Assembly (NCBI GenBank): GCA_030693515.1 | Contig: JAUYAK010000057.1 | Span: forward strand, 1-64,000 | Length of the DNA: 64,000 nucleotides | Direction: 5' to 3' | From: Opitutaceae bacterium | Lineage (GTDB): Bacteria; Verrucomicrobiota; Verrucomicrobiia; Opitutales; Opitutaceae | Part shown: positions 1-64,000 of the stretch, one piece after another | Position numbering within the stretch: position 1 is the stretch's first letter | How the letters are laid out: the number at the start of each line of letters is the position of its first letter | Notes under the pieces: generated by a model | The model's database searches: none | Seen by the model: only the letters and a program-made list of their open reading frames with translations | Told to the model about the DNA's origin: nothing | Translations under genes and position numbers: made by a program

Positions 1-13
1 ACAGAAGGAAAAT

Positions 14-361
14 ATGAACCAGAAAGATCGGAATGGATCCGGGGCCACGCCCCGGCGCAAGTTCGACGAAACCTACAAGCGCCATGCCGTGGAACTCACG
101 TTGCACGGTGATCGCACGGTGAAGACCGTGGCCAAAGAACTGGGGATCCCCGCTTGGGCCTTGTATGAGTGGCGCAAGCTGTATGCGCCACGACCGGGCG
201 ACAGCGGCCCTGCGCCGCAAACGCTCGCGGAGGCGGAAAAGGAAATTAGCCGGCTGCGCGGCGAGTTGATCCGCATGCGCGAGCGGGAGATCGTGCTAAA
301 AAAATCGGTCGGCATACTCTCCGAAACGTCCGAGAGCGGTATGCCGAGATTGAAGCGATGA
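14..361 (+). CDS. IS3-family transposase OrfA (helix-turn-helix)
   Basis: This 115-residue protein is the DNA-binding part of an IS3 transposase. The N-terminal half (about residues 15-60) reads as an HTH_Tnp_1 domain, with RRKFDETYKRHAVEL followed by a helix-turn-helix and YEWRKLY. The C-terminal half (about 72-100) is a leucine-zipper-like coiled coil ending in LKKSVGILSE. A purine-rich ribosome site (about 3-9) precedes the ATG. The stop codon overlaps the orfB ATG in an ATGA arrangement. A run of seven A at 298-304 near the end is a probable -1 frameshift site that would give the OrfAB fusion, the active transposase of this family. Confidence 0.9.
   Translation: MNQKDRNGSGATPRRKFDETYKRHAVELTLHGDRTVKTVAKELGIPAWALYEWRKLYAPRPGDSGPAPQTLAEAEKEISRLRGELIRMREREIVLKKSVGILSETSESGMPRLKR
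298..304 (+). other. Probable -1 programmed frameshift site (A7)
   Basis: Seven consecutive A lie in the LKK codons of orfA. After a -1 shift the frame is open right through to the orfB ATG at 358. The 18 codons in between encode a stretch (RERYAEIEAMK) that matches the usual beginning of IS3 OrfB proteins, so the conserved OrfB domain starts upstream of its own ATG. That is what a fused OrfAB product predicts. Confidence 0.65.
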
Positions 362-1215
362 AGGACGCGCACGCGATCCGCTGGCTGTGCCAACTGTGGG
401 GCGTGGCGCCCAGCGGCTATTACCGCTGGCGGCACGGTCGGCCGAGCGCCCGCCAGCGCGCCGATGGGGCCCTCGCCGTGCAAATCACCGCCGCCCACGA
501 AGCCAGCCGCGGCACCTACGGGGCGCCGCGCATCGTCGAGGATCTGCGCGAGGCGGGCACGCGCACGAGCAAACGCCGCTGCGCTCGGTTGATGCGGGAC
601 CAGGGTTTGCGCGGTCGCAAAAAGCACCGCCGGCGACCACGCACGACGGACAGTCGGCACGCCCAGCCGGTCGCCGCCAACCTCCTCGCCCAGCGTCCGG
701 CGCCGACTGGACCCAATCAATGCTGGCTGACCGACATCACGTATCTGCAAACGGCCGAAGGCTGGCTTTACCTCGCCGCGATTCTCGACCGCTGGAGCCG
801 TCGCATCGTTGGCTGGGCGTGTGGTCCGACGTTGCATACGTGTCTCGTGCTGGCGGCCCTCGCCGACGCGTTAAAACGCCGGCGGCCGCCCACAGGGCTC
901 CTGCATCACTCGGATCGCGGCAGCCAATACGTGGACGAAGATTACGTCACGGCCCTGGCGGCCGCCGGGATCGAACGCAGTATGAGCCGGGCCGGGAATT
1001 GCTACGACAACGCCGCCATGGAATCGTTTTGGAGCACCCTGAAGACGGACACCGGGCTCGATACCGCGATTCCTGCCAGCCGCCGCCACGCTGAGCTTGC
1101 CGTCTTCGATTACATCGAGACGTTCTACAACCCGACGAGGCGCCACAGCTCGCTCGGTTATGTTTCCCCTGTGGTCTTCGAAAAACAACAAACACTAAAC
1201 ATCAAAGCCGCCTGA
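358..1215 (+). CDS. IS3-family transposase OrfB (DDE integrase)
   Basis: This 285-residue catalytic subunit carries an HTH_21 region (about residues 45-100) followed by an rve integrase core. The DDE triad is visible: Asp in CWLTDITYLQ, Asp in HHSDRGSQY, and Glu in YDNAAMESFWSTLK. The C-terminal region has the usual YNPTRRHSSLGYVSP block. The ATG overlaps the orfA stop by four bases, so it may be made by coupling, or as an OrfAB fusion through the A7 slip site at 298-304. It is complete, with no internal stops. Confidence 0.92.
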   Translation: MKDAHAIRWLCQLWGVAPSGYYRWRHGRPSARQRADGALAVQITAAHEASRGTYGAPRIVEDLREAGTRTSKRRCARLMRDQGLRGRKKHRRRPRTTDSRHAQPVAANLLAQRPAPTGPNQCWLTDITYLQTAEGWLYLAAILDRWSRRIVGWACGPTLHTCLVLAALADALKRRRPPTGLLHHSDRGSQYVDEDYVTALAAAGIERSMSRAGNCYDNAAMESFWSTLKTDTGLDTAIPASRRHAELAVFDYIETFYNPTRRHSSLGYVSPVVFEKQQTLNIKAA

Positions 1216-1316
1216 ATTAGTGTCCATTTTTTCGAGGCAAGCCCAGGGAGGACAGCTTGCGCGCGAGCGTTGAGGCCAAAGTTGCCGCCAACAGGGCATA
1301 ATCATGCCACACGGCC

Positions 1317-2618
1317 ATGGCTGAACTTCTTTCAATTGCGCGGCCATCCTTGCTGAAAGAATGGGATTTTGAAAAAAATATCGGCATCTCGGTTGAGGCG
1401 GTCCGCATCAATGCCGGCAGCAAGGTTTCGTGGCGCTGCCAGACCGACAATCGGCACCGCTGGGAGGCACGGATTAGAAACCGCGCAATCGATGGAAACG
1501 GTTGTCCGTATTGTTCGGGGAGGAAAACGCTGAGGGAGGAATCGTTCGGCGTTCTCCACCCCGAGATCGCGAACGAGCTGCACGCGACCAAGAATCCGCA
1601 TTTTAATCGGTTCGCAGTCTCTCCGGGCAGCAACAAAATTGCCCGTTGGATTTGCTCCAACGGGCACGAATGGAAGAGCGAAATCGCGCGGCGGGTAAGG
1701 ACCAAGTCGGAATGCCCGAAATGCGCGTATGTAAAGGGAAGGCCGATGCTCGCGCAGTCGCCGCTCGCGAGTGAGTTTCACTCAACCAAGAATGGAAAAC
1801 TTAAACTGGAAATGCTGACGCTGGGAACGCGCAGGCGCGTTTGGTGGCAGTGCGCCACCGACCCGACGCACGCCTGGCCGGAAGCGGTAAACTATCGTCA
1901 TAAGACAGGGAATCGATGTCCGGAGTGCTACCCGAGAGGTTCGGGACGGCGGGAGACCTTGGACCAATTCCCAGGGGATCTTTGTCGGGAATGGCACTCG
2001 AACCTGAACGGCTCACTGACGCCGAGAGATGTCACGATCGGTTCAAGCACCAAGGTTTGGTGGCAGTGTGTAAAAAACCCAACCCACCCAGCATGGCTAT
2101 CGGTCGTTCGCAATCGCACGATCAACAAGCAGGGTTGTCCGAAATGCGCGGCGCGGGCCTTTGACGAAAAGCATTCGATCGCAGTGATGTTTCCCGAGCT
2201 CGCCAAGGAGTGGGATCTCACGAAGAACGAACCGTGGACACCCGCCAATGTCACTTTTGGCAGTTCTCGGAAAGTTTGGTGGCGCTGCGGGAAGGACCCA
2301 GCGCATGAATGGCAGAGCGTCGTCAACGTCCGCACCAAGCGAAACAGGGGCTGTCCGCTATGCTCAGGCCAGATGGTGACGCCGGAACGCAGCCTCGCAG
2401 GCTTGTTCCCAAGCATCGCCGCCGAATGGCATCCGACGAAGAACGGCGCGCTGACTTCGGAAACCGTCAAAGGAAAGAGCGGGAAAAAGGTGTTCTGGCA
2501 GTGTGCAACCAACGCGACTCACGAGTGGCGGGCGCAAATCAAGAACCGAACTATCAACGAATCTGGCTGCCCGGAGTGCGCGCGGGAAAACAACATCCTC
2601 AGATCCAGCAGGAGCTAA
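1317..2618 (+). CDS. Six-unit zinc-ribbon repeat protein (DUF4379-like)
   Basis: This 433-residue protein is built almost entirely from six tandem units of about 70 residues. Each has an EW-x-x-TKN block, a GS-x-K-V-W-W-x-C block, an H-E/x-W block and a closing CPxC, which is the treble-clef zinc-ribbon signature of DUF4379 (PF14311). Two Cys plus His/Cys pairs per unit would bind zinc. The function is unknown; in other genomes such arrays sit beside nuclease-like domains. An in-frame TAA at 1299 excludes an earlier start, and I see no strong ribosome site. Codon use and GC are clearly lower than in neighbouring housekeeping genes. The frame ends inside the start of the HEPN reading frame (next gene); the two may be one frameshifted gene. 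Confidence 0.8.
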   Translation: MAELLSIARPSLLKEWDFEKNIGISVEAVRINAGSKVSWRCQTDNRHRWEARIRNRAIDGNGCPYCSGRKTLREESFGVLHPEIANELHATKNPHFNRFAVSPGSNKIARWICSNGHEWKSEIARRVRTKSECPKCAYVKGRPMLAQSPLASEFHSTKNGKLKLEMLTLGTRRRVWWQCATDPTHAWPEAVNYRHKTGNRCPECYPRGSGRRETLDQFPGDLCREWHSNLNGSLTPRDVTIGSSTKVWWQCVKNPTHPAWLSVVRNRTINKQGCPKCAARAFDEKHSIAVMFPELAKEWDLTKNEPWTPANVTFGSSRKVWWRCGKDPAHEWQSVVNVRTKRNRGCPLCSGQMVTPERSLAGLFPSIAAEWHPTKNGALTSETVKGKSGKKVFWQCATNATHEWRAQIKNRTINESGCPECARENNILRSSRS

Positions 2619-3181
2619 ACAAGGCGGCCTTTAATACCACCGAGGTTTATCGAACATTTCTATTCAGCATTCGCAATTTGGAGAGCCTCTCGAAAATTCC
2701 ACCCGGAAAGCCCATGCTACGGGCGCTTTTCCTTCGGATGCTGTATGCACAAACCATCACCGCGCTGGAGGCCTATCTCTCAGATTCTTTCCTCAAGCTC
2801 GTGATCCGAAACTCCGCGTTTAAAAAACGCCTCGTTGGTGAAGCTGCCGGATTCAGGGAGAAGAAATACACGCTGGCCGAGATCCTTGAGCAAAACCCAA
2901 CGAGTGATGAAGCAATCGCGGCAGCTTTGAGCGAGATTTCGTGGCACAGCATAGCCAGAGCCAAAACGCTGTTTTCAGTTGTCTGTGGAATCGAGTTTAA
3001 GGCCGACATCCTCCCCCTCATAAAGGCAGTGACCAACCGCCATGACATTGTTCATCGTAACGGGAGAACGACAAAAGGAACGGTAGTAGCGGTCAGAGAG
3101 GAGGAGGTTCGTGATTTGTTTTCGATGGTGAGAGACTTCGCTGGAGACGTCGAAAGCAAGTTGTCGGCGATCACTGGATAG
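2576..3181 (+). CDS. HEPN-domain protein with RX4H motif
   Basis: The C-terminal reading frame is mostly helical, with the segment MLYAQTITALEAYLSDSF and near its end RHDIVHRNG, i.e. Arg-x4-His, the catalytic RNase motif of many HEPN proteins. It resembles the MAE_28990/RiboL-PSP-type HEPN group; this is recognition by pattern only. The start is uncertain. The longest frame begins at 2309, but its first part is a shadow of the zinc-ribbon gene; GTG 2576 is the best remaining start and overlaps that gene by 43 bases. A -1 frameshift between the two frames would make one zinc-ribbon-HEPN protein. Base composition is low-GC like its neighbour, suggesting joint transfer. Confidence 0.65.
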   Translation: MRAGKQHPQIQQELNKAAFNTTEVYRTFLFSIRNLESLSKIPPGKPMLRALFLRMLYAQTITALEAYLSDSFLKLVIRNSAFKKRLVGEAAGFREKKYTLAEILEQNPTSDEAIAAALSEISWHSIARAKTLFSVVCGIEFKADILPLIKAVTNRHDIVHRNGRTTKGTVVAVREEEVRDLFSMVRDFAGDVESKLSAITG

Positions 3182-3482
3182 CCAGGATGGCGGCACGGAG
3201 TCAGGCGCGGGTAATCAGCCAGGGCAGAGGCGCGCCGTTCACGTCGAGGTCCGGCTTCGTTGTCGAGGTCGGGCGTGGTGTGCCGCGCGGGTAGACACCA
3301 ATCCAGCGGGAGCTGGCGACGATCGAGGAACACGAGGTCGCCGGACGAACGATTTGCTGCACCGTCGTGCCGCTGGCTCCGCCCCGCCTGTTCGCCGAAG
3401 CACTTCAGCAACCGCCCGCGCAACGAACTGTCCGGCCGATTGCTTCGTTGTCCCTGACCTGTTCCTATCCGTGCTTCCCACT
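3182..3482. other. Intergenic stretch with no recognisable gene
   Basis: About 300 GC-rich bases separate the HEPN gene from the GH106-like gene. The GH106-like frame stays open upstream of its chosen start, and a minus-strand frame is also open, but neither shows a recognisable domain. It may be remnant sequence at the edge of the accessory patch. I see no convincing promoter or terminator. Confidence 0.4.
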
Positions 3483-6209
3483 ATGCGTGTGCCCCACTGC
3501 CTGCTCGCCTCGCTGGTCGCGTCTTTCTGCGCGCTGGTGACTGTTCCATCTGCTCTCGCCGCCGATTCCGCCTCCGCGCTCGCCTGGCCCGCGCTCACCA
3601 AGGAAAACAAACCGTGGACCCGCTGGTGGTGGCCCGGCAGCGCCGTGGACAAGGCCAGCCTCACCTGGCAGCTCGAAAAACTCGCGGCCGCCGGTATCGG
3701 CGGCGTCGAAATCACGCCCATCTACGGCGCCAAGGGCGCCGAGGCGCGCTACATCGATTTCCTTTCGCCGAAGTGGATGGAGATGCTCGAGCACGTGGGT
3801 CGCGAGGCCCAGCGCCTCGGCCTCGGCGTCGATATGGCGACCGGCACCGGCTGGCCCTTCGGCGGCCCGTGGATCGATGAGGCCAACGCCCTCAAGCGCG
3901 CTGTGCTCAAGGATGGCAAGATTGTCGGCGAAGCGTCGCGCATGATGGTCAAGCGCGCCGCGCCCGGCGGCGAGGGCCTCGTTGTCGATCCGTTTTCGGT
4001 CGAAGCGCTCCGCGGCTACCTCGCGCCGTTCGACCAGGCGTTCGCCAATTTTCCGCGCGGACTCGTGCGCGGCCAGTTCCACGACTCGTTTGAGTATTTC
4101 AACGCCAGTTGGACGGCCAAACTCCCCGAGGTCTTTCGCGCGATGCACGGCTACGACATCCAGCAGTTCGCCGCGGAGCTTACCACGCGCAACTCCGCCG
4201 ATGTGAAGACCATCGACCGCGACACCCTCGCGCGCATCAAGAGCGACTACCGCGACACCCTCGCCGCCCTGCACCTCGACTACCTCAAGACCTGGGTGAA
4301 ATGGTCGCACGACAAAGGCTGGCTCGTCCGCAACCAGTCGCACGGCGCCCCCGCCAACCTCCTCGACCTCTACGGCGCGGTGGACATTCCCGAGACGGAG
4401 ACCTTCGGCTCCACGCCGTTTCCCATCCCCGGCCTCCGTCGCAATGCCGACGAGATTCGCACCGGCAACGAGCAGGACCTGCCCGAGCCGCTCGTCATGC
4501 GCATGGCCTCCTCCGCCGCGCATGTCATGGGCCGCAAACTCGCCTCGAGCGAGAGCGCCACCTGGCTCCGCGACCACTGGAAGGTCTCGCTCGCCTACGT
4601 GAAGCCGGAGCTCGACAGCATCCTCGTCAGCGGGATCAACCACATTTTCTACCACGGCACCGTCTTCTCGCCGCAGGACGCCGCGTGGCCCGGCTGGCTC
4701 TTCTACGCCTCCACGCAGTTCAACCCCAACAACACGTGGTGGGACGACTTCGGTGCGCTCAACCGCTACATCGCCCGCGTGCAGTCCGTGCTCCAGGCCG
4801 GCCAGCCCGACAACGACATCCTCCTCTACTGGCCCCTCGCCGACGTGTGGGACAACGCCGACGGCCTCGCGAAAATGCTCACCGTCCACGACGTGAAATT
4901 CCTGACCGATCAACCCGTCGGCAAACTTGCGCGAGCGCTGAGCGAGCGCGGCTACCAATTCGACTACATCTCGGATGCGCAGCTCCAGCAGGCAACTTCA
5001 AGCTGGGCGACAATCAAAACTGCCGGTGGCGACTATCGTGCGATCATCGTTCCTAAAACGAGGAAAATGCCGCTCGAAACCCTGCAGTGCCTTCTCGATT
5101 TGGCAGACAAAGGCGGAACCGTGATTTTCATGGAGGATTTCCCTACCGACGTCCCGGGATACGGCCGGCTCGCCGAGCGCCGTGCAAAATTCAAGGAATT
5201 GCTGGCGAGTTGGGAAGATTTTGGTTCGCCAGTGATCGCGCGCGAGACTGGCTGGCGCTCGATGCTGCCCAAGTCACGCCAAAGAGAAATTCTCGGCATG
5301 AATTGCGTAACGATCGTAGATTCCGAAAAGACCTTGCTCACCTTGTTCGAGGAAGATCTGGCAAAGCCATTCGCTCGCGAAGCTGCCGCGGACTTTGGGC
5401 TGTCAGCGATTCGCCGCCGGACTGACCAAGGCCATGATTATTTTCTGACCAATCTGACCGCCAAGTCATTTTCGGGCTGGGTTAAGCTAGGCCGCCCAGC
5501 GAGCAGTGTAGTGGTTCGTGATCCACTCACTCGCAAAAGCGGACTCGGCATTCGTCGAAACGTTTTTCTTCGGCCCGCGCGACCTGAGACAGAAGCATTC
5601 CTTCAAATCGAGGCGGGCCAAAGCTTGTTGCTGAACACGCTCTCAAATGTCGATTTGGACGGTCCACGCTGGTCATACCAGCAGCCCGCCGCCCCACCGG
5701 CCGCCGTCACCGGCCGGTGGTCCATCTCCTTCACCCAAGGCGGCCCCGAACTCCCGCCCGCGCTCACCACGGCCGAGCTGAAATCGTGGACCGAGCTCGG
5801 CGGCGATCCAGCCAAGCTTTTCGGCGGCACCGCGCGCTACCGCCTCGAATTCGACGCGCCCGCCACCAAGGCCGACGCTTGGCTCCTCGACCTCGGCGAG
5901 GTGCGCGAGAGCGCGCGCGTGCGGCTCAACGGCCACGACCTCGGCACCGCGTGGAGCATCCCCTTCCAGCTCCGCTTCGAAGGCGCGTTGCTCAAGCCCA
6001 CCGGCAACGTGCTCGAGCTCGACGTCACCAACCTCGCCGCCAACCGCATCCGCGACCTGGACCAGCGCAAGGTGGACTGGAAAATCATGCGCGAGATCAA
6101 TTTCGTGAACATCAACTACCGGCCCTTCGACGCGAGTGGCTGGCCGCTCACGCCCTCCGGCCTGCTTGGTCCCGTCACACTCACGCCGCTGAGAGCGCTT
6201 GCTCCGTAG
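3483..6209 (+). CDS. Secreted GH106-like glycoside hydrolase (alpha-L-rhamnosidase-type)
   Basis: This 908-residue exported enzyme probably removes alpha-L-rhamnose from polysaccharides or glycosides. ATG 3483 gives a clean Sec signal peptide (about 1-27, ending PSALAA). An N-terminal barrel follows, with the family pattern TRWWWPGSAVDK, GIGGVEITPIYG and DMATGTGWPFGGPW. The C-terminal sandwich has the galactose-binding-like RLNGHDLGTAWSIPF block and ends GLLGPVTLTPL. I did not place the catalytic residues. From about 4985 to 5690 GC falls to roughly 55-60 percent per 60-base line, against about 75 percent on either side, so the gene looks mosaic. The TAG stop is part of a GTAG repeat head (6206-6209). 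Rhamnosidase specificity is inferred from family resemblance. Confidence 0.78.
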   Translation: MRVPHCLLASLVASFCALVTVPSALAADSASALAWPALTKENKPWTRWWWPGSAVDKASLTWQLEKLAAAGIGGVEITPIYGAKGAEARYIDFLSPKWMEMLEHVGREAQRLGLGVDMATGTGWPFGGPWIDEANALKRAVLKDGKIVGEASRMMVKRAAPGGEGLVVDPFSVEALRGYLAPFDQAFANFPRGLVRGQFHDSFEYFNASWTAKLPEVFRAMHGYDIQQFAAELTTRNSADVKTIDRDTLARIKSDYRDTLAALHLDYLKTWVKWSHDKGWLVRNQSHGAPANLLDLYGAVDIPETETFGSTPFPIPGLRRNADEIRTGNEQDLPEPLVMRMASSAAHVMGRKLASSESATWLRDHWKVSLAYVKPELDSILVSGINHIFYHGTVFSPQDAAWPGWLFYASTQFNPNNTWWDDFGALNRYIARVQSVLQAGQPDNDILLYWPLADVWDNADGLAKMLTVHDVKFLTDQPVGKLARALSERGYQFDYISDAQLQQATSSWATIKTAGGDYRAIIVPKTRKMPLETLQCLLDLADKGGTVIFMEDFPTDVPGYGRLAERRAKFKELLASWEDFGSPVIARETGWRSMLPKSRQREILGMNCVTIVDSEKTLLTLFEEDLAKPFAREAAADFGLSAIRRRTDQGHDYFLTNLTAKSFSGWVKLGRPASSVVVRDPLTRKSGLGIRRNVFLRPARPETEAFLQIEAGQSLLLNTLSNVDLDGPRWSYQQPAAPPAAVTGRWSISFTQGGPELPPALTTAELKSWTELGGDPAKLFGGTARYRLEFDAPATKADAWLLDLGEVRESARVRLNGHDLGTAWSIPFQLRFEGALLKPTGNVLELDVTNLAANRIRDLDQRKVDWKIMREINFVNINYRPFDASGWPLTPSGLLGPVTLTPLRALAP

Positions 6210-6228
6210 GTCGGGCTTTACGCCCGAC
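6206..6228 (+). repeat. Single REP-like hairpin with GTAG head
   Basis: GTAG is followed by a 7-bp perfect hairpin, GTCGGGC-TTTAC-GCCCGAC. The TAG of the head is the stop codon of the GH106-like gene. The hairpin could also act as a transcription terminator. A related stem, GGTCGGG/CCCGACC, occurs in the terminator at 36695-36720. Confidence 0.7.
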
Positions 6229-6247
6229 GCCCCGCGCTGGTCCGCCT

Positions 6248-6304
6248 GTGGGAGCGAGCTTGCTCGCGACATGGCCGGACGGTCGCACGCAAGCTCGCTC
6301 CCAC
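6248..6304. repeat. REP-like inverted pair, GTGGGAGCGAGC family
   Basis: Two perfect 16-base arms (6248-6263 and 6289-6304) face each other. Each begins GTGG at its outer end and contains the small hairpin GCGAGC-TT-GCTCGC or its partner. The same family recurs at 22541-22604 and, degenerate, at 50655-50712 and 59205-59266. Confidence 0.8.
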
Positions 6305-6480
6305 CTGGCAGACGCGCCAGCCGCACTCCCAGCGCAGTTTTTGCCATTGAGCGCCGCGCCTTCACCCCACGCCATCGGCCCAAGAATCGCCGCGCCGCGC
6401 AGGAAATTTCCCATTGAGCATCGCGTGACCGGGCCCACGATAGGTGCCATGACATTGCCATCGCTGGAGGCCGCCCGCTG

Positions 6481-7812
6481 ATGCCCGAGTCCCTGCGCAT
6501 CGCCGCCGAGATTGCCCTCGTGCTTGGGCTCGTGCTGGCCAACGGCTTCTTCGTCGCGGCCGAGTTTGCCCTCGTGAAGATCCGGGCGAGCCAGTTGCGC
6601 CCCATGGCCAAGCAAGGCGGCTGGCGCATCAAGTTTGCCCTCCAGGCCACCGAACAGCTCGACGCCGTCCTCTCGGCGACGCAGCTCGGCATCACACTTA
6701 CCAGCCTCGGCCTCGGCTGGGTCGGCGAGCCGATTATCGGCCATCGCATCGCGCCGCTGCTGCGGCAGATGGGCGTGCAGGACCCCGGCACCATCACGTC
6801 CATCTCGTTCGCGGTCGCGTTTGGCCTGATCACGTTTTTCCACATCGTGCTGGGCGAACTCGCGCCCAAGTCCCTCGCCATCCAGCGGCCCAAGCGCGTC
6901 TCGCTCAACGTCGCCGCGCCGCTCATTTTCTTCTACCGGCTCTTTTTCCCGTTCATCTGGGTGCTCAATGGCTCGGCCAATCTGCTCCTGCGCCAATTCG
7001 GCCTGCGCCCCGCCTCGGAAACCGATCACGGTTTCAGCGCGGAGGAGCTGGAGTATGTCTTCAGCCACGCGCACCACACGCACCCCGGCGATGCGCTCAT
7101 CAACCGCCTCATGGTGCGCTCCGTGCGCCTGCGCGCTGTCACCGCCCAGCAGGTGATGCGCCCGGCCGAGCAAATCGTCGCGCTGTGGCTGGAGAAGCCC
7201 CTCGAGGAAAATCTGCGCATCGCCCAGACCGCGCACTACAGCCGCTTCCCCGTCTGCGAAGGCACGCTCGACAACGTGAAAGGCATCCTGCTCGTGCGCG
7301 AATGGCTCTGGCAAATCACGGCGCTTGGGCCCGAGGCGTCATTCGCGCCCCTCGTGCGCCCCGCCCTCACCTTTACGCTGAAGACGCCGATCCACTCGAT
7401 GATCGAGCTTTTCCGCAGCTCGCGCGTCCATCTCGCCATCGTGCTCGATCAGGAGCTGAAGACGGTGGGCATCGTGAGCTTCGAGGATGTGATCGAGGAA
7501 ATCGTCGGCGACATCCGCGACGAGTTCGACCTGGGCACCGGGCCCGTCTTTGAGCACACGGAAAACGCGATCGTCGTGAGCGGCCTCTTCACGATGCGGG
7601 AGCTGCAGGCCGAGACCGGCTGGGCGCTCGAATGGCAGCCGCGCGAGACCGTAGCCGCCTGGGCCGAACGCAACCACGGCCGCGCGCTCCGGCGCGGCGA
7701 CGCGTTTTCCATTGGCGATTTCCGCGTGACCGCCACCGATGTCACGGCGGAGCGGGTGCGGCGGGTGCGCGTCGAGCGGCCGCCGCCGTCTGTGCCGGCC
7801 GATCGGGCCTAG
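6481..7812 (+). CDS. CNNM/CorC-HlyC family membrane protein with CBS domains
   Basis: This 443-residue inner-membrane protein belongs to the HlyC/CorC (CNNM-like) family, often linked to Mg2+/Co2+ export. The N-terminal DUF21 region (about 1-190) has several membrane spans, opening with ALVLGLVLANGFFVAAEFALVKIR. A CBS pair follows (about 205-340, with PVCEGTLDNVKGILLVRE and VGIVSFEDVIEEIVGDIRDE). The end is the CorC_HlyC FAD-binding-like domain. Length and order are typical. In many bacteria this gene sits beside ybeY; here it is far from that cluster. The old name hemolysin should not be taken as function. Confidence 0.9.
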   Translation: MPESLRIAAEIALVLGLVLANGFFVAAEFALVKIRASQLRPMAKQGGWRIKFALQATEQLDAVLSATQLGITLTSLGLGWVGEPIIGHRIAPLLRQMGVQDPGTITSISFAVAFGLITFFHIVLGELAPKSLAIQRPKRVSLNVAAPLIFFYRLFFPFIWVLNGSANLLLRQFGLRPASETDHGFSAEELEYVFSHAHHTHPGDALINRLMVRSVRLRAVTAQQVMRPAEQIVALWLEKPLEENLRIAQTAHYSRFPVCEGTLDNVKGILLVREWLWQITALGPEASFAPLVRPALTFTLKTPIHSMIELFRSSRVHLAIVLDQELKTVGIVSFEDVIEEIVGDIRDEFDLGTGPVFEHTENAIVVSGLFTMRELQAETGWALEWQPRETVAAWAERNHGRALRRGDAFSIGDFRVTATDVTAERVRRVRVERPPPSVPADRA

Positions 7813-7843
7813 CCCAGGCTTCCGCCCGCGCGCGAGCCGCCGC

Positions 7844-7870
7844 TTGATTTTTCTCAGAGCCTGCTACACT
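7844..7870 (+). promoter_or_regulatory. Candidate sigma70-type promoter of htpG
   Basis: TTGATT is followed 15 bases later by TACACT, about 30 bases before the htpG ATG. The spacing is one or two bases short of ideal. I see no convincing heat-shock sigma factor element. Confidence 0.4.
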
Positions 7871-7900
7871 GGCCGGCTCTCCACCTAACTCTCATCCATC

Positions 7901-9742
7901 ATGTCCACCGCCACACCACAGAAGTTCGAGTTCCAAGCCGAGATCAAGCAGCTCCTGGATATCGTCATCCACTCGCTCTACACGGAAAAGGAAATCTTCG
8001 TGCGCGAGCTGGTCTCCAACGCCTCCGACGCCCTGGAGAAGCTCCGCCACACGCAGCTCACGGAAAAGGAGATTTTCGACGACAAGCTCGATCTCGAGAT
8101 CAACGTCACCACCGACGACAAGGCGAAGACCATCACGATTCAGGACTTCGGCGTCGGCATGTCGCGCGAAGAGCTGGTGAAGAACCTCGGCACCATCGCG
8201 CACTCGGGCTCGAAGCAGTTTCTCAAGGCCCTCGGCGAGGGCGGCGCCAAGAACTCCAGCCTCATCGGCCAGTTTGGCGTCGGGTTCTATTCGGCCTTCA
8301 TGGTCGCGAAGTCGGTAAAGGTTTACTCGCACTCGTGGCGCGCCGGCGAACCCGGCCACGTCTGGTCAAGCGACGGCTCCGGCAGCTACGAAGTCGAGGA
8401 AAGCGACGGCGAACGCCGCGGCGCCAAGATCGTGATCGAGCTGAAGGACGATTGCGCGGAGTTTGCGCAGGACTCGACCATCAAGGACATCCTTGAGCGC
8501 TACAGCGCGTTCGTGTCGTTTCCGATCAATCTCAACGGCAAACGCGTCAACACCGTCCAGGCCCTCTGGCTGCGCTCGAAGAACGAGGTCAAGGACGAGG
8601 AATACACCGAGTTCTACAAATTCCAGGCCCACGCCTACGACGATCCGCGCCTGCGGCTGCACTTCAGCGCCGATGCCCCGCTGTCGATCAACGCCCTGCT
8701 CTTCGTGCCGAAGGATAACACCGAGAAGCTCGGCCTCTCACGCCTCGAACCGTCCGTCTCGCTCTACTGCCGCAAGGTCCTCATCGACGCCAAGCCCAAG
8801 GACCTCCTGCCGGAGTGGCTGCGTTTCCTCAAGGGCGTGGTCGATAGCGAGGACCTGCCGCTCAACATCTCGCGCGAGACGATGCAGGACAAATCCCTCA
8901 TCGAGAAACTGAACAAGGTCATCGCAAAACGCTTCCTGAAGTTCCTCGAGGAGGAGGCGAAGAACCGGCCCGACGCCTACGCGGAGTTCTACAAGGAGTT
9001 TGGCATCTTCCTGAAAGAAGGCGCCGCGCTCGATTATACGCACAAGGACGCGCTGGTGAAACTGCTGCGCTTCGAGTCCTCCCTCACCGAAAAGGGCAAG
9101 ACGACCTCCCTCGCCGACTACGTCTCGCGCCTAGGCACGGAGCAAAAGGAGATTTTCTACCTGATCGGCCCCAATCGCGCCGCGATCGAAAGCGGCCCCT
9201 ATCTGGAAGGCTTCAAGGCCCGCAACCTCGAGGTGCTCTTCTGCTACGAGCCGGTGGACGAATACGTGATGAACAACGTCCGCGAATTCGACGGCAAGAA
9301 GCTCACCGCCGCCGACCACGCCGATGTGAAGCTCGCCGATCTGCCCAAGCCCGAAGGCGCACTCAGCGAAGAGGACACCAAGACCCTCGCCGCCTGGATC
9401 AAGGCCACCCTCGGCGACCGCGTCGCGGAGGTGAAATCCAGCGACCGCCTCGTCGATTCACCCGTGCTTGCGCTTAATGCCGACAAATTTATGTCGCCCC
9501 ACATGCGCCGCATGATGAAGGCCATGAACAAGGAGGGCGCCGACTCGCCGGTGCGCGTAAACCTCGAGATCAACCCGCGCCATGCCGTCATCAAGCGGCT
9601 CTTCGAGACGCACACCGCCCACGCCGAACGCGCGAAACTCGTCGCCGAGCAGCTCCTCGACAACGCCCTCATCAGCGCGGGCTTGTTGGACGACGCCACC
9701 GCCATGGTCGCGCGTTTGAACAAGTTACTCGAAACGATCTAG
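7901..9742 (+). CDS. htpG: Molecular chaperone HtpG (Hsp90)
   Basis: This 613-residue cytosolic ATP-dependent chaperone is close to the normal bacterial length (about 620-630). The N-terminal GHKL ATPase has IFVRELVSNASDALEKLR (metal/ATP Asn), a DFGVGMS block and the GQFGVGFYSAFMVA lid. The middle domain holds the FVPKDN, LPEWLRFLKGVVDSEDLPLNISRE region. The C-terminal dimerisation domain has a helical end but no MEEVD, as expected for bacteria. It appears monocistronic, with its own promoter candidate at 7844-7870, and is followed closely by the VapBC operator. Clear assignment. Confidence 0.98.
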   Translation: MSTATPQKFEFQAEIKQLLDIVIHSLYTEKEIFVRELVSNASDALEKLRHTQLTEKEIFDDKLDLEINVTTDDKAKTITIQDFGVGMSREELVKNLGTIAHSGSKQFLKALGEGGAKNSSLIGQFGVGFYSAFMVAKSVKVYSHSWRAGEPGHVWSSDGSGSYEVEESDGERRGAKIVIELKDDCAEFAQDSTIKDILERYSAFVSFPINLNGKRVNTVQALWLRSKNEVKDEEYTEFYKFQAHAYDDPRLRLHFSADAPLSINALLFVPKDNTEKLGLSRLEPSVSLYCRKVLIDAKPKDLLPEWLRFLKGVVDSEDLPLNISRETMQDKSLIEKLNKVIAKRFLKFLEEEAKNRPDAYAEFYKEFGIFLKEGAALDYTHKDALVKLLRFESSLTEKGKTTSLADYVSRLGTEQKEIFYLIGPNRAAIESGPYLEGFKARNLEVLFCYEPVDEYVMNNVREFDGKKLTAADHADVKLADLPKPEGALSEEDTKTLAAWIKATLGDRVAEVKSSDRLVDSPVLALNADKFMSPHMRRMMKAMNKEGADSPVRVNLEINPRHAVIKRLFETHTAHAERAKLVAEQLLDNALISAGLLDDATAMVARLNKLLETI

Positions 9743-9763
9743 CTGGCTTGTCGATTGTTAGGG

Positions 9764-9818
9764 AAAGTATGGCCACATTACCATACTTTCTTATTGCAGT
9801 ATGGCATTCAGGCCATAC
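9764..9818. promoter_or_regulatory. Two-palindrome operator of the vapBC module
   Basis: Two perfect inverted repeats stand in tandem just before vapB. The first is AAAGTATGG/CCATACTTT (9764-9772 and 9781-9789, 8-base spacer). The second is GTATGGC/GCCATAC (9799-9805 and 9812-9818, 6-base spacer). They share the GTATGG half-site, so there are four half-sites, as expected for cooperative binding of a VapB-VapC complex. The second palindrome ends at or next to the start codon region, favouring the start at 9832. Confidence 0.75.
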
Positions 9819-9831
9819 CATGCCGGTCATC

Positions 9832-10101
9832 ATGAAAATGACCATGCACATCGACGAGGAAGTCTTGGATCGCGTGATGAAAATCACGGGGGCAAAAAGC
9901 AAGACCGCCGCCGTCGAACTCGCCCTCAGCGAAATGGCTCGCCGCCACAAAATGCGCGAACTCTTCAGCGCGGGATTGGGCTTCACGCCGGATGAACTCC
10001 GCAATTCCGTCGATCCTGGCTCCTACCCGGAGAGCGCCGGGGAAAATCTAAAGGTTGCCGAGGAAAGCACGCCGTATGGAGCACGTCGTCCTTCCCGATA
10101 G
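9832..10101 (+). CDS. vapB: VapB-type antitoxin
   Basis: This 89-residue type II antitoxin has an N-terminal strand and ribbon-helix-helix-like segment (MTMHIDEEVLDRVMKITGAKSKTAAVELALSE is read as strand, helix, helix), typical of VapB proteins with the TKTxAVExAL pattern. The Pro/Glu-rich C-terminal tail would wrap the toxin. ATG 9832 gives the usual short N-terminus; ATG 9820 is also in frame but lies against the operator palindrome. The end overlaps vapC by 26 bases, so the two are translationally linked. The operator palindromes at 9764-9818 indicate autorepression. Confidence 0.85.
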   Translation: MKMTMHIDEEVLDRVMKITGAKSKTAAVELALSEMARRHKMRELFSAGLGFTPDELRNSVDPGSYPESAGENLKVAEESTPYGARRPSR

Positions 10102-10480
10102 CAACATCTACATCGGCGCCCTGCGGGCGGGCCAGGATCCGTTTCGGCAATTCTCCGAGAGTGCGGAGGACCGCGAATTCGTGACATGCGGCATGGTGAT
10201 GCTCGAGGTCTGCCGCGGGATTCGCGACCCCCACGTCCTGCGTCGTTTCCGGGAGAGGTTCGCCGTGATGCTCTACCAACCCACGACAAATCAAATCTGG
10301 GAACGGGCCACCCAACTCACCTGGTCCCTTGATCGGCAGGGCATCGTGCTGCCCGCGCAGGATGTCCTGATCGCGACGTGCGCGTTGCACATCAATGCCA
10401 CGGTGTTGACCGCTGACGCGCATTTCCGCCACGTGCCCGGCCTCCGCGTCATCGGTTCTCTAGCGGAGAATACAGAGTAG
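10076..10480 (+). CDS. vapC: VapC-type PIN-domain ribonuclease toxin
   Basis: This 134-residue PIN-domain toxin is a Mg2+-dependent RNase that in other VapC proteins cuts tRNA or rRNA. The acidic site is visible: Asp in VVLPDSNIYIGAL, Glu in MVMLEVCRG, Asp in LPAQDVLIATCAL, and the last Asp in TADAHF. ATG 10076 has a GAGGAAAG ribosome site at the right distance, within the overlap with vapB. It ends convergently with the NTF2-like gene after only 17 bases. Confidence 0.9.
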   Translation: MEHVVLPDSNIYIGALRAGQDPFRQFSESAEDREFVTCGMVMLEVCRGIRDPHVLRRFRERFAVMLYQPTTNQIWERATQLTWSLDRQGIVLPAQDVLIATCALHINATVLTADAHFRHVPGLRVIGSLAENTE

Positions 10481-10497
10481 TTCCCCCGCCGGGCCGG

Positions 10498-10998
10498 CTA
10501 CTTGCCGGCGGCTTGGGGTAATTTCTCGCGCAGGAATTTCTCCACCGCCTCGGCCCCGAGAATGGTAGCGGCGTCATAGACAAACTTCCACGGCCCGTCC
10601 GCCTGCCGCTTCCAGATGATGACGTAGATCCCATAGGGCTTGAACGGGCCCTCCTTCGATGGCCCCGACTCGGCCACGCCCCACGTGTAGCCCAGATCGC
10701 CCGAGGCGGCCACATCGGCGCGCAGCGGTTTCCAATTCATCACATTGCCACGCGAACGGCTCGTTTCGCCCTTCATCCGCGCCTCCTGCGCATCGCGGCC
10801 GAGAGTCAGGCTGTTGGCGATCATGGCATCGTCTGCCATGAAGGCACGCAGACCGGCGCCGAACCCGTGCTCACGGATATGCTGGAAGAACGCCGACTCG
10901 GCACGCACTAGGCTGGCCTTGGGTTCCGCTTGCTCACCGGCCGCGAGCGGAACGAACGCCACCGCAGTGGCGAGAATCATCGCTATTGCATTTTTCAT
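10498..10998 (-). CDS. Exported NTF2-like (DUF4440/SnoaL-type) protein
   Basis: This 166-residue protein has a Sec signal peptide (about 1-20, ending PLAAG) and a single NTF2-like fold. Cone-shaped helices at the front (LVRAESAFFQHIREHGFGAGLRAF) and strands at the back (DLGYTWGVAE, YVIIWKRQADGPWKFVYDAAT) are as in DUF4440 proteins. Such proteins bind small molecules or act as simple enzymes; no active-site claim can be made here. It is a single gene, convergent with vapC. Confidence 0.75.
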   Translation of the reverse strand: MKNAIAMILATAVAFVPLAAGEQAEPKASLVRAESAFFQHIREHGFGAGLRAFMADDAMIANSLTLGRDAQEARMKGETSRSRGNVMNWKPLRADVAASGDLGYTWGVAESGPSKEGPFKPYGIYVIIWKRQADGPWKFVYDAATILGAEAVEKFLREKLPQAAGK

Positions 10999-11039
10999 GG
11001 TTGGAAAATGTCAACGACGCGGGCCGGCGATCGGAGGCT

Positions 11040-11570
11040 TCAATCGCCTTTTTCCGGCGGTTGACCAAAGGGCGGCAACGACTCGTCACCCCGGTCCCGA
11101 CGGACCGGCTTGTCCCGCCATGTGCGCAGGATCACGGCGTAGCCGATCACTCCGCCAATCAAGCCCACGACCACTGCGCCGAGATAGAGCGATATCACAG
11201 TATCGGCACTGAGCAGATGCCGCGCATCCTCGGTCAAAAGGCGCCAGGTGGAGTCGGGCTTGCGGCCGCGGACGAGTTCGCCAGCGAAGTAGCAAATCGG
11301 CAGCTGCACGGGCGCCGTGAAAGGATTGGAGAGAAACTGCAGCGCGATGCACAGCAGCAGATTGCCCCGGGTCATGAGGCACGCGATGATGGCGAGCACG
11401 GACTGCCCCGGGAGAAAAGGCACCATCGTAATCGGGAAACCCACCAGCCAGGCCCGGGCGAGCGAACCACGGGTGGGCAGCCAGAGCGACTTGCTCACCA
11501 CCCCGTCGCCTAGCCAGCGATGCAGTTTCGTTCCGCGCAGCTTGTTGCGCGAAAATTTCTGGCGGTGCAT
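11040..11570 (-). CDS. DUF2062 membrane protein
   Basis: This 176-residue protein has two strong membrane segments (AWLVGFPITMVPFLPGQSV onward, and near the end VISLYLGAVVVGLIGGVIGYAV) around the DUF2062 core GNLLLCIALQFLSNPFTAPVQ. ATG 11570 is chosen because homologues begin with a basic tail (KLRGTKLHRWL) just before the first span. The frame stays open upstream with no recognisable protein. The role is unknown. It lies downstream of the CHASE2 cyclase on the same strand, about 165 bases after it. Confidence 0.75.
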   Translation of the reverse strand: MHRQKFSRNKLRGTKLHRWLGDGVVSKSLWLPTRGSLARAWLVGFPITMVPFLPGQSVLAIIACLMTRGNLLLCIALQFLSNPFTAPVQLPICYFAGELVRGRKPDSTWRLLTEDARHLLSADTVISLYLGAVVVGLIGGVIGYAVILRTWRDKPVRRDRGDESLPPFGQPPEKGD

Positions 11571-11734
11571 CCAACGCAGGACAGAATAGGGAAGGCGCAC
11601 GGGGGAAACTGCGCATTGCGACTGACAGTGCAAGCGGGTCAACACCGACCTGCGCAAATCACGGAAATTAACCGCTTGTGCCAGCCACGGCCATCCGTTG
11701 CGCCTGCGCGCGAGCATACCCGCGCCGCGCCGCC

Positions 11735-13957
11735 TCACTTTTCCGTCATCACATGCGTGCCATCCCACTCGGGGCCCGGCGGCCGGGCCGCCAAGCGCCG
11801 GACAAGTTCGCCATAGATGATTGAAGGATTGGCCGCCACCCCTGGATCGCGGTCAGGCTGGTGCGGCTCGAGCGCCGCGCTCGCCGCAACCCCCGACTCC
11901 GCCGCGCTCCAGTCGCGCGCATAAAACCGGGCCAGCGCCGCCTCGAACAGTCTGATGCACTCGCGTGTGCCGGCGCTCACCTCGTCCTTCAAGCCGACCA
12001 CCTCGTGCACGGCCACGGCATTTTCCCGGCCCACGACCCGCACGCGCCCGAGCGCGCGAAACACCACGCGGTCGCCTCCCCGGGCCTCGCAGGCCCGGCG
12101 CGTGGCTTCGGTGCAAAGCGTGTAAACGCCCCAGGCTTTCGCCCCTGACTCCATACGGGCGGCGAGGTTCACGTTGTCACCCATCATCGTGTAATTGAAC
12201 CGCGTGCGGCTACCCATGTTGCCGATGACGCACGGGCCCGTGTTGAGGCCGATGCGCGCGCGCATCTTCGCCACCACATCCGGCCAGCGATCGCCTTCGG
12301 CGCCCCATTTCTCCCGCAGCGCCGCCAGCCGACGTTGGACGCGCAGGGCTACGACACACGCACGCAAGGCATGGTCTTCCTGCGCAATCGGGGCGCCAAA
12401 CATCGCGACCATGGCGTCACCGATGTATTTATCCAGCGTGCCGCCCTCCTCTGTCACGACGTCGGTGCAGGCCGTCAGATACTCGTTCATCAACTCCACG
12501 AGTTGCGCCGGCGGCATCTGCTCCGAGAAATGCGAGAACCCTTGGATATCGCTGAAGTAGGCGGTGATGATTTTTTCGTGGCCGCCAAGTCGCGGCGGCT
12601 CGCCCGATTTTACCAATTGGCCCACGACCTCAGGTGAAACATACGTGCCGAACATACCTTCGATGGCCTGCCGCTTGCGCTGTTCCTCCAGCACGCGCCG
12701 CCCGATCGCATAGGCTTGCAGCGAACCAAAACCCAGCACCGGTGCCACGAGTGGAATCGCGAGGCTCGCCTGCTGCCAGGCGATGAACGTGATTGCGGAG
12801 AAAATCACCGGCACGCCGACCAAGAAAATCGCATACGAACGCAGCCGGGTGTCCGCGAGCCACCGCAGGCCCGCGATGCACACCACCAACGCCAGCCCCC
12901 AAATCATGAACGGATTCGCCCGGCGCGCATAATCCTCCCCCAGGATGTTGCCGATGATGTTGGCGTGGACAAAGACCAGCGGAGTCTCTGGCGAGAGCGG
13001 CGTCGGACCATTGTCGGAGAGCCCCGGCGCAACCAAGCCGACCAGCACGATCTTGCCGCCGAGATCGGGCACCGGCGCGTTTGGGTTCTTGTGCTCCACG
13101 TATTTTTGATGAAGGCCAATCGCCACCTGCGCATGTCCGGGAGCCTGCCCCCGGGCCAGGTAGTCCCCGATGACATGACGGTAGTTCACCAGGATTCGCC
13201 CCGCCGCATCAATCGGGATTTGCCGTTGCACGGCCTTGCCTTCGATAAAAACGGCCTCGCCCACGCGCACCCGGACATCGGCCACCGTAAGATTCCAGAA
13301 TCGCAGCACACTTTGCAGTGCGAGACTCGGATAGACCTTATCCTTCACGCGCACAAGCAGCGGCACCGTGCGGCGCACGCCATCCGGCCCCGCCGGAGTA
13401 TCGACAAAGGCCGTGAGGGCGACGGAGCGCAGCGGCGCCACCGGCAGCAGGGCATACGGGGCGGAAAAGAGCGTCGAAGCGTCGCCCTCGATACGCGTGA
13501 TCGGCTGGGAAAGATCCGGCGCCAGTTCGTCCACGACCTCCCCGCCCAAGGGTGCATCGTCCGACCCATACGCGGCAAAAATCACGCGGCCCGGCAGCGC
13601 CTGGGCGCCATCGACCAGATGATCGTCGTCCCCCGACGGCTCGGGGAACAGCACATCCCAGCCGACGACCGCAGGTTTTTCTGGCGCCGCCGCGAGGGCC
13701 CGCAGCAGCAGACCATGGTTGCGCCGCGGCCAGTCCTGCCAGCGCCCGAAGCGCTGGAGGCTGTCGTCATCGACGCCGATGACCGCCACACGCGGATCGG
13801 GCGGCGTTTGGTGTGCCGCGCGGAAACGCGTGCGAAAATCCAAGGTCACATCCTCGATGCGCTGCAGCCACTGCGACTGCGCGAGAGCCAGCGCAAGCCC
13901 GAGGCAAATCAGGGCGGGGGTCAGCTGGTGGCGGAGGAACGCCGGGCGCGAAGTCAT
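11735..13957 (-). CDS. CHASE2 sensor adenylate cyclase (class III)
   Basis: This 740-residue inner-membrane receptor makes cyclic nucleotide. An N-terminal membrane segment (about 8-28) leads to a periplasmic CHASE2 domain (about 30-345). Three membrane spans follow (about 352-420), then a cytoplasmic class III cyclase (about 465-640). The metal Asp residues lie in YFSDIQGFSHFSE and DKYIGDAMVAMFGAP; the Lys of DKYIGD and Asp of MMGDNVNLAARMES favour ATP over GTP. A short tail of about 100 residues is unassigned. ATG 13957 gives the expected N-terminus. The ligand is unknown; CHASE2 proteins sense extracytoplasmic signals. Confidence 0.92.
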   Translation of the reverse strand: MTSRPAFLRHQLTPALICLGLALALAQSQWLQRIEDVTLDFRTRFRAAHQTPPDPRVAVIGVDDDSLQRFGRWQDWPRRNHGLLLRALAAAPEKPAVVGWDVLFPEPSGDDDHLVDGAQALPGRVIFAAYGSDDAPLGGEVVDELAPDLSQPITRIEGDASTLFSAPYALLPVAPLRSVALTAFVDTPAGPDGVRRTVPLLVRVKDKVYPSLALQSVLRFWNLTVADVRVRVGEAVFIEGKAVQRQIPIDAAGRILVNYRHVIGDYLARGQAPGHAQVAIGLHQKYVEHKNPNAPVPDLGGKIVLVGLVAPGLSDNGPTPLSPETPLVFVHANIIGNILGEDYARRANPFMIWGLALVVCIAGLRWLADTRLRSYAIFLVGVPVIFSAITFIAWQQASLAIPLVAPVLGFGSLQAYAIGRRVLEEQRKRQAIEGMFGTYVSPEVVGQLVKSGEPPRLGGHEKIITAYFSDIQGFSHFSEQMPPAQLVELMNEYLTACTDVVTEEGGTLDKYIGDAMVAMFGAPIAQEDHALRACVVALRVQRRLAALREKWGAEGDRWPDVVAKMRARIGLNTGPCVIGNMGSRTRFNYTMMGDNVNLAARMESGAKAWGVYTLCTEATRRACEARGGDRVVFRALGRVRVVGRENAVAVHEVVGLKDEVSAGTRECIRLFEAALARFYARDWSAAESGVAASAALEPHQPDRDPGVAANPSIIYGELVRRLAARPPGPEWDGTHVMTEK

Positions 13958-14066
13958 GCGTGACGGCAGCCTGCGCTGGCACCGCCGCAGCACCAAGACG
14001 AAATTCGCAACGGGTTCCGCGGGCCGCCTGCCACGACCGGCACCGCCGTTTCACCCTCCGAGCAAA

Positions 14067-14576
14067 TTAACGCACATCCGCGAAGCGACGGGTGCTGTTG
14101 CGTTCGAATTCCAACGCCAGATTGGTCGCACGCTCAGCGTAATCGTGGGCCACGCGTGGCGCGCGACCGCGCGTGGCGGCGCCGAGGCCACTGTTCCAAG
14201 CGAGAGCGATGTAGTAAGGCGTCGCGGGTCGGCCCGCGTTTTCCAGCCCGCGCTTCAGCCACTCGTAATGCTGCACAGCAATGGCGTCCGACACCGATCG
14301 ATCCAGCGCGTGAGCAAAGGGCACGCGCGTATGCATCTGCCATGTCGTGCGCTTGAATTGATAAGCCCCCAGTTCGCCCTGCGCGCCAGGGCGGGAGAGG
14401 TTGAAGGGATTCTCCAAGTGATGGATGGCTTCCAGCGTGGCCCAGCGACTGGTCGCGTGGGCCGAGGCGACGACGACGAAAAGGGCGAGCCACAGAGCCG
14501 ACAGGCGGCTCCGCGCGAATCCGAGGGGGTTTAGGGATGTGCTCACAGCCTGCCCAACAACGCACGATCCATGCAC
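14067..14576 (-). CDS. Exported lysozyme-like (transglycosylase-type) protein
   Basis: This 169-residue protein has a signal segment (about 24-42, LSALWLALFVVVASAHA) and a short lysozyme-like domain. The likely catalytic Glu is in IHHLENPFNLSRPG, followed by GELGAYQFKRTTWQ and YYIALAWNSG, the order seen in SLT/GH23-like folds. It may cut peptidoglycan; the small size suggests a minimal domain. GTG 14546 is an alternative start nearer the signal peptide. It is upstream of the cyclase on the same strand, with a gap of about 110 bases. Confidence 0.65.
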   Translation of the reverse strand: MHGSCVVGQAVSTSLNPLGFARSRLSALWLALFVVVASAHATSRWATLEAIHHLENPFNLSRPGAQGELGAYQFKRTTWQMHTRVPFAHALDRSVSDAIAVQHYEWLKRGLENAGRPATPYYIALAWNSGLGAATRGRAPRVAHDYAERATNLALEFERNSTRRFADVR

Positions 14577-14831
14577 GGTTGCGCTTAGGCACGCCTATGT
14601 TTTCTCCGGATCGCTGAACTTGGCCGCTACGAACGCTGGAGTCGAAATTTACGCAGCGACGCATTTGCACATTTATTTCATAAACCACCCTACGCGTTCT
14701 CCACCTCCGTCCGCCCGGATGGGTGAAAATCCAAAAAAGTGTCTGGATTCCTTACACTTTGAAAGCCCCTGCCCGGCCGGGAAACCCTGTTGCCGGACGC
14801 CTGTTTCCCTCTTCCCTCGCTGCCCACCACG

Positions 14832-17189
14832 ATGATTCGACTGCACTTGCCGCCCAATTTTGTCGCCGCCACCGCGCGTGACGCAGTCGCCGTGCGGCTT
14901 GAATTCGACGCCACCGCCGCTCCCGTGCCCGCCCAGTTGCCGGTGCTGGCGCTGCTTCAACGCTGGTGCGGCGGGGCGCAGCCCCCTCCGTTTGTGCAGC
15001 TCACGCGCGCGCAGTTGCGGGATCTCGCCGCCGCCGCCGGCGCTCAGCCGATCTTCGTGGAGGAGGGGCGCGCGGGCCCGTGGCGCCATGCCGCACTCGT
15101 CGCCGCCCCGGCGCCGGCCTCCGGCACCGGGCCCGCTCGCGTATCAGGCAGCGCCTCACGGCGACCGTCCGTCCCCGCGCTCACGGTCGATGGCTCCGAG
15201 CACTTTCTCGCCCTCACCCTGCCATCGCGCGAACACCCGCGCTACGCCGACGCCCTCGCAGTGGTGAAGGAAAACGGCTTCATCCTCGAACCTTCCAATC
15301 GCAAGTGGTGGCTCCGTGATCGGCACAAGACCCTGGGTTTTCTTGCCGCCCATGGGGCGCGGCTCCGCGATGAATTCGCGGCGGAGTTCACCGCCAACTT
15401 CGAGCGCAACACCGCGCACCTTTGCCCGGCCGAGATCCTGGCCACGGTCTCACCCGCGGGTGACGAATTCGCGGTCACACTCGCGCTCGACACCGGCCCC
15501 GCCGACGAAGCCGCCGTGCGCACCGCCGTCGCTACCAGCCGCGGCTACATTGAGGCGGCCGGAAAAATCTACCTGCTCGATCGCGCGAAGCTCGACCAGC
15601 TTGCAACCGCCCAACGCAAGCTCGCCGGTGATCCCGCCGCGGGCGTCTCGGCCCGGCGCACCCAGCGCGTCTCCGCCGCGCGCGCCGCCGAAGCGCAGGA
15701 AATCATCGAGGAACTCTCCCCCGGTTTTCAACCGCCGGACACGTGGCGCGCGCGCAGCGCCGCGCTCCGCGATCTTTCCGCCCTCACGCCCGCGCCGATT
15801 CCCGCCGCGTTCGATGCCCAGCTCCGCCCCTACCAGCGTCTCGGCGCCGCGTGGCTCTGGCACCTGCATCGCCACGGGCTCGGCGGGGTGCTGGCCGACG
15901 AGATGGGCCTCGGCAAGACACTCCAGGCCCTCGCGCTGCTCACCGCTGCGCGCACCACGAATCCCTCGCCCTCCCTCGTCGTGTGCCCGGCCTCGCTCCT
16001 CGAAAACTGGCGGCGCGAGGCCGCGCGCTTTGCCCCGCAGCTCCGGGTCTTCGTCCATCACGCGGACCGCCGTCTCGCCACCGTCGCCGATATCGCCGCC
16101 CACGATCTCGTGATCACGAGCTACGGCACGCTCGCGCGCGATCAGCTCCTTTTTGCCGCCATCGAATTCGCGGCCGTCGTCGCCGACGAAGCCCAGCACA
16201 TCAAGAACCGTCGCTCGCAGAACGCCGCCGCGCTCCGCGCCCTGCGCGCCCACGCCCGCTTCCTCCTCACCGGCACCCCGCTCGAAAATTCGCTCGACGA
16301 TCTGCGGTCGCTCTTTGAATTCCTGCTGCCTGGCTACCTGCAAAAAGTCCCCGCCGGCCTGCGCGGCGACGAGCGCGCCTGGTTCGACGAGCGGCTCCGG
16401 GCCCAGACCGCGCCGTATATTCTCCGGCGCACCAAGCGCGCCGTCGCGCCCGAGCTGCCCGCCAAGCTGGAGCACGTGATCTGGTGCGAACTCACCCCCG
16501 CGCAGGCCAAGCTCTACCGCGACACGCAGGAGCGTTCCGAACGCGAGCTCTTCGACCTCGAGGCCGGCGGCGCCAGCGAGTCCCGGCTCCAGTTCGCCGC
16601 GCTCACCCAGCTCCTCCGCCTGCGCCAAATCTGCTGCGACCCGCGGCTCGTCGCGCCCGATTCGCCCGCCGCCATCTCGGCCAAGCTCGACAACTTCAGC
16701 GAACTCCTTGCCGAGGCCATCGACGACGGCCATCGCGTGCTCGTGTTCTCGCAGTTCACCTCACTGCTCGCGCTGCTCCGCACCGAGCTCGACGCGCAGG
16801 CCATCGCCCATTGCTACCTCGACGGCGCGATGCCCACACGCGCCCGCCAAGCTGAGGTCGATCGCTTTCAGGCCTCGGCTGACATCCCGGTTTTCCTGCT
16901 CTCGCTCAAGGCCGGCGGCACCGGCCTCAACCTCACCGGCGCCGACACCGTCGTGCACTTCGATCCGTGGTGGAATCCCGCCGCGGAGGCGCAGGCCACC
17001 GACCGCGCGCACCGCATCGGCCAGAGCCGCACGGTCACCAGCTACAAACTCATCGCCGCCGGCACCGTCGAGGAGAAGGTCCTCGCCCTACAGGACGAGA
17101 AACGCGCCCTGCTCGCCGGCGTGTTCGAGGCCAGCGACGCAACGGCGGCGAAACTTTCGCTCGCCGATCTGAAGGCCCTGCTGCACTAA
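14832..17189 (+). CDS. SNF2-family DNA translocase/helicase
   Basis: This 785-residue protein is a bacterial SNF2 (Rad54/HepA-like) ATPase. An N-terminal region of about 310 residues has no recognised domain. The ATPase follows: Walker A DEMGLGKT (about residue 355), ITSYGTLARD, Walker B as DEAQH (about 452), LLTGTPLEN, and the C-terminal helicase lobe with LVFSQFTSLLALL, LSLKAGGTGLNLT and DRAHRIGQSRTV. It probably remodels protein-DNA complexes. ATG 14832 is the first reasonable start. The sugar-acid operon follows after 25 bases; there is no clear functional link. Confidence 0.93.
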   Translation: MIRLHLPPNFVAATARDAVAVRLEFDATAAPVPAQLPVLALLQRWCGGAQPPPFVQLTRAQLRDLAAAAGAQPIFVEEGRAGPWRHAALVAAPAPASGTGPARVSGSASRRPSVPALTVDGSEHFLALTLPSREHPRYADALAVVKENGFILEPSNRKWWLRDRHKTLGFLAAHGARLRDEFAAEFTANFERNTAHLCPAEILATVSPAGDEFAVTLALDTGPADEAAVRTAVATSRGYIEAAGKIYLLDRAKLDQLATAQRKLAGDPAAGVSARRTQRVSAARAAEAQEIIEELSPGFQPPDTWRARSAALRDLSALTPAPIPAAFDAQLRPYQRLGAAWLWHLHRHGLGGVLADEMGLGKTLQALALLTAARTTNPSPSLVVCPASLLENWRREAARFAPQLRVFVHHADRRLATVADIAAHDLVITSYGTLARDQLLFAAIEFAAVVADEAQHIKNRRSQNAAALRALRAHARFLLTGTPLENSLDDLRSLFEFLLPGYLQKVPAGLRGDERAWFDERLRAQTAPYILRRTKRAVAPELPAKLEHVIWCELTPAQAKLYRDTQERSERELFDLEAGGASESRLQFAALTQLLRLRQICCDPRLVAPDSPAAISAKLDNFSELLAEAIDDGHRVLVFSQFTSLLALLRTELDAQAIAHCYLDGAMPTRARQAEVDRFQASADIPVFLLSLKAGGTGLNLTGADTVVHFDPWWNPAAEAQATDRAHRIGQSRTVTSYKLIAAGTVEEKVLALQDEKRALLAGVFEASDATAAKLSLADLKALLH

Positions 17190-17214
17190 ACGAGTCCCCC
17201 CTCTTTCTCCGTCC

Positions 17215-18012
17215 ATGCGTCTCTCTGGCAAAACTGTCCTCGTCACCGGCGCAAGCACCGGCATCGGCCGCACCCTCGCCCTCGGCTGCGCCCACGCCGG
17301 CGCCGACATCATCCTCAATTGCCACACCGACCGCGCCGGTGCCGATGCCGCCGCCGCCGAGATCCGCACGCTCGGCCGCCGCGCGCTCGTCCTCCGCGCC
17401 GACCTGCGCCGCGTGAAGCAGATCGACCGGATGTTTGCCGCGGCGCGAAAGCAATTCCCGCGGCTCGATGTGTTGATCAACAATGCCGGCCTGACCGGAT
17501 GGGCCGGGTTTTTCGACACCACCGAGGAGAAGTGGGACACCGTCCTCGACACGAATCTCAAGGGCACATTCTTCTGCTCACTCGCCGCCGCGCGCTGGAT
17601 GCGCGACACGAAGACCCCCGGCAGCATCGTCAACGTCTCCACCCAGTGCGCGGAGCTGGCGGTGAAGAACCTCGTCGCCTACGGCACCAGCAAGGCCGGC
17701 ATCCACGGCCTCACCAAGCAGCTCGCCGTCGAGCTCGCTGCGCTCGGCATCCGCGTGAACACCTTTGCCCCCGGCCCCGTCAACGTGGCCCGCAATCTCC
17801 GCGACGATCCCGATTACCGCCGCGTCTGGGGCGCGATGATTCCCCTCGGCCGCACCGCCGAGCCCGAGGAGATGATCGGCCCCGCGCTTTTCCTCGCGTC
17901 CAATGATTCCAGTTACATCACGGGCCAGACGCTTTTCGTCGATGGCGGCTGGACCGTGCAAGGCATGGTGCCGGCCAGCAACGTCGCCAAGGCCGCCAAG
18001 AAAAACAAATAG
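17215..18012 (+). CDS. SDR-family dehydrogenase, first gene of sugar-acid operon
   Basis: This 265-residue classical short-chain dehydrogenase has the NAD(P) glycine motif TGASTGIG near the N-terminus, NNAG at about residue 90, and the catalytic Ser-Tyr-Lys (VNVSTQCAE ... YGTSK). The end is SDR-typical (ITGQTLFVDGGWTVQG). The two downstream genes process 2-keto-3-deoxy sugar acids, so a sugar or sugar-acid dehydrogenase role is likely; this is inferred from context only. The gap to the next gene is about 85 bases. The Lys-rich C-terminus is unusual but short. Confidence 0.85.
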   Translation: MRLSGKTVLVTGASTGIGRTLALGCAHAGADIILNCHTDRAGADAAAAEIRTLGRRALVLRADLRRVKQIDRMFAAARKQFPRLDVLINNAGLTGWAGFFDTTEEKWDTVLDTNLKGTFFCSLAAARWMRDTKTPGSIVNVSTQCAELAVKNLVAYGTSKAGIHGLTKQLAVELAALGIRVNTFAPGPVNVARNLRDDPDYRRVWGAMIPLGRTAEPEEMIGPALFLASNDSSYITGQTLFVDGGWTVQGMVPASNVAKAAKKNK

Positions 18013-18095
18013 CCCCGCCCCTGTCTCTTTTCCTTCCAGATTCCGGCTCGCTCCTTCTCCTCCTCGCCCCATCTCTCCGTCTCCCTTCTTCCATC

Positions 18096-18929
18096 ATGCT
18101 CCGCCTCTACTCCACCCCCACCGGCATCGTCATCGATAAAAACGGCGTGCACTTCGCGGCGCCGACCTCGTTCACGTTCGATGCGCTCTTCACCTCCGCG
18201 CATCCTCTCACCCTCGCGCGCGAGGCCCTCGCCGCGGCGAAGCGCGCGCCCGCACCTGCTCCTGGCTCGCTGCTCGCGCCACTCGGTTCGCAGGAGGTTT
18301 GGGCCGCGGGCGTGACCTACCTCCGCAGCAAAACCGCGCGCATGGAGGAGTCGAAGGATGCCGGCGGCGGCACCTTCTACGACAAGGTTTACGACGCCGA
18401 CCGCCCCGAGTTGTTTTTCAAGGCCACCCCGCATCGCGTCGCGGCGCCCGGCACGCCCGTGCGCATCCGCTCCGACTCGAAGTGGAACGTCCCCGAGCCC
18501 GAGCTCACCCTCGCCATCAGCGCCGCCGGCTGGATTTTCGGCTACACCATCGGGAATGACATGAGCTCGCGCGACATCGAGGGCCAGAACCCGCTCTACC
18601 TCCCTCAGGCCAAGGTTTACGACCGCAGCGCCGCGCTCGGGCCCTGCCTCGTTGTGACGGAGAAGCTCCCGCCCCGCGACACCGAGATCGCGATCGAGAT
18701 TCGCCGCCGCGGCAAAAAGGCCTTCGCCGGCAAGACCACCGTTGGCCAAATCAAGCGGCCCCTCCCCTCGCTCGCCGAGTGGCTTTTCCGCGAAAACAGC
18801 TTCCCGCGCGGCGCCTACCTCATGACCGGCACCGGCACGGTCCCGCCCGACAGCTTCACCCTCCGCTCCGGCGACGAGATCCGCATCACGCTTGAACCCG
18901 TCGGCACGCTCATCAATCCCGTTGCCTGA
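18096..18929 (+). CDS. FAH-family 2-keto-3-deoxy sugar-acid dehydratase-like protein
   Basis: This 277-residue protein has the fumarylacetoacetate hydrolase fold. Metal-binding Glu residues appear as PEPELTLAIS, followed by GYTIGNDMSSRDIEGQNPLY and the Lys/Asp block QAKVYDRSAALGPCLVV. The layout matches 2-keto-3-deoxy-D-arabinonate dehydratases better than hydrolases of the aromatic pathway. That enzyme makes 2-oxoglutarate semialdehyde, the substrate of the aldehyde dehydrogenase encoded 30 bases downstream, which supports the assignment. A related option is diketo-deoxy-fuconate hydrolase. Confidence 0.8.
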   Translation: MLRLYSTPTGIVIDKNGVHFAAPTSFTFDALFTSAHPLTLAREALAAAKRAPAPAPGSLLAPLGSQEVWAAGVTYLRSKTARMEESKDAGGGTFYDKVYDADRPELFFKATPHRVAAPGTPVRIRSDSKWNVPEPELTLAISAAGWIFGYTIGNDMSSRDIEGQNPLYLPQAKVYDRSAALGPCLVVTEKLPPRDTEIAIEIRRRGKKAFAGKTTVGQIKRPLPSLAEWLFRENSFPRGAYLMTGTGTVPPDSFTLRSGDEIRITLEPVGTLINPVA

Positions 18930-18959
18930 GTTTCCGCTTCCCGACTCCAACTCGCCCCC

Positions 18960-20558
18960 ATGACCCTCCACGGCCTCTCCCTCATCGCCGGCGCCACCGG
19001 CCGCCACAGTGAAAACACCTTCCGCGCCGTCGATCCGGCGTCGAATGCCAAACTCGATCCCGAATTCCACGAAGCCTCCGAAACCGAGGTCGATCAGGCG
19101 GTCCACCTCGCCGCCGGTGCCTTCACTGCCTTCCGCGCCCTCTCCGGCACGGAGCGCGCGAAGTTCCTCGAGGCAATCGCCACCGAGATCGAGGGCATCG
19201 GCGACCTCCTGATCCAACGCGCGCACCAGGAAACCCGCCTCCCGCTCACCCGCCTCGCCGGTGAGCGCGCCCGCACCTGTGGCCAGCTGCGGCTCTTTGC
19301 CTCGGTCGCCCGCGAGGGCTCGTGGGTCGATGCCCGCATCGATCCCGCCCAACCTGATCGCCAGCCGCTGCCTCGCGCCGACCTGCGCCGCATGTTGATC
19401 CCCGTCGGCCCCGTCGTCGTGTTCGGCTCGTCCAACTTCCCGCTCGCGTTCTCCGTCGCCGGGGGCGACACGGCCTCGGCGTTTGCCGCCGGCTGCCCCG
19501 TCATCGTCAAGGCCCACCGCGCCCACCCCGGCACGTCCGAACTCGTGGGTCGCGCCATTAAGCGCGCCGTCGCCGCCTGCGGCCTGCCCGGCGGCGTCTT
19601 TTCGCTGATTCATGGCAGCGGTGTCTCCGCCGGCATCGCGCTGGTGAAGCACCCAGAGACCGCCGCGGTCGGCTTCACCGGTTCGCTCACCGCCGGTCGC
19701 GCCCTGACCGAGGCCGCTGCCTCGCGCCCACAGCCGATTCCGGTCTTCGCCGAGATGAGCAGCCTCAATCCGCTCTTCATTTTGCCTGGCGCGCTCAAAG
19801 ATCGCGCCGCCGAGATCGCGCAGGGGCTCTTTACCTCGTTCACCCTCGGCGTCGGCCAGTTCTGCACCAAGCCCGGCCTGGTCTTCGCCGTGCGCAGCGC
19901 CGACACGGATGCCTTCGCCCAAAAGTTGTCCGATGTCGTCCGCCACGCACCCTGCGCCACGATGCTGACCAGCTCCATCCGCGAGGCCTTCGTCACCCAC
20001 CGCGACCGAATCACCGCCATCGACGGCGTCTCCATCTTGGCCGCTTCGCAGCCGGTCGAGGACATCGAGGACCTCGGCCAAGCCGGCCGGCCAACCGTCG
20101 CCGCGACGAGCGCCAAGCAGTTCCTCGAGCACCCCGAACTCGCGACCGAAGCCTTCGGACCTTTCACGCTCCTCGTGCTCGCCGACAATGCCAGCGAACT
20201 CGCCGCCTGCGCCGCCGCCCTTGAGGGCCAGCTCACCGCGACGATCCACGGCAATGCCGCCGATCTCGCCGGCGCCCGGCCGCTGCTCGCCACGCTTGAG
20301 CGCATCGCGGGCCGCATCGTCGTCAATGCCTTCCCCACCGGCGTCGAAGTCTGCCCCGCGATGAATCACGGCGGGCCCTACCCGGCGACCAGCGACAGCC
20401 GCTACACCTCCGTCGGCACCGCCGCGATCCTACGCTTCGCGCGTCCCGTCTGTTATCAGGGTTTCCCCGCCGACCTGTTGCCCGATGCGCTGATGAACGC
20501 CAATCCGCTCGGTCTGCTCCGGCTCGTGGACGGCAAACCCACGCGCGACGCCGTCTAG
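18960..20558 (+). CDS. 2,5-dioxovalerate (2-oxoglutarate semialdehyde) dehydrogenase
   Basis: This 532-residue aldehyde dehydrogenase oxidises 2-oxoglutarate semialdehyde to 2-oxoglutarate, the last step of non-phosphorylative (Weimberg-type) pentose and sugar-acid breakdown. Signatures are FGSSNFPLAFSVAGGDTASAF (cofactor pocket), GFTGSLTAGRAL, the catalytic Glu in VFAEMSSLNPLFI, and the catalytic Cys in LGVGQFCTKPGLV. The length and the MNHGGPYPATSDSRYTSVG end are typical of the KGSADH group. It is the last gene of the operon and is followed by two hairpins (about 20577-20603 and 20614-20647). Confidence 0.9.
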   Translation: MTLHGLSLIAGATGRHSENTFRAVDPASNAKLDPEFHEASETEVDQAVHLAAGAFTAFRALSGTERAKFLEAIATEIEGIGDLLIQRAHQETRLPLTRLAGERARTCGQLRLFASVAREGSWVDARIDPAQPDRQPLPRADLRRMLIPVGPVVVFGSSNFPLAFSVAGGDTASAFAAGCPVIVKAHRAHPGTSELVGRAIKRAVAACGLPGGVFSLIHGSGVSAGIALVKHPETAAVGFTGSLTAGRALTEAAASRPQPIPVFAEMSSLNPLFILPGALKDRAAEIAQGLFTSFTLGVGQFCTKPGLVFAVRSADTDAFAQKLSDVVRHAPCATMLTSSIREAFVTHRDRITAIDGVSILAASQPVEDIEDLGQAGRPTVAATSAKQFLEHPELATEAFGPFTLLVLADNASELAACAAALEGQLTATIHGNAADLAGARPLLATLERIAGRIVVNAFPTGVEVCPAMNHGGPYPATSDSRYTSVGTAAILRFARPVCYQGFPADLLPDALMNANPLGLLRLVDGKPTRDAV

Positions 20559-20613
20559 GCGCACAGCCAGACTTCCGGCGGTGGGCCCCGGCCCCGCCGC
20601 CGTCCCCTGCCCG

Positions 20614-20647
20614 GTGCGCGCAAATCGACCCTTTCATTTGCGCGCAC
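20614..20647. promoter_or_regulatory. Perfect 12-bp inverted repeat between the sugar-acid operon and rsmB-like gene
   Basis: GTGCGCGCAAAT (20614-20625) and ATTTGCGCGCAC (20636-20647) are perfect complements around a 10-base loop. The site ends 18 bases before the methyltransferase start. It could be an operator or a terminator; no T-run follows. A second GC-only hairpin lies just upstream (about 20577-20603). Confidence 0.6.
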
Positions 20648-20665
20648 AGGGTGTTTCCTCGGCCC

Positions 20666-21784
20666 ATGGAAAACTCCGCCACGCTAAACCACGCCGCCAG
20701 CGTCATCTCCACGGTGTCGCCGAAGCTCCGCGCCGACACCGCGCTGCGACGCTATTTCGCCCAGCACGAGGATCTGCACCCGGCGATGCGCCGCGCGGTC
20801 AGTCATGCGGTCTTTATCTATTACCGCTGGTTCCAGTGGCTCGATCCCAAGCTATCGACGCAGCGCCGCGTGGAAGCCGCGGTCAAACTCCACCTTCGTT
20901 TCAAACAGGAACCCGCCGCGGTGAAGCCTGAAGCGCTTGCCGTCCGCGCGGTGCCTGAGTGGGCGCACACCGAGATGGACCTCTCCATCGACTGCCTGCG
21001 CATCCTCCAGCAGGATCCCGCGCTCTGGCTCCGTGCCCGCCCGCACAAGAGCCACGCGCTGGCCGCCAAGCTCGGAACCTGCGAACGCACCGAACGCGCA
21101 CCCGATGCCCTGCGCTACACCGGCCGCCAGGATCTTTATCTCACGCCGCAGTTCGACGCCGGGGAATTCGAGATTCAGGATCTCGCGTCGCAACTCGTGG
21201 GCCTCGCCTGCGCACCCCAGTCCGGCGAGACGTGGTGGGACACCTGCGCCGGCGAGGGCGGGAAGACGCTCCACCTCTGCGATCAGATGATGAACCGCGG
21301 CCTCGTCTGGGCCAGCGATCGCCACAGCGGCCGGCTGGCGACCCTGAAGCGTCGCGCCAAGCGCGCGCAGCTCTTCAACTACCGCGCCGAACTCTGGGAC
21401 GGCGGCACCAAACTCCCCACGCGCGCAAAGTTCGACGGCATCCTCGTGGATGCGCCCTGCAGCGGCGTCGGCACCTGGCAGCGCAACCCGCAGGCCCGCT
21501 GGACGACCACGCCCGAGGATGTCCGCGAGCTCGCCGCCGTGCAGCTCGCGCTGCTCAACCAGGTCGCCGGCTCGCTCAAGCCCGGCGGCCGGCTCATCTA
21601 CGCGGTCTGCACCATGACGCGCAGCGAGACCACCGCCGTCGTCGAGGCGTTCTCCGCCGCGCAGCCCGAGCTCGAGCCCACGCCACTCGCGGGCCTCGGT
21701 TCCGCCCTCCCCGCCGTCCAGCTCTGGCCGCATCAGTTAAACGCCAACGGCATGTTTATCGCCGCGTGGACGCGAAAAAAATAA
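20666..21784 (+). CDS. RsmB/NOP-family RNA (cytosine-C5) methyltransferase
   Basis: This 372-residue SAM-dependent enzyme probably methylates cytosine in rRNA. The N-terminal helical region (1-150) resembles the NusB-like part of RsmB but is short. The catalytic domain has the SAM motif DTCAGEGGKTLHL, the Cys motif DAPCSGVGTWQRNP (motif IV) and the second Cys in YAVCTMTRSE (motif VI), the paired cysteines of this family. ATG 20666 is used; an earlier in-frame start adds only five residues. The end overlaps the next gene by 19 bases, so the two methyltransferases are coupled. Confidence 0.9.
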   Translation: MENSATLNHAASVISTVSPKLRADTALRRYFAQHEDLHPAMRRAVSHAVFIYYRWFQWLDPKLSTQRRVEAAVKLHLRFKQEPAAVKPEALAVRAVPEWAHTEMDLSIDCLRILQQDPALWLRARPHKSHALAAKLGTCERTERAPDALRYTGRQDLYLTPQFDAGEFEIQDLASQLVGLACAPQSGETWWDTCAGEGGKTLHLCDQMMNRGLVWASDRHSGRLATLKRRAKRAQLFNYRAELWDGGTKLPTRAKFDGILVDAPCSGVGTWQRNPQARWTTTPEDVRELAAVQLALLNQVAGSLKPGGRLIYAVCTMTRSETTAVVEAFSAAQPELEPTPLAGLGSALPAVQLWPHQLNANGMFIAAWTRKK

Positions 21785-22536
21785 CCGCCGCCACCGTCCG
21801 CGCCGATTTTAACGACCTGCCTGCGGTCGTCTATTACACGCGCGCCGCGCACGAGCTGGGCCTCTGGGTTTCCGAGCGCGCGCTCATCGAGCGCTTTTTT
21901 CCTGATCGAACCGCAGCGTTAGTCGAGGCGGGCTGTGGTGCTGGCCGCGTCACGCTCGGGCTCTGGGCGCTGGGCTACCGCGCCCTCACCGCCTTCGATT
22001 TCGCCGAGGAGCTGGTCGATCAGGCCCGCAGCCTCGCGGCCGAGCGCGGAGCCGAGGCGATAACCCTTCTTCACGCCGACGCCACCGACCTCTCGCCTGT
22101 CGCCTCGCGCCTCGCGCCTCCCTACGCCGGCGCGCTCTTCCTTTTCAACGGCCTCATGCAAATCCCCGGCCGCGCCCAGCGCCGCGCGGCGCTGGGTGAA
22201 CTGCACCGCGTCTGCGCGCCCGGCGCGCCGCTGCTCTTCACGACGCACGACCGCGATTCCTCACCCACCGAGCGCGCGCTCTGGCGCCTCGAGACCCTGC
22301 GCTGGACCCGCGGCGAACAAGACCCTCGCATCGTCGAGTTCGGCGACCGCTACTTCGAGGACGAAGCCGGCCGCACCTTCATGCACCTCCCCGATCGCCG
22401 CGAGATCCTCGAGGACCTCGCCGCCACCGGCTGGCGGCACACCTTCGACGCCATGCGCACCGAAGTCGCCAAAGAGCCGCGTGCCGTGCTGGATTTCTCC
22501 GACGAGTGCCGGTTCTGGGTGGTGACGCGCGGCTGA
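21766..22536 (+). CDS. Class I SAM-dependent methyltransferase
   Basis: This 256-residue protein has a Rossmann-type SAM site (ALVEAGCGAGRVTLGLWALGY, then FDFAEELVDQA and LLHADATDL) and a later PGAPLLFTTHD strand. The substrate is unknown. No ATG suits; GTG 21766 inside the end of the previous gene gives VDAKKITAATVRADF, a sensible N-terminus, and implies translational coupling. A REP pair starts four bases after the stop. Confidence 0.8.
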   Translation: MDAKKITAATVRADFNDLPAVVYYTRAAHELGLWVSERALIERFFPDRTAALVEAGCGAGRVTLGLWALGYRALTAFDFAEELVDQARSLAAERGAEAITLLHADATDLSPVASRLAPPYAGALFLFNGLMQIPGRAQRRAALGELHRVCAPGAPLLFTTHDRDSSPTERALWRLETLRWTRGEQDPRIVEFGDRYFEDEAGRTFMHLPDRREILEDLAATGWRHTFDAMRTEVAKEPRAVLDFSDECRFWVVTRG

Positions 22537-22540
22537 ACCC

Positions 22541-22604
22541 GTGGGAGCGAACTTGCTCGCGACTCAGTGCAGGTGGCCGCAGGCGCGAGCAAGCTCGCTC
22601 CCAC
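22541..22604. repeat. REP-like inverted pair, GTGGGAGCGAAC family
   Basis: Arms 22541-22560 and 22585-22604 are complementary over 20 bases with one G-T mismatch, with outer ends GTGG/CCAC. It lies between convergent genes, four bases after the methyltransferase stop, so it can also serve as a bidirectional terminator. Same family as 6248-6304. Confidence 0.85.
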
Positions 22605-22613
22605 AGGAATAAG

Positions 22614-23219
22614 CTAGGGCCGCTCGATCTCAAAACGCTCTGTCGTGCGCACGTAGCCGTCGCCCCCAAGCCGCCCGATGAGATCGAGTTTGGCGGAGTC
22701 GGGCAGACCCTCGGCGTCGAGCACCGCGTCGCTCACGTGCGCCACCAAAATGCGGCCAAATACCACGTTGGCCGCCAGCGGCCCCTCGCCGATCTGCACG
22801 ATGCGATCGAGCGCGCACTCAAACGCCACTGGCGCCGCCGCCACGCGCGGCGGGCGCACACGTTCGCTCGCCGCCGCGACGATGCCGAACTTTTCAAACT
22901 CGCTCTCGCCATACGGCAGCAGCGCGGCGCTCGCGTTCATCTGCGCAGCGAGGGCGAACGGCACGAGGTTCACCACAAACTCCGGCACGGCCTCGATGTT
23001 GCGCACCGTGTCCTTCTTCGTCCCGTCGCGCGTGTTCACCGGGCAGAACATCAGCGTCGGGGGATTCGCCGTCACACCCTGAAAAAACGAAAACGGTGCG
23101 AGGTTGGTCCGCCCTTCCGCCGAAATCGTCGAGACCCAGGCGATGGGCCGTGGCAAAATGGTCGAGATCATCCAGGCGTAGGCGTCGCGTGGGCGGAGGG
23201 CCGTGAAATCGAGGAGCAT
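22614..23219 (-). CDS. Flavin reductase-like FMN-binding protein
   Basis: This 201-residue protein has the flavin reductase-like split-barrel. The N-terminal region WMISTILPRPIAWVSTISAEGRTNLAPFSFFQGVTANPP is the usual FMN-binding face of this family (shown here as a region, about residues 16-54), followed by KDTVRNIEAVPEFVVNLV. It may reduce flavin for a partner oxygenase or act alone; no partner is nearby. The start is ATG 23219; it diverges from the cytochrome gene with about 73 bases between starts. Confidence 0.82.
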   Translation of the reverse strand: MLLDFTALRPRDAYAWMISTILPRPIAWVSTISAEGRTNLAPFSFFQGVTANPPTLMFCPVNTRDGTKKDTVRNIEAVPEFVVNLVPFALAAQMNASAALLPYGESEFEKFGIVAAASERVRPPRVAAAPVAFECALDRIVQIGEGPLAANVVFGRILVAHVSDAVLDAEGLPDSAKLDLIGRLGGDGYVRTTERFEIERP

Positions 23220-23292
23220 CGCGCCACCACATGCGGATTTCTCCACGTCGCAATTGTCTTCGCCGCTTCGTTCGCCTCTGCTGGCCACGCCC

Positions 23293-25512
23293 ATGATTTT
23301 CCCCGGCTACTTCCGCGCCTTGGCCGCCGCACTCGGCGCGCTGCTTATCATCGGCTGCGGCCGGGCCCCGGAGAAATCGGCCACCCTCGCGGCCCAGCCT
23401 CCCGCCCTGAAATCCGGCGACTGCCGCGCCTGCCACGAGAATATTTATCAAGCTTGGGCGACCTCGCACCACGCCTTGGCGAACCGCGAGGTCGATCCGC
23501 AGCGGGACGCGGATGCGTTCGGCACGGTGCAGGAGTTTTCCGCCCACGGCATCGACTACCGTATCGAGTGGAAAGATGGCCGGCCGAATTTCACCGAACG
23601 GCGCACCGACACCTCCGCGATCGAAAGCTACATCGCCGAGTTCGCCCTTGGCCACACGCCGATCCGGCAATACGTCGTGCCGCAGGGCGGCGGCCGGTGG
23701 CAGGCCGCCGAGCTCACCTTCGATCCGGGCAAGAAGGAATGGTTCAACGTTTTTGACGACGAACGTCGCCGTCGCGGCGAGTGGGGCCACTGGACCGGCC
23801 GCGGCATGAACTGGAATTCCATGTGCGCGCATTGCCACATGACGGACTACAAAAAAAACTACGACCCCGTCGCCGATACCTACGCGACCACGTGGCGCGA
23901 GCACGGCATCGGTTGCACGCAGTGCCACGGCGATCTGCCCGCCAGCCATTTCGATCCGGCGCGAAAATCCGCGGCCCCGCGCGCCCCCGTCAATCTCACT
24001 GCCGCCGATCTCAAGCGCGCGCAGGAGACCTGCGCGCCGTGCCACGCACGCAACGAACTGCTCACCGGCAGCCTCGTCCCCGGCGCGCCTTACCACGACC
24101 ACTACCGGCTCACGCTGCCGACCGAGGCCAGCGTGTTCTACCCCGATGGCCAGATGCGCGACGAAGTGTTCAACTACACCGGATTCCTCACCAGCCGCAT
24201 GGGCGGCAAGGCCGGCGTCACCTGCCTCGATTGCCACGACCCGCACAGCGCCAAGACCAAGCTCCCCGTCGCCAACAACGCCCTCTGCCTCCAGTGCCAC
24301 GGCCCCTCGCCGCGCCTCAACGCCACCGTCATCGATCCGCTCACGCACTCGCGCCACGCCGCCGGCAGCACGGGCAACCAGTGCGTCTCGTGCCACATGC
24401 CGACGACGACCTACATGCAGCGCGACCCCCGCCACGACCACGGCTTCACCAAACCCGATCCGCTGCTCACCAAGGAGCTCGGCATCCCCAACGCCTGCAA
24501 CCGCTGCCACACCGACAAGGCCACGGACTGGGCCATCACGCACGCGGATCAGTGGTATGGCGCGAAGATGGATTCCCGCCAGCGCGCCCGCGCCCGCGCC
24601 TCCGCCGCCGCCCAAGCCGGCGCTCCGGGAGCCTCCGACAAACTCCTCGAACTGATCGCCACCGAAGATGTGCCCGCCTGGCGCGCCACACTGCTGCTCC
24701 TCACGCGCAACTACGCCACAAACCATCCGAACGTCCTCGCCGCCGCGCGCACCGCCGCCGGCGACGCCGATCCGCTCGTGCGCTCGGCCGCGGCGCAGGT
24801 GCTCGCCGCCTCCCCCGATGGCGCCGCCGCCCTGCGCCCGTTGCTCCACGACGCCACCCGCCTCGTGCGCCTCGACGCCGCGTGGCCCCTTTCCGCCGAA
24901 CTGCCGCCGGACTCGCCGCTGCGCCGCGAACTCGACGCCTACCTCGCCGTCTCCGCCGACCAGCCCTCCGGCCGGCTCCGCCTCGGCCAGGATCTCTTCA
25001 ACCGCGGCCGCGCCGCCGAAGCCGAAGCGCAGCTCCGCAAAGCCGCCGCCTGGGACCCAAATTCCCCTGGCATCCACGAAACCCTCGGCCTCATTCTCAA
25101 CGAAACCGGCAAACCCGCCGAGGCCGCCGCCTCGCTCTGGCGCGCCGCGCAACTCGCGCCGACCGATCCGGTGCAGTCGTTCAACGCCGCCCTCGCCTTC
25201 GCCGCCGCCCGCAAGCTCCCCGATGCCGAGCTCGCCCTGCGCGAAACCGTGCGGCGCGCGCCCGCGCACGACCGCGCGTGGTATAACCTCGGCCTGCTCC
25301 TCGCCCAAACCAACCGCCCGGCCGATGCGATCGCCGCGCTGCTCCGCGCCGAGGAGATCGCGCCGCGCGTCGCCGACTACCCTTACGCCCGCGCCACGAT
25401 CCTCTGGCAGACCGGCGATCGTCCCGGCGCCCAGGCCGCCGCTCAGCGCGCCCTCGCGATTGATCCGAACCACGGACCCTCGCGGGCGTTTTTGCAGCAG
25501 ACCGGAAGGTAG
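23293..25512 (+). CDS. Octaheme c-type cytochrome with TPR domain, lipoprotein
   Basis: This 739-residue exported protein is predicted to be lipid-anchored: the signal peptide ends in the lipobox LIIGC (about residue 22). Eight CxxCH haem sites follow in the first half (CRACH, CAHCH, CTQCH, CAPCH, CLDCH, CLQCH, CVSCH, CNRCH), in a cytochrome c-554/DmsE-like arrangement. The second half has HEAT-like helices and then several TPR units (about residues 570-739). It may transfer electrons at the cell surface while TPRs hold a partner. ATG 23293 is the start that exposes the lipobox. Confidence 0.88.
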   Translation: MIFPGYFRALAAALGALLIIGCGRAPEKSATLAAQPPALKSGDCRACHENIYQAWATSHHALANREVDPQRDADAFGTVQEFSAHGIDYRIEWKDGRPNFTERRTDTSAIESYIAEFALGHTPIRQYVVPQGGGRWQAAELTFDPGKKEWFNVFDDERRRRGEWGHWTGRGMNWNSMCAHCHMTDYKKNYDPVADTYATTWREHGIGCTQCHGDLPASHFDPARKSAAPRAPVNLTAADLKRAQETCAPCHARNELLTGSLVPGAPYHDHYRLTLPTEASVFYPDGQMRDEVFNYTGFLTSRMGGKAGVTCLDCHDPHSAKTKLPVANNALCLQCHGPSPRLNATVIDPLTHSRHAAGSTGNQCVSCHMPTTTYMQRDPRHDHGFTKPDPLLTKELGIPNACNRCHTDKATDWAITHADQWYGAKMDSRQRARARASAAAQAGAPGASDKLLELIATEDVPAWRATLLLLTRNYATNHPNVLAAARTAAGDADPLVRSAAAQVLAASPDGAAALRPLLHDATRLVRLDAAWPLSAELPPDSPLRRELDAYLAVSADQPSGRLRLGQDLFNRGRAAEAEAQLRKAAAWDPNSPGIHETLGLILNETGKPAEAAASLWRAAQLAPTDPVQSFNAALAFAAARKLPDAELALRETVRRAPAHDRAWYNLGLLLAQTNRPADAIAALLRAEEIAPRVADYPYARATILWQTGDRPGAQAAAQRALAIDPNHGPSRAFLQQTGR

Positions 25513-25519
25513 CGAACCT

Positions 25520-25592
25520 GTAGGGGCGCAGTCTTGCTGCGCCCTAGGTTTGCACGCGGATCAGAGAAAGCGCGGCAAGACTGCGCCCCTAC
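25520..25592. repeat. REP-like inverted pair, GTAGGGGCGCAG family
   Basis: The arms (25520-25540 and 25572-25592) match over 21 bases with one mismatch; outer ends are GTAG/CTAC. The left arm alone folds as GGGCGCAG-TCTTG-CTGCGCCC behind the GTAG head. It lies between convergent genes, seven bases after the cytochrome stop. Its first 25 bases are identical to the copy inside the helicase gene at 34440. Confidence 0.88.
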
Positions 25593-25628
25593 GGCGATTT
25601 ACCTCGGCGGAGCTGAAGAGCCTCGTTA

Positions 25629-26402
25629 CTATCGCAGCAACGTCGCACCGCCGTCGATATCGTAGGCTGTGCCCGTGATAAACGAAGCCTCGTCCGAGCA
25701 GAGAAACGCCACCAGGGCCGCAATCTCGTGCGGCTCGCCCATGCGGCCGATGGGTTGAGCGGCCGACAGCTTGGCAAACATTTCCTTCTCCTTCCCCGGA
25801 TAATTTTTCGCAATGAAGCCGTCCACGAACGGCGTATGCACGCGCGCCGGGCAGACGCAGTTGCAGCGGATTTTTTTGTCCACGAAGTCGCGTGCGACCG
25901 AAAGCGTCATCGTAAGCACCGCGCCCTTGCTCATCCCGTAGGCAAACCGATCCGCGAGGCCGACCTTCGAGGCGAGCGACGCGAGATTCACGATCGCTCC
26001 GCCGCCGGCTGCGAGCAGACGCGGCACGCCAAAGTGGAGGCCGTGATAGACGCCCTTCACATTCACCGCATAAATCCGATCGAGATCGGCCGGGGTGGTG
26101 GTGGTGACGCTGCCGATGTGCGCGATGCCGGCGTTGTTCACGAGCACGTCGAGCTTTTCAAGCAGCGCAAAGACCGCGTGCATCGCCTCCGTGTCCGACA
26201 CATCCGCCGCGACCACGCGCGCCGCGCCGCCCGCCGCGCGTATTTCTGCGACGGTGGCCTCGCCCTCCGCCGCGCTGCGCTCCAGCACCGTCACATGCGC
26301 GCCCTCCGCCGCAAGCCGCACGGAAATCGCGCGGCCGATGCCGGAGCCGCCGCCGGTGACGAGGGCATGCTTCTGCGCCAGACGTTGCGAGGGAGTGCTC
26401 AT
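25629..26402 (-). CDS. SDR-family oxidoreductase
   Basis: This 257-residue classical SDR has the TGGGSGIG cofactor loop, NNAG, and catalytic Ser-Tyr-Lys (NLASLAS ... YGMSKGAV), ending FITGTAYDIDGGATLL. It resembles sugar and sugar-acid dehydrogenases found near L-fucose or L-rhamnose oxidation genes. With the sugar-acid operon at 17215-20558 and the glucarate operon at 27244-30217 nearby, such a role is plausible but unproven. ATG 26402 is used; about 250 bases of AT-richer sequence separate it from the divergent gene at 26651. Confidence 0.82.
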   Translation of the reverse strand: MSTPSQRLAQKHALVTGGGSGIGRAISVRLAAEGAHVTVLERSAAEGEATVAEIRAAGGAARVVAADVSDTEAMHAVFALLEKLDVLVNNAGIAHIGSVTTTTPADLDRIYAVNVKGVYHGLHFGVPRLLAAGGGAIVNLASLASKVGLADRFAYGMSKGAVLTMTLSVARDFVDKKIRCNCVCPARVHTPFVDGFIAKNYPGKEKEMFAKLSAAQPIGRMGEPHEIAALVAFLCSDEASFITGTAYDIDGGATLLR

Positions 26403-26650
26403 GCTTCGATTGTCATCCGGCCAGGCACGGAAAATCCAGTTGGATTTTTCATCGTGACGGCACGTCAAACTACGCGCGCGGGATCGTGAAAAATATTTCT
26501 CGCGAAATTTTTCCACCACACCGCGAACGCAATTCGCGGGTGCGCAAGACCGAAACAAGAATCCCGGCCGTAGGTGCTTTGGTGGGTATCGGAACTTTTT
26601 CGGCTTCTCGGGCACAAAGCCGGCGCCCCCTTTAATCAAAGGACCATCCC

Positions 26651-27103
26651 ATGATCAAAAATATGCTGCGAAATGCGTCCCTCCTCTTCACCGCGTTGCT
26701 GCTCGGCGGCACAATTGCGTTCGCCCAATTCAGCGCGACGGACTCCGCCTCGGCGGCGCTCGATCGCGACACCACCTTGGCGGCGATTTCGGCCGCCGAA
26801 TTTGACGCTCGCGAACGCCTTGTTGCCAATGTCGAAGCCAAGGTGAAGAGCGCGAGCGATGCCGTGTCCGCCCTGCAACGCAAGGCCGATACCCTGTCGC
26901 CCGACGCGCAGAAGGCGTTCAAGGACGCGCACACGGCAGCCCGGCAAAAAGCGGATCACCTGAAGCAGAGCCTGCGGGCCGCGCAAAACGCCAAGCCGGA
27001 AGGCTGGACGGAAGCCCGTTCCGCCCTCGGCGCGCGTTACACCGTCTATGCCGACGCATTGGCCCAGCTCGAGACAACGGCCAACGCCGGAAACTCGAAA
27101 TAA
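26651..27103 (+). CDS. Small exported helical protein of unknown function
   Basis: This 150-residue protein is not recognised. A Sec signal peptide (about 1-25, ending IAFAQ) is followed by a long, charged, Ala-rich helical region (about 50-140), likely coiled coil, for example NVEAKVKSASDAVSALQRKAD. An AAAGGA ribosome site precedes the ATG. A strong terminator follows at 27143-27175. It stands alone between a divergent SDR gene and the convergent glucarate operon. Confidence 0.7.
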   Translation: MIKNMLRNASLLFTALLLGGTIAFAQFSATDSASAALDRDTTLAAISAAEFDARERLVANVEAKVKSASDAVSALQRKADTLSPDAQKAFKDAHTAARQKADHLKQSLRAAQNAKPEGWTEARSALGARYTVYADALAQLETTANAGNSK

Positions 27104-27142
27104 TCCGACTGATTTACGCGGGATCGGACCGCGTATAAAACC

Positions 27143-27175
27143 AAGGGCCCGGGGATGGCCATTCCCCGGGTCCTT
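27143..27175. terminator. Bidirectional terminator hairpin
   Basis: A 13-bp stem (27143-27155 with 27163-27175, one G-T pair) surrounds a 7-base loop, between the small exported protein gene and the 3' end of the convergent glucarate operon. The stem is GC-rich in the middle with AAGG/CCTT ends. There is no long T-run on either side. Confidence 0.75.
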
Positions 27176-27243
27176 GCAATTCTACCCGTAGCGGCCTTGC
27201 CAGCCCAAGCCGCTGCAAACGTCGGGACACGCCCGCGTCAGTA

Positions 27244-28527
27244 TTACCAGCGCGTCTGCTTGAATTTCCAGCCGGGCACTTTCTTTTGCATCTCCGGCTC
27301 GTCGTTGCGCTCAGTCAGGCCGCAACGCTTGTAGTTTTCATGGGCGCGCGCGAGGGCGGCGCGGTCCAGCTCGACGCCGAGGCCCGGACCCTTGGGGAGG
27401 GTCACGCAGCCGCCTTCGATTTTCATGCGGCCGCCGACGATGAAGTCCTCCCACTGCCACGGGTAATGCGTGTCGAGCGCGTAGGTGAGGTTGGGCATGG
27501 CGGCGCCGAGGTGCGTCATCGCCGCGAGCGAAATGCCGCCGTGGTTGTTGGAGTGCATCGATACACCGCGGCCAAATGTGCGGCAGTGCGCTGCCAGCTC
27601 CATCGAGGAGTGGAGCCCGCCCCAAAAATGGTGATCCGTGAGGATGATGTCCTCCGAGCCGTGGCGCACGCTGCCAGGCAAATCGTCGAAGGACGTCGTG
27701 CACATGTTGGTCGCGAGCGGGAGCTTCACCGCCTTGCGCACCGCCGCCATGCCCTCCTGGGTGCGGCAGGGATCCTCAAGGTATTCGAGCACGCCCTCAA
27801 GTTCGCGGCCCCACGTGATCGAGGTATCGACGGTCCAGAGCGCGTTGGGATCGAGGCGGAGTGGGTGGCGGGGAAACGCCTCCTGCAGCGCCTTCATCGC
27901 GGCGACTTCCTGCGCGGGCTCGAAGCACCCGCCCTTCAGCTTGATCGATTCGAAGCCGAACTCCTTCACCATCGCCTCGGCCTGCGCGACGACGCCCGCC
28001 GGATCGAGCGCCGCCTTTTGCCGCGCGGCGGCCCAGCCGGTGGCCTTGGGATCGGTCCCGAACTCGAGGTCGCCTCCGGCGCCCTCGTATTTGTAGAAGA
28101 GATAGGCGGAATACGGCACGCGTTCGCGCGCGATGCCGCCGAGGAGCGTCGCGACGGGCACGCCAAAGGCCTTGCCCTGCAAATCGAGGCACGCGACATC
28201 CAGCGCGCTTTCCACCTGCACGAGGGCGCGCTGGTCCCACGGCTTGTCCCCGCGCGCCGCGGCCGAGTCGGTGCCAAAGTGCGCCCGCAGCGCCGCCCGC
28301 AGCGCGTGCCAGTTCAGCGGATCGCGGCCCACGACGACGGCGCGCGCCGCCTCGAGTTTGGCGTTGATCGCCGCGCTGCCGGGCACCTCGGCAAGGCCGG
28401 TCAGGCCGTTGTCGGCCACGATCTCGACGATGGTGCGTAGGCACCACGGCGCATGCAGGCCGGCGGCGTTGAGCAACGGCGGATCGCCGAGGGCGACCGG
28501 TGTGATACGGATTTCGGTGAGACGCAT
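27244..28527 (-). CDS. gudD: Glucarate dehydratase
   Basis: This 427-residue enolase-superfamily enzyme dehydrates D-glucarate (and L-idarate) to 5-keto-4-deoxy-D-glucarate. Seen are the KxK base motif (FESIKLKGG), metal ligands in RLDPNALWT and LEDPC, then LPLATNMCTTSFDDLP and the His-bearing SNNHGGISLAAMTHLGA. The length is slightly below the usual 440-450. It is the last gene of the minus-strand operon, 24 bases after garL. The neighbours encode the next two steps, which supports glucarate over galactarate-type relatives. Confidence 0.93.
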   Translation of the reverse strand: MRLTEIRITPVALGDPPLLNAAGLHAPWCLRTIVEIVADNGLTGLAEVPGSAAINAKLEAARAVVVGRDPLNWHALRAALRAHFGTDSAAARGDKPWDQRALVQVESALDVACLDLQGKAFGVPVATLLGGIARERVPYSAYLFYKYEGAGGDLEFGTDPKATGWAAARQKAALDPAGVVAQAEAMVKEFGFESIKLKGGCFEPAQEVAAMKALQEAFPRHPLRLDPNALWTVDTSITWGRELEGVLEYLEDPCRTQEGMAAVRKAVKLPLATNMCTTSFDDLPGSVRHGSEDIILTDHHFWGGLHSSMELAAHCRTFGRGVSMHSNNHGGISLAAMTHLGAAMPNLTYALDTHYPWQWEDFIVGGRMKIEGGCVTLPKGPGLGVELDRAALARAHENYKRCGLTERNDEPEMQKKVPGWKFKQTRW

Positions 28528-28551
28528 CGCGGAGGAATGGGGCGCGCGCGG

Positions 28552-29319
28552 TTACTTGCCGCGCAGGGTGTTCAGGATCGATGCGAGGCCGGCGCGGACG
28601 CTGCCACCGTCGCTGCCGAGCGCGACAAACGTGTAGCCGAGTTCGCGGCACTTGGCGACAAGCGCCGGGTTGTGCACGAGGATGCCCGCGGCCTTGCCGT
28701 GCCGCTTCGCGGCATCGCTGACCTTGACGAGTGCCTCGGTGAAGCGCGGGTGATCGAGTTGATCGCGGATGCCCATGTTGTAGCTGAGATCGGTGGGCCC
28801 GACGAAGAGCACGTCCACGCCGTCGATGGCCGCGATCTCGTCGGCGTTGGCCACGGCCTCGGGGGTCTCAATCTGGACGATCGTAAGAAGCCACTTGTGG
28901 GCGTTGACGTAGTATTCCTCGAAGCTGCCGCCGAAGCCGGCGGAGCGGTTGATCTTCGCGACGCCGCGGAGCCCGAGCGGCGGGTAGCGCATGGCGGAGA
29001 CGGCGGCGCGCGCCTCGGCGGCGGTGCTGACCCACGGCGCCATCACGCCGTGAGCGCCCATGTCGAGCGCGCGCTTGAAGCGCGGGGTCTCGTTGGCCGC
29101 GATGCGGACGATGGGCGCCGCGCCCGTCGCGCCCACGGCCTGGAGCTGGTGCAACATCGTGTCTTCGCCGCCCGGCCCGTGCTCGTGATCGAGCAGCAGC
29201 CAGTCGAAGCCAAGATCGCCGGCCATCTCGGCGGTGACCGAAGAGCCGAGGTTGATGAAGGTGCCGACAACCCATTCGCGGGCGAGGACACGGGCGCGGA
29301 ATGAGCCGGTGAGTTTCAT
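28552..29319 (-). CDS. garL: HpcH/HpaI-family 2-keto-3-deoxy acid aldolase (GarL-type)
   Basis: This 255-residue class II aldolase should split 5-keto-4-deoxy-D-glucarate into pyruvate and tartronate semialdehyde. Family marks are DWLLLDHEHGPGGEDTM at the front, the QIETPEAVANADEI block (metal Glu) and DVLFVGPTDLSYNMG (metal Asp). ATG 29319 matches family length; the longer frame starting upstream adds no recognisable sequence. Between gudD and garR, both with short gaps (24 and 22 bases), so one transcript is likely. Confidence 0.88.
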   Translation of the reverse strand: MKLTGSFRARVLAREWVVGTFINLGSSVTAEMAGDLGFDWLLLDHEHGPGGEDTMLHQLQAVGATGAAPIVRIAANETPRFKRALDMGAHGVMAPWVSTAAEARAAVSAMRYPPLGLRGVAKINRSAGFGGSFEEYYVNAHKWLLTIVQIETPEAVANADEIAAIDGVDVLFVGPTDLSYNMGIRDQLDHPRFTEALVKVSDAAKRHGKAAGILVHNPALVAKCRELGYTFVALGSDGGSVRAGLASILNTLRGK

Positions 29320-29341
29320 GGGAATTTCTTGGGAGTGCGTT

Positions 29342-30217
29342 TCAGAGCGAGGCGTAGAGCCGGTAGAGCGCCTGCGTGCCGCAGTCTTCCCAGCCCTTGG
29401 CGGCGACCAGTTCGTAGAGTTTCTTCGCATTCGCGAGGCCGGGGAGATCGAGCTTCAGCTCGGCGGTGCTATCGAGGGCAATCTTCATGTCCTTGATGAT
29501 GTGCTTCACGTAGAAGCCAGGCGCGAAGTTGTCGCTGAGGGCGCGCGGCGCGAGATTGGTGAGCGCCCAGCTGCCGGCGGCGCCGCCGCTGATGCTCGCG
29601 TGGACGGCGGCCGGATCGAGGCCGGCCTTCTTGGCATAGGCGAGGGCCTCGACCCACGCGACCATGCCGACGGCGACGGCGATCTGGTTGGCCATCTTGC
29701 AATACTGCCCGGCGCCCGCGGCGCCGAGCAGGGCGATGTTCTTGCCCATGATTTCGAAGAGCGGCTTGGCGCGCGCGAAGGCCGCCGCCTCGCCGCCGAC
29801 CATGATCACGAGGCGGGCTTCCTTCGCGCCGAGATCGCCGCCGGAGACGGGCGCGTCGAGCGCGGCGAGGTCACGCTTGGCGGCGGCCGCGGCGATATTA
29901 CGCGCGAGCACGGGGCTCGAAGTCGTCATGTCGATGAGCAGCGCGCCGGGCTTGGCGCGTTCGACGATGCCACCGGCGCCGAGATAAGTCGCGTCCACAT
30001 CGATCGGAAAACCGAGCATCGTGATCACGACATCGGCGCCGGCGGCGGCGGCTCCGGCGGAGTCATGCCATTGCGCGCCCGCGTCGATGAGCACCTGCGC
30101 TTTTTCGCGCGTGCGGTTGTAAACGTGCAGTGCGTGGCCGGCCTTTTGCAGGTGGCCGGCCATGCTGCGGCCCATGACGCCGGTGCCGATGAAAGCGATC
30201 GAGAGAGGAACGGACAT
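29342..30217 (-). CDS. garR: 2-hydroxy-3-oxopropionate (tartronate semialdehyde) reductase
   Basis: This 291-residue beta-hydroxyacid dehydrogenase reduces tartronate semialdehyde to D-glycerate. It has the NAD(P) loop IGTGVMGRSMAGHL, the substrate loop DAPVSGGDLGAKE and the catalytic Lys in GQYCKMANQ. It is the first gene of the garR-garL-gudD operon on the minus strand. ATG 30217 matches family length. About 150 bases separate it from the divergent NIPSNAP gene and should hold the promoters of both. Confidence 0.92.
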   Translation of the reverse strand: MSVPLSIAFIGTGVMGRSMAGHLQKAGHALHVYNRTREKAQVLIDAGAQWHDSAGAAAAGADVVITMLGFPIDVDATYLGAGGIVERAKPGALLIDMTTSSPVLARNIAAAAAKRDLAALDAPVSGGDLGAKEARLVIMVGGEAAAFARAKPLFEIMGKNIALLGAAGAGQYCKMANQIAVAVGMVAWVEALAYAKKAGLDPAAVHASISGGAAGSWALTNLAPRALSDNFAPGFYVKHIIKDMKIALDSTAELKLDLPGLANAKKLYELVAAKGWEDCGTQALYRLYASL

Positions 30218-30366
30218 AGTGCGGGGATCGAGGGTTGATTCGTGGCGAAACGCGCCGCGGATGGAAGGCCCTCGGCCCGGGATGGGCGATAACTTTTTTC
30301 GCAGCGTCGCCACGCGACGCTCGTCAGGCCGGGCGAACACCGTTTCTCTCCTTTTCTCCACCCCCC

Positions 30367-31194
30367 ATGAAACTCCCTCGTCGCGATTTCCTCAAAACCT
30401 CCCTCGCCGCTTCCGCCGCCGTCGTCACGGCCGGCCGCGTCTCCGCCGCCGCGCCCGCCGCCGCCGCGCGCGAATACTACGAGCTGCGCGCCTACCGCCT
30501 GAAACCAGGCGGGTCGGCGGCCGGACTCGATGCCTACCTGAGCGAGGCCTTCATCCCTGCGCTCAACCGCCGCGGCGTGAAAAGCGTCGGCGTGTTCACT
30601 GAACTCGACGTGGACAAAGCCGCCGCCACCGCCAAGCCGAAGGCCGATTCGCCCGTCTGGGTGCTCGTCCCGCACGCCTCGCTCGAGTCGTTCGTGAGCG
30701 TGAGCGCCGATCTGAACACCGATGCCGCCGTGCTGCAGGCCGGCACCGCCTATCTGAACACGCCCAAGGCCAGCCCGGCCTTCGACCGCATCGACACCTG
30801 GCTGCTGCGCGCCTTTGCCAGCATGCCGCGGCTGGCCGTGCCGGCTTTTTCCGCGGCCCGGGTGCCCACGCGAATTTTTGAAATGCGCGACTACGAGAGC
30901 CACAGCGAACGCGCCGCTCTGAACAAGATGGCCATGTTTGACGACGGTGAGACCGAAATCATGCGGAGCCTCGGGATGTCGCCGGTGTTTTTCGGCCAGG
31001 CGATCGCCGGGCCCAACCTGCCCCATCTGCGCTACATCACCGGCGCAGCCGACCTGAAGACGCACCTCGCCAACTGGAAGAAATTCGGCCCCGACCCCCG
31101 CTGGATCGGGATGAAGGATCTCCCGAAATACAAAGACAACATGACGAAGAACACCCCGCGCTTCCTCGCGCCGACGGCGTATTCGCAGCTTTGA
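30367..31194 (+). CDS. Tat-exported NIPSNAP family protein
   Basis: This 275-residue protein has a twin-arginine signal (RRDFLKTSLAASAAV) and two NIPSNAP-like halves beginning YYELRAYRLKPG (about residue 38) and IFEMRDYESHS (about 171). The fold is a dimeric alpha-beta barrel; biochemical role unknown. Such Tat-exported NIPSNAP proteins often lie near sugar-acid or sulfatase genes in planctomycetes and verrucomicrobia. It diverges from the glucarate operon, so it may share regulation. A REP pair starts one base after the stop. Confidence 0.82.
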   Translation: MKLPRRDFLKTSLAASAAVVTAGRVSAAAPAAAAREYYELRAYRLKPGGSAAGLDAYLSEAFIPALNRRGVKSVGVFTELDVDKAAATAKPKADSPVWVLVPHASLESFVSVSADLNTDAAVLQAGTAYLNTPKASPAFDRIDTWLLRAFASMPRLAVPAFSAARVPTRIFEMRDYESHSERAALNKMAMFDDGETEIMRSLGMSPVFFGQAIAGPNLPHLRYITGAADLKTHLANWKKFGPDPRWIGMKDLPKYKDNMTKNTPRFLAPTAYSQL

Positions 31195-31195
31195 C

Positions 31196-31267
31196 GTAGC
31201 GGTGGGCGTCCCGGCCCGCCGTGGTTTGCGAATGTCTTGAGCCGGCGGGCAGGGACGCCCGCCGCTT
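31196..31267. repeat. REP-like inverted pair, GTAGCGG...GGGCGTCCC family
   Basis: The left arm GTAGCGGTGGGCGTCCC (31196-31212) faces GGGACGCCCGCCGCTTG (ending 31267), with a few mismatches. It lies one base after the NIPSNAP stop. A better-conserved copy is at 43839-43914. Confidence 0.78.
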
Positions 31268-31343
31268 GCGCCTGGGTTGCCCTTCGCAGAAAGTTGAATA
31301 ACCCTGAGCTGTCGTCCGTCAGAGTCGGCAGTCCCTCATCCCC

Positions 31344-32780
31344 ATGAAAACACTCTGCGCCCTCCTGGCCTTGCTCGCTCTTCATCCCGGGGTAGTCGGT
31401 GCGCAGGATGCACGGCTCGCCGCCGCGCCGGGGCCGGTCCGCCGCTCGCCCGAGGAACTCGAAAAACTCCTCGCGCCCATCGCGCTCTATCCGGATGCGT
31501 TAATCGCGATGATTTTGCCTGCGGCCACGGCGCCGGCGGATGTCGTGCTCGCCGCGCGCCAGCTCCGCGACCAGCCCGGCGACCGCTCGCAGATCGAACA
31601 CCGCGCGTGGGACGAGAGCGTGAAATCGCTCACGAACTACCCCGCCGTGGTCGCGTGGATGGACGAGAATCTCGCATGGACCAAACAGGTCGGCGAGGCC
31701 TTCATCGATCAGCCGGCCGAGGTCATGCAAGCCATGCAACGTCTCCGTGCCCAAGCCCGCGCCGCCGGCACCCTCGTCGATACACCGCAGCAGCAAGTCA
31801 TCGCTGAGGCCGACGTGATTCGCATCGTGCCCGCGCAGCCCGACGTGATCTACGTGCCTTATTACCAGCCCGAGGTCGTGTTCGTATCGCAGCCTTATCA
31901 CGGCTACAGTTATCCGCGGCCCTTCTTCTCCTTCGGCGCAGGTGTGGCCGTGGGGTCGTGGCTCGCCTTCGAGTGCGACTGGCGCCGCCACACCATCTGG
32001 GTCGGCAACCGCCACCGCCCTTGGACTGGACATAACTGGACGCGCCCCCTCGTCACCGCTCCGCCCATCGGTGCCGCCTACGCCCGCACGCCCGACGTGC
32101 GCAGTTGGCGCCCGTCGCCGCAAGTGGTGCGGGCGAACTTCCATCCTGCGCCGCGCCCGAAACCGACTGTGGTCCAGCCCCAGCCTTTCGCCCGCATTGA
32201 GCATAGCGCCGGCCTGCCCGTCCGCCCGGTGCACCTCAGCCCTCCTGCGCCACGCCACGGCGAACCGAGCCCGAATGCAGTCACTCGCCAACCCCGACCG
32301 GAGTCCACGCGGCCGCGGATTTCGACACCCACCGTGGTGGCGCCGCCGCTGCCCAACCTCCCCGCCCTCGCCCCGACCGTGCCGCCGTCCACCCGCCCTG
32401 CCGCGCCCGTTCGCTCCCACGAATATCGCGAACGCGGTCAGCCCGGCCGCAACACCCCGCCGACCGTGGTGCAAGCACCCGCGCCCGTCGCATCTCCTAC
32501 GCCGCCTCCCAGCACCCGTTCTCATCGCTCCCCTGACCATAGCCGGCCCGCGCACGCCCCTGTCGGGATACCTGCTCAGCCGGCCGCCGCCGCACCTGGC
32601 CGTGGGCCGGCATCACCCCAGGATTACCGTGGCCATTCGCGTTCGGCTCCCGCCATCGCACCCACGCCTCAGCCGAGTGCCCCAGCCACGACGACTACGG
32701 CTCCGGCCAACCCGCCGCCCCAGCGCGGCGATCGCTCCGGTGAACGCCGCGATGGACGTCCGGATGATCCGCAACGCTGA
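31344..32780 (+). CDS. DUF3300 exported proline-rich protein
   Basis: This 478-residue protein has a signal peptide (1-20, ending VGAQ) and a DUF3300 domain (about 35-200) with LLAPIALYPDALIAMILPAAT, then VVAWMDENLAWTKQVGEAF, then VIYVPYYQPEVVF. The second half is low-complexity, very rich in Pro, Arg, Ala and Thr, probably extended in the periplasm. The function of DUF3300 is unknown. The stop is followed at once by a REP pair. Confidence 0.85.
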   Translation: MKTLCALLALLALHPGVVGAQDARLAAAPGPVRRSPEELEKLLAPIALYPDALIAMILPAATAPADVVLAARQLRDQPGDRSQIEHRAWDESVKSLTNYPAVVAWMDENLAWTKQVGEAFIDQPAEVMQAMQRLRAQARAAGTLVDTPQQQVIAEADVIRIVPAQPDVIYVPYYQPEVVFVSQPYHGYSYPRPFFSFGAGVAVGSWLAFECDWRRHTIWVGNRHRPWTGHNWTRPLVTAPPIGAAYARTPDVRSWRPSPQVVRANFHPAPRPKPTVVQPQPFARIEHSAGLPVRPVHLSPPAPRHGEPSPNAVTRQPRPESTRPRISTPTVVAPPLPNLPALAPTVPPSTRPAAPVRSHEYRERGQPGRNTPPTVVQAPAPVASPTPPPSTRSHRSPDHSRPAHAPVGIPAQPAAAAPGRGPASPQDYRGHSRSAPAIAPTPQPSAPATTTTAPANPPPQRGDRSGERRDGRPDDPQR

Positions 32781-32857
32781 GTTGGAGCGCATCAACCCCA
32801 ACGCGCTTTCAGGAACCACGCCGGAGCCCAAGCGCGTTGAGGTCAACGCGCTCCACC
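32781..32857. repeat. REP-like inverted pair, GTGGAGCGCGTTGA family
   Basis: It begins directly after the DUF3300 stop. On the minus strand the right arm (ending 32857) reads GTGG then AGCGCGTTGA-CC-TCAACGCGCT, a perfect hairpin behind the head. The left arm (from 32781, GTTGGAGCGC...) is a diverged partner matching over most of about 28 bases. Confidence 0.72.
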
Positions 32858-32921
32858 TGAAGCCAGCGCTGCCACCACACGCTAGGTTGACTCAGCCTCA
32901 CGCATCCCGCCCTTCTAGCGG

Positions 32922-35579
32922 ATGACGTCGCCGTCCGCACCCACCGCCGCCCCGCTCGCGCCGTTCCGCCTCGCGGATGGCCGGGCGCCGGACGCCGACG
33001 CGGCGCTGGCGCGCTTCCTCGAAGTCTCAGTTGCGCGCGGACTCGAGCTCTACCCCGAGCAGGAAGAGGCCATCCTCGAGCTGTTCGCGGGGCGCAACGT
33101 CGTCCTCAACACGCCCACCGGCTCCGGCAAATCGCTCGTTGCGGCGGCGTTTCACTTCAAGGCCCTCTGCGCCGGCGAGCGCTCCGTTTACACGTGTCCG
33201 ATCAAGGCGCTCGTGAACGAGAAATTCCTCTCGCTCTGCCGCGACTTCGGGCCGGAAAACGTCGGCATGATGACGGGCGACGCCAGCGTAAACCCGCAGG
33301 CGCCCGTCCTCTGCTGCACCGCCGAGATTCTCGCCAACATCGCGCTCCACCGCGGCGCCGAGAGCGACATCCGCGCGGTGATCATGGACGAGTTCCACTA
33401 CTACTCGGACCCTGAGCGCGGCACAGCGTGGCAGGTGCCGCTCCTCACGATGCCGCGTGCGCGTTTCCTGCTGATGTCGGCGACGCTCGGCGCGACGGAG
33501 TTTTTCGAGCGCGAGATGACGCGCGTCACCGGCGCGCCCAGCGTCACCGTGCGCAGCGATCGACGGCCCGTGCCGCTCGAGTTCGAATATTCCGAGGTGC
33601 CTCTCGCGGAGCGCATCGCGGACCTGCTCACGCTCAAGCGCGCGCCGATCTACCTCGTGCATTTCACGCAGCGCGCGGCGAGCGAGGCGGCGCAGGCGCT
33701 GATGAGCCTCACGGTCTGCTCCAAGGAGGAAAAAGCCGCGCTGCAAATCGAGCTGGAGCGCGCGCGCTTCACCAGTCCCTACGGCAAGGAGATGCGCCGC
33801 TGGCTGCGCCACGGCATCGGCGTCCACCACGCCGGCCTCCTCCCGAAATACCGCATCCTCGTCGAGCAGCTCGCGCAAAAGGGCCTCCTCAAAATCATCT
33901 GCGGCACCGACACTCTCGGCGTCGGCATCAACGTCCCGATCCGCACCGTCGTCTTCACGCAGCTCTGGAAATACGACGGCAAGAAGGCCGCGATCCTGGC
34001 CGTGCGTGATTTCCGCCAGATCTCCGGCCGCGCCGGCCGCAAGGGCTACGACGACAAAGGCTACGTGATCATCCAGGCACCCGAGCACGCGATCGAGAAC
34101 AAGCGCGCCGAGGAGAAAGCCGCGCGCGATCCCTCGAAGAAAAAGAAACTCGTGAAGCAAAGCGCGCCTGAGGGCTCGGTCGGCTGGGATGCGAAGACCT
34201 TCGAACGCCTGCGCACCGCGCCACCCGAGGAGCTGCAGTCGCGGTTCGAGGTTTCCCACGGCATGCTGCTGCTGATGCTCAGCCGCGACGGCGACGGCTG
34301 CCGCGCGCTGCAACAGTTGGTCCGCGATTGCCACGAGACCGACCACCGCAAGCGCGCGCACCGCAAGCGCGCCTGGCAGCTCTTCCGCGCGCTCGTTGAT
34401 CGCAAGATCGTGGAGATCACCCCGCGCGATCCGGCAACCGTAGGGGCGCAGTCTTGCTGCGCCCAGGGGACTGCGGAAGCCGGGCGCAGCGAGACTGCGC
34501 CCCTACGACGCAAACTCCGCGTCAACGTCGAGCTGCAGGACGATTTCTCCCTGCACCAGGCGCTCTCGCTCTACCTCATCGACACGCTGCCGCAGCTCAA
34601 CCGTGAGTCACCCGACTATCCGTTCGATGTGCTCACCCTCTGCGAAGCCATCGTCGAGGACCCGGAGGCGATTTTGCGCCGGCAAGTGGACAAGCTGAAG
34701 ACCGCCAAGATGGAGGAAATGCGCGCCGCCGGCATCGAGTATGCGGAGCGCATGGAGAAGCTGGAGCAGATCGAGCACCCAAAGCCGCTGCGCGAGTTTC
34801 TCTACGACACCTTCAAGGCCTTCGCCGCCGCGCACCCGTGGGTCGGCCAGGAGCACGTCCGCCCCAAGTCGATCGCGCGCGAGATGTTCGAGCGCTACCA
34901 GAGCTTCGCCGACTACATCCGCGATTATGGCCTCCAGCGCGTCGAGGGCCTCCTCCTCCGCCACCTCTCGCAGGTCTGGAAAGTGCTCGCGCAAACCGTC
35001 CCCGCCGCCGCCAAGACCGAGGAGGTCGCCGAGATGGAGGACTATTTCCGCGAACTGATCCGCGGCATCGACTCGAGCCTGCTTGAGGAATGGGAGCGCC
35101 TGAAGAACCCGGATCTGGTCGCGGCCGATCAACCCGACAGCGACAAACCCGCGCGCCCCTCCAGCTACGACCTCACGCGCGACGAGGCGGCGTTTCGCCG
35201 GCTCGTGCGCACGACGATCTTCGGCTTCTTGCAAGACGTGACCGCGCGCGATTGGGAAAGCGCCGCCGCGCGTCTCGCGACCGGCGAGGCGGGCAGCACG
35301 GCGGAAGGCGCGCCGCTCTCGCCCGAGGCGAAGCGCATCGAGGCCGCCTTCGCGCCCTACTTCGACGCCCGCACGCGCTTCCGCCTCGATCCCGCGGGCC
35401 GCGCCGCGGACCACACCCACTGGCTCCACGAACCCACCGATCCCGAGTGGGACATCGCGCAGGTGCTCATCGATCCAGCGGGGCTCGACGATTGGGAAGC
35501 GCGGTTCGCGGTGCCGCTCGCCGAGTCCCGCGCGCAACAGCGCGCGGTGGTGCGGTTCGAAACGGTCGCCGCGCTTTGA
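32922..35579 (+). CDS. DUF3516 Ski2-like DEAD/DEAH-box helicase
   Basis: This 885-residue superfamily 2 helicase probably acts on RNA or structured nucleic acid. Motif I is NTPTGSGKS (about residue 64), motif [11 protein letters not shown] (about 155), motif [12 protein letters not shown], and motif [15 protein letters not shown] (about 367). The C-terminal half is the DUF3516 region. A GTAG-type REP pair at 34440-34506 lies inside the coding sequence and is translated (about residues 507-529, including [10 protein letters not shown]) without breaking the frame, between conserved VEITPRD and [13 protein letters not shown] blocks. The extra segment is probably a surface loop. Confidence 0.92.
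34440..34506. repeat. REP-like inverted pair inside the DUF3516 helicase gene
   Basis: The two 25-base arms of the GTAGGGGCGCAG family are complementary with a single mismatch (34440-34464 and 34482-34506). One further flanking C-G pair makes 69 bases (34439-34507), i.e. 23 codons, so the reading frame is kept. The left arm is identical over 25 bases to the intergenic copy at 25520. Confidence 0.9.
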
Positions 35580-35637
35580 AGCAGCCTGGGCCGCCCGCCA
35601 CCTCGACATTTCCAAGCCGCCAGGCCATTCCGACCCC

Positions 35638-36675
35638 ATGGCCACCACTCGCCGCGGTTTTCTCGCCACGCTTGCCACCCTCACGATCGCGCCGCGCCTG
35701 TCGGTCGCCCGCGAATCCGATCCGGTCATCGTGGGCGAGGGCCGGCATCGGTATCGGTTCAACGATCGCTGGGCCAAACTGCCGCCGCAGATTCAGTGGG
35801 GGCTCACCCACGGCGTCGTCGTCGATCGCAACCGGCACGTGCACGTCTTCCACACCTCGCGCAAGGAGTCGCCGAGCAAGGATTGCGTCGTGGAGTTCGA
35901 CGCCCAGGGGAATTTCGTCCGCTCCTGGGGCGAACAGTTTTTCGGTGGCGCGCACGGGTTCGACCTCGTCGTGGAGGACGGCCGCGAGATCCTCTACCTC
36001 ACGGACCTCCAGCGCGGGCTCTTCAAGATGACACTCGACGGCCAGCTGCTCTGGCACGTCGAGAAACCCGACTGGTATAAGGACAAGCCCGACCTCAAAT
36101 ACCGCCCCTCGAATGTCGCCGTCGCCCCCAACGGCGATGTCTATCTCGCCGACGGCTACGGCTCCTACTTCATTCATCACTACACCCGCGACGGCCACTA
36201 CGTCCGCACGTTTGGCGGCCCCGGCGAAGAGGCCGGCCGCACGCAGCATCCGCACGGCCTCTTTATTGATCACCGCGGCCCGGAGCCCCTGCTCATCGTC
36301 GGAGAGAACGATCCCAAGGGCGAGAAACCCGGCCGCCTGCAGGCGCTCAACCTCGATGGGAGCCACCACCGCTTCCTGCCGACGCCAGTCCGCTCGCCCC
36401 GCCACTTTGATCAGCAGGGCAAACTCGCCGTGATCCCCGACCTCGATGCGCGCGTGACGCTCGTCGACGAGAACTACCAGACGGTGGCCAACCTGGGCGA
36501 TGGATGGACAACGAAGACCGAAGTCCGCGCGTTGCGCACGAAGCCGAGCGACCAGTTCACCGCCGGCAAGTTTGTCTGCCCCCACGACGCCGCCTTCGAT
36601 CACGATGGCAGCATCTTCGTCGCCGAGTGGGTGGCCTATGGGCGGTTGGTGAAGCTGGAAAAAATTCCTATTTAG
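35638..36675 (+). CDS. Tat-exported NHL/6-bladed beta-propeller protein
   Basis: This 345-residue protein has a twin-arginine-like signal (TTRRGFLATLATLTIAP) and NHL-type repeats such as GVVVDRNRHVHVFH, NVAVAPNGDVYLADGYGS and HDAAFDHDGSIFVAEWV. The propeller resembles peptidyl-amidating lyase-like NHL proteins common in marine and soil verrucomicrobia; ligand or reaction unknown. The start has 58 bases between it and the helicase stop. A rho-independent terminator follows at 36695-36720. Confidence 0.82.
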   Translation: MATTRRGFLATLATLTIAPRLSVARESDPVIVGEGRHRYRFNDRWAKLPPQIQWGLTHGVVVDRNRHVHVFHTSRKESPSKDCVVEFDAQGNFVRSWGEQFFGGAHGFDLVVEDGREILYLTDLQRGLFKMTLDGQLLWHVEKPDWYKDKPDLKYRPSNVAVAPNGDVYLADGYGSYFIHHYTRDGHYVRTFGGPGEEAGRTQHPHGLFIDHRGPEPLLIVGENDPKGEKPGRLQALNLDGSHHRFLPTPVRSPRHFDQQGKLAVIPDLDARVTLVDENYQTVANLGDGWTTKTEVRALRTKPSDQFTAGKFVCPHDAAFDHDGSIFVAEWVAYGRLVKLEKIPI

Positions 36676-36694
36676 CCGGACCGAACAAAGCAAG

Positions 36695-36720
36695 CAGGTC
36701 GGGAAACATTGCCCGACCTG
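36695..36720. terminator. Rho-independent terminator
   Basis: CAGGTCGGG/CCCGACCTG, a 9-bp perfect stem with an 8-base loop, is followed by TTTT. It lies between convergent genes. The stem core is shared with the REP hairpin at 6206-6228. Confidence 0.85.
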
Positions 36721-36763
36721 TTTTACCACAGCGAACTCCGCCACGTGGCCGTCGCTCGATTCC

Positions 36764-37362
36764 CTACCCGCCGTATTTCACGCCACAGCCGTAGGGCTGC
36801 GTCTTGGGCTTTGCCACCGGCTGGCCGGCCTTCAGCGCGGCCAGCGCCGCTTTCACGTAGTTGTGCGCCGCGGTGGTGTTGGCCTGGCTCGCGGTCGGCT
36901 GATCGTCGATGGCGCCCTGATAGGCCAGCACGCCAGCTTTGGAGATGACGTAAACATGCGGGGTGGTTTCCGCCGCGAAGAGCCGACCGATCTCGCCTTT
37001 CCGGTCGCGGATGTAGGCTGTCGCCACGACGCCCTGTTTTTTCTGCCACTCCGCCGACTGTGCCGCATCGAGGTCGCCCATCGCGCTGGAATTGATCTGC
37101 AACCACACGGCGCCCTCGTCCGCTGCTGCCTTCTGCGTGGCCTGCATGTTGCCGCTGCGGTAGTGCCGGCCCACCACCGGGCAAGTCGGGTTGAGCCACT
37201 CCAAGACGACGACCTGACCGCGATACGCGGAGAGCTTGTGCGCTTTGCCCGCAAGGTCGGTAAACGTGAAATCCGGCGCGGGCTGGCCAGATTCCACGGC
37301 TGCGGCGGCCGTGGCAACGAAGCCAAGCGCGGCGGCGCACAGGAGGGAGCAAAGGGCGTGAC

Positions 37363-37366
<4 letters not shown>
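36764..37366 (-). CDS. Exported thioredoxin-like/peroxiredoxin-like protein
   Basis: This 200-residue protein has a signal peptide (about 1-22) and an AhpC/Redoxin-type thioredoxin fold. APDFTFTDLAGKAHKLSAYRG is the front of the domain and WLNPTCPVVGRHY carries a single active-site-type Cys where thioredoxins have CxxC. It is related to the PRX_like1 group; function in the periplasm is unknown. The start codon overlaps the stop of the upstream sulfatase gene (ATGA), so it is the last gene of the sulfatase operon. Confidence 0.82.
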
Positions 37367-38958
<1,592 letters not shown>

Positions 38959-38980
38959 AAGAAGGGGAAACGAGGAAATA

Positions 38981-40270
38981 TCAGTGCGATTGTGGCGGGA
39001 ACTGGGCGCGCAGGAGGACCTCGGCCTCGCTCTGGGCCGACTCCAGCCGCGGTTCGTCGATGCGGTTGCGCGTCTCGGCCGGCTGGTCGGCCTCCTCGTA
39101 AAGTTCACGGGCGAGGATGGCGCCGGTCTTCCAGTCGCGCCATTCCGTGTAGCGCGCGCGCGGGGTGCGCACGCTGTAGCCCATCGCGCGCGGCTGCTTG
39201 TCCGGCTCCCGATCGTAGTAGGCGGGACGCGGATGCTGGGTAAAAGCCGCCGCCTTCACAATGACCGCCGGATTGGCCAGCACCGGCGCGAGATTCCGGC
39301 CTTCGAGCCCGGGTGCCGCGGGCAGGCCGCACAGCGCGGACAAGGTGGGGAAAAAATCGATGAGTTCGACCAGCGCATCAAGGACCTTGCCGAGCTGCGC
39401 ATCAAAATAGGAGATGTTGGCGAGGTAGCCGTGGCGCATCTCCGCGATCTGCGCCGGCGTGAAGTCCACCTGATGGGGAGGAATCCCGCGGATTTCACGG
39501 CTGTCGTGATGCGCAATCTCGGGCGCGCCGACCGCCCGGTCCGGATTGAGCGGCGGCAGGCTGGCGCGATCGTAGAGGTCCCAGTATTTTTTAGGCGCGT
39601 TGAACGGCGCATGCGGCTTCCAAAATCCCACCGCCAGAAAGAACGGCCGATCCTTAATCTCCGCGATCACGCGCACGGCCTCGGCCGCGACGCGACCGTC
39701 GTAGTAGGCCTCGTCAGGCACGTCGCGGCATTCCCACAGCGGCACGGACGTATAAGCCCGCGGAGACGGCGAGGCGTGGTTGGCCGGCAGCGGGCCGGCC
39801 ACGCGCGCGTCGTCCTCGCCGTGCGTGGCGTAGTGGAGGAACTCCGGTGCGCTCCACGAACGGGCGTCGCCTTTTTCCTGGGTATGCCAGTTGTGGAAAA
39901 TTTTCCCGACGCAGCGGGTGTCGTAGCCCTGCTGTTTGAAGTGCTGGGGCAGCGTCGTCACCCCGGGGTTGGGATCGCGGAAATGCGTGCTGTTGTTCCA
40001 GACCCGCAAGGTGTCGGGCCGCAGCCCGGTGAGCATCGACGAACGCGAGGGGTTGCACACCGCCTGCTGGCAATACGCGCGATCGAATTGCACGGCGCGC
40101 CGGGCCAGCCGATCCAGATTGGGCGTGACCGCCGGCGCGCCGTAGGTCGCGAGATCGGGCCGCAGATCATCGGCCATGATGAAGAGGACGTTGGTCCTGG
40201 GCGGCACGGCCGCTAAGCCGCCCAACGGAGCCAGCAGGGCGCACAGGAGGAAGCGGGAACGGCAGAGCAT
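38981..40270 (-). CDS. Exported sulfatase, iduronate-2-sulfatase-like, with internal active-site deletion
   Basis: This 429-residue protein has a signal peptide (about 1-21) and a normal sulfatase front: TNVLFIMADDLRPD (metal), AVCNPSRSSMLTG (formylglycine Cys) and LAVGFWKPHAPF. YFDAQLGKVLDAL then runs straight into VELIDFFPTLSALCGLP. In this family some 65-70 residues, including the GDHG/SDHG metal ligands and a downstream Lys/His block, stand between those two. The reading frame is intact, so this looks like an in-frame deletion (junction near 39370). It is probably inactive or has a changed function. First gene of the operon, divergent from aminopeptidase P. Confidence 0.85.
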   Translation of the reverse strand: MLCRSRFLLCALLAPLGGLAAVPPRTNVLFIMADDLRPDLATYGAPAVTPNLDRLARRAVQFDRAYCQQAVCNPSRSSMLTGLRPDTLRVWNNSTHFRDPNPGVTTLPQHFKQQGYDTRCVGKIFHNWHTQEKGDARSWSAPEFLHYATHGEDDARVAGPLPANHASPSPRAYTSVPLWECRDVPDEAYYDGRVAAEAVRVIAEIKDRPFFLAVGFWKPHAPFNAPKKYWDLYDRASLPPLNPDRAVGAPEIAHHDSREIRGIPPHQVDFTPAQIAEMRHGYLANISYFDAQLGKVLDALVELIDFFPTLSALCGLPAAPGLEGRNLAPVLANPAVIVKAAAFTQHPRPAYYDREPDKQPRAMGYSVRTPRARYTEWRDWKTGAILARELYEEADQPAETRNRIDEPRLESAQSEAEVLLRAQFPPQSH

Positions 40271-40398
40271 GGGTAAAACAGGTGGTCGAGGATCGGGGTT
40301 TTCCAGCTTGGGCTGGACTGATGACGCGTGGCAACCCCGCACGTGGCCTGCCCGAGAGACATTGCCCCGGCCTCGGCAAAGTCTCCAAGCTGGCCGGC

Positions 40399-41673
40399 AT
40401 GAATCCCGCCCTCGATTCCCGCCGCGCGCGCGTCGCGGCCGCACTTCCACTCGGTGACGCTCTGCTCGTGATCGACGCTGGCGAACCCATTCCGCTGCCG
40501 GAGGGCAGCGACCAGTGCTATTCGTTTCGCGCGCACGCGGAGTATTACTATCTCGCCGGACTCGAGTGCCCCGGCGCCGTGCTCACCTACGATCCGCGCG
40601 ACGGTGCGGCGGGCTGGGCCTCGTTTGTGCCGGTCGTCACGGAGGGGGAACGCGTATGGGAGGGCCGCGTGCAGCCCCCCGGCCGCCCCTTGGGCGAACT
40701 GGCCGCATGGCTCGCCGCCCGCCGTGGCCGGCCCGTGGCGCAGCTGGGCGCTGCGACCACGCACATCGCGGCCGACAGCGAGAACTCCCAGCGTGCACGC
40801 GCGGCGCTCACGCACGCGCGGCGAGTGAAGGATGCGGCCGAACTGGATCTCCTGCGCCGGGCGGTGGCCGCGACCGCACGCGGTTTCTCTGAAATCCCGG
40901 GCCTGCTTCGGCCCGGCCTCACCGAACGCGCCCTGCAAATCGAGATCGAGGCGGAGTTTTTCCGCGGCGGGAGCACGCGCACCGGCTACCACTCGCTTGT
41001 GGGCATCGGCCCCCACTCCGCCGTGCTGCACTGCGAGCCTGGCCCGCGTCCGATGCGGGACGGGGATCTCGTGCTCGTCGATGCCGGCGCCGAGGTCGAT
41101 CGCTACACGGCGGACGTGACCCGCACCTACGCCTGCGGGCAGCCGTCCGCCTTCCAGCGCGATCTTTATCAAGTGGTGCTCGGCGCCCAGGAGCGGGCCA
41201 TCGCGCGCTGCATCGCGGGCGCGGAGTGGAAGGCCATCCACCTCGCCACGGCGGTCGATTTGACGGCGGGCTTGGTCGCGATGGGGGTGATGCACGGCGC
41301 GCCCGAGTCACTCGTCGCCCAGGATGCGCACACGCTGTTCTTCCCGCATGGTCTCGGTCACATGGTCGGGCTCGGCGTGCGGGATGCGAGCGGGCTCGCG
41401 CCCGGCCGGAAGCCGGATCCGCGCGCCAGCCTGCGCACCCTGCGCATGGATCTGCCGCTCGCCCCGGGTTACGTCGTCACCGTCGAACCGGGCCTCTATT
41501 TCATCCCGCCGCTCCTGAACGATGCGGTCCGCCGCGAGCGTTACCGTGATGGCATCAACTGGCCCCTCGTCGAGCACCACCTCCAAACCGGGGGAGTGCG
41601 CATCGAGGACAACCTCCTGATCACCGCCGGTGCGCCCGAGAACCTGACCGCGGGCATTGCCAAGCAGCTCTGA
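40399..41673 (+). CDS. pepP: Xaa-Pro aminopeptidase (aminopeptidase P)
   Basis: This 424-residue metallopeptidase removes N-terminal residues before proline. The N-terminal AMP_N domain (RRARVAAALPLGDALLVIDAG to about 150) precedes the pita-bread fold. The five metal ligands are visible: the two Asp of VDAGAEVDRYTADVTRTY, His in HGLGHMVGLGVRD, Glu in VTVEPGLYFIP and Glu in VRIEDNLLIT. ATG 40399 gives family-like length. It diverges from the sulfatase operon with about 130 bases between starts. Confidence 0.92.
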   Translation: MNPALDSRRARVAAALPLGDALLVIDAGEPIPLPEGSDQCYSFRAHAEYYYLAGLECPGAVLTYDPRDGAAGWASFVPVVTEGERVWEGRVQPPGRPLGELAAWLAARRGRPVAQLGAATTHIAADSENSQRARAALTHARRVKDAAELDLLRRAVAATARGFSEIPGLLRPGLTERALQIEIEAEFFRGGSTRTGYHSLVGIGPHSAVLHCEPGPRPMRDGDLVLVDAGAEVDRYTADVTRTYACGQPSAFQRDLYQVVLGAQERAIARCIAGAEWKAIHLATAVDLTAGLVAMGVMHGAPESLVAQDAHTLFFPHGLGHMVGLGVRDASGLAPGRKPDPRASLRTLRMDLPLAPGYVVTVEPGLYFIPPLLNDAVRRERYRDGINWPLVEHHLQTGGVRIEDNLLITAGAPENLTAGIAKQL

Positions 41674-41727
41674 TCTGGCCCGGATTTTTCCATGGACACG
41701 GGTCGGGTTGTGCCTCTTTTTCGGGCC

Positions 41728-41967
41728 ATGTCCCAGCCGGTAACGAAGTTCACAACTCCACTCAGCCTCTTGGTCGATGCGGTGCTCGTCGGCGCCTTTT
41801 TCATCGGCATCTACACGCTCGTGGCCCCGCACGTCCCGTCGAACGACAAGAAGATGATCATGCTTTGGGGCGCCCTCTGTGCCGCCTGCATGTCGGGCGT
41901 ATTCTGGCTCGCGGTGCAGATGTTCCGCGTCGTGCTGACCGCCCAGCGCGCCGATCGCCGGAAGTAA
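41728..41967 (+). CDS. Small two-span membrane protein
   Basis: This 79-residue protein has two hydrophobic segments (about 12-32, LVDAVLVGAFFIGIYTLVAP, and 42-66) joined by a short charged loop and a basic tail, so it should sit in the inner membrane with both ends inside. No family is recognised. It begins 55 bases after pepP on the same strand and is followed by a GC-rich hairpin at 41975-41989. Confidence 0.6.
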   Translation: MSQPVTKFTTPLSLLVDAVLVGAFFIGIYTLVAPHVPSNDKKMIMLWGALCAACMSGVFWLAVQMFRVVLTAQRADRRK

Positions 41968-41974
41968 CGTGATC

Positions 41975-41989
41975 GGGGGCCGCGCCCCC
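41975..41989. terminator. Short GC-rich hairpin, possible terminator
   Basis: GGGGGC-CGC-GCCCCC lies eight bases after the stop of the small membrane protein. There is no T-run, so function as a terminator is uncertain. Confidence 0.35.
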
Positions 41990-42073
41990 TGTCGCGGCGC
42001 AGGATGGCGGGGATAATTTATCGTTGGAGTTGCACAGGCGGAAACTTCGCTTACGCTCGCGGCCATCCCAATC

Positions 42074-42829
42074 ATGAATGCCGACACCCTTTCGGATTCC
42101 GTCCCGGGTCGGCGGCGCGGATTCGCCGCCGGGCTCGTCATCAGCTCCGCCCTCGCCGGACTCTGGCTCTCCGGCTGCGCCACGACCCATACTGTAAAGA
42201 TCGACTCGCTGGCCAAACCCAACGCCGAGCCGACGATCTCATACGAGATCAAGAACCGCAACCCGCTCGTCGCGGACGATTCGCTCCGCTACAAGGAGGC
42301 CGCTGGTTTCGTGAAGACCGCCCTCTCCGGCAAGGGGATGTATGAAGCGCCCCCCAACACGAAGCCCGACATGGTCGTCGATCTCGACTACGGCGTCGGC
42401 CCGCCGCAGATGCGCCGCGAACCGGTCTCGGAGCCCGTTTACATCACCCTCCCCGGCCAGATCCGCACCGAGCGCGTGCAGGTCGGCACCGATTCCGCCG
42501 GCCGTCCCATCTACCAGACCGTGACCGTGCAGGATCCGCCGCGCACGGAGTTTGCGGGCTTCCGCGAGTATTACATCACCGTCATTGTTTACGAAAAATA
42601 CCTGAAGCTCTCCGCGCGCGAAACCAAGGAGGTCGCCGAAGGCCACCCGCAGCAGGAACTCTGGACGGTGGATGTGACCAGCGAGGGCGAGAGCCGTGAC
42701 ATCCGCAAAAACCTCCCCGTGCTCGTCGCCGCGACCATCGACTACATCGGCAAAGACACGCAGGGCCAGAAGACGATTCGCATCAAGGACGACAACAAGG
42801 ACATCGCCTTTGTGAAAAAAGGCATGTGA
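42074..42829 (+). CDS. Predicted lipoprotein of unknown function
   Basis: This 251-residue protein has a basic N-terminus (RRRGF), a hydrophobic segment and a lipobox LSGC (Cys about residue 35). The rest is a soluble mixed fold with DDNKDIAFVKKGM at the end; DUF4136-like lipoproteins have a similar layout, but I cannot assign the family. It has a central VQDPPRTEFAGFREYYITVIVYEKY strand region (about residues 157-181). A strong terminator follows at 42879-42910. Confidence 0.7.
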   Translation: MNADTLSDSVPGRRRGFAAGLVISSALAGLWLSGCATTHTVKIDSLAKPNAEPTISYEIKNRNPLVADDSLRYKEAAGFVKTALSGKGMYEAPPNTKPDMVVDLDYGVGPPQMRREPVSEPVYITLPGQIRTERVQVGTDSAGRPIYQTVTVQDPPRTEFAGFREYYITVIVYEKYLKLSARETKEVAEGHPQQELWTVDVTSEGESRDIRKNLPVLVAATIDYIGKDTQGQKTIRIKDDNKDIAFVKKGM

Positions 42830-42878
42830 CCCCGCGGCCCGAAACGCGCGCGTTCGCGCACGCTCACCTCGTATGGCA

Positions 42879-42910
42879 AAGAAGCCCTGCCCTGATGAGC
42901 AGGGCTTCTT
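42879..42910. terminator. Rho-independent terminator between convergent genes
   Basis: AAGAAGCCCTGC (42879-42890) and GCAGGGCTTCTT (42899-42910) form a perfect 12-bp stem with an 8-base loop, followed by GCTTT. It serves the lipoprotein gene and, on the other strand, the end of tatC. Confidence 0.88.
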
Positions 42911-42955
42911 GCTTTGATCAGGATACGAATAAGACCCGGCCGCCCGCTCAGATTA

Positions 42956-43792
42956 TTAAGCCGCGGTGGCCCGCTCGGCTCGTTTCTTCTCGATGCGCGT
43001 GGCGACGAAAATCGCGATCTCGTAGAGCAGGTAGAGCGGCGCCGCCAACAGCGATTGCATGAACGGATCCGGCGTCGGCGTGACGATGGCCGCAATGATG
43101 AAGATCACCACGATGGCGTGGCGGCGGTATTTGCGCAGAAACGCCGTGGTGATGATGCCCAGCCACACCAGGAGCACGAGCACGAGGGGAAACTCGAACA
43201 CCGCCCCCACCCCCACAACAATCCATGTAAGCATCGAAAAATAGCTGCCGGCGGTCCATAGCGGCCGGTAGTTCAGGTCGGTGTTAAGCCAGCCCGCAAA
43301 ACTGAGCGTGCCGGGCATCAGGATAAAAAACGCAAAGCTCGCCCCGATGAGGAACAGCACCATCGCCGAAGCGCACATGGGCACGATCACCTTCGTCTCT
43401 CGCTCCGTCAGGGCCGGAGAGACGAACTGAGCGATGAAAAACAGGATGAACGGCGAAGCGAGCCCGAGGCCGCCAAACACGCACATCTGGATAAGAACAT
43501 TAAACACCTCCAAGGGAGAGTTCGTGATTAATTCGACCTTTATGTCCGGCGCGCCGGAATTGGCGGAAGTGAGGGGCCAGAGCAGGGCGTCGTGGAATCG
43601 TTTGTAGAACGAACCCACCAGCACGGCGAAGATTACAAACACCACCACGCTCTTGATCAGCGTGCCGCGCAGCTCCTCCAGGTGCTCCCAAAAGCCCATC
43701 GACTTCTCCCGGAGGCGCGCGAGCGGGCTGAGTGCGGAATCGTCATCGGGAGTGTGGTTGGGTGCGTCGCTCACAGGAAAAGGAGGGCGCAT
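42956..43792 (-). CDS. tatC: Sec-independent protein translocase TatC
   Basis: This 278-residue inner-membrane protein is the core receptor of the twin-arginine translocase. It has the usual six spans and the conserved front MGFWEHLEELRGTLIKS with the functionally important Glu, followed by the periplasmic FYKRFHDALLWPL region. The N-terminal 30 residues are an acidic extension. It serves the Tat substrates visible here (NIPSNAP at 30367, NHL protein at 35638). TatA/TatB are not in the window. Confidence 0.95.
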   Translation of the reverse strand: MRPPFPVSDAPNHTPDDDSALSPLARLREKSMGFWEHLEELRGTLIKSVVVFVIFAVLVGSFYKRFHDALLWPLTSANSGAPDIKVELITNSPLEVFNVLIQMCVFGGLGLASPFILFFIAQFVSPALTERETKVIVPMCASAMVLFLIGASFAFFILMPGTLSFAGWLNTDLNYRPLWTAGSYFSMLTWIVVGVGAVFEFPLVLVLLVWLGIITTAFLRKYRRHAIVVIFIIAAIVTPTPDPFMQSLLAAPLYLLYEIAIFVATRIEKKRAERATAA

Positions 43793-43838
43793 GGTGGGAG
43801 GTTTTCGCCAAAACGGAAGCGCGTTTCCGAACTTCGAC

Positions 43839-43914
43839 GTAGCGGCCGGGCGTCCCTTGCCTGCCGGTTCTTGGGATTGGCCATCCTCGGCGGGCAGGGA
43901 CGCCCGGCCGCTAC
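43839..43914. repeat. REP-like inverted pair, GTAGCGGCCGGGCG family
   Basis: The 19-base outer arms (43839-43857 and 43896-43914) are perfect complements, with GTAG/CTAC ends. It lies in the divergent space between tatC (minus) and the HIT gene (plus), the only REP here that follows no stop codon. Same family as 31196-31267. Confidence 0.88.
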
Positions 43915-44009
43915 TCGCCCTCCCCTTTCGGCTCCGACCGCGGCTTTGACTTTGCCCCGGCCCCGGCTTCTTGTCCCGGTCCTTTTCGCCCGCCGATCCT
44001 CCCGCCCAA

Positions 44010-44549
44010 ATGCCGCAGCTCCACCCTTACTGGCGCATGGAATACATTGAGGCACCGCGCCTGCCCGCCGGCATGAAGCGACCCTTCACCGAGCTGCCCG
44101 CCCTCGGCGACGACCGCGCGGCGCTCATCGTCCACCGCTCCGCGCTCAGCTATCTCGTGCTGAACCGCTTTCCCTACAACCCCGGCCACCTCCTCGCCGT
44201 CCCTTTCCGGGAGGTCGACGATTTGCCCGAGCTCACCGTCGCCGAGCGCGCCGATCTGATGGAGGAAATGATCCTCGGCCAGCGGCTCCTCACGGCCGCG
44301 CTCCGCCCCGATGGCTTCAACGTGGGCTTCAACCTCGGCGCCGCCATCGCCGGCGGCAGCATCGCCCACCTCCACGGCCACATCGTCCCGCGCTGGAATG
44401 GCGACACCAACTTCATGCCCGTGCTCGGCCAAGTCCGCATCCTGCCGCAGGCGCTGGAATCGACGTGGGCGAAACTCACCGCGGCCGTCGCAACACTGAA
44501 ACCGGAAGGAAACAAAAAACGGAAAGCGAAAAAAAGAAAGCGGAGCTAA
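44010..44549 (+). CDS. HIT-family nucleotide hydrolase/phosphorylase
   Basis: This 179-residue HIT protein carries the triad SIAHLHGHIVPRW (HxHxHxx) that binds the nucleotide alpha-phosphate. It also has RFPYNPGHLLAVPFREV upstream and NFMPVLGQVRILPQ downstream, as in diadenosine tetraphosphate phosphorylase-like HIT proteins. A Lys/Arg-rich tail (about 162-179, KKRKAKKRKRS) is unusual. First gene of the housekeeping run leading into phoH, 71 bases before it. Confidence 0.88.
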   Translation: MPQLHPYWRMEYIEAPRLPAGMKRPFTELPALGDDRAALIVHRSALSYLVLNRFPYNPGHLLAVPFREVDDLPELTVAERADLMEEMILGQRLLTAALRPDGFNVGFNLGAAIAGGSIAHLHGHIVPRWNGDTNFMPVLGQVRILPQALESTWAKLTAAVATLKPEGNKKRKAKKRKRS

Positions 44550-44620
44550 GCAGCCATCCCGCTGCCCGGCCTCGCCCGGTTTCCTCTTTCTGCCGTTTCC
44601 CGCGTTTCCTCTTTTCCACC

Positions 44621-45607
<987 letters not shown>

Positions 45608-45637
45608 GTCTTCAAAGCCGGTCAACAAAGATCCGAC

Positions 45638-46150
45638 ATGAGCTTATTTGAACGCATGGCCAATTGGAGTTGGCCGACGCGCTTGGCCGTCAGCGGGGTT
45701 TTTTTGGGAGTTTCAACCTTCCTCCTGATCTTCGCCAACCGCTTTTGGCCGTGGGGCTGGCTCGTGGGAATCGTGATTCTCCTCATCCCCGTCTTTTTCC
45801 GGGAAAAGCACTCCGAATATCAAGCAAGCGATGGCGAGGTATGGGCCCACGCCGAGATGGTGCTCGGACGAGCCGCATTTGATCGTTTGCTCGCAGAATT
45901 CAGCAAAAAATTCCCGCGTAGCCTCGCCGTTGAACGGCTCAACTCGATCTTAACTCGTGTTAGCGAACTGAAAGACGGCGAATCCGCCGCCTTCAGCCTG
46001 CACCTCAAAAACAACGATATCGAATCGCCGTTTGAACTCGCTGTTCGCGCTGGCGAATCCGACCTGCTTATCCGGGTCCGCGGGCGCGATGAGGCCCTCT
46101 CGCTTCTGAAAGAGATGACCGCCAAGTTGGGTGCGCATTCCTCCATTTGA
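45638..46150 (+). CDS. Unknown membrane protein with two spans
   Basis: This 170-residue protein is not recognised. Two membrane spans occupy about residues 14-33 and 36-53, followed by a soluble alpha/beta tail of about 115 residues containing RAGESDLLIRVRGRDEALSLLKEM. Lower GC and codon use unlike its neighbours suggest it arrived with the toxin-antitoxin genes that follow, splitting phoH from pgpH. Confidence 0.65.
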   Translation: MSLFERMANWSWPTRLAVSGVFLGVSTFLLIFANRFWPWGWLVGIVILLIPVFFREKHSEYQASDGEVWAHAEMVLGRAAFDRLLAEFSKKFPRSLAVERLNSILTRVSELKDGESAAFSLHLKNNDIESPFELAVRAGESDLLIRVRGRDEALSLLKEMTAKLGAHSSI

Positions 46151-46181
46151 CGACAGTTACGCATCCCATCATCCTACCACC

Positions 46182-46337
46182 ATGACACTCAACGCCATCC
46201 TCACCCCCGCCGCCGAAGGCGGCTTCGTCGCGCTCAATCCGGAGACCGGCACCACGAGCCAAGGCGAAAGCGTCTCGGCCGCCCTTGCCCATCTCCGCGA
46301 GGCGACGGAACTCTACTTTGGAGAATTTTCCGCCTAA
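46182..46337 (+). CDS. Short HicB-like antitoxin domain
   Basis: This 51-residue protein has the HicB N-terminal pattern: EGGFVALNPETGTTSQGESVSAALAHLREATELYF. It stops where HicB proteins usually continue and has no C-terminal DNA-binding part. No hicA lies beside it. It may be an orphan or truncated antitoxin, or part of a composite module with the downstream pair (11-base gap). Confidence 0.6.
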   Translation: MTLNAILTPAAEGGFVALNPETGTTSQGESVSAALAHLREATELYFGEFSA

Positions 46338-46347
46338 CTTTATCGCC

Positions 46348-46551
46348 ATGCCCGCCCTCAAATCTCCCAAACCCAGCCTGAAATCCCGTGCGATGACGCT
46401 TGTCCGCACGCTGCCCAAGAATTCGTCCTGGGATGATCTGATGTATCGCATCTACGTCCGCCAGAAAATCGAGGCCGGGCTGGCCGACATCCACGCCGGC
46501 CGGGTTCATTCCCACGCCTCCATCCGTCGCGAGTTCGGCCTTGCCCCGTGA
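46348..46551 (+). CDS. Antitoxin of a ParE/RelE-type module
   Basis: This 67-residue protein resembles small antitoxins paired with ParE/RelE toxins. The core is LPKNSSWDDLMYRIYVRQKIEAGLADIHAG, with a basic N-terminus. Its stop overlaps the toxin GTG (GTGA), so the two are coupled. No operator palindrome stands out. Confidence 0.75.
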   Translation: MPALKSPKPSLKSRAMTLVRTLPKNSSWDDLMYRIYVRQKIEAGLADIHAGRVHSHASIRREFGLAP

Positions 46552-46838
46552 ATTTACAATGGTCGGCCGAAGCCCGGCAGGAGCTGCGTGCCATCCGCCG
46601 CTTCATCGCACGGGACTCGGAATTCTACGCTGACCGCACCATTGCCCGGATCATCGAACGCGCCGAATCCCTCCTGGCCTCACCGCGACGCGGCCATCCG
46701 GTCCATGAGTATCCCGAGGAAGCGTTGAAGGAAATCCACGAACCACCCTACCGGATCATCTACCGGCTGTCTGCCGAGGTTGTGAGCATCGTCACCATCG
46801 TCCATTTCAAACAGCACCTGACGCTCCCCCGCGGTTAA
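46548..46838 (+). CDS. RelE/ParE-family toxin
   Basis: This 96-residue toxin has the ParE/RelE fold: SAEARQELRAIRRFIARDS at the front, RIIERAESLLASPRRGHPV, then EIHEPPYRIIYRLSAEVVSIVTIVHFKQHL. This is closer to ParE (gyrase-directed) than to ribosome-dependent RelE, but the target is uncertain. The start is GTG 46548, overlapping the antitoxin stop. It ends 19 bases before the pgpH-like gene, so the module is inserted tightly into the housekeeping string. Confidence 0.85.
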   Translation: MNLQWSAEARQELRAIRRFIARDSEFYADRTIARIIERAESLLASPRRGHPVHEYPEEALKEIHEPPYRIIYRLSAEVVSIVTIVHFKQHLTLPRG

Positions 46839-46857
46839 CCCAGTCGAAAATCCATCC

Positions 46858-49299
46858 ATGTCCGTCCGCAACCAGTTCAAACTCCTCGTCGGCGGCCTCG
46901 CGGCCCGGCGCACGCGCACGGTGGCGCCGGTCGCGCAGTCGGCCATGCGGGAGTTTCTGGACCGGTCGCGGCTCATCGCGGCGCTCATCTTCTTTTTCAC
47001 CGTCGCCGCCATCGTCGTCATCAGCTCGGCCGGCATCAGCACCGTGGACGCCCCGATCGCCGTCGATCAGGTGGCGACGAGCCGCATCACCGCCCTCGCC
47101 CCTTTCCGCTACGAGAGCGCGGAGCGGACCCGCGTCGCGCGCGAACAGTATCTGGACGGACTGCCGCCGATTTACCGGCTGGAAGTCGAACCCCTGCGCC
47201 GCATCGAGGCGGCGGCCCGCACGCTGCTCGGCCAGTTGGTCGCGTTTGAGACGGCCGGACCGGGCAACGTCTCCCCCCTCATCGGACGCCGCGCCGAACT
47301 CGCTCGCATCGCCGACACGTTCAACTCCCACAGCGCCACCTACCACGCCACCCCGGAGGACATCGCCGCCCTCCTCGCCCCGCTCGATCCCAAGGCGCGC
47401 GCGGAGCTGTTCGACAGCGGGCTGGCCACGCTGCGCGATCTGTATGCCCAGGGCATCAGCGATGCCGCGCTGGGCGGCATACAGCCCGGCAGCTCGCTCG
47501 TCTTCCAAATCGCGCGGCCCGACGGCGAGGTCGCGCAACGGCCCGTGCAGACGCTGGAGGAGGCGCTCACCGCGCTCCGGGTGAGCCTGGCTGTCGGCGC
47601 CGCCCCCCGGCCGGCGGTGCAGGCCGTCTTCCGGCTTTTCCGCTTCGGGCTGGTGCCCAATATCGTCTTCGACCGCGAAGTCACCGCCACGCGCCATGCG
47701 GCGGCGGCCGAACGGGTGAAGCCCGTCGTCGTGGGCGTCGCCCGCGGCCAGACGATCGTCGAGGCCGGCGCGCGCGTGACGCGCGAACAGCACGAGATGA
47801 TCACCGCCCACCGCGAGCACCTGCGCACGCATGGCGACGCCGATGTCAGCGAGGGCCTCACGCTTTTCGGCCGCATGCTGCTGGTGCTCGCGATGGTGCT
47901 GGCCTCGCTCATCTACATCCGCATCGAGGATCCTGAGACGCTGCGCAGCAACGTCCGCTGCGGGCTCCTCGCCCTCGTCGTCATCGCGAATCTGGCGCTC
48001 GTGCGCGCCAACTATTCGCTCGGTGGCGCGGAGTTCTTCCTGCGCGACAGCGCCTGGGCCTCCAGCCTGCCCTACGTGGCGCCCACGGCCTTTGCCCCGC
48101 TCATCATCGCCATCCTCATCGACGCCGGCTCGGGCATCTTCATGGCGCTGCTGATCTCGATTTTCACCGGCGTCATCTACGGCAACCGCCTCGATCTGCT
48201 CGTGCTCACGTTCCTCGCCTCGCTCGTGACGATCTACTTCGGGCGCGACGTGCGGCGCCGGGCCCTCGTGGTCCGCGCCGCCGGCGCAGGCGGGCTCACG
48301 GTAGCCACGTTTGCGGCGCTTATCGGCATCGCGGATCAGACGCCGTTTGACACCCTGGTCCGGCAGATGGCCGCGGGCCTCGGCACCGGTCTGCTCACCG
48401 GCATCGGTGTCGTGGGCCTGTTGCCAGTATTAGAGTCGCTGTTCCAGCGCACGACTGACATCACCCTGCTCGAGCTGACCGACTACAACCACCCGCTCCT
48501 GCGCCGCATGCAGCTCGAGGCGCCGGGCAGCTACCACCACTCGCTCGTCGTGGCCCAGCTCTCAGAAAACGCCGCCAACGCCGTCGGCGCCAACGCCCTC
48601 GTGGCCCGCGCCTGCGCCCTGTTTCACGACATCGGGAAAATCAACGCCCCGCAGTTCTTCGGCGAAAACGCGCGCCATGGCGCCGACGCTCATGCCGGCC
48701 TTCCGCCGGAGGAATCCGCCCGCCACATCCGCCAGCACGTGCCCGACGGCGTCGAACTCGCGCGCAAGCACCGCCTCCCCCGCGCCGTCGTGGACGTAAT
48801 CCAGCAGCACCACGGCACGACGCTCGTCCGCTATTTCTACCAGCGCGCCGTCGAGCACTCGCGCGCGCCCTTCCCGATTCGCGCAGCGGGCGAGCGGAAA
48901 AAAACGGCCGCGCCGGACAGCAAACCCGCCGATTCGCCTTCGCCCCCGAGCTCACCCCCGCCTTCGCCGGATGCCGCCGCCTTCCGCTACGACGGACCCC
49001 GGCCCCAGACGCGCGAGAGCGCCATCATCTCGCTCGCCGACGGCGTCGAGGCCACCACCCGCTCGCTTCGCCAAATCGACGCCGAGAGCCTCCACGAAGT
49101 CATCAATCGCACGTTTGCCGATCGCATCGCCGACGGCCAGCTGGACGATGCACCGCTCACGCTTGAGCAGCTCACGCGCGTCAAGAACAGCTTTCACTTC
49201 ACGCTGCTCAACATGCTCCACGCCCGCGTCGCCTATCCTGACGCCGGCACGAGCGCGACGCCGCCCGACGCCGGAACCCGGAAGTCCGATGCCCGTTGA
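46858..49299 (+). CDS. pgpH: 7TM-HD phosphohydrolase (PgpH-type c-di-AMP phosphodiesterase)
   Basis: This 813-residue membrane protein has a first span (about 40-60), a periplasmic 7TMR-HDED sensor (about 65-330), a seven-span block (about 340-520) and a C-terminal HD domain. The HD residues are GSYHHSLVV (about 557) and FHDIGKINAPQFF (about 590). Homologues degrade cyclic di-AMP. A low-complexity Pro/Ser-rich loop (about 680-705) sits inside the HD domain. It overlaps ybeY by 11 bases. Confidence 0.92.
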   Translation: MSVRNQFKLLVGGLAARRTRTVAPVAQSAMREFLDRSRLIAALIFFFTVAAIVVISSAGISTVDAPIAVDQVATSRITALAPFRYESAERTRVAREQYLDGLPPIYRLEVEPLRRIEAAARTLLGQLVAFETAGPGNVSPLIGRRAELARIADTFNSHSATYHATPEDIAALLAPLDPKARAELFDSGLATLRDLYAQGISDAALGGIQPGSSLVFQIARPDGEVAQRPVQTLEEALTALRVSLAVGAAPRPAVQAVFRLFRFGLVPNIVFDREVTATRHAAAAERVKPVVVGVARGQTIVEAGARVTREQHEMITAHREHLRTHGDADVSEGLTLFGRMLLVLAMVLASLIYIRIEDPETLRSNVRCGLLALVVIANLALVRANYSLGGAEFFLRDSAWASSLPYVAPTAFAPLIIAILIDAGSGIFMALLISIFTGVIYGNRLDLLVLTFLASLVTIYFGRDVRRRALVVRAAGAGGLTVATFAALIGIADQTPFDTLVRQMAAGLGTGLLTGIGVVGLLPVLESLFQRTTDITLLELTDYNHPLLRRMQLEAPGSYHHSLVVAQLSENAANAVGANALVARACALFHDIGKINAPQFFGENARHGADAHAGLPPEESARHIRQHVPDGVELARKHRLPRAVVDVIQQHHGTTLVRYFYQRAVEHSRAPFPIRAAGERKKTAAPDSKPADSPSPPSSPPPSPDAAAFRYDGPRPQTRESAIISLADGVEATTRSLRQIDAESLHEVINRTFADRIADGQLDDAPLTLEQLTRVKNSFHFTLLNMLHARVAYPDAGTSATPPDAGTRKSDAR

Positions 49300-49852
49300 G
49301 CCCACCGCTCCGCGCGAAGTCGCGATTGCGTGCCACCACCCGCGTCTCCGCCTCGACCGCCGCGCGGTCAAACGCGTCATCCATGTCCTCGACGCAGAGT
49401 TTCCGATTGCGGCCGCCGGCCGTCGAAAACCGAAATTTCCGGCCCCGCCACCCGGCGAACTCTCGCTCGTCTTCCTCACCGACGCCGCGCTCGCGCAGCT
49501 TCACGCCGATTTTCTCGCCGACCCGACGATCACCGACGTGATCACGTTTGAGGGGAATCCCGCGCTCGGCACCACCGGCGAGATCTGTGTCTCCGCCGAC
49601 GCCGCTCTGCGGCATGTAGGGCCGCCGCTCGCCGGCGCGCCACGCCGGTCCATGGCACGGCGACTAACCCCGGCCGTTCAATTGAAATTCGCGCGTGAAC
49701 TCACGCTCTACCTCGTCCACGGCTGGCTCCACCTCGCCGGTTACGATGACCTCGTGCCCGCAAAAAAACGAGCGATGCGCCGGGCCGAGGCACGCGCGAT
49801 GGAACTCTTGCGCTGCCACCGCAGTCTGCCGCGTTTCACCTTCCGACCATGA
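49289..49852 (+). CDS. ybeY: rRNA maturation endoribonuclease YbeY
   Basis: This 187-residue single-strand RNase processes 16S rRNA ends and supports ribosome quality control. The zinc site LVHGWLHLAGYDD has two of the three usual His; the third, GYDH in E. coli, is Asp here. ELSLVFLTDAALAQLH and ITDVITFEGNP are family-typical. Between ICVSADAALRH and ARELTLYLVHG there are about 20 extra residues (GC-rich DNA near 49617-49680). ATG 49289 lies within the end of pgpH; the stop overlaps the next gene (ATGA). Confidence 0.9.
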   Translation: MPVEPTAPREVAIACHHPRLRLDRRAVKRVIHVLDAEFPIAAAGRRKPKFPAPPPGELSLVFLTDAALAQLHADFLADPTITDVITFEGNPALGTTGEICVSADAALRHVGPPLAGAPRRSMARRLTPAVQLKFARELTLYLVHGWLHLAGYDDLVPAKKRAMRRAEARAMELLRCHRSLPRFTFRP

Positions 49853-50640
49853 ACGCATTCCGATCCTTCACCCTTTCCTTTTCCGTCGCCGCCTGCGTCG
49901 CCCTGGCCGTTGCGCAGCAGCCCGCCCCCGTCGGCGAGACCTCCCTCACGCTCGACATCGGCCATGGCATCCGCTTCGTGCCGCCCGCGCGCGTCACCGT
50001 GCCCGTGGGCGAAATGCTCCGCCTCACCGGCCCGGCGAGCAGCGGCGAACCCGTGCAATGGCTCCGCAACGGCCGTGCCCTGGCCGGCGCCACGACCAAT
50101 CCCCTCGTGATTCGCTTCGTCACCTCCGCCGACGCCGGCACCTACGCTATGTCCGTGGTAAATCCGGTCGCACTGACCGTGCCCTCGCAAGCGTTGATCC
50201 TCGGCGTGGGCCCGACCGAGCGTTTGGTGAATCTCTCTCTCCGCGGTGACCTCGCCGCGGGCGCGGGCCGCAGCTTCACGGCGGGCTTTGTCGTCTCGGG
50301 CGGCGCCGGCGCGGCCAAGAAAATGCTCGTGCGCGCCATCGGCCCGTCGCTGGCCCTCTTTGGTGTGCCCACCCCGCTCGCTCGGCCTGTCCTGCGCCTC
50401 TTCGACAGTCGCGGGCAGCCCTATGAAAACGGCTATGTCTATCTGCCCGTGGTCGGCGGCCTCACCTACGAAGCCGATCTCGCCGACTCGCTGGCGCGGG
50501 CCGGGGCGTTTCCCACGCCCGCCGGCAGTGCCGACGCCGTGATGCTTCTGCCCTTCCCTGCCGGCAACTACACCGCACAGGTCACGAGCGCCGACGGCTC
50601 CGCCGGCACCGTGCTGATCGAGATTTACGAGGTGCCGTAG
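49849..50640 (+). CDS. Exported Ig-like protein with recurrent C-terminal module
   Basis: This 263-residue protein has a signal peptide (about 1-22), an Ig-like domain (about 25-115, WLRNGRALAGATTNPLVIRFVTSADAGTYAMSV pattern) and a C-terminal module of about 145 residues (from RLVNLSLRGDL to EIYEVP). The same module occurs at the ends of the proteins encoded at 54872 and 59692. It is coupled to ybeY by an ATGA overlap, an odd place for a surface protein. Function unknown. Confidence 0.8.
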   Translation: MNAFRSFTLSFSVAACVALAVAQQPAPVGETSLTLDIGHGIRFVPPARVTVPVGEMLRLTGPASSGEPVQWLRNGRALAGATTNPLVIRFVTSADAGTYAMSVVNPVALTVPSQALILGVGPTERLVNLSLRGDLAAGAGRSFTAGFVVSGGAGAAKKMLVRAIGPSLALFGVPTPLARPVLRLFDSRGQPYENGYVYLPVVGGLTYEADLADSLARAGAFPTPAGSADAVMLLPFPAGNYTAQVTSADGSAGTVLIEIYEVP

Positions 50641-50654
50641 GGCCACCGGTCCTA

Positions 50655-50712
50655 TGAGAGCGAGGCGGCTCGCGACTTCATCGGACCCGTTCGCGAACAA
50701 GTTCGCTCCCAC
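50655..50712. repeat. Degenerate REP-like pair, GTGGGAGCGA family
   Basis: The right arm (to 50712) is well preserved on the minus strand (GTGGGAGCGAACTTGTTCGC), while the left arm (50655-50676) has several changes. It lies 14 bases after the stop of the Ig-like gene. Confidence 0.6.
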
Positions 50713-50789
50713 AGCCCGAGGCTGCGCCACGTCTCCGCGCGACTTTCCCCTTTCCCTCGCCGCGCGTTTTCACGATCGTGCGATTCTCC

Positions 50790-51455
50790 ATGATCGAGGC
50801 TCCCGCGTCCAACTCCCGCTTCGTCGTCCTTCGCAACGCCTTTTTCTCCGGCGTGCTGCTGCTCGCCCCGCTCTGGGTCACGATCTGGGCCCTCGGCAAG
50901 ATCATCGACATCCTCGGCGGCACGTTCCGTCCCCTCTACGAACGCGTCCTGCCCCTGTCGCTGCACGACATCCCGCTGCTCTGGGACCTCATGGCCACGC
51001 TTGTCGTCGTCGCGTGTATCACAGCGCTCGGCTTACTCTCCCAATACGTCTTCGGAAAACTGTTCCTGCACTTCGTCGAGCGCTTCGTGCAAAACATCCC
51101 GGGCGTCGGCGCCGTTTACAATTCCGTGAAGCAAGTCGTCGCCACCTTCGGGTCCGAACGGCGCAACCTCTTCAGCAAGGTCGTGCTCGTGCAGTTCCCG
51201 CGCCCCGGCTCCTGGACGCTCGGCTTCCTCGCAAGCAAGCAGCAGGGCGAGGCGCAGTCGCGCACGGGTCCGGAGACGTGGACGATCTTTGTGCCCACCT
51301 CCCCCAACCCCACGAGTGGCTACCTCCTCCTGCTGCCCAGCACCGAGATCATCGAACTCGATATGAGCGTCGGCGACGGCATGAAAATGATCATCTCCGG
51401 CGGGGCGGTCACGCCGGAGTGGAAGGCCAAGCCGCAGCCGCTCGCGGGGCCGTGA
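50790..51455 (+). CDS. DUF502 membrane protein
   Basis: This 221-residue inner-membrane protein has two spans near the N-terminus (about 15-40, FFSGVLLLAPLWVTIWALG, and 62-85) and the DUF502 core QNIPGVGAVYNSVKQVVATF followed by FPRPGSWTLGFLA and FVPTSPNPTSGYLLLLP. Function unknown. GTG 50778 is a possible start four codons upstream. It is a common member of phoH-ybeY-recO neighbourhoods. Confidence 0.88.
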   Translation: MIEAPASNSRFVVLRNAFFSGVLLLAPLWVTIWALGKIIDILGGTFRPLYERVLPLSLHDIPLLWDLMATLVVVACITALGLLSQYVFGKLFLHFVERFVQNIPGVGAVYNSVKQVVATFGSERRNLFSKVVLVQFPRPGSWTLGFLASKQQGEAQSRTGPETWTIFVPTSPNPTSGYLLLLPSTEIIELDMSVGDGMKMIISGGAVTPEWKAKPQPLAGP

Positions 51456-51463
51456 CGGGAAAA

Positions 51464-52132
51464 ATGCTTGCGCCGGCCAGCCGTCCTTTTCCTCCGTCCG
51501 CCATTCCTTCCCTCCCTCTCAGCACCTCCGCGATCGTGCTGCTCAAGCGGCCGCCGTCCGACGCCTTCCAAGGCCTGACCGTTTTTTCGCCCGAACACGG
51601 CGTGTTGCAGGTGCAGCAGCGGCTGCCGAAAAAAACCGCCGCCACCACCGTCGCGCTTGATCTGTTCGACGAGGCCGCGCTCGACCTCGAATCCTCCAAC
51701 CAAGGCCGCACCTGGTTCGTCAAGGAAGTCGTGCTGACGGCCCGCCACACCGCCATCGGCCGCAGCTACGCCGCGCTGCGCCTCGCCTGTGAGCTGGCCG
51801 CGCTCGTCGCACGCAACCCCGTCCACGAGGAGAGCCGACGCGCGGTCGCCGACCTGCTGCACTCGGCCTTCACGGCCTTCGCGCGCGGCGCGGCGCCTGA
51901 TCTCGTGTGGCTGAAGAGCATCTACCGTTTCGCTCGCGACGAAGGCTACCCCGTCGCCCAGCAGTGGCTGCCCACGCTACCCGACGATCTGCGCGCCGTC
52001 GCGCAGCACCTCCTCCACACCCCGCTCCCCGCGCTGGCCGAGGTGTCTCCCGCGGATCTGCGGTCGGCCCCCATCCTCCACGGTCGGCTCGCGGACTACC
52101 TCCGCGGCCACACCGAGATTCTGCTGGAGTGA
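51464..52132 (+). CDS. recO: RecO-like DNA repair protein
   Basis: This 222-residue protein reads as RecO. An N-terminal OB-like region (STSAIVLLKRPPSDAFQGLTVFSPEHG) is followed by a helical domain with SYAALRLACELAALVARNP and SIYRFARDEGYPV. RecO loads RecA with RecR. The zinc cysteines of many RecO proteins are not evident. GTG 51452, overlapping the DUF502 stop, is an alternative start. The nuclease-helicase gene begins five bases after the stop, suggesting a repair operon. Confidence 0.75.
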   Translation: MLAPASRPFPPSAIPSLPLSTSAIVLLKRPPSDAFQGLTVFSPEHGVLQVQQRLPKKTAATTVALDLFDEAALDLESSNQGRTWFVKEVVLTARHTAIGRSYAALRLACELAALVARNPVHEESRRAVADLLHSAFTAFARGAAPDLVWLKSIYRFARDEGYPVAQQWLPTLPDDLRAVAQHLLHTPLPALAEVSPADLRSAPILHGRLADYLRGHTEILLE

Positions 52133-52136
52133 CGCG

Positions 52137-54779
52137 ATGCACTTCGACCTCGATGCCCGCACCGCCGCGCTGAGCGTCGGCGAGTTTTCCGGCTTCACCA
52201 CCGGCCCCCGTGACGCCGGCGAGACCGGCGCCGCCGGTCTCTGGCGCGCCCAACTCGGCACGCACTGGCACAACGAACTCCGCGCGCAGGCCGCCGCGGA
52301 GCATGCCGGCGCCGCCGTGTTCGAGGTGCCGATCGCGGGGAAAATTTTCCACCGCGGCTGGACGCTCACGCTCACCGGCCGCATTGATCAACTCATCCGC
52401 GGCGAGCGCGCCCTCACCCTGCGCGAGATCAAGACCGTCACACGCGCGCTGCCCGCCGACGAAACCGAACTCCGCGCCGACTACCCCGACTATTTCATCC
52501 AGCTCGCCACCTATGTCGCCCTTGCTCGGCTCGGCGCGCTCAACGGCCTTGGCCCGCAGCTCCAGGCCCTCAGCTCGCAACTCTGCTTCGTGGAGGCGCA
52601 ATCCGGACTCGCGCAGACCCTCGCGCTCACGCCCGCCGACGATGGGCTCTTCCGCGCCCAGCTCGAACGCATCGCCGAATTCCTGAACCTGCGCCTCCGC
52701 GCCCGCGAACGCCTACGCGGCCTGCGTTACCGCCCGGCCTTTGCCACGCCCCGCCCCGGCCAGGAGACGACGCAAGCCGAGCTCACCACGCTCTTCGCGC
52801 AACACCCGCTCGTCTTTTTCGAAGCGCCCACCGGCTTCGGCAAAACCGGCGTGCTGCTTGAATTCGCGCTCGGCCAGCTCCGCTCCGGCCACTTCGACCG
52901 TGCGATCTACCTTACGAGCAAATCGACCGGTCAGATTCAGGTGGTCGCCACCCTCACCGCGATGACAGACGGGATGGCCATAGGTGATGGGTTATCGGTT
53001 ATGGGGAAAAACCCATCGCCCATCACCCATCACCCATTACCCGCCGCGACGGCTCCCGCCGTTGCGGTCTGGCACATCCGCAACAAGGCCGAGCACTGCG
53101 TGAACCACACGTTCCACTGCGTGCGCGATGCCTGCACCTATCTCCACGACCTGCCCGCACGCTGGGCCGCCGCCGGCCTCGCCCGCTTCTACCTCGACGA
53201 ACACCACGCGCGCGATCTCGACACGCTGCGCGCCGCCGGCCGCGCCGCCCGCCTCTGCCCCTACGAAATCACGCGCGCCGCGCTCCCCTTCAACGACGTG
53301 TGGATCGGCGACTACAACTACGTCTTTGCGCCCCGCAACCGCGGCCTCTTCCTCGCCCAGCCCGGCTACGCCGCGGCGCGCACCCTCCTCATCGTGGACG
53401 AGGCGCACAACCTCCCCGCGCGCGTCGCCGATGCGCATTCACACGCCTTCGATGCGATCGCGGCCGATGGCGTGCGGCTCGAACTCCACCGCGTGCATGC
53501 CCCCGCGCCGCTCGCCACGGCGTGGGACCACTGGTGCCATTTTCTCCGCCATCTCCGCATCTGCGATGCTCTCTCCGCCGCGGAGGAGGACGACGCCCGC
53601 CACTTGATCGACGGCGTCGCGCAACAGATCCGCGGTGCCCCGCTCGACCTCGCGGCCCTGGGACCGCAGGCCGCCGATGCGCTGTGGTCGCTGCCCTCGC
53701 TCCTCGACGAACTCGCCGCCTCGCCGCTGCCGCGCCTTTGGTGGTGCCCGCGCGCCGGCGAACTCGCGTTCACCTGCCTCGACGCCGCTGCGGCCATCGG
53801 CGCCACGCTGCGCGAATTCGGCGGCGTCGTGCTCGCCAGCGCCACGCTCACCCCCACCGATGGCTTCGCCGCCGCCTGCGGGCTGGCCTCCGGTGGGGCC
53901 GGCTCTCCGATCCGGCCAGAGCTCCCGCCTCCACTCGCCCACGAATCCTCGCACCCAGGCCGGCTCGAAGAACCGGCCCCACCCGCCCATCCACCCGATA
54001 AGCTCGGCGATCTCACCAAGCGCGACACGAAGAAACTTTTCCGCCAGCTCACCACCGCCGCCGCGCTGCTGCGCACCGACGAGGCGCGCGACGCCGCCAG
54101 CCCCGCGCTCCTCCGCGCGCACACGCCGTGGCGCGACGCCGCCTACGCCATCGCGATCGATGCGCGCGTGCATACCTCCTTTCAGCAACGCGCCCTGCAC
54201 GCCACCACCACCGCCGCCACCATCGCCGCGCTGCACGACGCGGCGCGCGGACCCGTCGCCGTTTTCTTTCCGAGCTACGCCTACGCCGAGTCCATCATCC
54301 GCGAACTCGCCGCCGTCGCGCCCGCCCTGCGCCCCTCGCTCCAACCCCGCGTCCGCGACCTCGCCGAGCAGGCGCAGTGGGTCGGGCAGGCACTCACGCT
54401 CGCCGATGCGCTTTTCCTCGTGCTGGGCTCCAGTTTCGCCGAGGGCATCGACGCGCTCGGCGGCCGCATCACGCACGCGATGGTCGTCGGCCCCGCGCTG
54501 CCGGAGGTCAACGCCGTGCAACGCGCGCGCCTCGCCGAAGCCGCCCGCGCCGGCCTCTCGCGCGACGAGGCCTTTCGCCGTGTTTACCAATTGCCCGGCA
54601 TGACCAAGGTGAACCAAGCCCTCGGCCGCCTCGTGCGCGCCCCCGGCCAGCGCGCCCGCGTGATTCTGCACTGCCGCCGCTTCCTCGAGGCAAGCTACGC
54701 CGAGCTCCTCGCCCCCGACTACCGCGCCGGCGCGCCGCTCCACGACGACGCGTCACTTGCCGCCTGGCTGGATTCGTAA
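52137..54779 (+). CDS. RecB-family nuclease fused to XPD/DinG-type Fe-S helicase
   Basis: This 880-residue protein joins two enzymes. The N-terminal nuclease (1-210) has the RecB/Cas4 pattern: His in GTHWHNEL, Asp84 in GRIDQL, Glu97-x-Lys99 in REIKT, and QLATY (QxxxY). The helicase has Walker A EAPTGFGKT (about 230), four Cys for an Fe-S cluster (HCVNHTFHCVRDAC and LCPYEI), DEAHN (about 420) and motif VI QALGRLVRAPGQRAR. It likely unwinds and trims DNA ends. Two palindromes (52985-53042 and 53893-53982) lie inside the gene and are translated in frame. Confidence 0.88.
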   Translation: MHFDLDARTAALSVGEFSGFTTGPRDAGETGAAGLWRAQLGTHWHNELRAQAAAEHAGAAVFEVPIAGKIFHRGWTLTLTGRIDQLIRGERALTLREIKTVTRALPADETELRADYPDYFIQLATYVALARLGALNGLGPQLQALSSQLCFVEAQSGLAQTLALTPADDGLFRAQLERIAEFLNLRLRARERLRGLRYRPAFATPRPGQETTQAELTTLFAQHPLVFFEAPTGFGKTGVLLEFALGQLRSGHFDRAIYLTSKSTGQIQVVATLTAMTDGMAIGDGLSVMGKNPSPITHHPLPAATAPAVAVWHIRNKAEHCVNHTFHCVRDACTYLHDLPARWAAAGLARFYLDEHHARDLDTLRAAGRAARLCPYEITRAALPFNDVWIGDYNYVFAPRNRGLFLAQPGYAAARTLLIVDEAHNLPARVADAHSHAFDAIAADGVRLELHRVHAPAPLATAWDHWCHFLRHLRICDALSAAEEDDARHLIDGVAQQIRGAPLDLAALGPQAADALWSLPSLLDELAASPLPRLWWCPRAGELAFTCLDAAAAIGATLREFGGVVLASATLTPTDGFAAACGLASGGAGSPIRPELPPPLAHESSHPGRLEEPAPPAHPPDKLGDLTKRDTKKLFRQLTTAAALLRTDEARDAASPALLRAHTPWRDAAYAIAIDARVHTSFQQRALHATTTAATIAALHDAARGPVAVFFPSYAYAESIIRELAAVAPALRPSLQPRVRDLAEQAQWVGQALTLADALFLVLGSSFAEGIDALGGRITHAMVVGPALPEVNAVQRARLAEAARAGLSRDEAFRRVYQLPGMTKVNQALGRLVRAPGQRARVILHCRRFLEASYAELLAPDYRAGAPLHDDASLAAWLDS
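52985..53042. repeat. Inverted heptamer arrays inside the nuclease-helicase gene
   Basis: Three heptamers of TGATGGG type (52985-53005) face four of CCCATCA type (53012-53039) across a G-rich/A5 loop. They encode a low-complexity loop (about residues 283-302, AIGDGLSVMGKNPSPITHHP) just before the first Fe-S cysteine. The reading frame is kept. This family lacks the GTRG head of the other repeats. Confidence 0.8.
53893..53982. repeat. REP-like inverted pair inside the nuclease-helicase gene, GTGGGGCCGG family
   Basis: The arms start with GTGG and end with CCAC (53893-53917 and 53958-53982), matching 22 of 25 bases. The left arm alone folds as GGCCGG-CTCTCCGAT-CCGGCC behind the head. The element is exactly 90 bases, 30 codons, and is translated as a Pro/Ser-rich loop. 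Confidence 0.85.
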
Positions 54780-54871
54780 ACGCAGGACCACCGCCGGTTC
54801 GGCGACCCATGGCACCAACTTGCAGTTGCGTGCCGCGTGAAAAGACCCAGCGTCGCCGCTTCACTTTCGCC

Positions 54872-57800
54872 ATGCCCTTCTTCACCTCCTCGGGAGCTGG
54901 CGGACGCCGGCTCGTGTTGGCCGTGCTAGCCGCCCTTGTGGCGTTGACGAACAGCCTGTCTGCGGCTGACGCCGATCCCATCACCGAGCATGAGCGAAAC
55001 CGGGGGTTCCGCGCCCGCACGCTCCTCGCCAAGCCCCGCGCCGATCTGGGCGCCGTGGAACGCGCCGAGGCCCGCGCAGCCCTCACGCTCGTCCGCAGCC
55101 ACCCGCGCCTCGGCGGCATCCGTGTGCTGGAGACCGACGGCTCCGAGGATGTGAAGGCGGTGGTCGATCGCCTGGCCGCCACCGGGCTCTATGACTATGT
55201 CGAGCCCGACTATATCCGCGAGGCCCGTATCACGCCCAACGATGCGCGTTTCGCGAGCGACCAGTGGTCGCTCAACAACACCGGGCAGTCCGGCGGAAAA
55301 TCCGGCGCCGACATCAAGGCTCTCGCCGCGTGGGATATCCAGCGTGAGGCGCCGGATGTCATCATCGCGGTGATCGACAGCGGGCTCAACTACAGCCACG
55401 AGGACATCATCTCCAATCTCTGGTTCAATCGCGCCGAGCTCGAAGGCCGCACCGGCGCGGACGATGACAACAACGGCTACCTGGACGACGCCTTCGGCAT
55501 CAATGTGACCGTCCCGCGGACTTCACCGCTCGCCGGCGATCCGTTCGACAACAACGGCCACGGCACCCACGTTGCCGGCATCATCGCCGCCAGCGGCAAC
55601 AACGGCAAGGGGATCGCCGGCATCGCATGGAAGGCGCAGATCATGCCGCTCAAGTTTCTCGGCACGAGCGGCTCCGGATCGGTCTCCGGCTCGATTGCCT
55701 GCCTGGACTACGCGATCGCGAAGCAGGCCCAGATCATCAACGGCAGCTATGGCTCCACGACCTTCTCGCAAGCGGAGTTCGAGGCGCTGCGGCGGGTGCG
55801 CGACGCCGGCATCATCTTCGTCGCCTCCGCCGGCAACGACAGCCAGGAGATCACCGACCTGCCCGAGTATCCCGCCGCCTACGCGCTCGACAACATCGTC
55901 GCGGTCGCGTCCACGACCCGGCAGGACCGGCTTGCGAGCTATTCCACGTTTGGCTCCGGCCTCGTCGAGCTTGCGGCGCCGGGCTCCTCCATTCTCTCCC
56001 TCGGCATATCCGGCACCACCACCTATGCGGTGAAGAGCGGCACATCGATGGCGGCGCCGCATGTCTCCGGTGCGCTCGCGCTCCTGAAGCAGAAATTCCC
56101 CGGCGACAGCTACCGCGCCTTGATCAACCGCCTGCTTGGATCCGTCGATGTGCTGCCGGAACTCAACCACCGCGTCCACACCAACGGCCGCCTCAACCTG
56201 CTCGCGGCACTCTCTTCAACCAGCACCCGGCCCTTCAACGACGACTTCTCCCGCCGCGCCGTGATCACCGGGGAGTTCAACACCGTCCGCGGCTCCAACC
56301 AGCTCGCCACCCGCGAAGCCGGCGAGCCGGATCATGGCGTCGCAGGCTCCAACGGCTCGCTCTGGTGGTCGTGGACCGCCCCGGCATCCGCTGGCAAGGT
56401 CACGATCGGCACCGGTGGCAGCGGCCTCGATGCCGTGCTCGCGGTTTATTCGGGCTCCGGCGCCACGCCTACGCTTGCGGATCTCCGCCTCGTCGCGACC
56501 AACCATGCGCCCGGCTCCGCCGCGGCGGCGAGCAGCGTCACGTTTGATACCGTGCCCAGCGCCATCTACCACATCGCCGTCGCCGGCAAAGGCACCACCG
56601 AGGGCCTGATCACGTTTTCCCTCGTCTCGGTGCCCTTCAACGACGCCTTCGCCCAGGCCCGTGTCCTCATCGGCCCCGGTGTCGTCGTCACCGGCAACAA
56701 TGCCGGGGCCTCGGTCGAGCCGGGCGAGCCCAAGCCCCGCAGCGCCACCGGCCGCGCCATCGGCATCGACCGCTCGCTGTGGTATCGCTGGACCGCTCCG
56801 AGCAGCCGGCCCTACGAAATCTCCGCGACCAACGTCTCCACCGATCCCATCGTCACGCTCTACACCGGCACCACCCTCAACGCCTTGGCCGAGGTCGCGT
56901 TTGACGACGATGCGGGGCCCAATCTCGACAGCCTCGTCCGTTTCAACGCCATCGCCAATGTCACCTACTCCATCAAGGTCGACACCTCCTTCGGCCCGGG
57001 CGGCCGCTTCACGCTCAGCATCGCCGACGCCGCCTGGCAATACGTCACCGACGATGCGATCTACGCCAGCCCAGCGCTCGCGCCGGACGGCACTCTCTAC
57101 GTGGCCGACAGCTTTGGTCTGGTGCATGCCTTGAATCCCAACGGCACGCGCCGCTGGCGCTCGTTTAACGTCACCGGTTATGTCGACGGCGGGGCGATCG
57201 CCGTGGGCCAGGATGGGACCCTCTATGTCGGCGATGATCTCGGTTATCTTTACGCGCTCAACCCCGCCAACGGCGCCAGAAAATGGTCCTTCAATACCGG
57301 CGACTACGTGTGGGCCGCCCCCGCCATCGCGGCCGACGGCACGGTCTATGTGAAGTCCGACAACGGAAAACTCATCGCCCTCGATCCCGATGGAAAACAG
57401 AAGTGGATCTTCGCCGCGCCGGGTGACACCTACACCGCTCCCGTCATCGCGGCTGATGGCACAATCTACATCGTCGCCGGCGACGCGGCCGCACTTTGCG
57501 CCGTCAACCCCGCGGACGGCTCGCAAAAATGGAGCTTCCCCCTCGGGGCCACGGCCTACGCCACCCCCGCCTTGGGCGCAGACGGCACCATTTACCTCGG
57601 CAATTTCGACGGACGTTTTTTTGCCATCCGGCCCGACGGCTCCGAACGCTGGCAATTTGACACCCGCAGCCCGCTCTCGGGTTCGGCCGTCGTCGATGCC
57701 CGGGGCGTAGTCTATTTCGGCAGCTACGACACCAAGCTCTACGCGCTGGACGCCGCCACCGGAGCCAAACGCTGGGACTACGCCACCGGCGATCTCATCC

Positions 57801-59185
57801 GCTCCACCACGCCCGTCCTCGCGGACGACGGCACGATCTACATCGGCAGCGACGATGGCTTCGTCCACGCGCTGGATGGCGAGGGCCGGCTGCTTCGCAC
57901 CTATGCCACCTCCCAACCCATCTTGAGCGCGCCGCTCATCACCGCCGGACGGCTCATCGTCGCCTCCACCGATGGCAAGCTCTACGCCTTCGATACCGGC
58001 AATAACCTCGCCCGCGCGCCTTGGCCCATGCACGGCCAAAACCTTCGGCACACGGCGCGCCCCGGAGAAATCGCGGGCGTGCCCGTGATCTCTGCGCAAC
58101 CGGCCGCGCCGGTCAGCGCCACCGCCGGTTCCTCCGTCTCCATCCCCGCCCTCGCGGCGATCCCCGGCGGCGGCGCCCTCACCTACCAGTGGCTCCAGAA
58201 CGACGTCGCTCTCCCGGGCGCCACCTCGGCCATCCTCACGCTCCCCTCTGTGCAAGGCTCCAATTCCGGCGACTACCGCGTGATCGCGACCGGTCCCGGC
58301 GGCTCCGTGATCAGCCTGGCTACCACGCTGCGCGTCGCCGCGGCGACCGGCGCGACCGCGCGCTTGGTCAATCTTGCCGTGCGCACCGTGGCCGGCAGCG
58401 GTGATCGCGTGCTCTTCGTCGGCTTCGTGATCGGCGGCGCCGGCACCTCGGGAACGAAACCCCTCCTCCTCCGCGGTGTCGGCCCGGCGCTCGGAGCCTT
58501 CGGCGTGCCCGGCACACTCGCCGATCCGCGCCTGCAGGTTTTCTCCGGCACGAGCCTGCTTTCCGAAAATGACGACTGGGCGGGCGACGCGCGGGTCGCA
58601 GCCATCGCGCCGCAGGTCGGGGCGTTTCCCCTCGCGCCCGTGACAAGCAAGGATGCCGCGCTCGCGCCTGTCCTCACCGCGGGTGGCTACTCCGCGCAAA
58701 TCTCCGGCGTCGCCGGGGCGAGCGGCATCGTCCTCGCCGAGATCTACGATGCTTCCATCGCAGCCGATGCCGCCACCCCCCGGCTCATCAACGTCTCCGC
58801 CCGGACGCAGGTGGGCACCGGTGCCAACATCCTCATCGCTGGATTCGTCGTGGGCGGCACCGGCACGAAGCAGGTCCTCGTCCGCGCGATTGGCCCGACG
58901 CTCGCCGCCTTTGGCGTCCCCGGCACGCTGGCGGATCCGCGCCTGCAACTGTTCTCCGGCACCACCCCGATTCAGGAAAACGACAACTGGGGCGCCTCCC
59001 CCAACGCCGCGCAGATCGCCACGGTCTCCGCCTCCGTCGGCGCGTTTCCGCTTGCCCTCGAAAGCCGCGACGCCGTGCTCCTCCTCACGTTGCAACCCGG
59101 CAGCTACACCGCCCAGGTGAGCGGCATGGGTTCAGCCGCCGTCAACACCGGCATCGCCATCGTCGAGGTTTACGAGGTGCCATAG
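54872..59185 (+). CDS. Secreted subtilisin-like protease with PQQ-type propeller and Ig domains
   Basis: This 1437-residue exported S8 protease has a signal peptide (about 1-31), an inhibitor-like prodomain (45-115) and a catalytic domain with Asp169 (IIAVIDSGLNY), His230 (NNGHGTHVAG), Asn322 and Ser392 (KSGTSMAAPHVSG). Two PPC-like sandwiches follow (about 415-715), then an eight-bladed-type PQQ/BamB-like propeller (about 720-1064), an Ig domain (1068-1150) and two copies of the recurrent C-terminal module (1163-1294 and 1303-1437, ending VEVYEVP). Propeller plus protease suggests binding at the cell surface. ATG 54872 gives the signal peptide; the longer frame upstream is shadow. Confidence 0.92.
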   Translation: MPFFTSSGAGGRRLVLAVLAALVALTNSLSAADADPITEHERNRGFRARTLLAKPRADLGAVERAEARAALTLVRSHPRLGGIRVLETDGSEDVKAVVDRLAATGLYDYVEPDYIREARITPNDARFASDQWSLNNTGQSGGKSGADIKALAAWDIQREAPDVIIAVIDSGLNYSHEDIISNLWFNRAELEGRTGADDDNNGYLDDAFGINVTVPRTSPLAGDPFDNNGHGTHVAGIIAASGNNGKGIAGIAWKAQIMPLKFLGTSGSGSVSGSIACLDYAIAKQAQIINGSYGSTTFSQAEFEALRRVRDAGIIFVASAGNDSQEITDLPEYPAAYALDNIVAVASTTRQDRLASYSTFGSGLVELAAPGSSILSLGISGTTTYAVKSGTSMAAPHVSGALALLKQKFPGDSYRALINRLLGSVDVLPELNHRVHTNGRLNLLAALSSTSTRPFNDDFSRRAVITGEFNTVRGSNQLATREAGEPDHGVAGSNGSLWWSWTAPASAGKVTIGTGGSGLDAVLAVYSGSGATPTLADLRLVATNHAPGSAAAASSVTFDTVPSAIYHIAVAGKGTTEGLITFSLVSVPFNDAFAQARVLIGPGVVVTGNNAGASVEPGEPKPRSATGRAIGIDRSLWYRWTAPSSRPYEISATNVSTDPIVTLYTGTTLNALAEVAFDDDAGPNLDSLVRFNAIANVTYSIKVDTSFGPGGRFTLSIADAAWQYVTDDAIYASPALAPDGTLYVADSFGLVHALNPNGTRRWRSFNVTGYVDGGAIAVGQDGTLYVGDDLGYLYALNPANGARKWSFNTGDYVWAAPAIAADGTVYVKSDNGKLIALDPDGKQKWIFAAPGDTYTAPVIAADGTIYIVAGDAAALCAVNPADGSQKWSFPLGATAYATPALGADGTIYLGNFDGRFFAIRPDGSERWQFDTRSPLSGSAVVDARGVVYFGSYDTKLYALDAATGAKRWDYATGDLIRSTTPVLADDGTIYIGSDDGFVHALDGEGRLLRTYATSQPILSAPLITAGRLIVASTDGKLYAFDTGNNLARAPWPMHGQNLRHTARPGEIAGVPVISAQPAAPVSATAGSSVSIPALAAIPGGGALTYQWLQNDVALPGATSAILTLPSVQGSNSGDYRVIATGPGGSVISLATTLRVAAATGATARLVNLAVRTVAGSGDRVLFVGFVIGGAGTSGTKPLLLRGVGPALGAFGVPGTLADPRLQVFSGTSLLSENDDWAGDARVAAIAPQVGAFPLAPVTSKDAALAPVLTAGGYSAQISGVAGASGIVLAEIYDASIAADAATPRLINVSARTQVGTGANILIAGFVVGGTGTKQVLVRAIGPTLAAFGVPGTLADPRLQLFSGTTPIQENDNWGASPNAAQIATVSASVGAFPLALESRDAVLLLTLQPGSYTAQVSGMGSAAVNTGIAIVEVYEVP

Positions 59186-59691
59186 GCCCTGCCGCCTCGT
59201 TTTACTGCGAGCGCGAACTTGCGCGCGACTCACCCGCACCGCAGTTGCGCACAAGCTCGCTCGCATAAATCGGAAGTGCGCACGCTCCGCTTCCGCCCCT
59301 CAGAAGATCAAGGGCATATGCCCCGATTACTTCCAGGCTCCTCCTCGTCCTCGCCTGAGCCGGCCTCGCGAGAGCCCTCCCGTGTGCCGAAGTGCTGCCC
59401 GGACCAATCGAATGCCCCGGCCGGCCGTCGCCCAACGCGGTGCGGCTACGGCGCTCCGCAAACATCTGCAACCAAGTGTGCCTTGATCCGCTGGTGGTCG
59501 TGTTGCTGGTCCTCGTGCCAGCCTATCCGAAAGAGCAAATCCGCGAAGTCTTGGCCGAGCGTCTGGCCGCTCCAGCCATATAGGTTGATTCGCTACTAGT
59601 ATCCCGCCGGCCTGATCGCAGGCTGGCCTTCGACTAGGGGGCGGGTAACAAGCAACTCGGCACCGCGTCTCACCCAGACCCGCACTCCTCC
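59186..59691. other. Intergenic region of about 500 bases without a recognisable gene
   Basis: It begins with a degenerate REP pair (59205-59266). A short frame (about 59392-59583) ends YPKEQIREVLAERLAAPAI and might be a remnant, but I recognise no family. No strong promoter or terminator is evident; the next gene starts at 59692. Confidence 0.45.
59205..59266. repeat. Degenerate REP-like pair, GTGGGAGCGA family
   Basis: The left arm (GCGAGCGCGAACTTGC) and right arm (GCACAAGCTCGCTCGC) keep the family core but have lost the GTGG heads. It lies about 19 bases after the protease stop. Confidence 0.55.
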
Positions 59692-62517
59692 ATGCACCTC
59701 CCTCTGCTCTCCTTCGGCTCTGCCACGCCTCTCCTGCGCGCCGTTCGCCTGTGGTCATTGCTTCCCCTGGTGCACGCCTGCGCCTTGGCCCAGGGTGGTG
59801 TGCGTCCGGGTGACGGTGGTGGTGGCGGTGTGGTCATCCCGCCCGGGGGAGGAGGAGGCGGTGGCGGAGTGGTCGTCCCACCTGGCGGCGGGGGCGGCGG
59901 CGGGATCATCAATCCAGGCGGCGGGGGCGGCGCGGCGACCGGCCTGCGAATCGTCACCGACACGGGCATCCTCGCCGGCGCAGCCTCGCAGGCCACGATT
60001 GTCGTGCCCAACACTGCCGGCCAAGGCGGCACGCCCACTGCGCAAAGCAGCACCTACCAATGGACCATCAGCGGCGGCCGCTTCACGAGCGGCACCACCG
60101 CGCAGCTCGTCACCTTTATCGCCGACACCGCCGGCACGGTTTCGCTCAACGTCGTCGTGTCCAGCGCCGGTGCCGCCCAGAGCACTTCGATCGACGTGGC
60201 CGTGATCTCGCCCGCCTTGGCGGGGGCCATCTCAGCCGCCGCCACCATCGTGACCAACACCACGACCGGCACCCTCACCGCGAGCGTGCCCGCGGCGGTC
60301 GGCAACGATCGCACCTTCCGCTGGACCGTGGCCGGCAACGCCGCCGCGATCACCGCGGGCCAGGGCACCAACACCGTCACCGTCCGCCCCGGCCAACCCG
60401 GCCTGCTCGAGGTGATTTGCGATGTGAACCTGCAGCAGCTCGCCACCGTCAACCTCCGCTCGTTCGTCGTGGTGGCGGGCAGCGGGGCACCCGCGCCCGT
60501 GACGGTCTCCGGCGGCACCGGCAGCGGCACCTACCCCGCGGGCTCCCGTATTGATGTGGCGGCCCTGCCACCCGGGCCCGGCCAAGTCTTCGATCGCTGG
60601 ACGGGCGACACCGCCATGCTGGGTGCCGCCGCCATCTCACCGTTGCTTCCGCAGGCCGTCATCACGGTGCCCGCCGCCGGGGGCACACTCACGGCCACCT
60701 ACAGGCCCGCCCCGGCCTGGACGCCCACGGTCGTCACCGGCTTCAACCCGCTCACCCAGGCCAGCCCCTCCGGCACGACCCTCACCTACCACCTCCCCGC
60801 CGATGCGCAGGGACTCGTCTTCCTCCTGCACGAGGGCGGCGGCAGCGGCGCCGATTGGTTCACCCTGCCCGAGCCCGCCTTGTTGGTGCGCGACCTCGTG
60901 GCCGCCGGCTACGGCGTCGCCGCGCTCAGCTCCGCGAACCGCAACACCGGCGCCTGGTCGCAACAGGCTGCGCTCGCGAACAACGCCGACGCCGCCACGC
61001 ACGTCGCGGCCCTCGACCGCTTCGCGCGCGACCACGGGTTCGCCGCGACCAAGCCCGTCTTCTTCCTCGGCCTGGCCGCCGGCGGCGACGCCGCGCTCCG
61101 CTACGCCGACCTGCTCGCCACCGCCGCCACGCCACGCAACGTCAAAGGCGCGGTCCTCTACGGCGCCACCGGCGGGGGCACCCTCGCGGTCACGTCGCGG
61201 GTTCCCCAGTTCTTCGCCATCGCCTCACACGACGAAGTGCTCGGTCCCACCGGCAACGCCGAGATCCGAGCCAACAACCAACTCCTCACCGGTCGCGGCA
61301 TCGCCACCGGGCTCGTCAACAACCCCACCACCCCCGTCAACGCCGGCCGCCTCCGCATGCTCGCGGTCACAAATCCCGCTTTCACCGCGGCGGACGCGCA
61401 GGCCGTTTACACCGCGATCAAGTCCGCCGCGCTCGTGGATGCGAACGACTACCCCAAGGGCGTGGCCACCGTGGACGCCGTGCGCGCCGCGCTGCCCGCC
61501 ACCTACCAACCCCGCGCCGTCGAGGTGCAGACCCAGCTCGCCGTCGGCTACGGCGGGCGCGAGTTCTATGCGTCCGCCAATCCGCGCGTAATCAACTTCC
61601 TCAACGCCCGTGCCGCCGACAATCCCGTGCCTGCGCCCGGCCGCCTCATCAACCTCTCCACCCGTTCCCGCGTCGCTTTTCTCGGCGATAGTTTTGCGCT
61701 CGGCTTCAGCATCAGCGGCACCCAGCGAGCCACCCTCCTCATCCGTGGCATCGGCCCCGCGCTCGCGCGCTTCGGCGTGCCCGGCGCGCTGAGCACCGCC
61801 CGGCTCGAACTCTACCGCGGCAGCTCCGTCATCGCTTCCAACGACGGCTGGGACCTCCCCGGTGGCGCCACCACGCCCGCCCAGATGATCGCGGCCGCGG
61901 CCTCCGTCGGTGCGTTTCCGCTCACCGCCGGCGACCTCGACACCGCCCTGCTCGTGCAACTCGACCCCGGCACCTACTCCGCCACCATCAAGGGCCTCAA
62001 CGGCGCCACCGGCGAAGTCCTCGCCGAAATCTACGATGTGAGCCGCAACGCCACCCGCCTCACCAATCTCTCCACTCTCGCCCGCATCAATAACGAGGGC
62101 GACACCCTCGTTCCCGGCATTGTGATCGCGGGCAATAATCCGCGTGCCCTCGTGATTCGCGCGGTCGCCCAGGGTCTCGTCGATTTTGGCCTGCCGGCCA
62201 CGAGCCTGCTCGGCGACGCCCGAATTTCCGTGCTAACCAACGTGCAGAATGCCGGTCAGACCGTCACGCAGACGGTGGCCACCAATAACAATTGGGCGCA
62301 GGCTGGCGCCGCCGCGCTCAATGCCGCCTTCCCCGCCGTCGGCGCCTTTCCGCTCCGGACGGCATCCGACGCCGCGCTGCTCGAAGCCCTCGCCCCCGGC
62401 GCGTATTCGCTTCGGGCCGACGCCGCCCCGAGTGTCAACGGTCCCAACGGCCAGCCCCCCGCGGTCCTCCCCAATTTGACCGGCTCTGTGCTCGTCGACG
62501 TTTACGAGCTGCCCTAG
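59692..62517 (+). CDS. Large secreted protein: Gly-rich, Ig-like, esterase-like and C-terminal modules
   Basis: This 941-residue exported protein has a signal peptide (about 1-34), a glycine-rich stalk (36-80), Ig-like and InlB-B-repeat-like domains (about 83-345), an alpha/beta-hydrolase-like domain (about 345-640) and two C-terminal modules (about 650-784 and 787-941, ending VDVYELP). In the hydrolase domain, VFLLHEGGG resembles the oxyanion loop, but the nucleophile elbow is GLAAG where esterases have GxSxG, so Ser is replaced by Ala (codon 61075-61077). It is probably a binding or structural protein. It follows the S8 protease gene and shares its C-terminal module. Confidence 0.82.
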   Translation: MHLPLLSFGSATPLLRAVRLWSLLPLVHACALAQGGVRPGDGGGGGVVIPPGGGGGGGGVVVPPGGGGGGGIINPGGGGGAATGLRIVTDTGILAGAASQATIVVPNTAGQGGTPTAQSSTYQWTISGGRFTSGTTAQLVTFIADTAGTVSLNVVVSSAGAAQSTSIDVAVISPALAGAISAAATIVTNTTTGTLTASVPAAVGNDRTFRWTVAGNAAAITAGQGTNTVTVRPGQPGLLEVICDVNLQQLATVNLRSFVVVAGSGAPAPVTVSGGTGSGTYPAGSRIDVAALPPGPGQVFDRWTGDTAMLGAAAISPLLPQAVITVPAAGGTLTATYRPAPAWTPTVVTGFNPLTQASPSGTTLTYHLPADAQGLVFLLHEGGGSGADWFTLPEPALLVRDLVAAGYGVAALSSANRNTGAWSQQAALANNADAATHVAALDRFARDHGFAATKPVFFLGLAAGGDAALRYADLLATAATPRNVKGAVLYGATGGGTLAVTSRVPQFFAIASHDEVLGPTGNAEIRANNQLLTGRGIATGLVNNPTTPVNAGRLRMLAVTNPAFTAADAQAVYTAIKSAALVDANDYPKGVATVDAVRAALPATYQPRAVEVQTQLAVGYGGREFYASANPRVINFLNARAADNPVPAPGRLINLSTRSRVAFLGDSFALGFSISGTQRATLLIRGIGPALARFGVPGALSTARLELYRGSSVIASNDGWDLPGGATTPAQMIAAAASVGAFPLTAGDLDTALLVQLDPGTYSATIKGLNGATGEVLAEIYDVSRNATRLTNLSTLARINNEGDTLVPGIVIAGNNPRALVIRAVAQGLVDFGLPATSLLGDARISVLTNVQNAGQTVTQTVATNNNWAQAGAAALNAAFPAVGAFPLRTASDAALLEALAPGAYSLRADAAPSVNGPNGQPPAVLPNLTGSVLVDVYELP
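59805..59938 (+). repeat. Glycine-codon tandem repeat
   Basis: GG-rich DNA encodes three imperfect units of five to eight Gly followed by V/I-V/I-x-PP/NP. It forms the flexible stalk after the signal peptide, and is prone to slippage. Confidence 0.75.
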
Positions 62518-62549
62518 CCCAAGTCGCGGAAACGATTCCGCCCGCCAGC

Positions 62550-63227
62550 CTACTTCTTCTCCGCGGCCTTAGGCATGGCGCCGACCTTGATTGACCCGGT
62601 GGCTCGATCGAGCTCGACCGCCAAGGTGTGAGTGCGGCCTGCCACCAGCGGGGCCGAGGCGCCACCCGCCGGTTCAAACTCGGCCGTGCCTCGCAGCAGT
62701 TCAACGGTGCAGACCCCAAGGCCAAATTCGGACATCGTGATCGCCATGCGCACCGCGCCATCGCTGATTTTCACCATCCCGGCCGCCAGCGTGACCGTGA
62801 ACGTCGAGCCGCGGGCCACCCGCAGCGGCTTCACCTCGAGCGCGATATCGCCGCGCAAGAGCCGCAGCCGCGTGCGCGAGATCGTCGGCTCGGCCTTGAG
62901 TTCGGCAAACTTCGAGGCGCTCGTGGCCGGTGCCTGCCCAAACTCCTCGATCTCCAGCTCTGCGTCGGAACCGAGCTGCACGGCCGCCCCGTTGGAGAAA
63001 TGCAGTGTAGCCATTGAGCGTCGCTCCGTCGCCACCGTCGCGCCCACGCGCACCCGATCGTCGGCCGTCAGGGCCTTGCGCTGGCCGTCCGCGACCAGCA
63101 CCAGCCGCCCCGCGACGTCGGCCACCGTTACGGTGCCGGGGCGCGGCAGCTCCGGCTCCTGCGCCCAGGCCGCCGCCAGATGCATCACGCCTGCGGTCAA
63201 GCCCACCGCGCATCGCCACGTTTTCAT
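62550..63227 (-). CDS. Exported FecR-domain protein
   Basis: This 225-residue protein has a signal peptide (about 1-22) and a FecR-type beta domain: LTADDRVRVGATVATERRSMATLHFSNGAAVQLGSDAELEI is the standard core (about residues 48-88), with a later TRLRLLRGDIALEV. Unlike classical FecR it has no N-terminal anti-sigma helix before the signal, so it is a periplasmic FecR-domain protein rather than a sigma regulator. It lies 61 bases after the TonB receptor on the same strand, so they may share a transcript. Confidence 0.8.
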   Translation of the reverse strand: MKTWRCAVGLTAGVMHLAAAWAQEPELPRPGTVTVADVAGRLVLVADGQRKALTADDRVRVGATVATERRSMATLHFSNGAAVQLGSDAELEIEEFGQAPATSASKFAELKAEPTISRTRLRLLRGDIALEVKPLRVARGSTFTVTLAAGMVKISDGAVRMAITMSEFGLGVCTVELLRGTAEFEPAGGASAPLVAGRTHTLAVELDRATGSIKVGAMPKAAEKK

Positions 63228-63288
63228 GCCGTCGGCGTAAACGCGGCCGCGCACCGGGCAAGCTTCTTTCTTACCCGGCGTGCGCGCC

Positions 63289-64000
63289 TTACCACACGCT
63301 CTTCACACCGAAGGTCCAGTTGGTGCCGTTGACCTCGGTGAACTGCACCGCGGGCGCGTTGGCCCCCACCTGCTCCATGATCAGGTAGGGTTCGTTGAAA
63401 ATATTGCGCGCCGACAAGAAGAAGCTGATCCGACTCGTGAGACGATAGCCGCCGCCGATGTCGAGGTTGGCGCGGTGCCGGTAAAAGCGGGGCGTCGTGG
63501 CCGAGATGTTGCTGGGGAAGTTGTCGCGCCAGTTGAGGTTCGTGTAGACGTTGACCTTCCGATACGCGTAGCTGAGCCCGGCGTTCACCGAGTGCGGGAT
63601 CATGTTCACGCGGCGGATGCTCGCGTAGCTCCGCGTGTAGCTGGCGCGGACGTTGAGGCCCTTGAAGGGCTGCGGCAGGAACGAGAGGCTCTGGCTATAT
63701 TCCAGCTCCATGCCGCGCACCGTCACATCGTTCGCGCTCGGGGTCGTCGTGATGAAGGTGTAGTTGGAGAGATCGAGTTCGCCGCGGTAGCCGTATTCCT
63801 GCGCGGTGAGGTTGTTGGTGATGAAGAGGCCGCGCACGTTGTTCTGATAGACATTGGCCGCGAGGATGCCGACCGGCTCGAAATAGTAGGCGAGCCGCGC
63901 GGCGAAATTCCGTGATGTCTCGGGCTTCAGCCCGGGATTGGGCAGCCGCACCGTGAGGGCCTCGTCGTTGATGTCCCATACGCCGGACACATCGCGGAAA
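63289..64000 (-). CDS. TonB-dependent outer-membrane receptor, C-terminal part
   Basis: This is the last 237 or so residues of a TonB-dependent receptor; the front lies beyond the window. Beta-barrel strands alternate in the usual way, with LPNPGLKPETSRNFAARLAYYF, FLSARNIFNEPYLI and the final strand ending GVKSVW with an aromatic residue for BAM recognition. The type resembles SusC-like or Opitutaceae carbohydrate receptors; the ligand is unknown. FecR-domain gene follows. Confidence 0.9.
   Translation of the reverse strand, partial: FRDVSGVWDINDEALTVRLPNPGLKPETSRNFAARLAYYFEPVGILAANVYQNNVRGLFITNNLTAQEYGYRGELDLSNYTFITTTPSANDVTVRGMELEYSQSLSFLPQPFKGLNVRASYTRSYASIRRVNMIPHSVNAGLSYAYRKVNVYTNLNWRDNFPSNISATTPRFYRHRANLDIGGGYRLTSRISFFLSARNIFNEPYLIMEQVGANAPAVQFTEVNGTNWTFGVKSVW

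Follow-up and report, generated by a model that had tools for sequence, protein, structure and literature searches.

Different REPIN families appear, from comparison of sequences, to have entered the same loop of a DUF3516 helicase independently in several Opitutaceae lineages. One of these elements lies in the window analyzed here, a 64,000-nucleotide stretch of DNA from an Opitutaceae bacterium. The element, a REPIN at positions 34440-34506, consists of two inverted GTAG REPs that form a non-autonomous hairpin, and it sits within the open frame of the helicase gene. We consider it quite probable that a REP-associated tyrosine transposase (RAYT) moved this REPIN into a tolerant helicase loop and that the recurrence reflects survival at permissive loops. 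The initial annotation had foreseen the translated REP pair, which was borne out as 67 nt of inverted REPs in an open frame of 885 aa. It had not foreseen the different REPINs at the same point in other species. The features discussed are as follows, with the genome of the window designated G000 and that of its sister species G018.

32922..35579, + strand: host gene, an 885-aa DUF3516 protein, Ski2/Mtr4-like DExH helicase, frame intact
34410..34508, + strand: expanded linker of 33 aa, residues 497-529, between a helix and the KLRVNVEL strand
34440..34506, + strand: REPIN, inverted pair of GTAG REPs, 67 bp, residues 507-529 (22 codons and the first base of R529)
34440..34464, + strand: left REP, GTAGGGGCGCAGTCTTGCTGCGCCC
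34465..34481, + strand: spacer of 17 nt, the hairpin tip between the REPs
34482..34506, - strand: right REP, one change compared to the left REP
25520..25592, + strand: intergenic REPIN of the same family, 73 bp, with an orthologous copy in G018

The element reads GTAGGGGCGCAGTCTTGCTGCGCCC, then 17 nt, then GGGCGCAGCGAGACTGCGCCCCTAC. Both arms start with GTAG followed by an 8-bp stem and a 5-nt loop, as in GTAG REPs, and the inverted orientation of the 25-bp arms makes one long hairpin of the 67 nt, as in REPINs. The predicted DNA fold was -35 kcal/mol (z -9.2) with no shuffle as stable, and the predicted RNA fold was -59.8 kcal/mol (z -10.3), again with shuffles never reaching that stability. 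The left arm was confirmed to be identical to the intergenic copy at 25520-25544.

The 25-mer was searched with up to 3 mismatches; the 6.65-Mb genome gave 22 matches and the reversed control none. Family REPs numbered 22 in G000, 22 in G018, 101 in G002, and 34 in G005, while none were found in most of the other relatives searched. Copy numbers of 22 here and 101 in G002 with 0 in controls are those of a dispersed, multi-copy family. A chance palindrome or an assembly artifact could be proposed instead, given that GC-rich genomes are rich in short palindromes and that about 10 two-mismatch matches to the 12-mer are expected by chance in the window. However, 22 copies of a 25-mer, hairpin z-scores of -9 to -10, homologous flanks on both sides, and a remnant shared by G018 all speak against it. 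The explanation is refuted by the number of copies together with the remnant in G018, and we give it practically no probability.

The helicase protein matched DUF3516 over residues 386-879 (E=1.5e-151), and DExH helicase domains were also matched. A profile built from 34 orthologues matched yeast Mtr4/Dob1 (E=1.8e-69, covering both RecA domains) as well as Ski2 (E about 1e-69). An AlphaFold2 model (pLDDT 82) was compared with structures of Mtr4, Ski2, and Hel308; the best match had Z=30.1 and an rmsd of 3.6 over 575 residues (7s7b_A). Both sequence and fold, then, match Mtr4/Ski2. No papers on DUF3516 were found in the literature collection searched. Residues 508-525 of the model had pLDDT under 50. 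The insert is thus a low-confidence loop in the model, and because the order is helix 474-493, strand 497-499, loop, and strand 532-534, it is probably the wing of a winged-helix domain. In Mtr4 and Ski2 the arch domain is likewise inserted in the winged-helix domain, and its entry point might or might not correspond to the insert site, as the sequence alignment to Mtr4 ends before the winged helix and the structural comparison yields ranges only. The insert would be translated as a floppy extra loop and is probably neutral for the host.

Linker length was compared among orthologues, mostly from draft genomes. The linker had 33 aa here against a modal length of 10 aa, with 9-15 aa in most species and 23-48 aa where a REPIN was present; these lengths cover readable linkers, as those of several distant orthologues were unreadable with the pattern used. 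As the initial annotation had anticipated, most orthologues lacked residues 507-529 at this point in the linker alignment. Its description of a 69-base element of 23 codons held in part. The net gain of the linker over the modal length was 23 codons, although sister linkers vary, but the element has 67 nt as set by the family consensus, one above a multiple of three, and the frame stays open only with added flank bases. The C at 34439 and the G at 34507 are a chance complementary pair outside this consensus. What the 23 whole codons measure is thus the net expansion of the linker rather than the element itself. REPINs in DUF3516 genes measured 67, 56, 52, 85, and 56 nt, and those in two other genes 68 nt each. 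None of these 7 lengths is a multiple of three, and compensating changes of flank bases must therefore accompany each insertion. We sought a clean empty allele in close relatives that would reveal the exact junctions and any target duplication, and none was found; in each of the nearest relatives the site is occupied by another REPIN.

The insertion had been proposed to be recent on the basis of the identical left arm, and this was rejected. The DUF3516 genes of G000 and G018 are 88.7% identical in DNA, yet the outer 19 nt of the right REP persist at the orthologous place in G018, and seven other family REPINs occupy orthologous positions in the two genomes. Between the shared REPINs, identity was 96.0% for the arms (a value biased upward, as elements were found by arm similarity), 90% for the spacers, and 82.8% for the flanks. 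Because the remnant and the orthologous REPINs are shared with G018, the identical arm indicates that REP arms change slowly, and not that the insertion is young. Insertion age can be judged only poorly from arm identity, and the conservation of arms could be due to selection on the hairpin.

In G018, another REPIN type is joined directly to the 19-nt right-arm remnant of the family found in G000. In G016 this second type is found at the same left junction, and G001 also has it. The simplest history would place this second type first, in the ancestor of the four genomes (G000, G018, G016, and G001). The family of the window's element would then have joined it in the common ancestor of G000 and G018, each of which would later have lost part.

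A benefit to the host could also retain such an insert. One such benefit would be a slowing of ribosomes within the winged-helix domain by the mRNA hairpin of -60 kcal/mol; another would be RNA or DNA handling altered by the lengthened loop. The strong predicted RNA hairpin, the lesser change of shared arms than of flanks (96.0% vs 82.8%), and the repeated gain at one place would all fit. However, most orthologues manage without the insert, most of the REPIN was lost in G018, and arm conservation is seen in intergenic copies as well and is biased by the way copies were found. The inserts are also read in different frames in different genes, so no peptide is conserved, and a favored reading frame was rejected likewise. 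We regard host benefit as very unlikely. It seems improbable to us too that REPIN insertion keeps lengthening a few orthologous Opitutaceae loops to the selected benefit of the host, such as ribosome slowing or a changed wing, instead of leaving just tolerated debris.

GTAG-bounded REPINs were counted in the 47 orthologous genes. All 7 were in this one linker and 0 elsewhere, a count that varies with the inverted-repeat score cut-off; other inverted repeats numbered 10, close to a codon-shuffle expectation of 7. The occupied linkers belong to G000, G018, G016, G017, G029, and two Lacunisphaera metagenome-assembled genomes (MAGs), and in G001 the linker REPIN runs across a contig break. Several REP types are represented. 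The type in G018 and G016 has 50 and 14 genomic copies, respectively, and G017 has its own REP family, present in its DUF3516 gene and in about 237 genomic copies. With a linker of 48 aa taken as the target, uniform insertion over the protein would give this distribution with a probability of about 1e-9 for seven events and 1e-5 for five independent ones. A gene tree built without the linker needed 5 presence changes, at least 4 of which are forced by well-supported branches.

More than one scenario could account for the recurrence. A target preference of the RAYT or the hairpin, whether for existing REPs or for the DNA of the site, could bring REPINs repeatedly to one place. The G018 REPIN abuts the remnant of another, and G001 has two REP types around the site; REPs nested near REPs would fit such a preference. 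However, G017, G029, and the two Lacunisphaera genomes, whose neighbors have short linkers, carry other REP types with no evident common target sequence. The recurrent sites in ybeY, the molybdopterin oxidoreductase (MopB) gene, and the ABC ATPase gene are also variable loops, and some of the inserts there are not GTAG REPs. Target choice is therefore unlikely in our judgment, and survival at permissive loops probably accounts for the pattern. In the scenario of survival, the REPIN would have been mobilized in the past by a RAYT, and one copy would have entered the surface loop of the helicase, read here as the winged-helix wing, in an ancestor shared with the sister species. The loop may tolerate additions, and small flank changes would have kept the frame open, with the hairpin carried in the protein since then. 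More than one REPIN family would have been layered on the same spot in this clade. An insertion at any other place in the gene would destroy enzyme function and be lost, hence the recurrence at the loop.

We searched for a transposase belonging to the family. In G018, a Y1-transposase match at C24:224848-225069 has a family REP on either side, at 224739(+) and 225335(-), so that a RAYT flanked by the same REP is present in the sister genome, albeit with a split, frameshifted reading frame (L254 1540-2160, on G018:C24). In the window's own genome, none of the seven Y1-transposase matches was flanked by the REP of the DUF3516 insert. An active family RAYT in this genome was rejected, as the Y1 matches with clear REPs are flanked by other REP types. 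The RAYT of G017, flanked by that genome's own REP, passed the NCBIfam REP_Tyr_transpos cut-off. The transposase of the family is decaying in G018, and because no family RAYT was found here and that of G018 has a split frame, the family looks like a relic in this genome. Its REPINs were probably moved in the past by the family RAYT.

Element positions were within genes in 4 of 15 cases in this genome compared to 0 of 28 in G002, where 28 positions were sampled by the same rule (Fisher p=0.011). This excess is consistent with an old population here as against copy-rich G002. The four intragenic positions are in the genes for the DUF3516 helicase, a molybdopterin oxidoreductase, a sugar-ABC ATPase, and a UvrA-like ATPase, the last labeled from our reading of the sequence where Pfam gives only ABC_tran. 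The REPINs of the MopB and ABC-ATPase genes are in frame and common to this genome and G018. Other relatives have different inserts in those loops, several of which are inverted repeats by eye.

GTAG-tagged REP dimers in frame within genes were published in 2013 (Di Nocera et al., PMC3733652), and the REPIN of the DUF3516 gene therefore belongs to a known kind. In that survey, more than half of intragenic GTAG REP inserts coded for 20-30 aa, and Opitutus terrae, a relative, had the largest number of intragenic GTAG REPs, some of them in RNA helicase and uvrA genes. Two Xanthomonas recB genes had different REPs at about the same site. Whereas one species pair shared a site there, several REP types, many species, and layered remnants are involved here. 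As in the REPINs of Bertels and Rainey (2011, PMC3116915), the element is an inverted REP doublet with a single hairpin and a spacer less conserved than the ends, and the family has a RAYT flanked by the same REPs, here in a relative. In contrast to those REPINs, which were described from extragenic space, this one is intragenic; no RAYT of its family was found in this genome, and the one in G018 is frameshifted.

The likeness to in-frame palindromes of Rickettsia (RPEs) that the initial annotation had drawn is also drawn in the 2013 survey and stands. RPEs are palindromic repeats in frame in unrelated genes (review PMC10969869), and the DUF3516-gene REPIN is likewise inserted in frame in a protein gene. 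However, RPEs have a reported length of about 150 bp, and R. conorii RPE-4 and RPE-6 are of the CGTC REP type (PMC3733652, PMC10969869). Judged against these published descriptions, the element has neither a length of about 150 bp nor a CGTC tag and is not of the RPE sequence type; it has 67 bp and a GTAG tag, and the reading frame differs among its copies.

What is new is that a single linker has been occupied repeatedly, and in layers, in many species, together with the contrast between old and copy-rich REP populations. Different mobile hairpins marking the same permissive loop across lineages constitute a natural record of the insertion tolerance of a protein, and loops of YbeY, the molybdopterin oxidoreductase, and the sugar-ABC ATPase show signs of the same pattern. 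Whether in-frame REPs persist because coding constraint blocks their removal becomes a testable question.

Other repeats were observed in the window and in the orthologous genes. A second in-frame REP, of another family (GTAGGGCCGCCGCTCGCCGGCGCGC), is at 49616-49640 in ybeY (49289-49849, + strand), where its translation falls in a loop of the endoribonuclease YbeY; it is absent from G018, and in G001 that loop holds a different REPIN. In the MopB orthologues L293, L294, and L297 (G016, G017, and G008), the loop holds AT-richer in-frame inverted repeats resembling CCGAAATCCGAAATC. The sugar-ABC ATPase of G017 (L278) has an in-frame GTCGGG...CCCGAC inverted repeat in the linker between its two ATPase domains, which is a further repeat class using the same ABC-ATPase loop. 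In the DUF3516 gene of G028 (L046), another palindromic repeat, AAGGCGGCGCGGACATTCC...GGAATGTCTGTGCCACCTT, occupies a second stretch of the coding sequence, at about 87% of its length. An intergenic REPIN with perfect 19-nt arms (GTAGCGGCCGGGCGTCCCT) is at 43839-43914, between a tatC-like gene (42956-43792, - strand) and a HIT-like gene (43971-44549, + strand), and resembles the REPs around the RAYT in L058. The REP at 6206-6228 (GTAGGTCGGGCTTTACGCCCGAC) provides, by its GTAG, the TAG stop of a 951-aa ORF at 3354-6209, a role of GTAG REPs described in PMC3733652.
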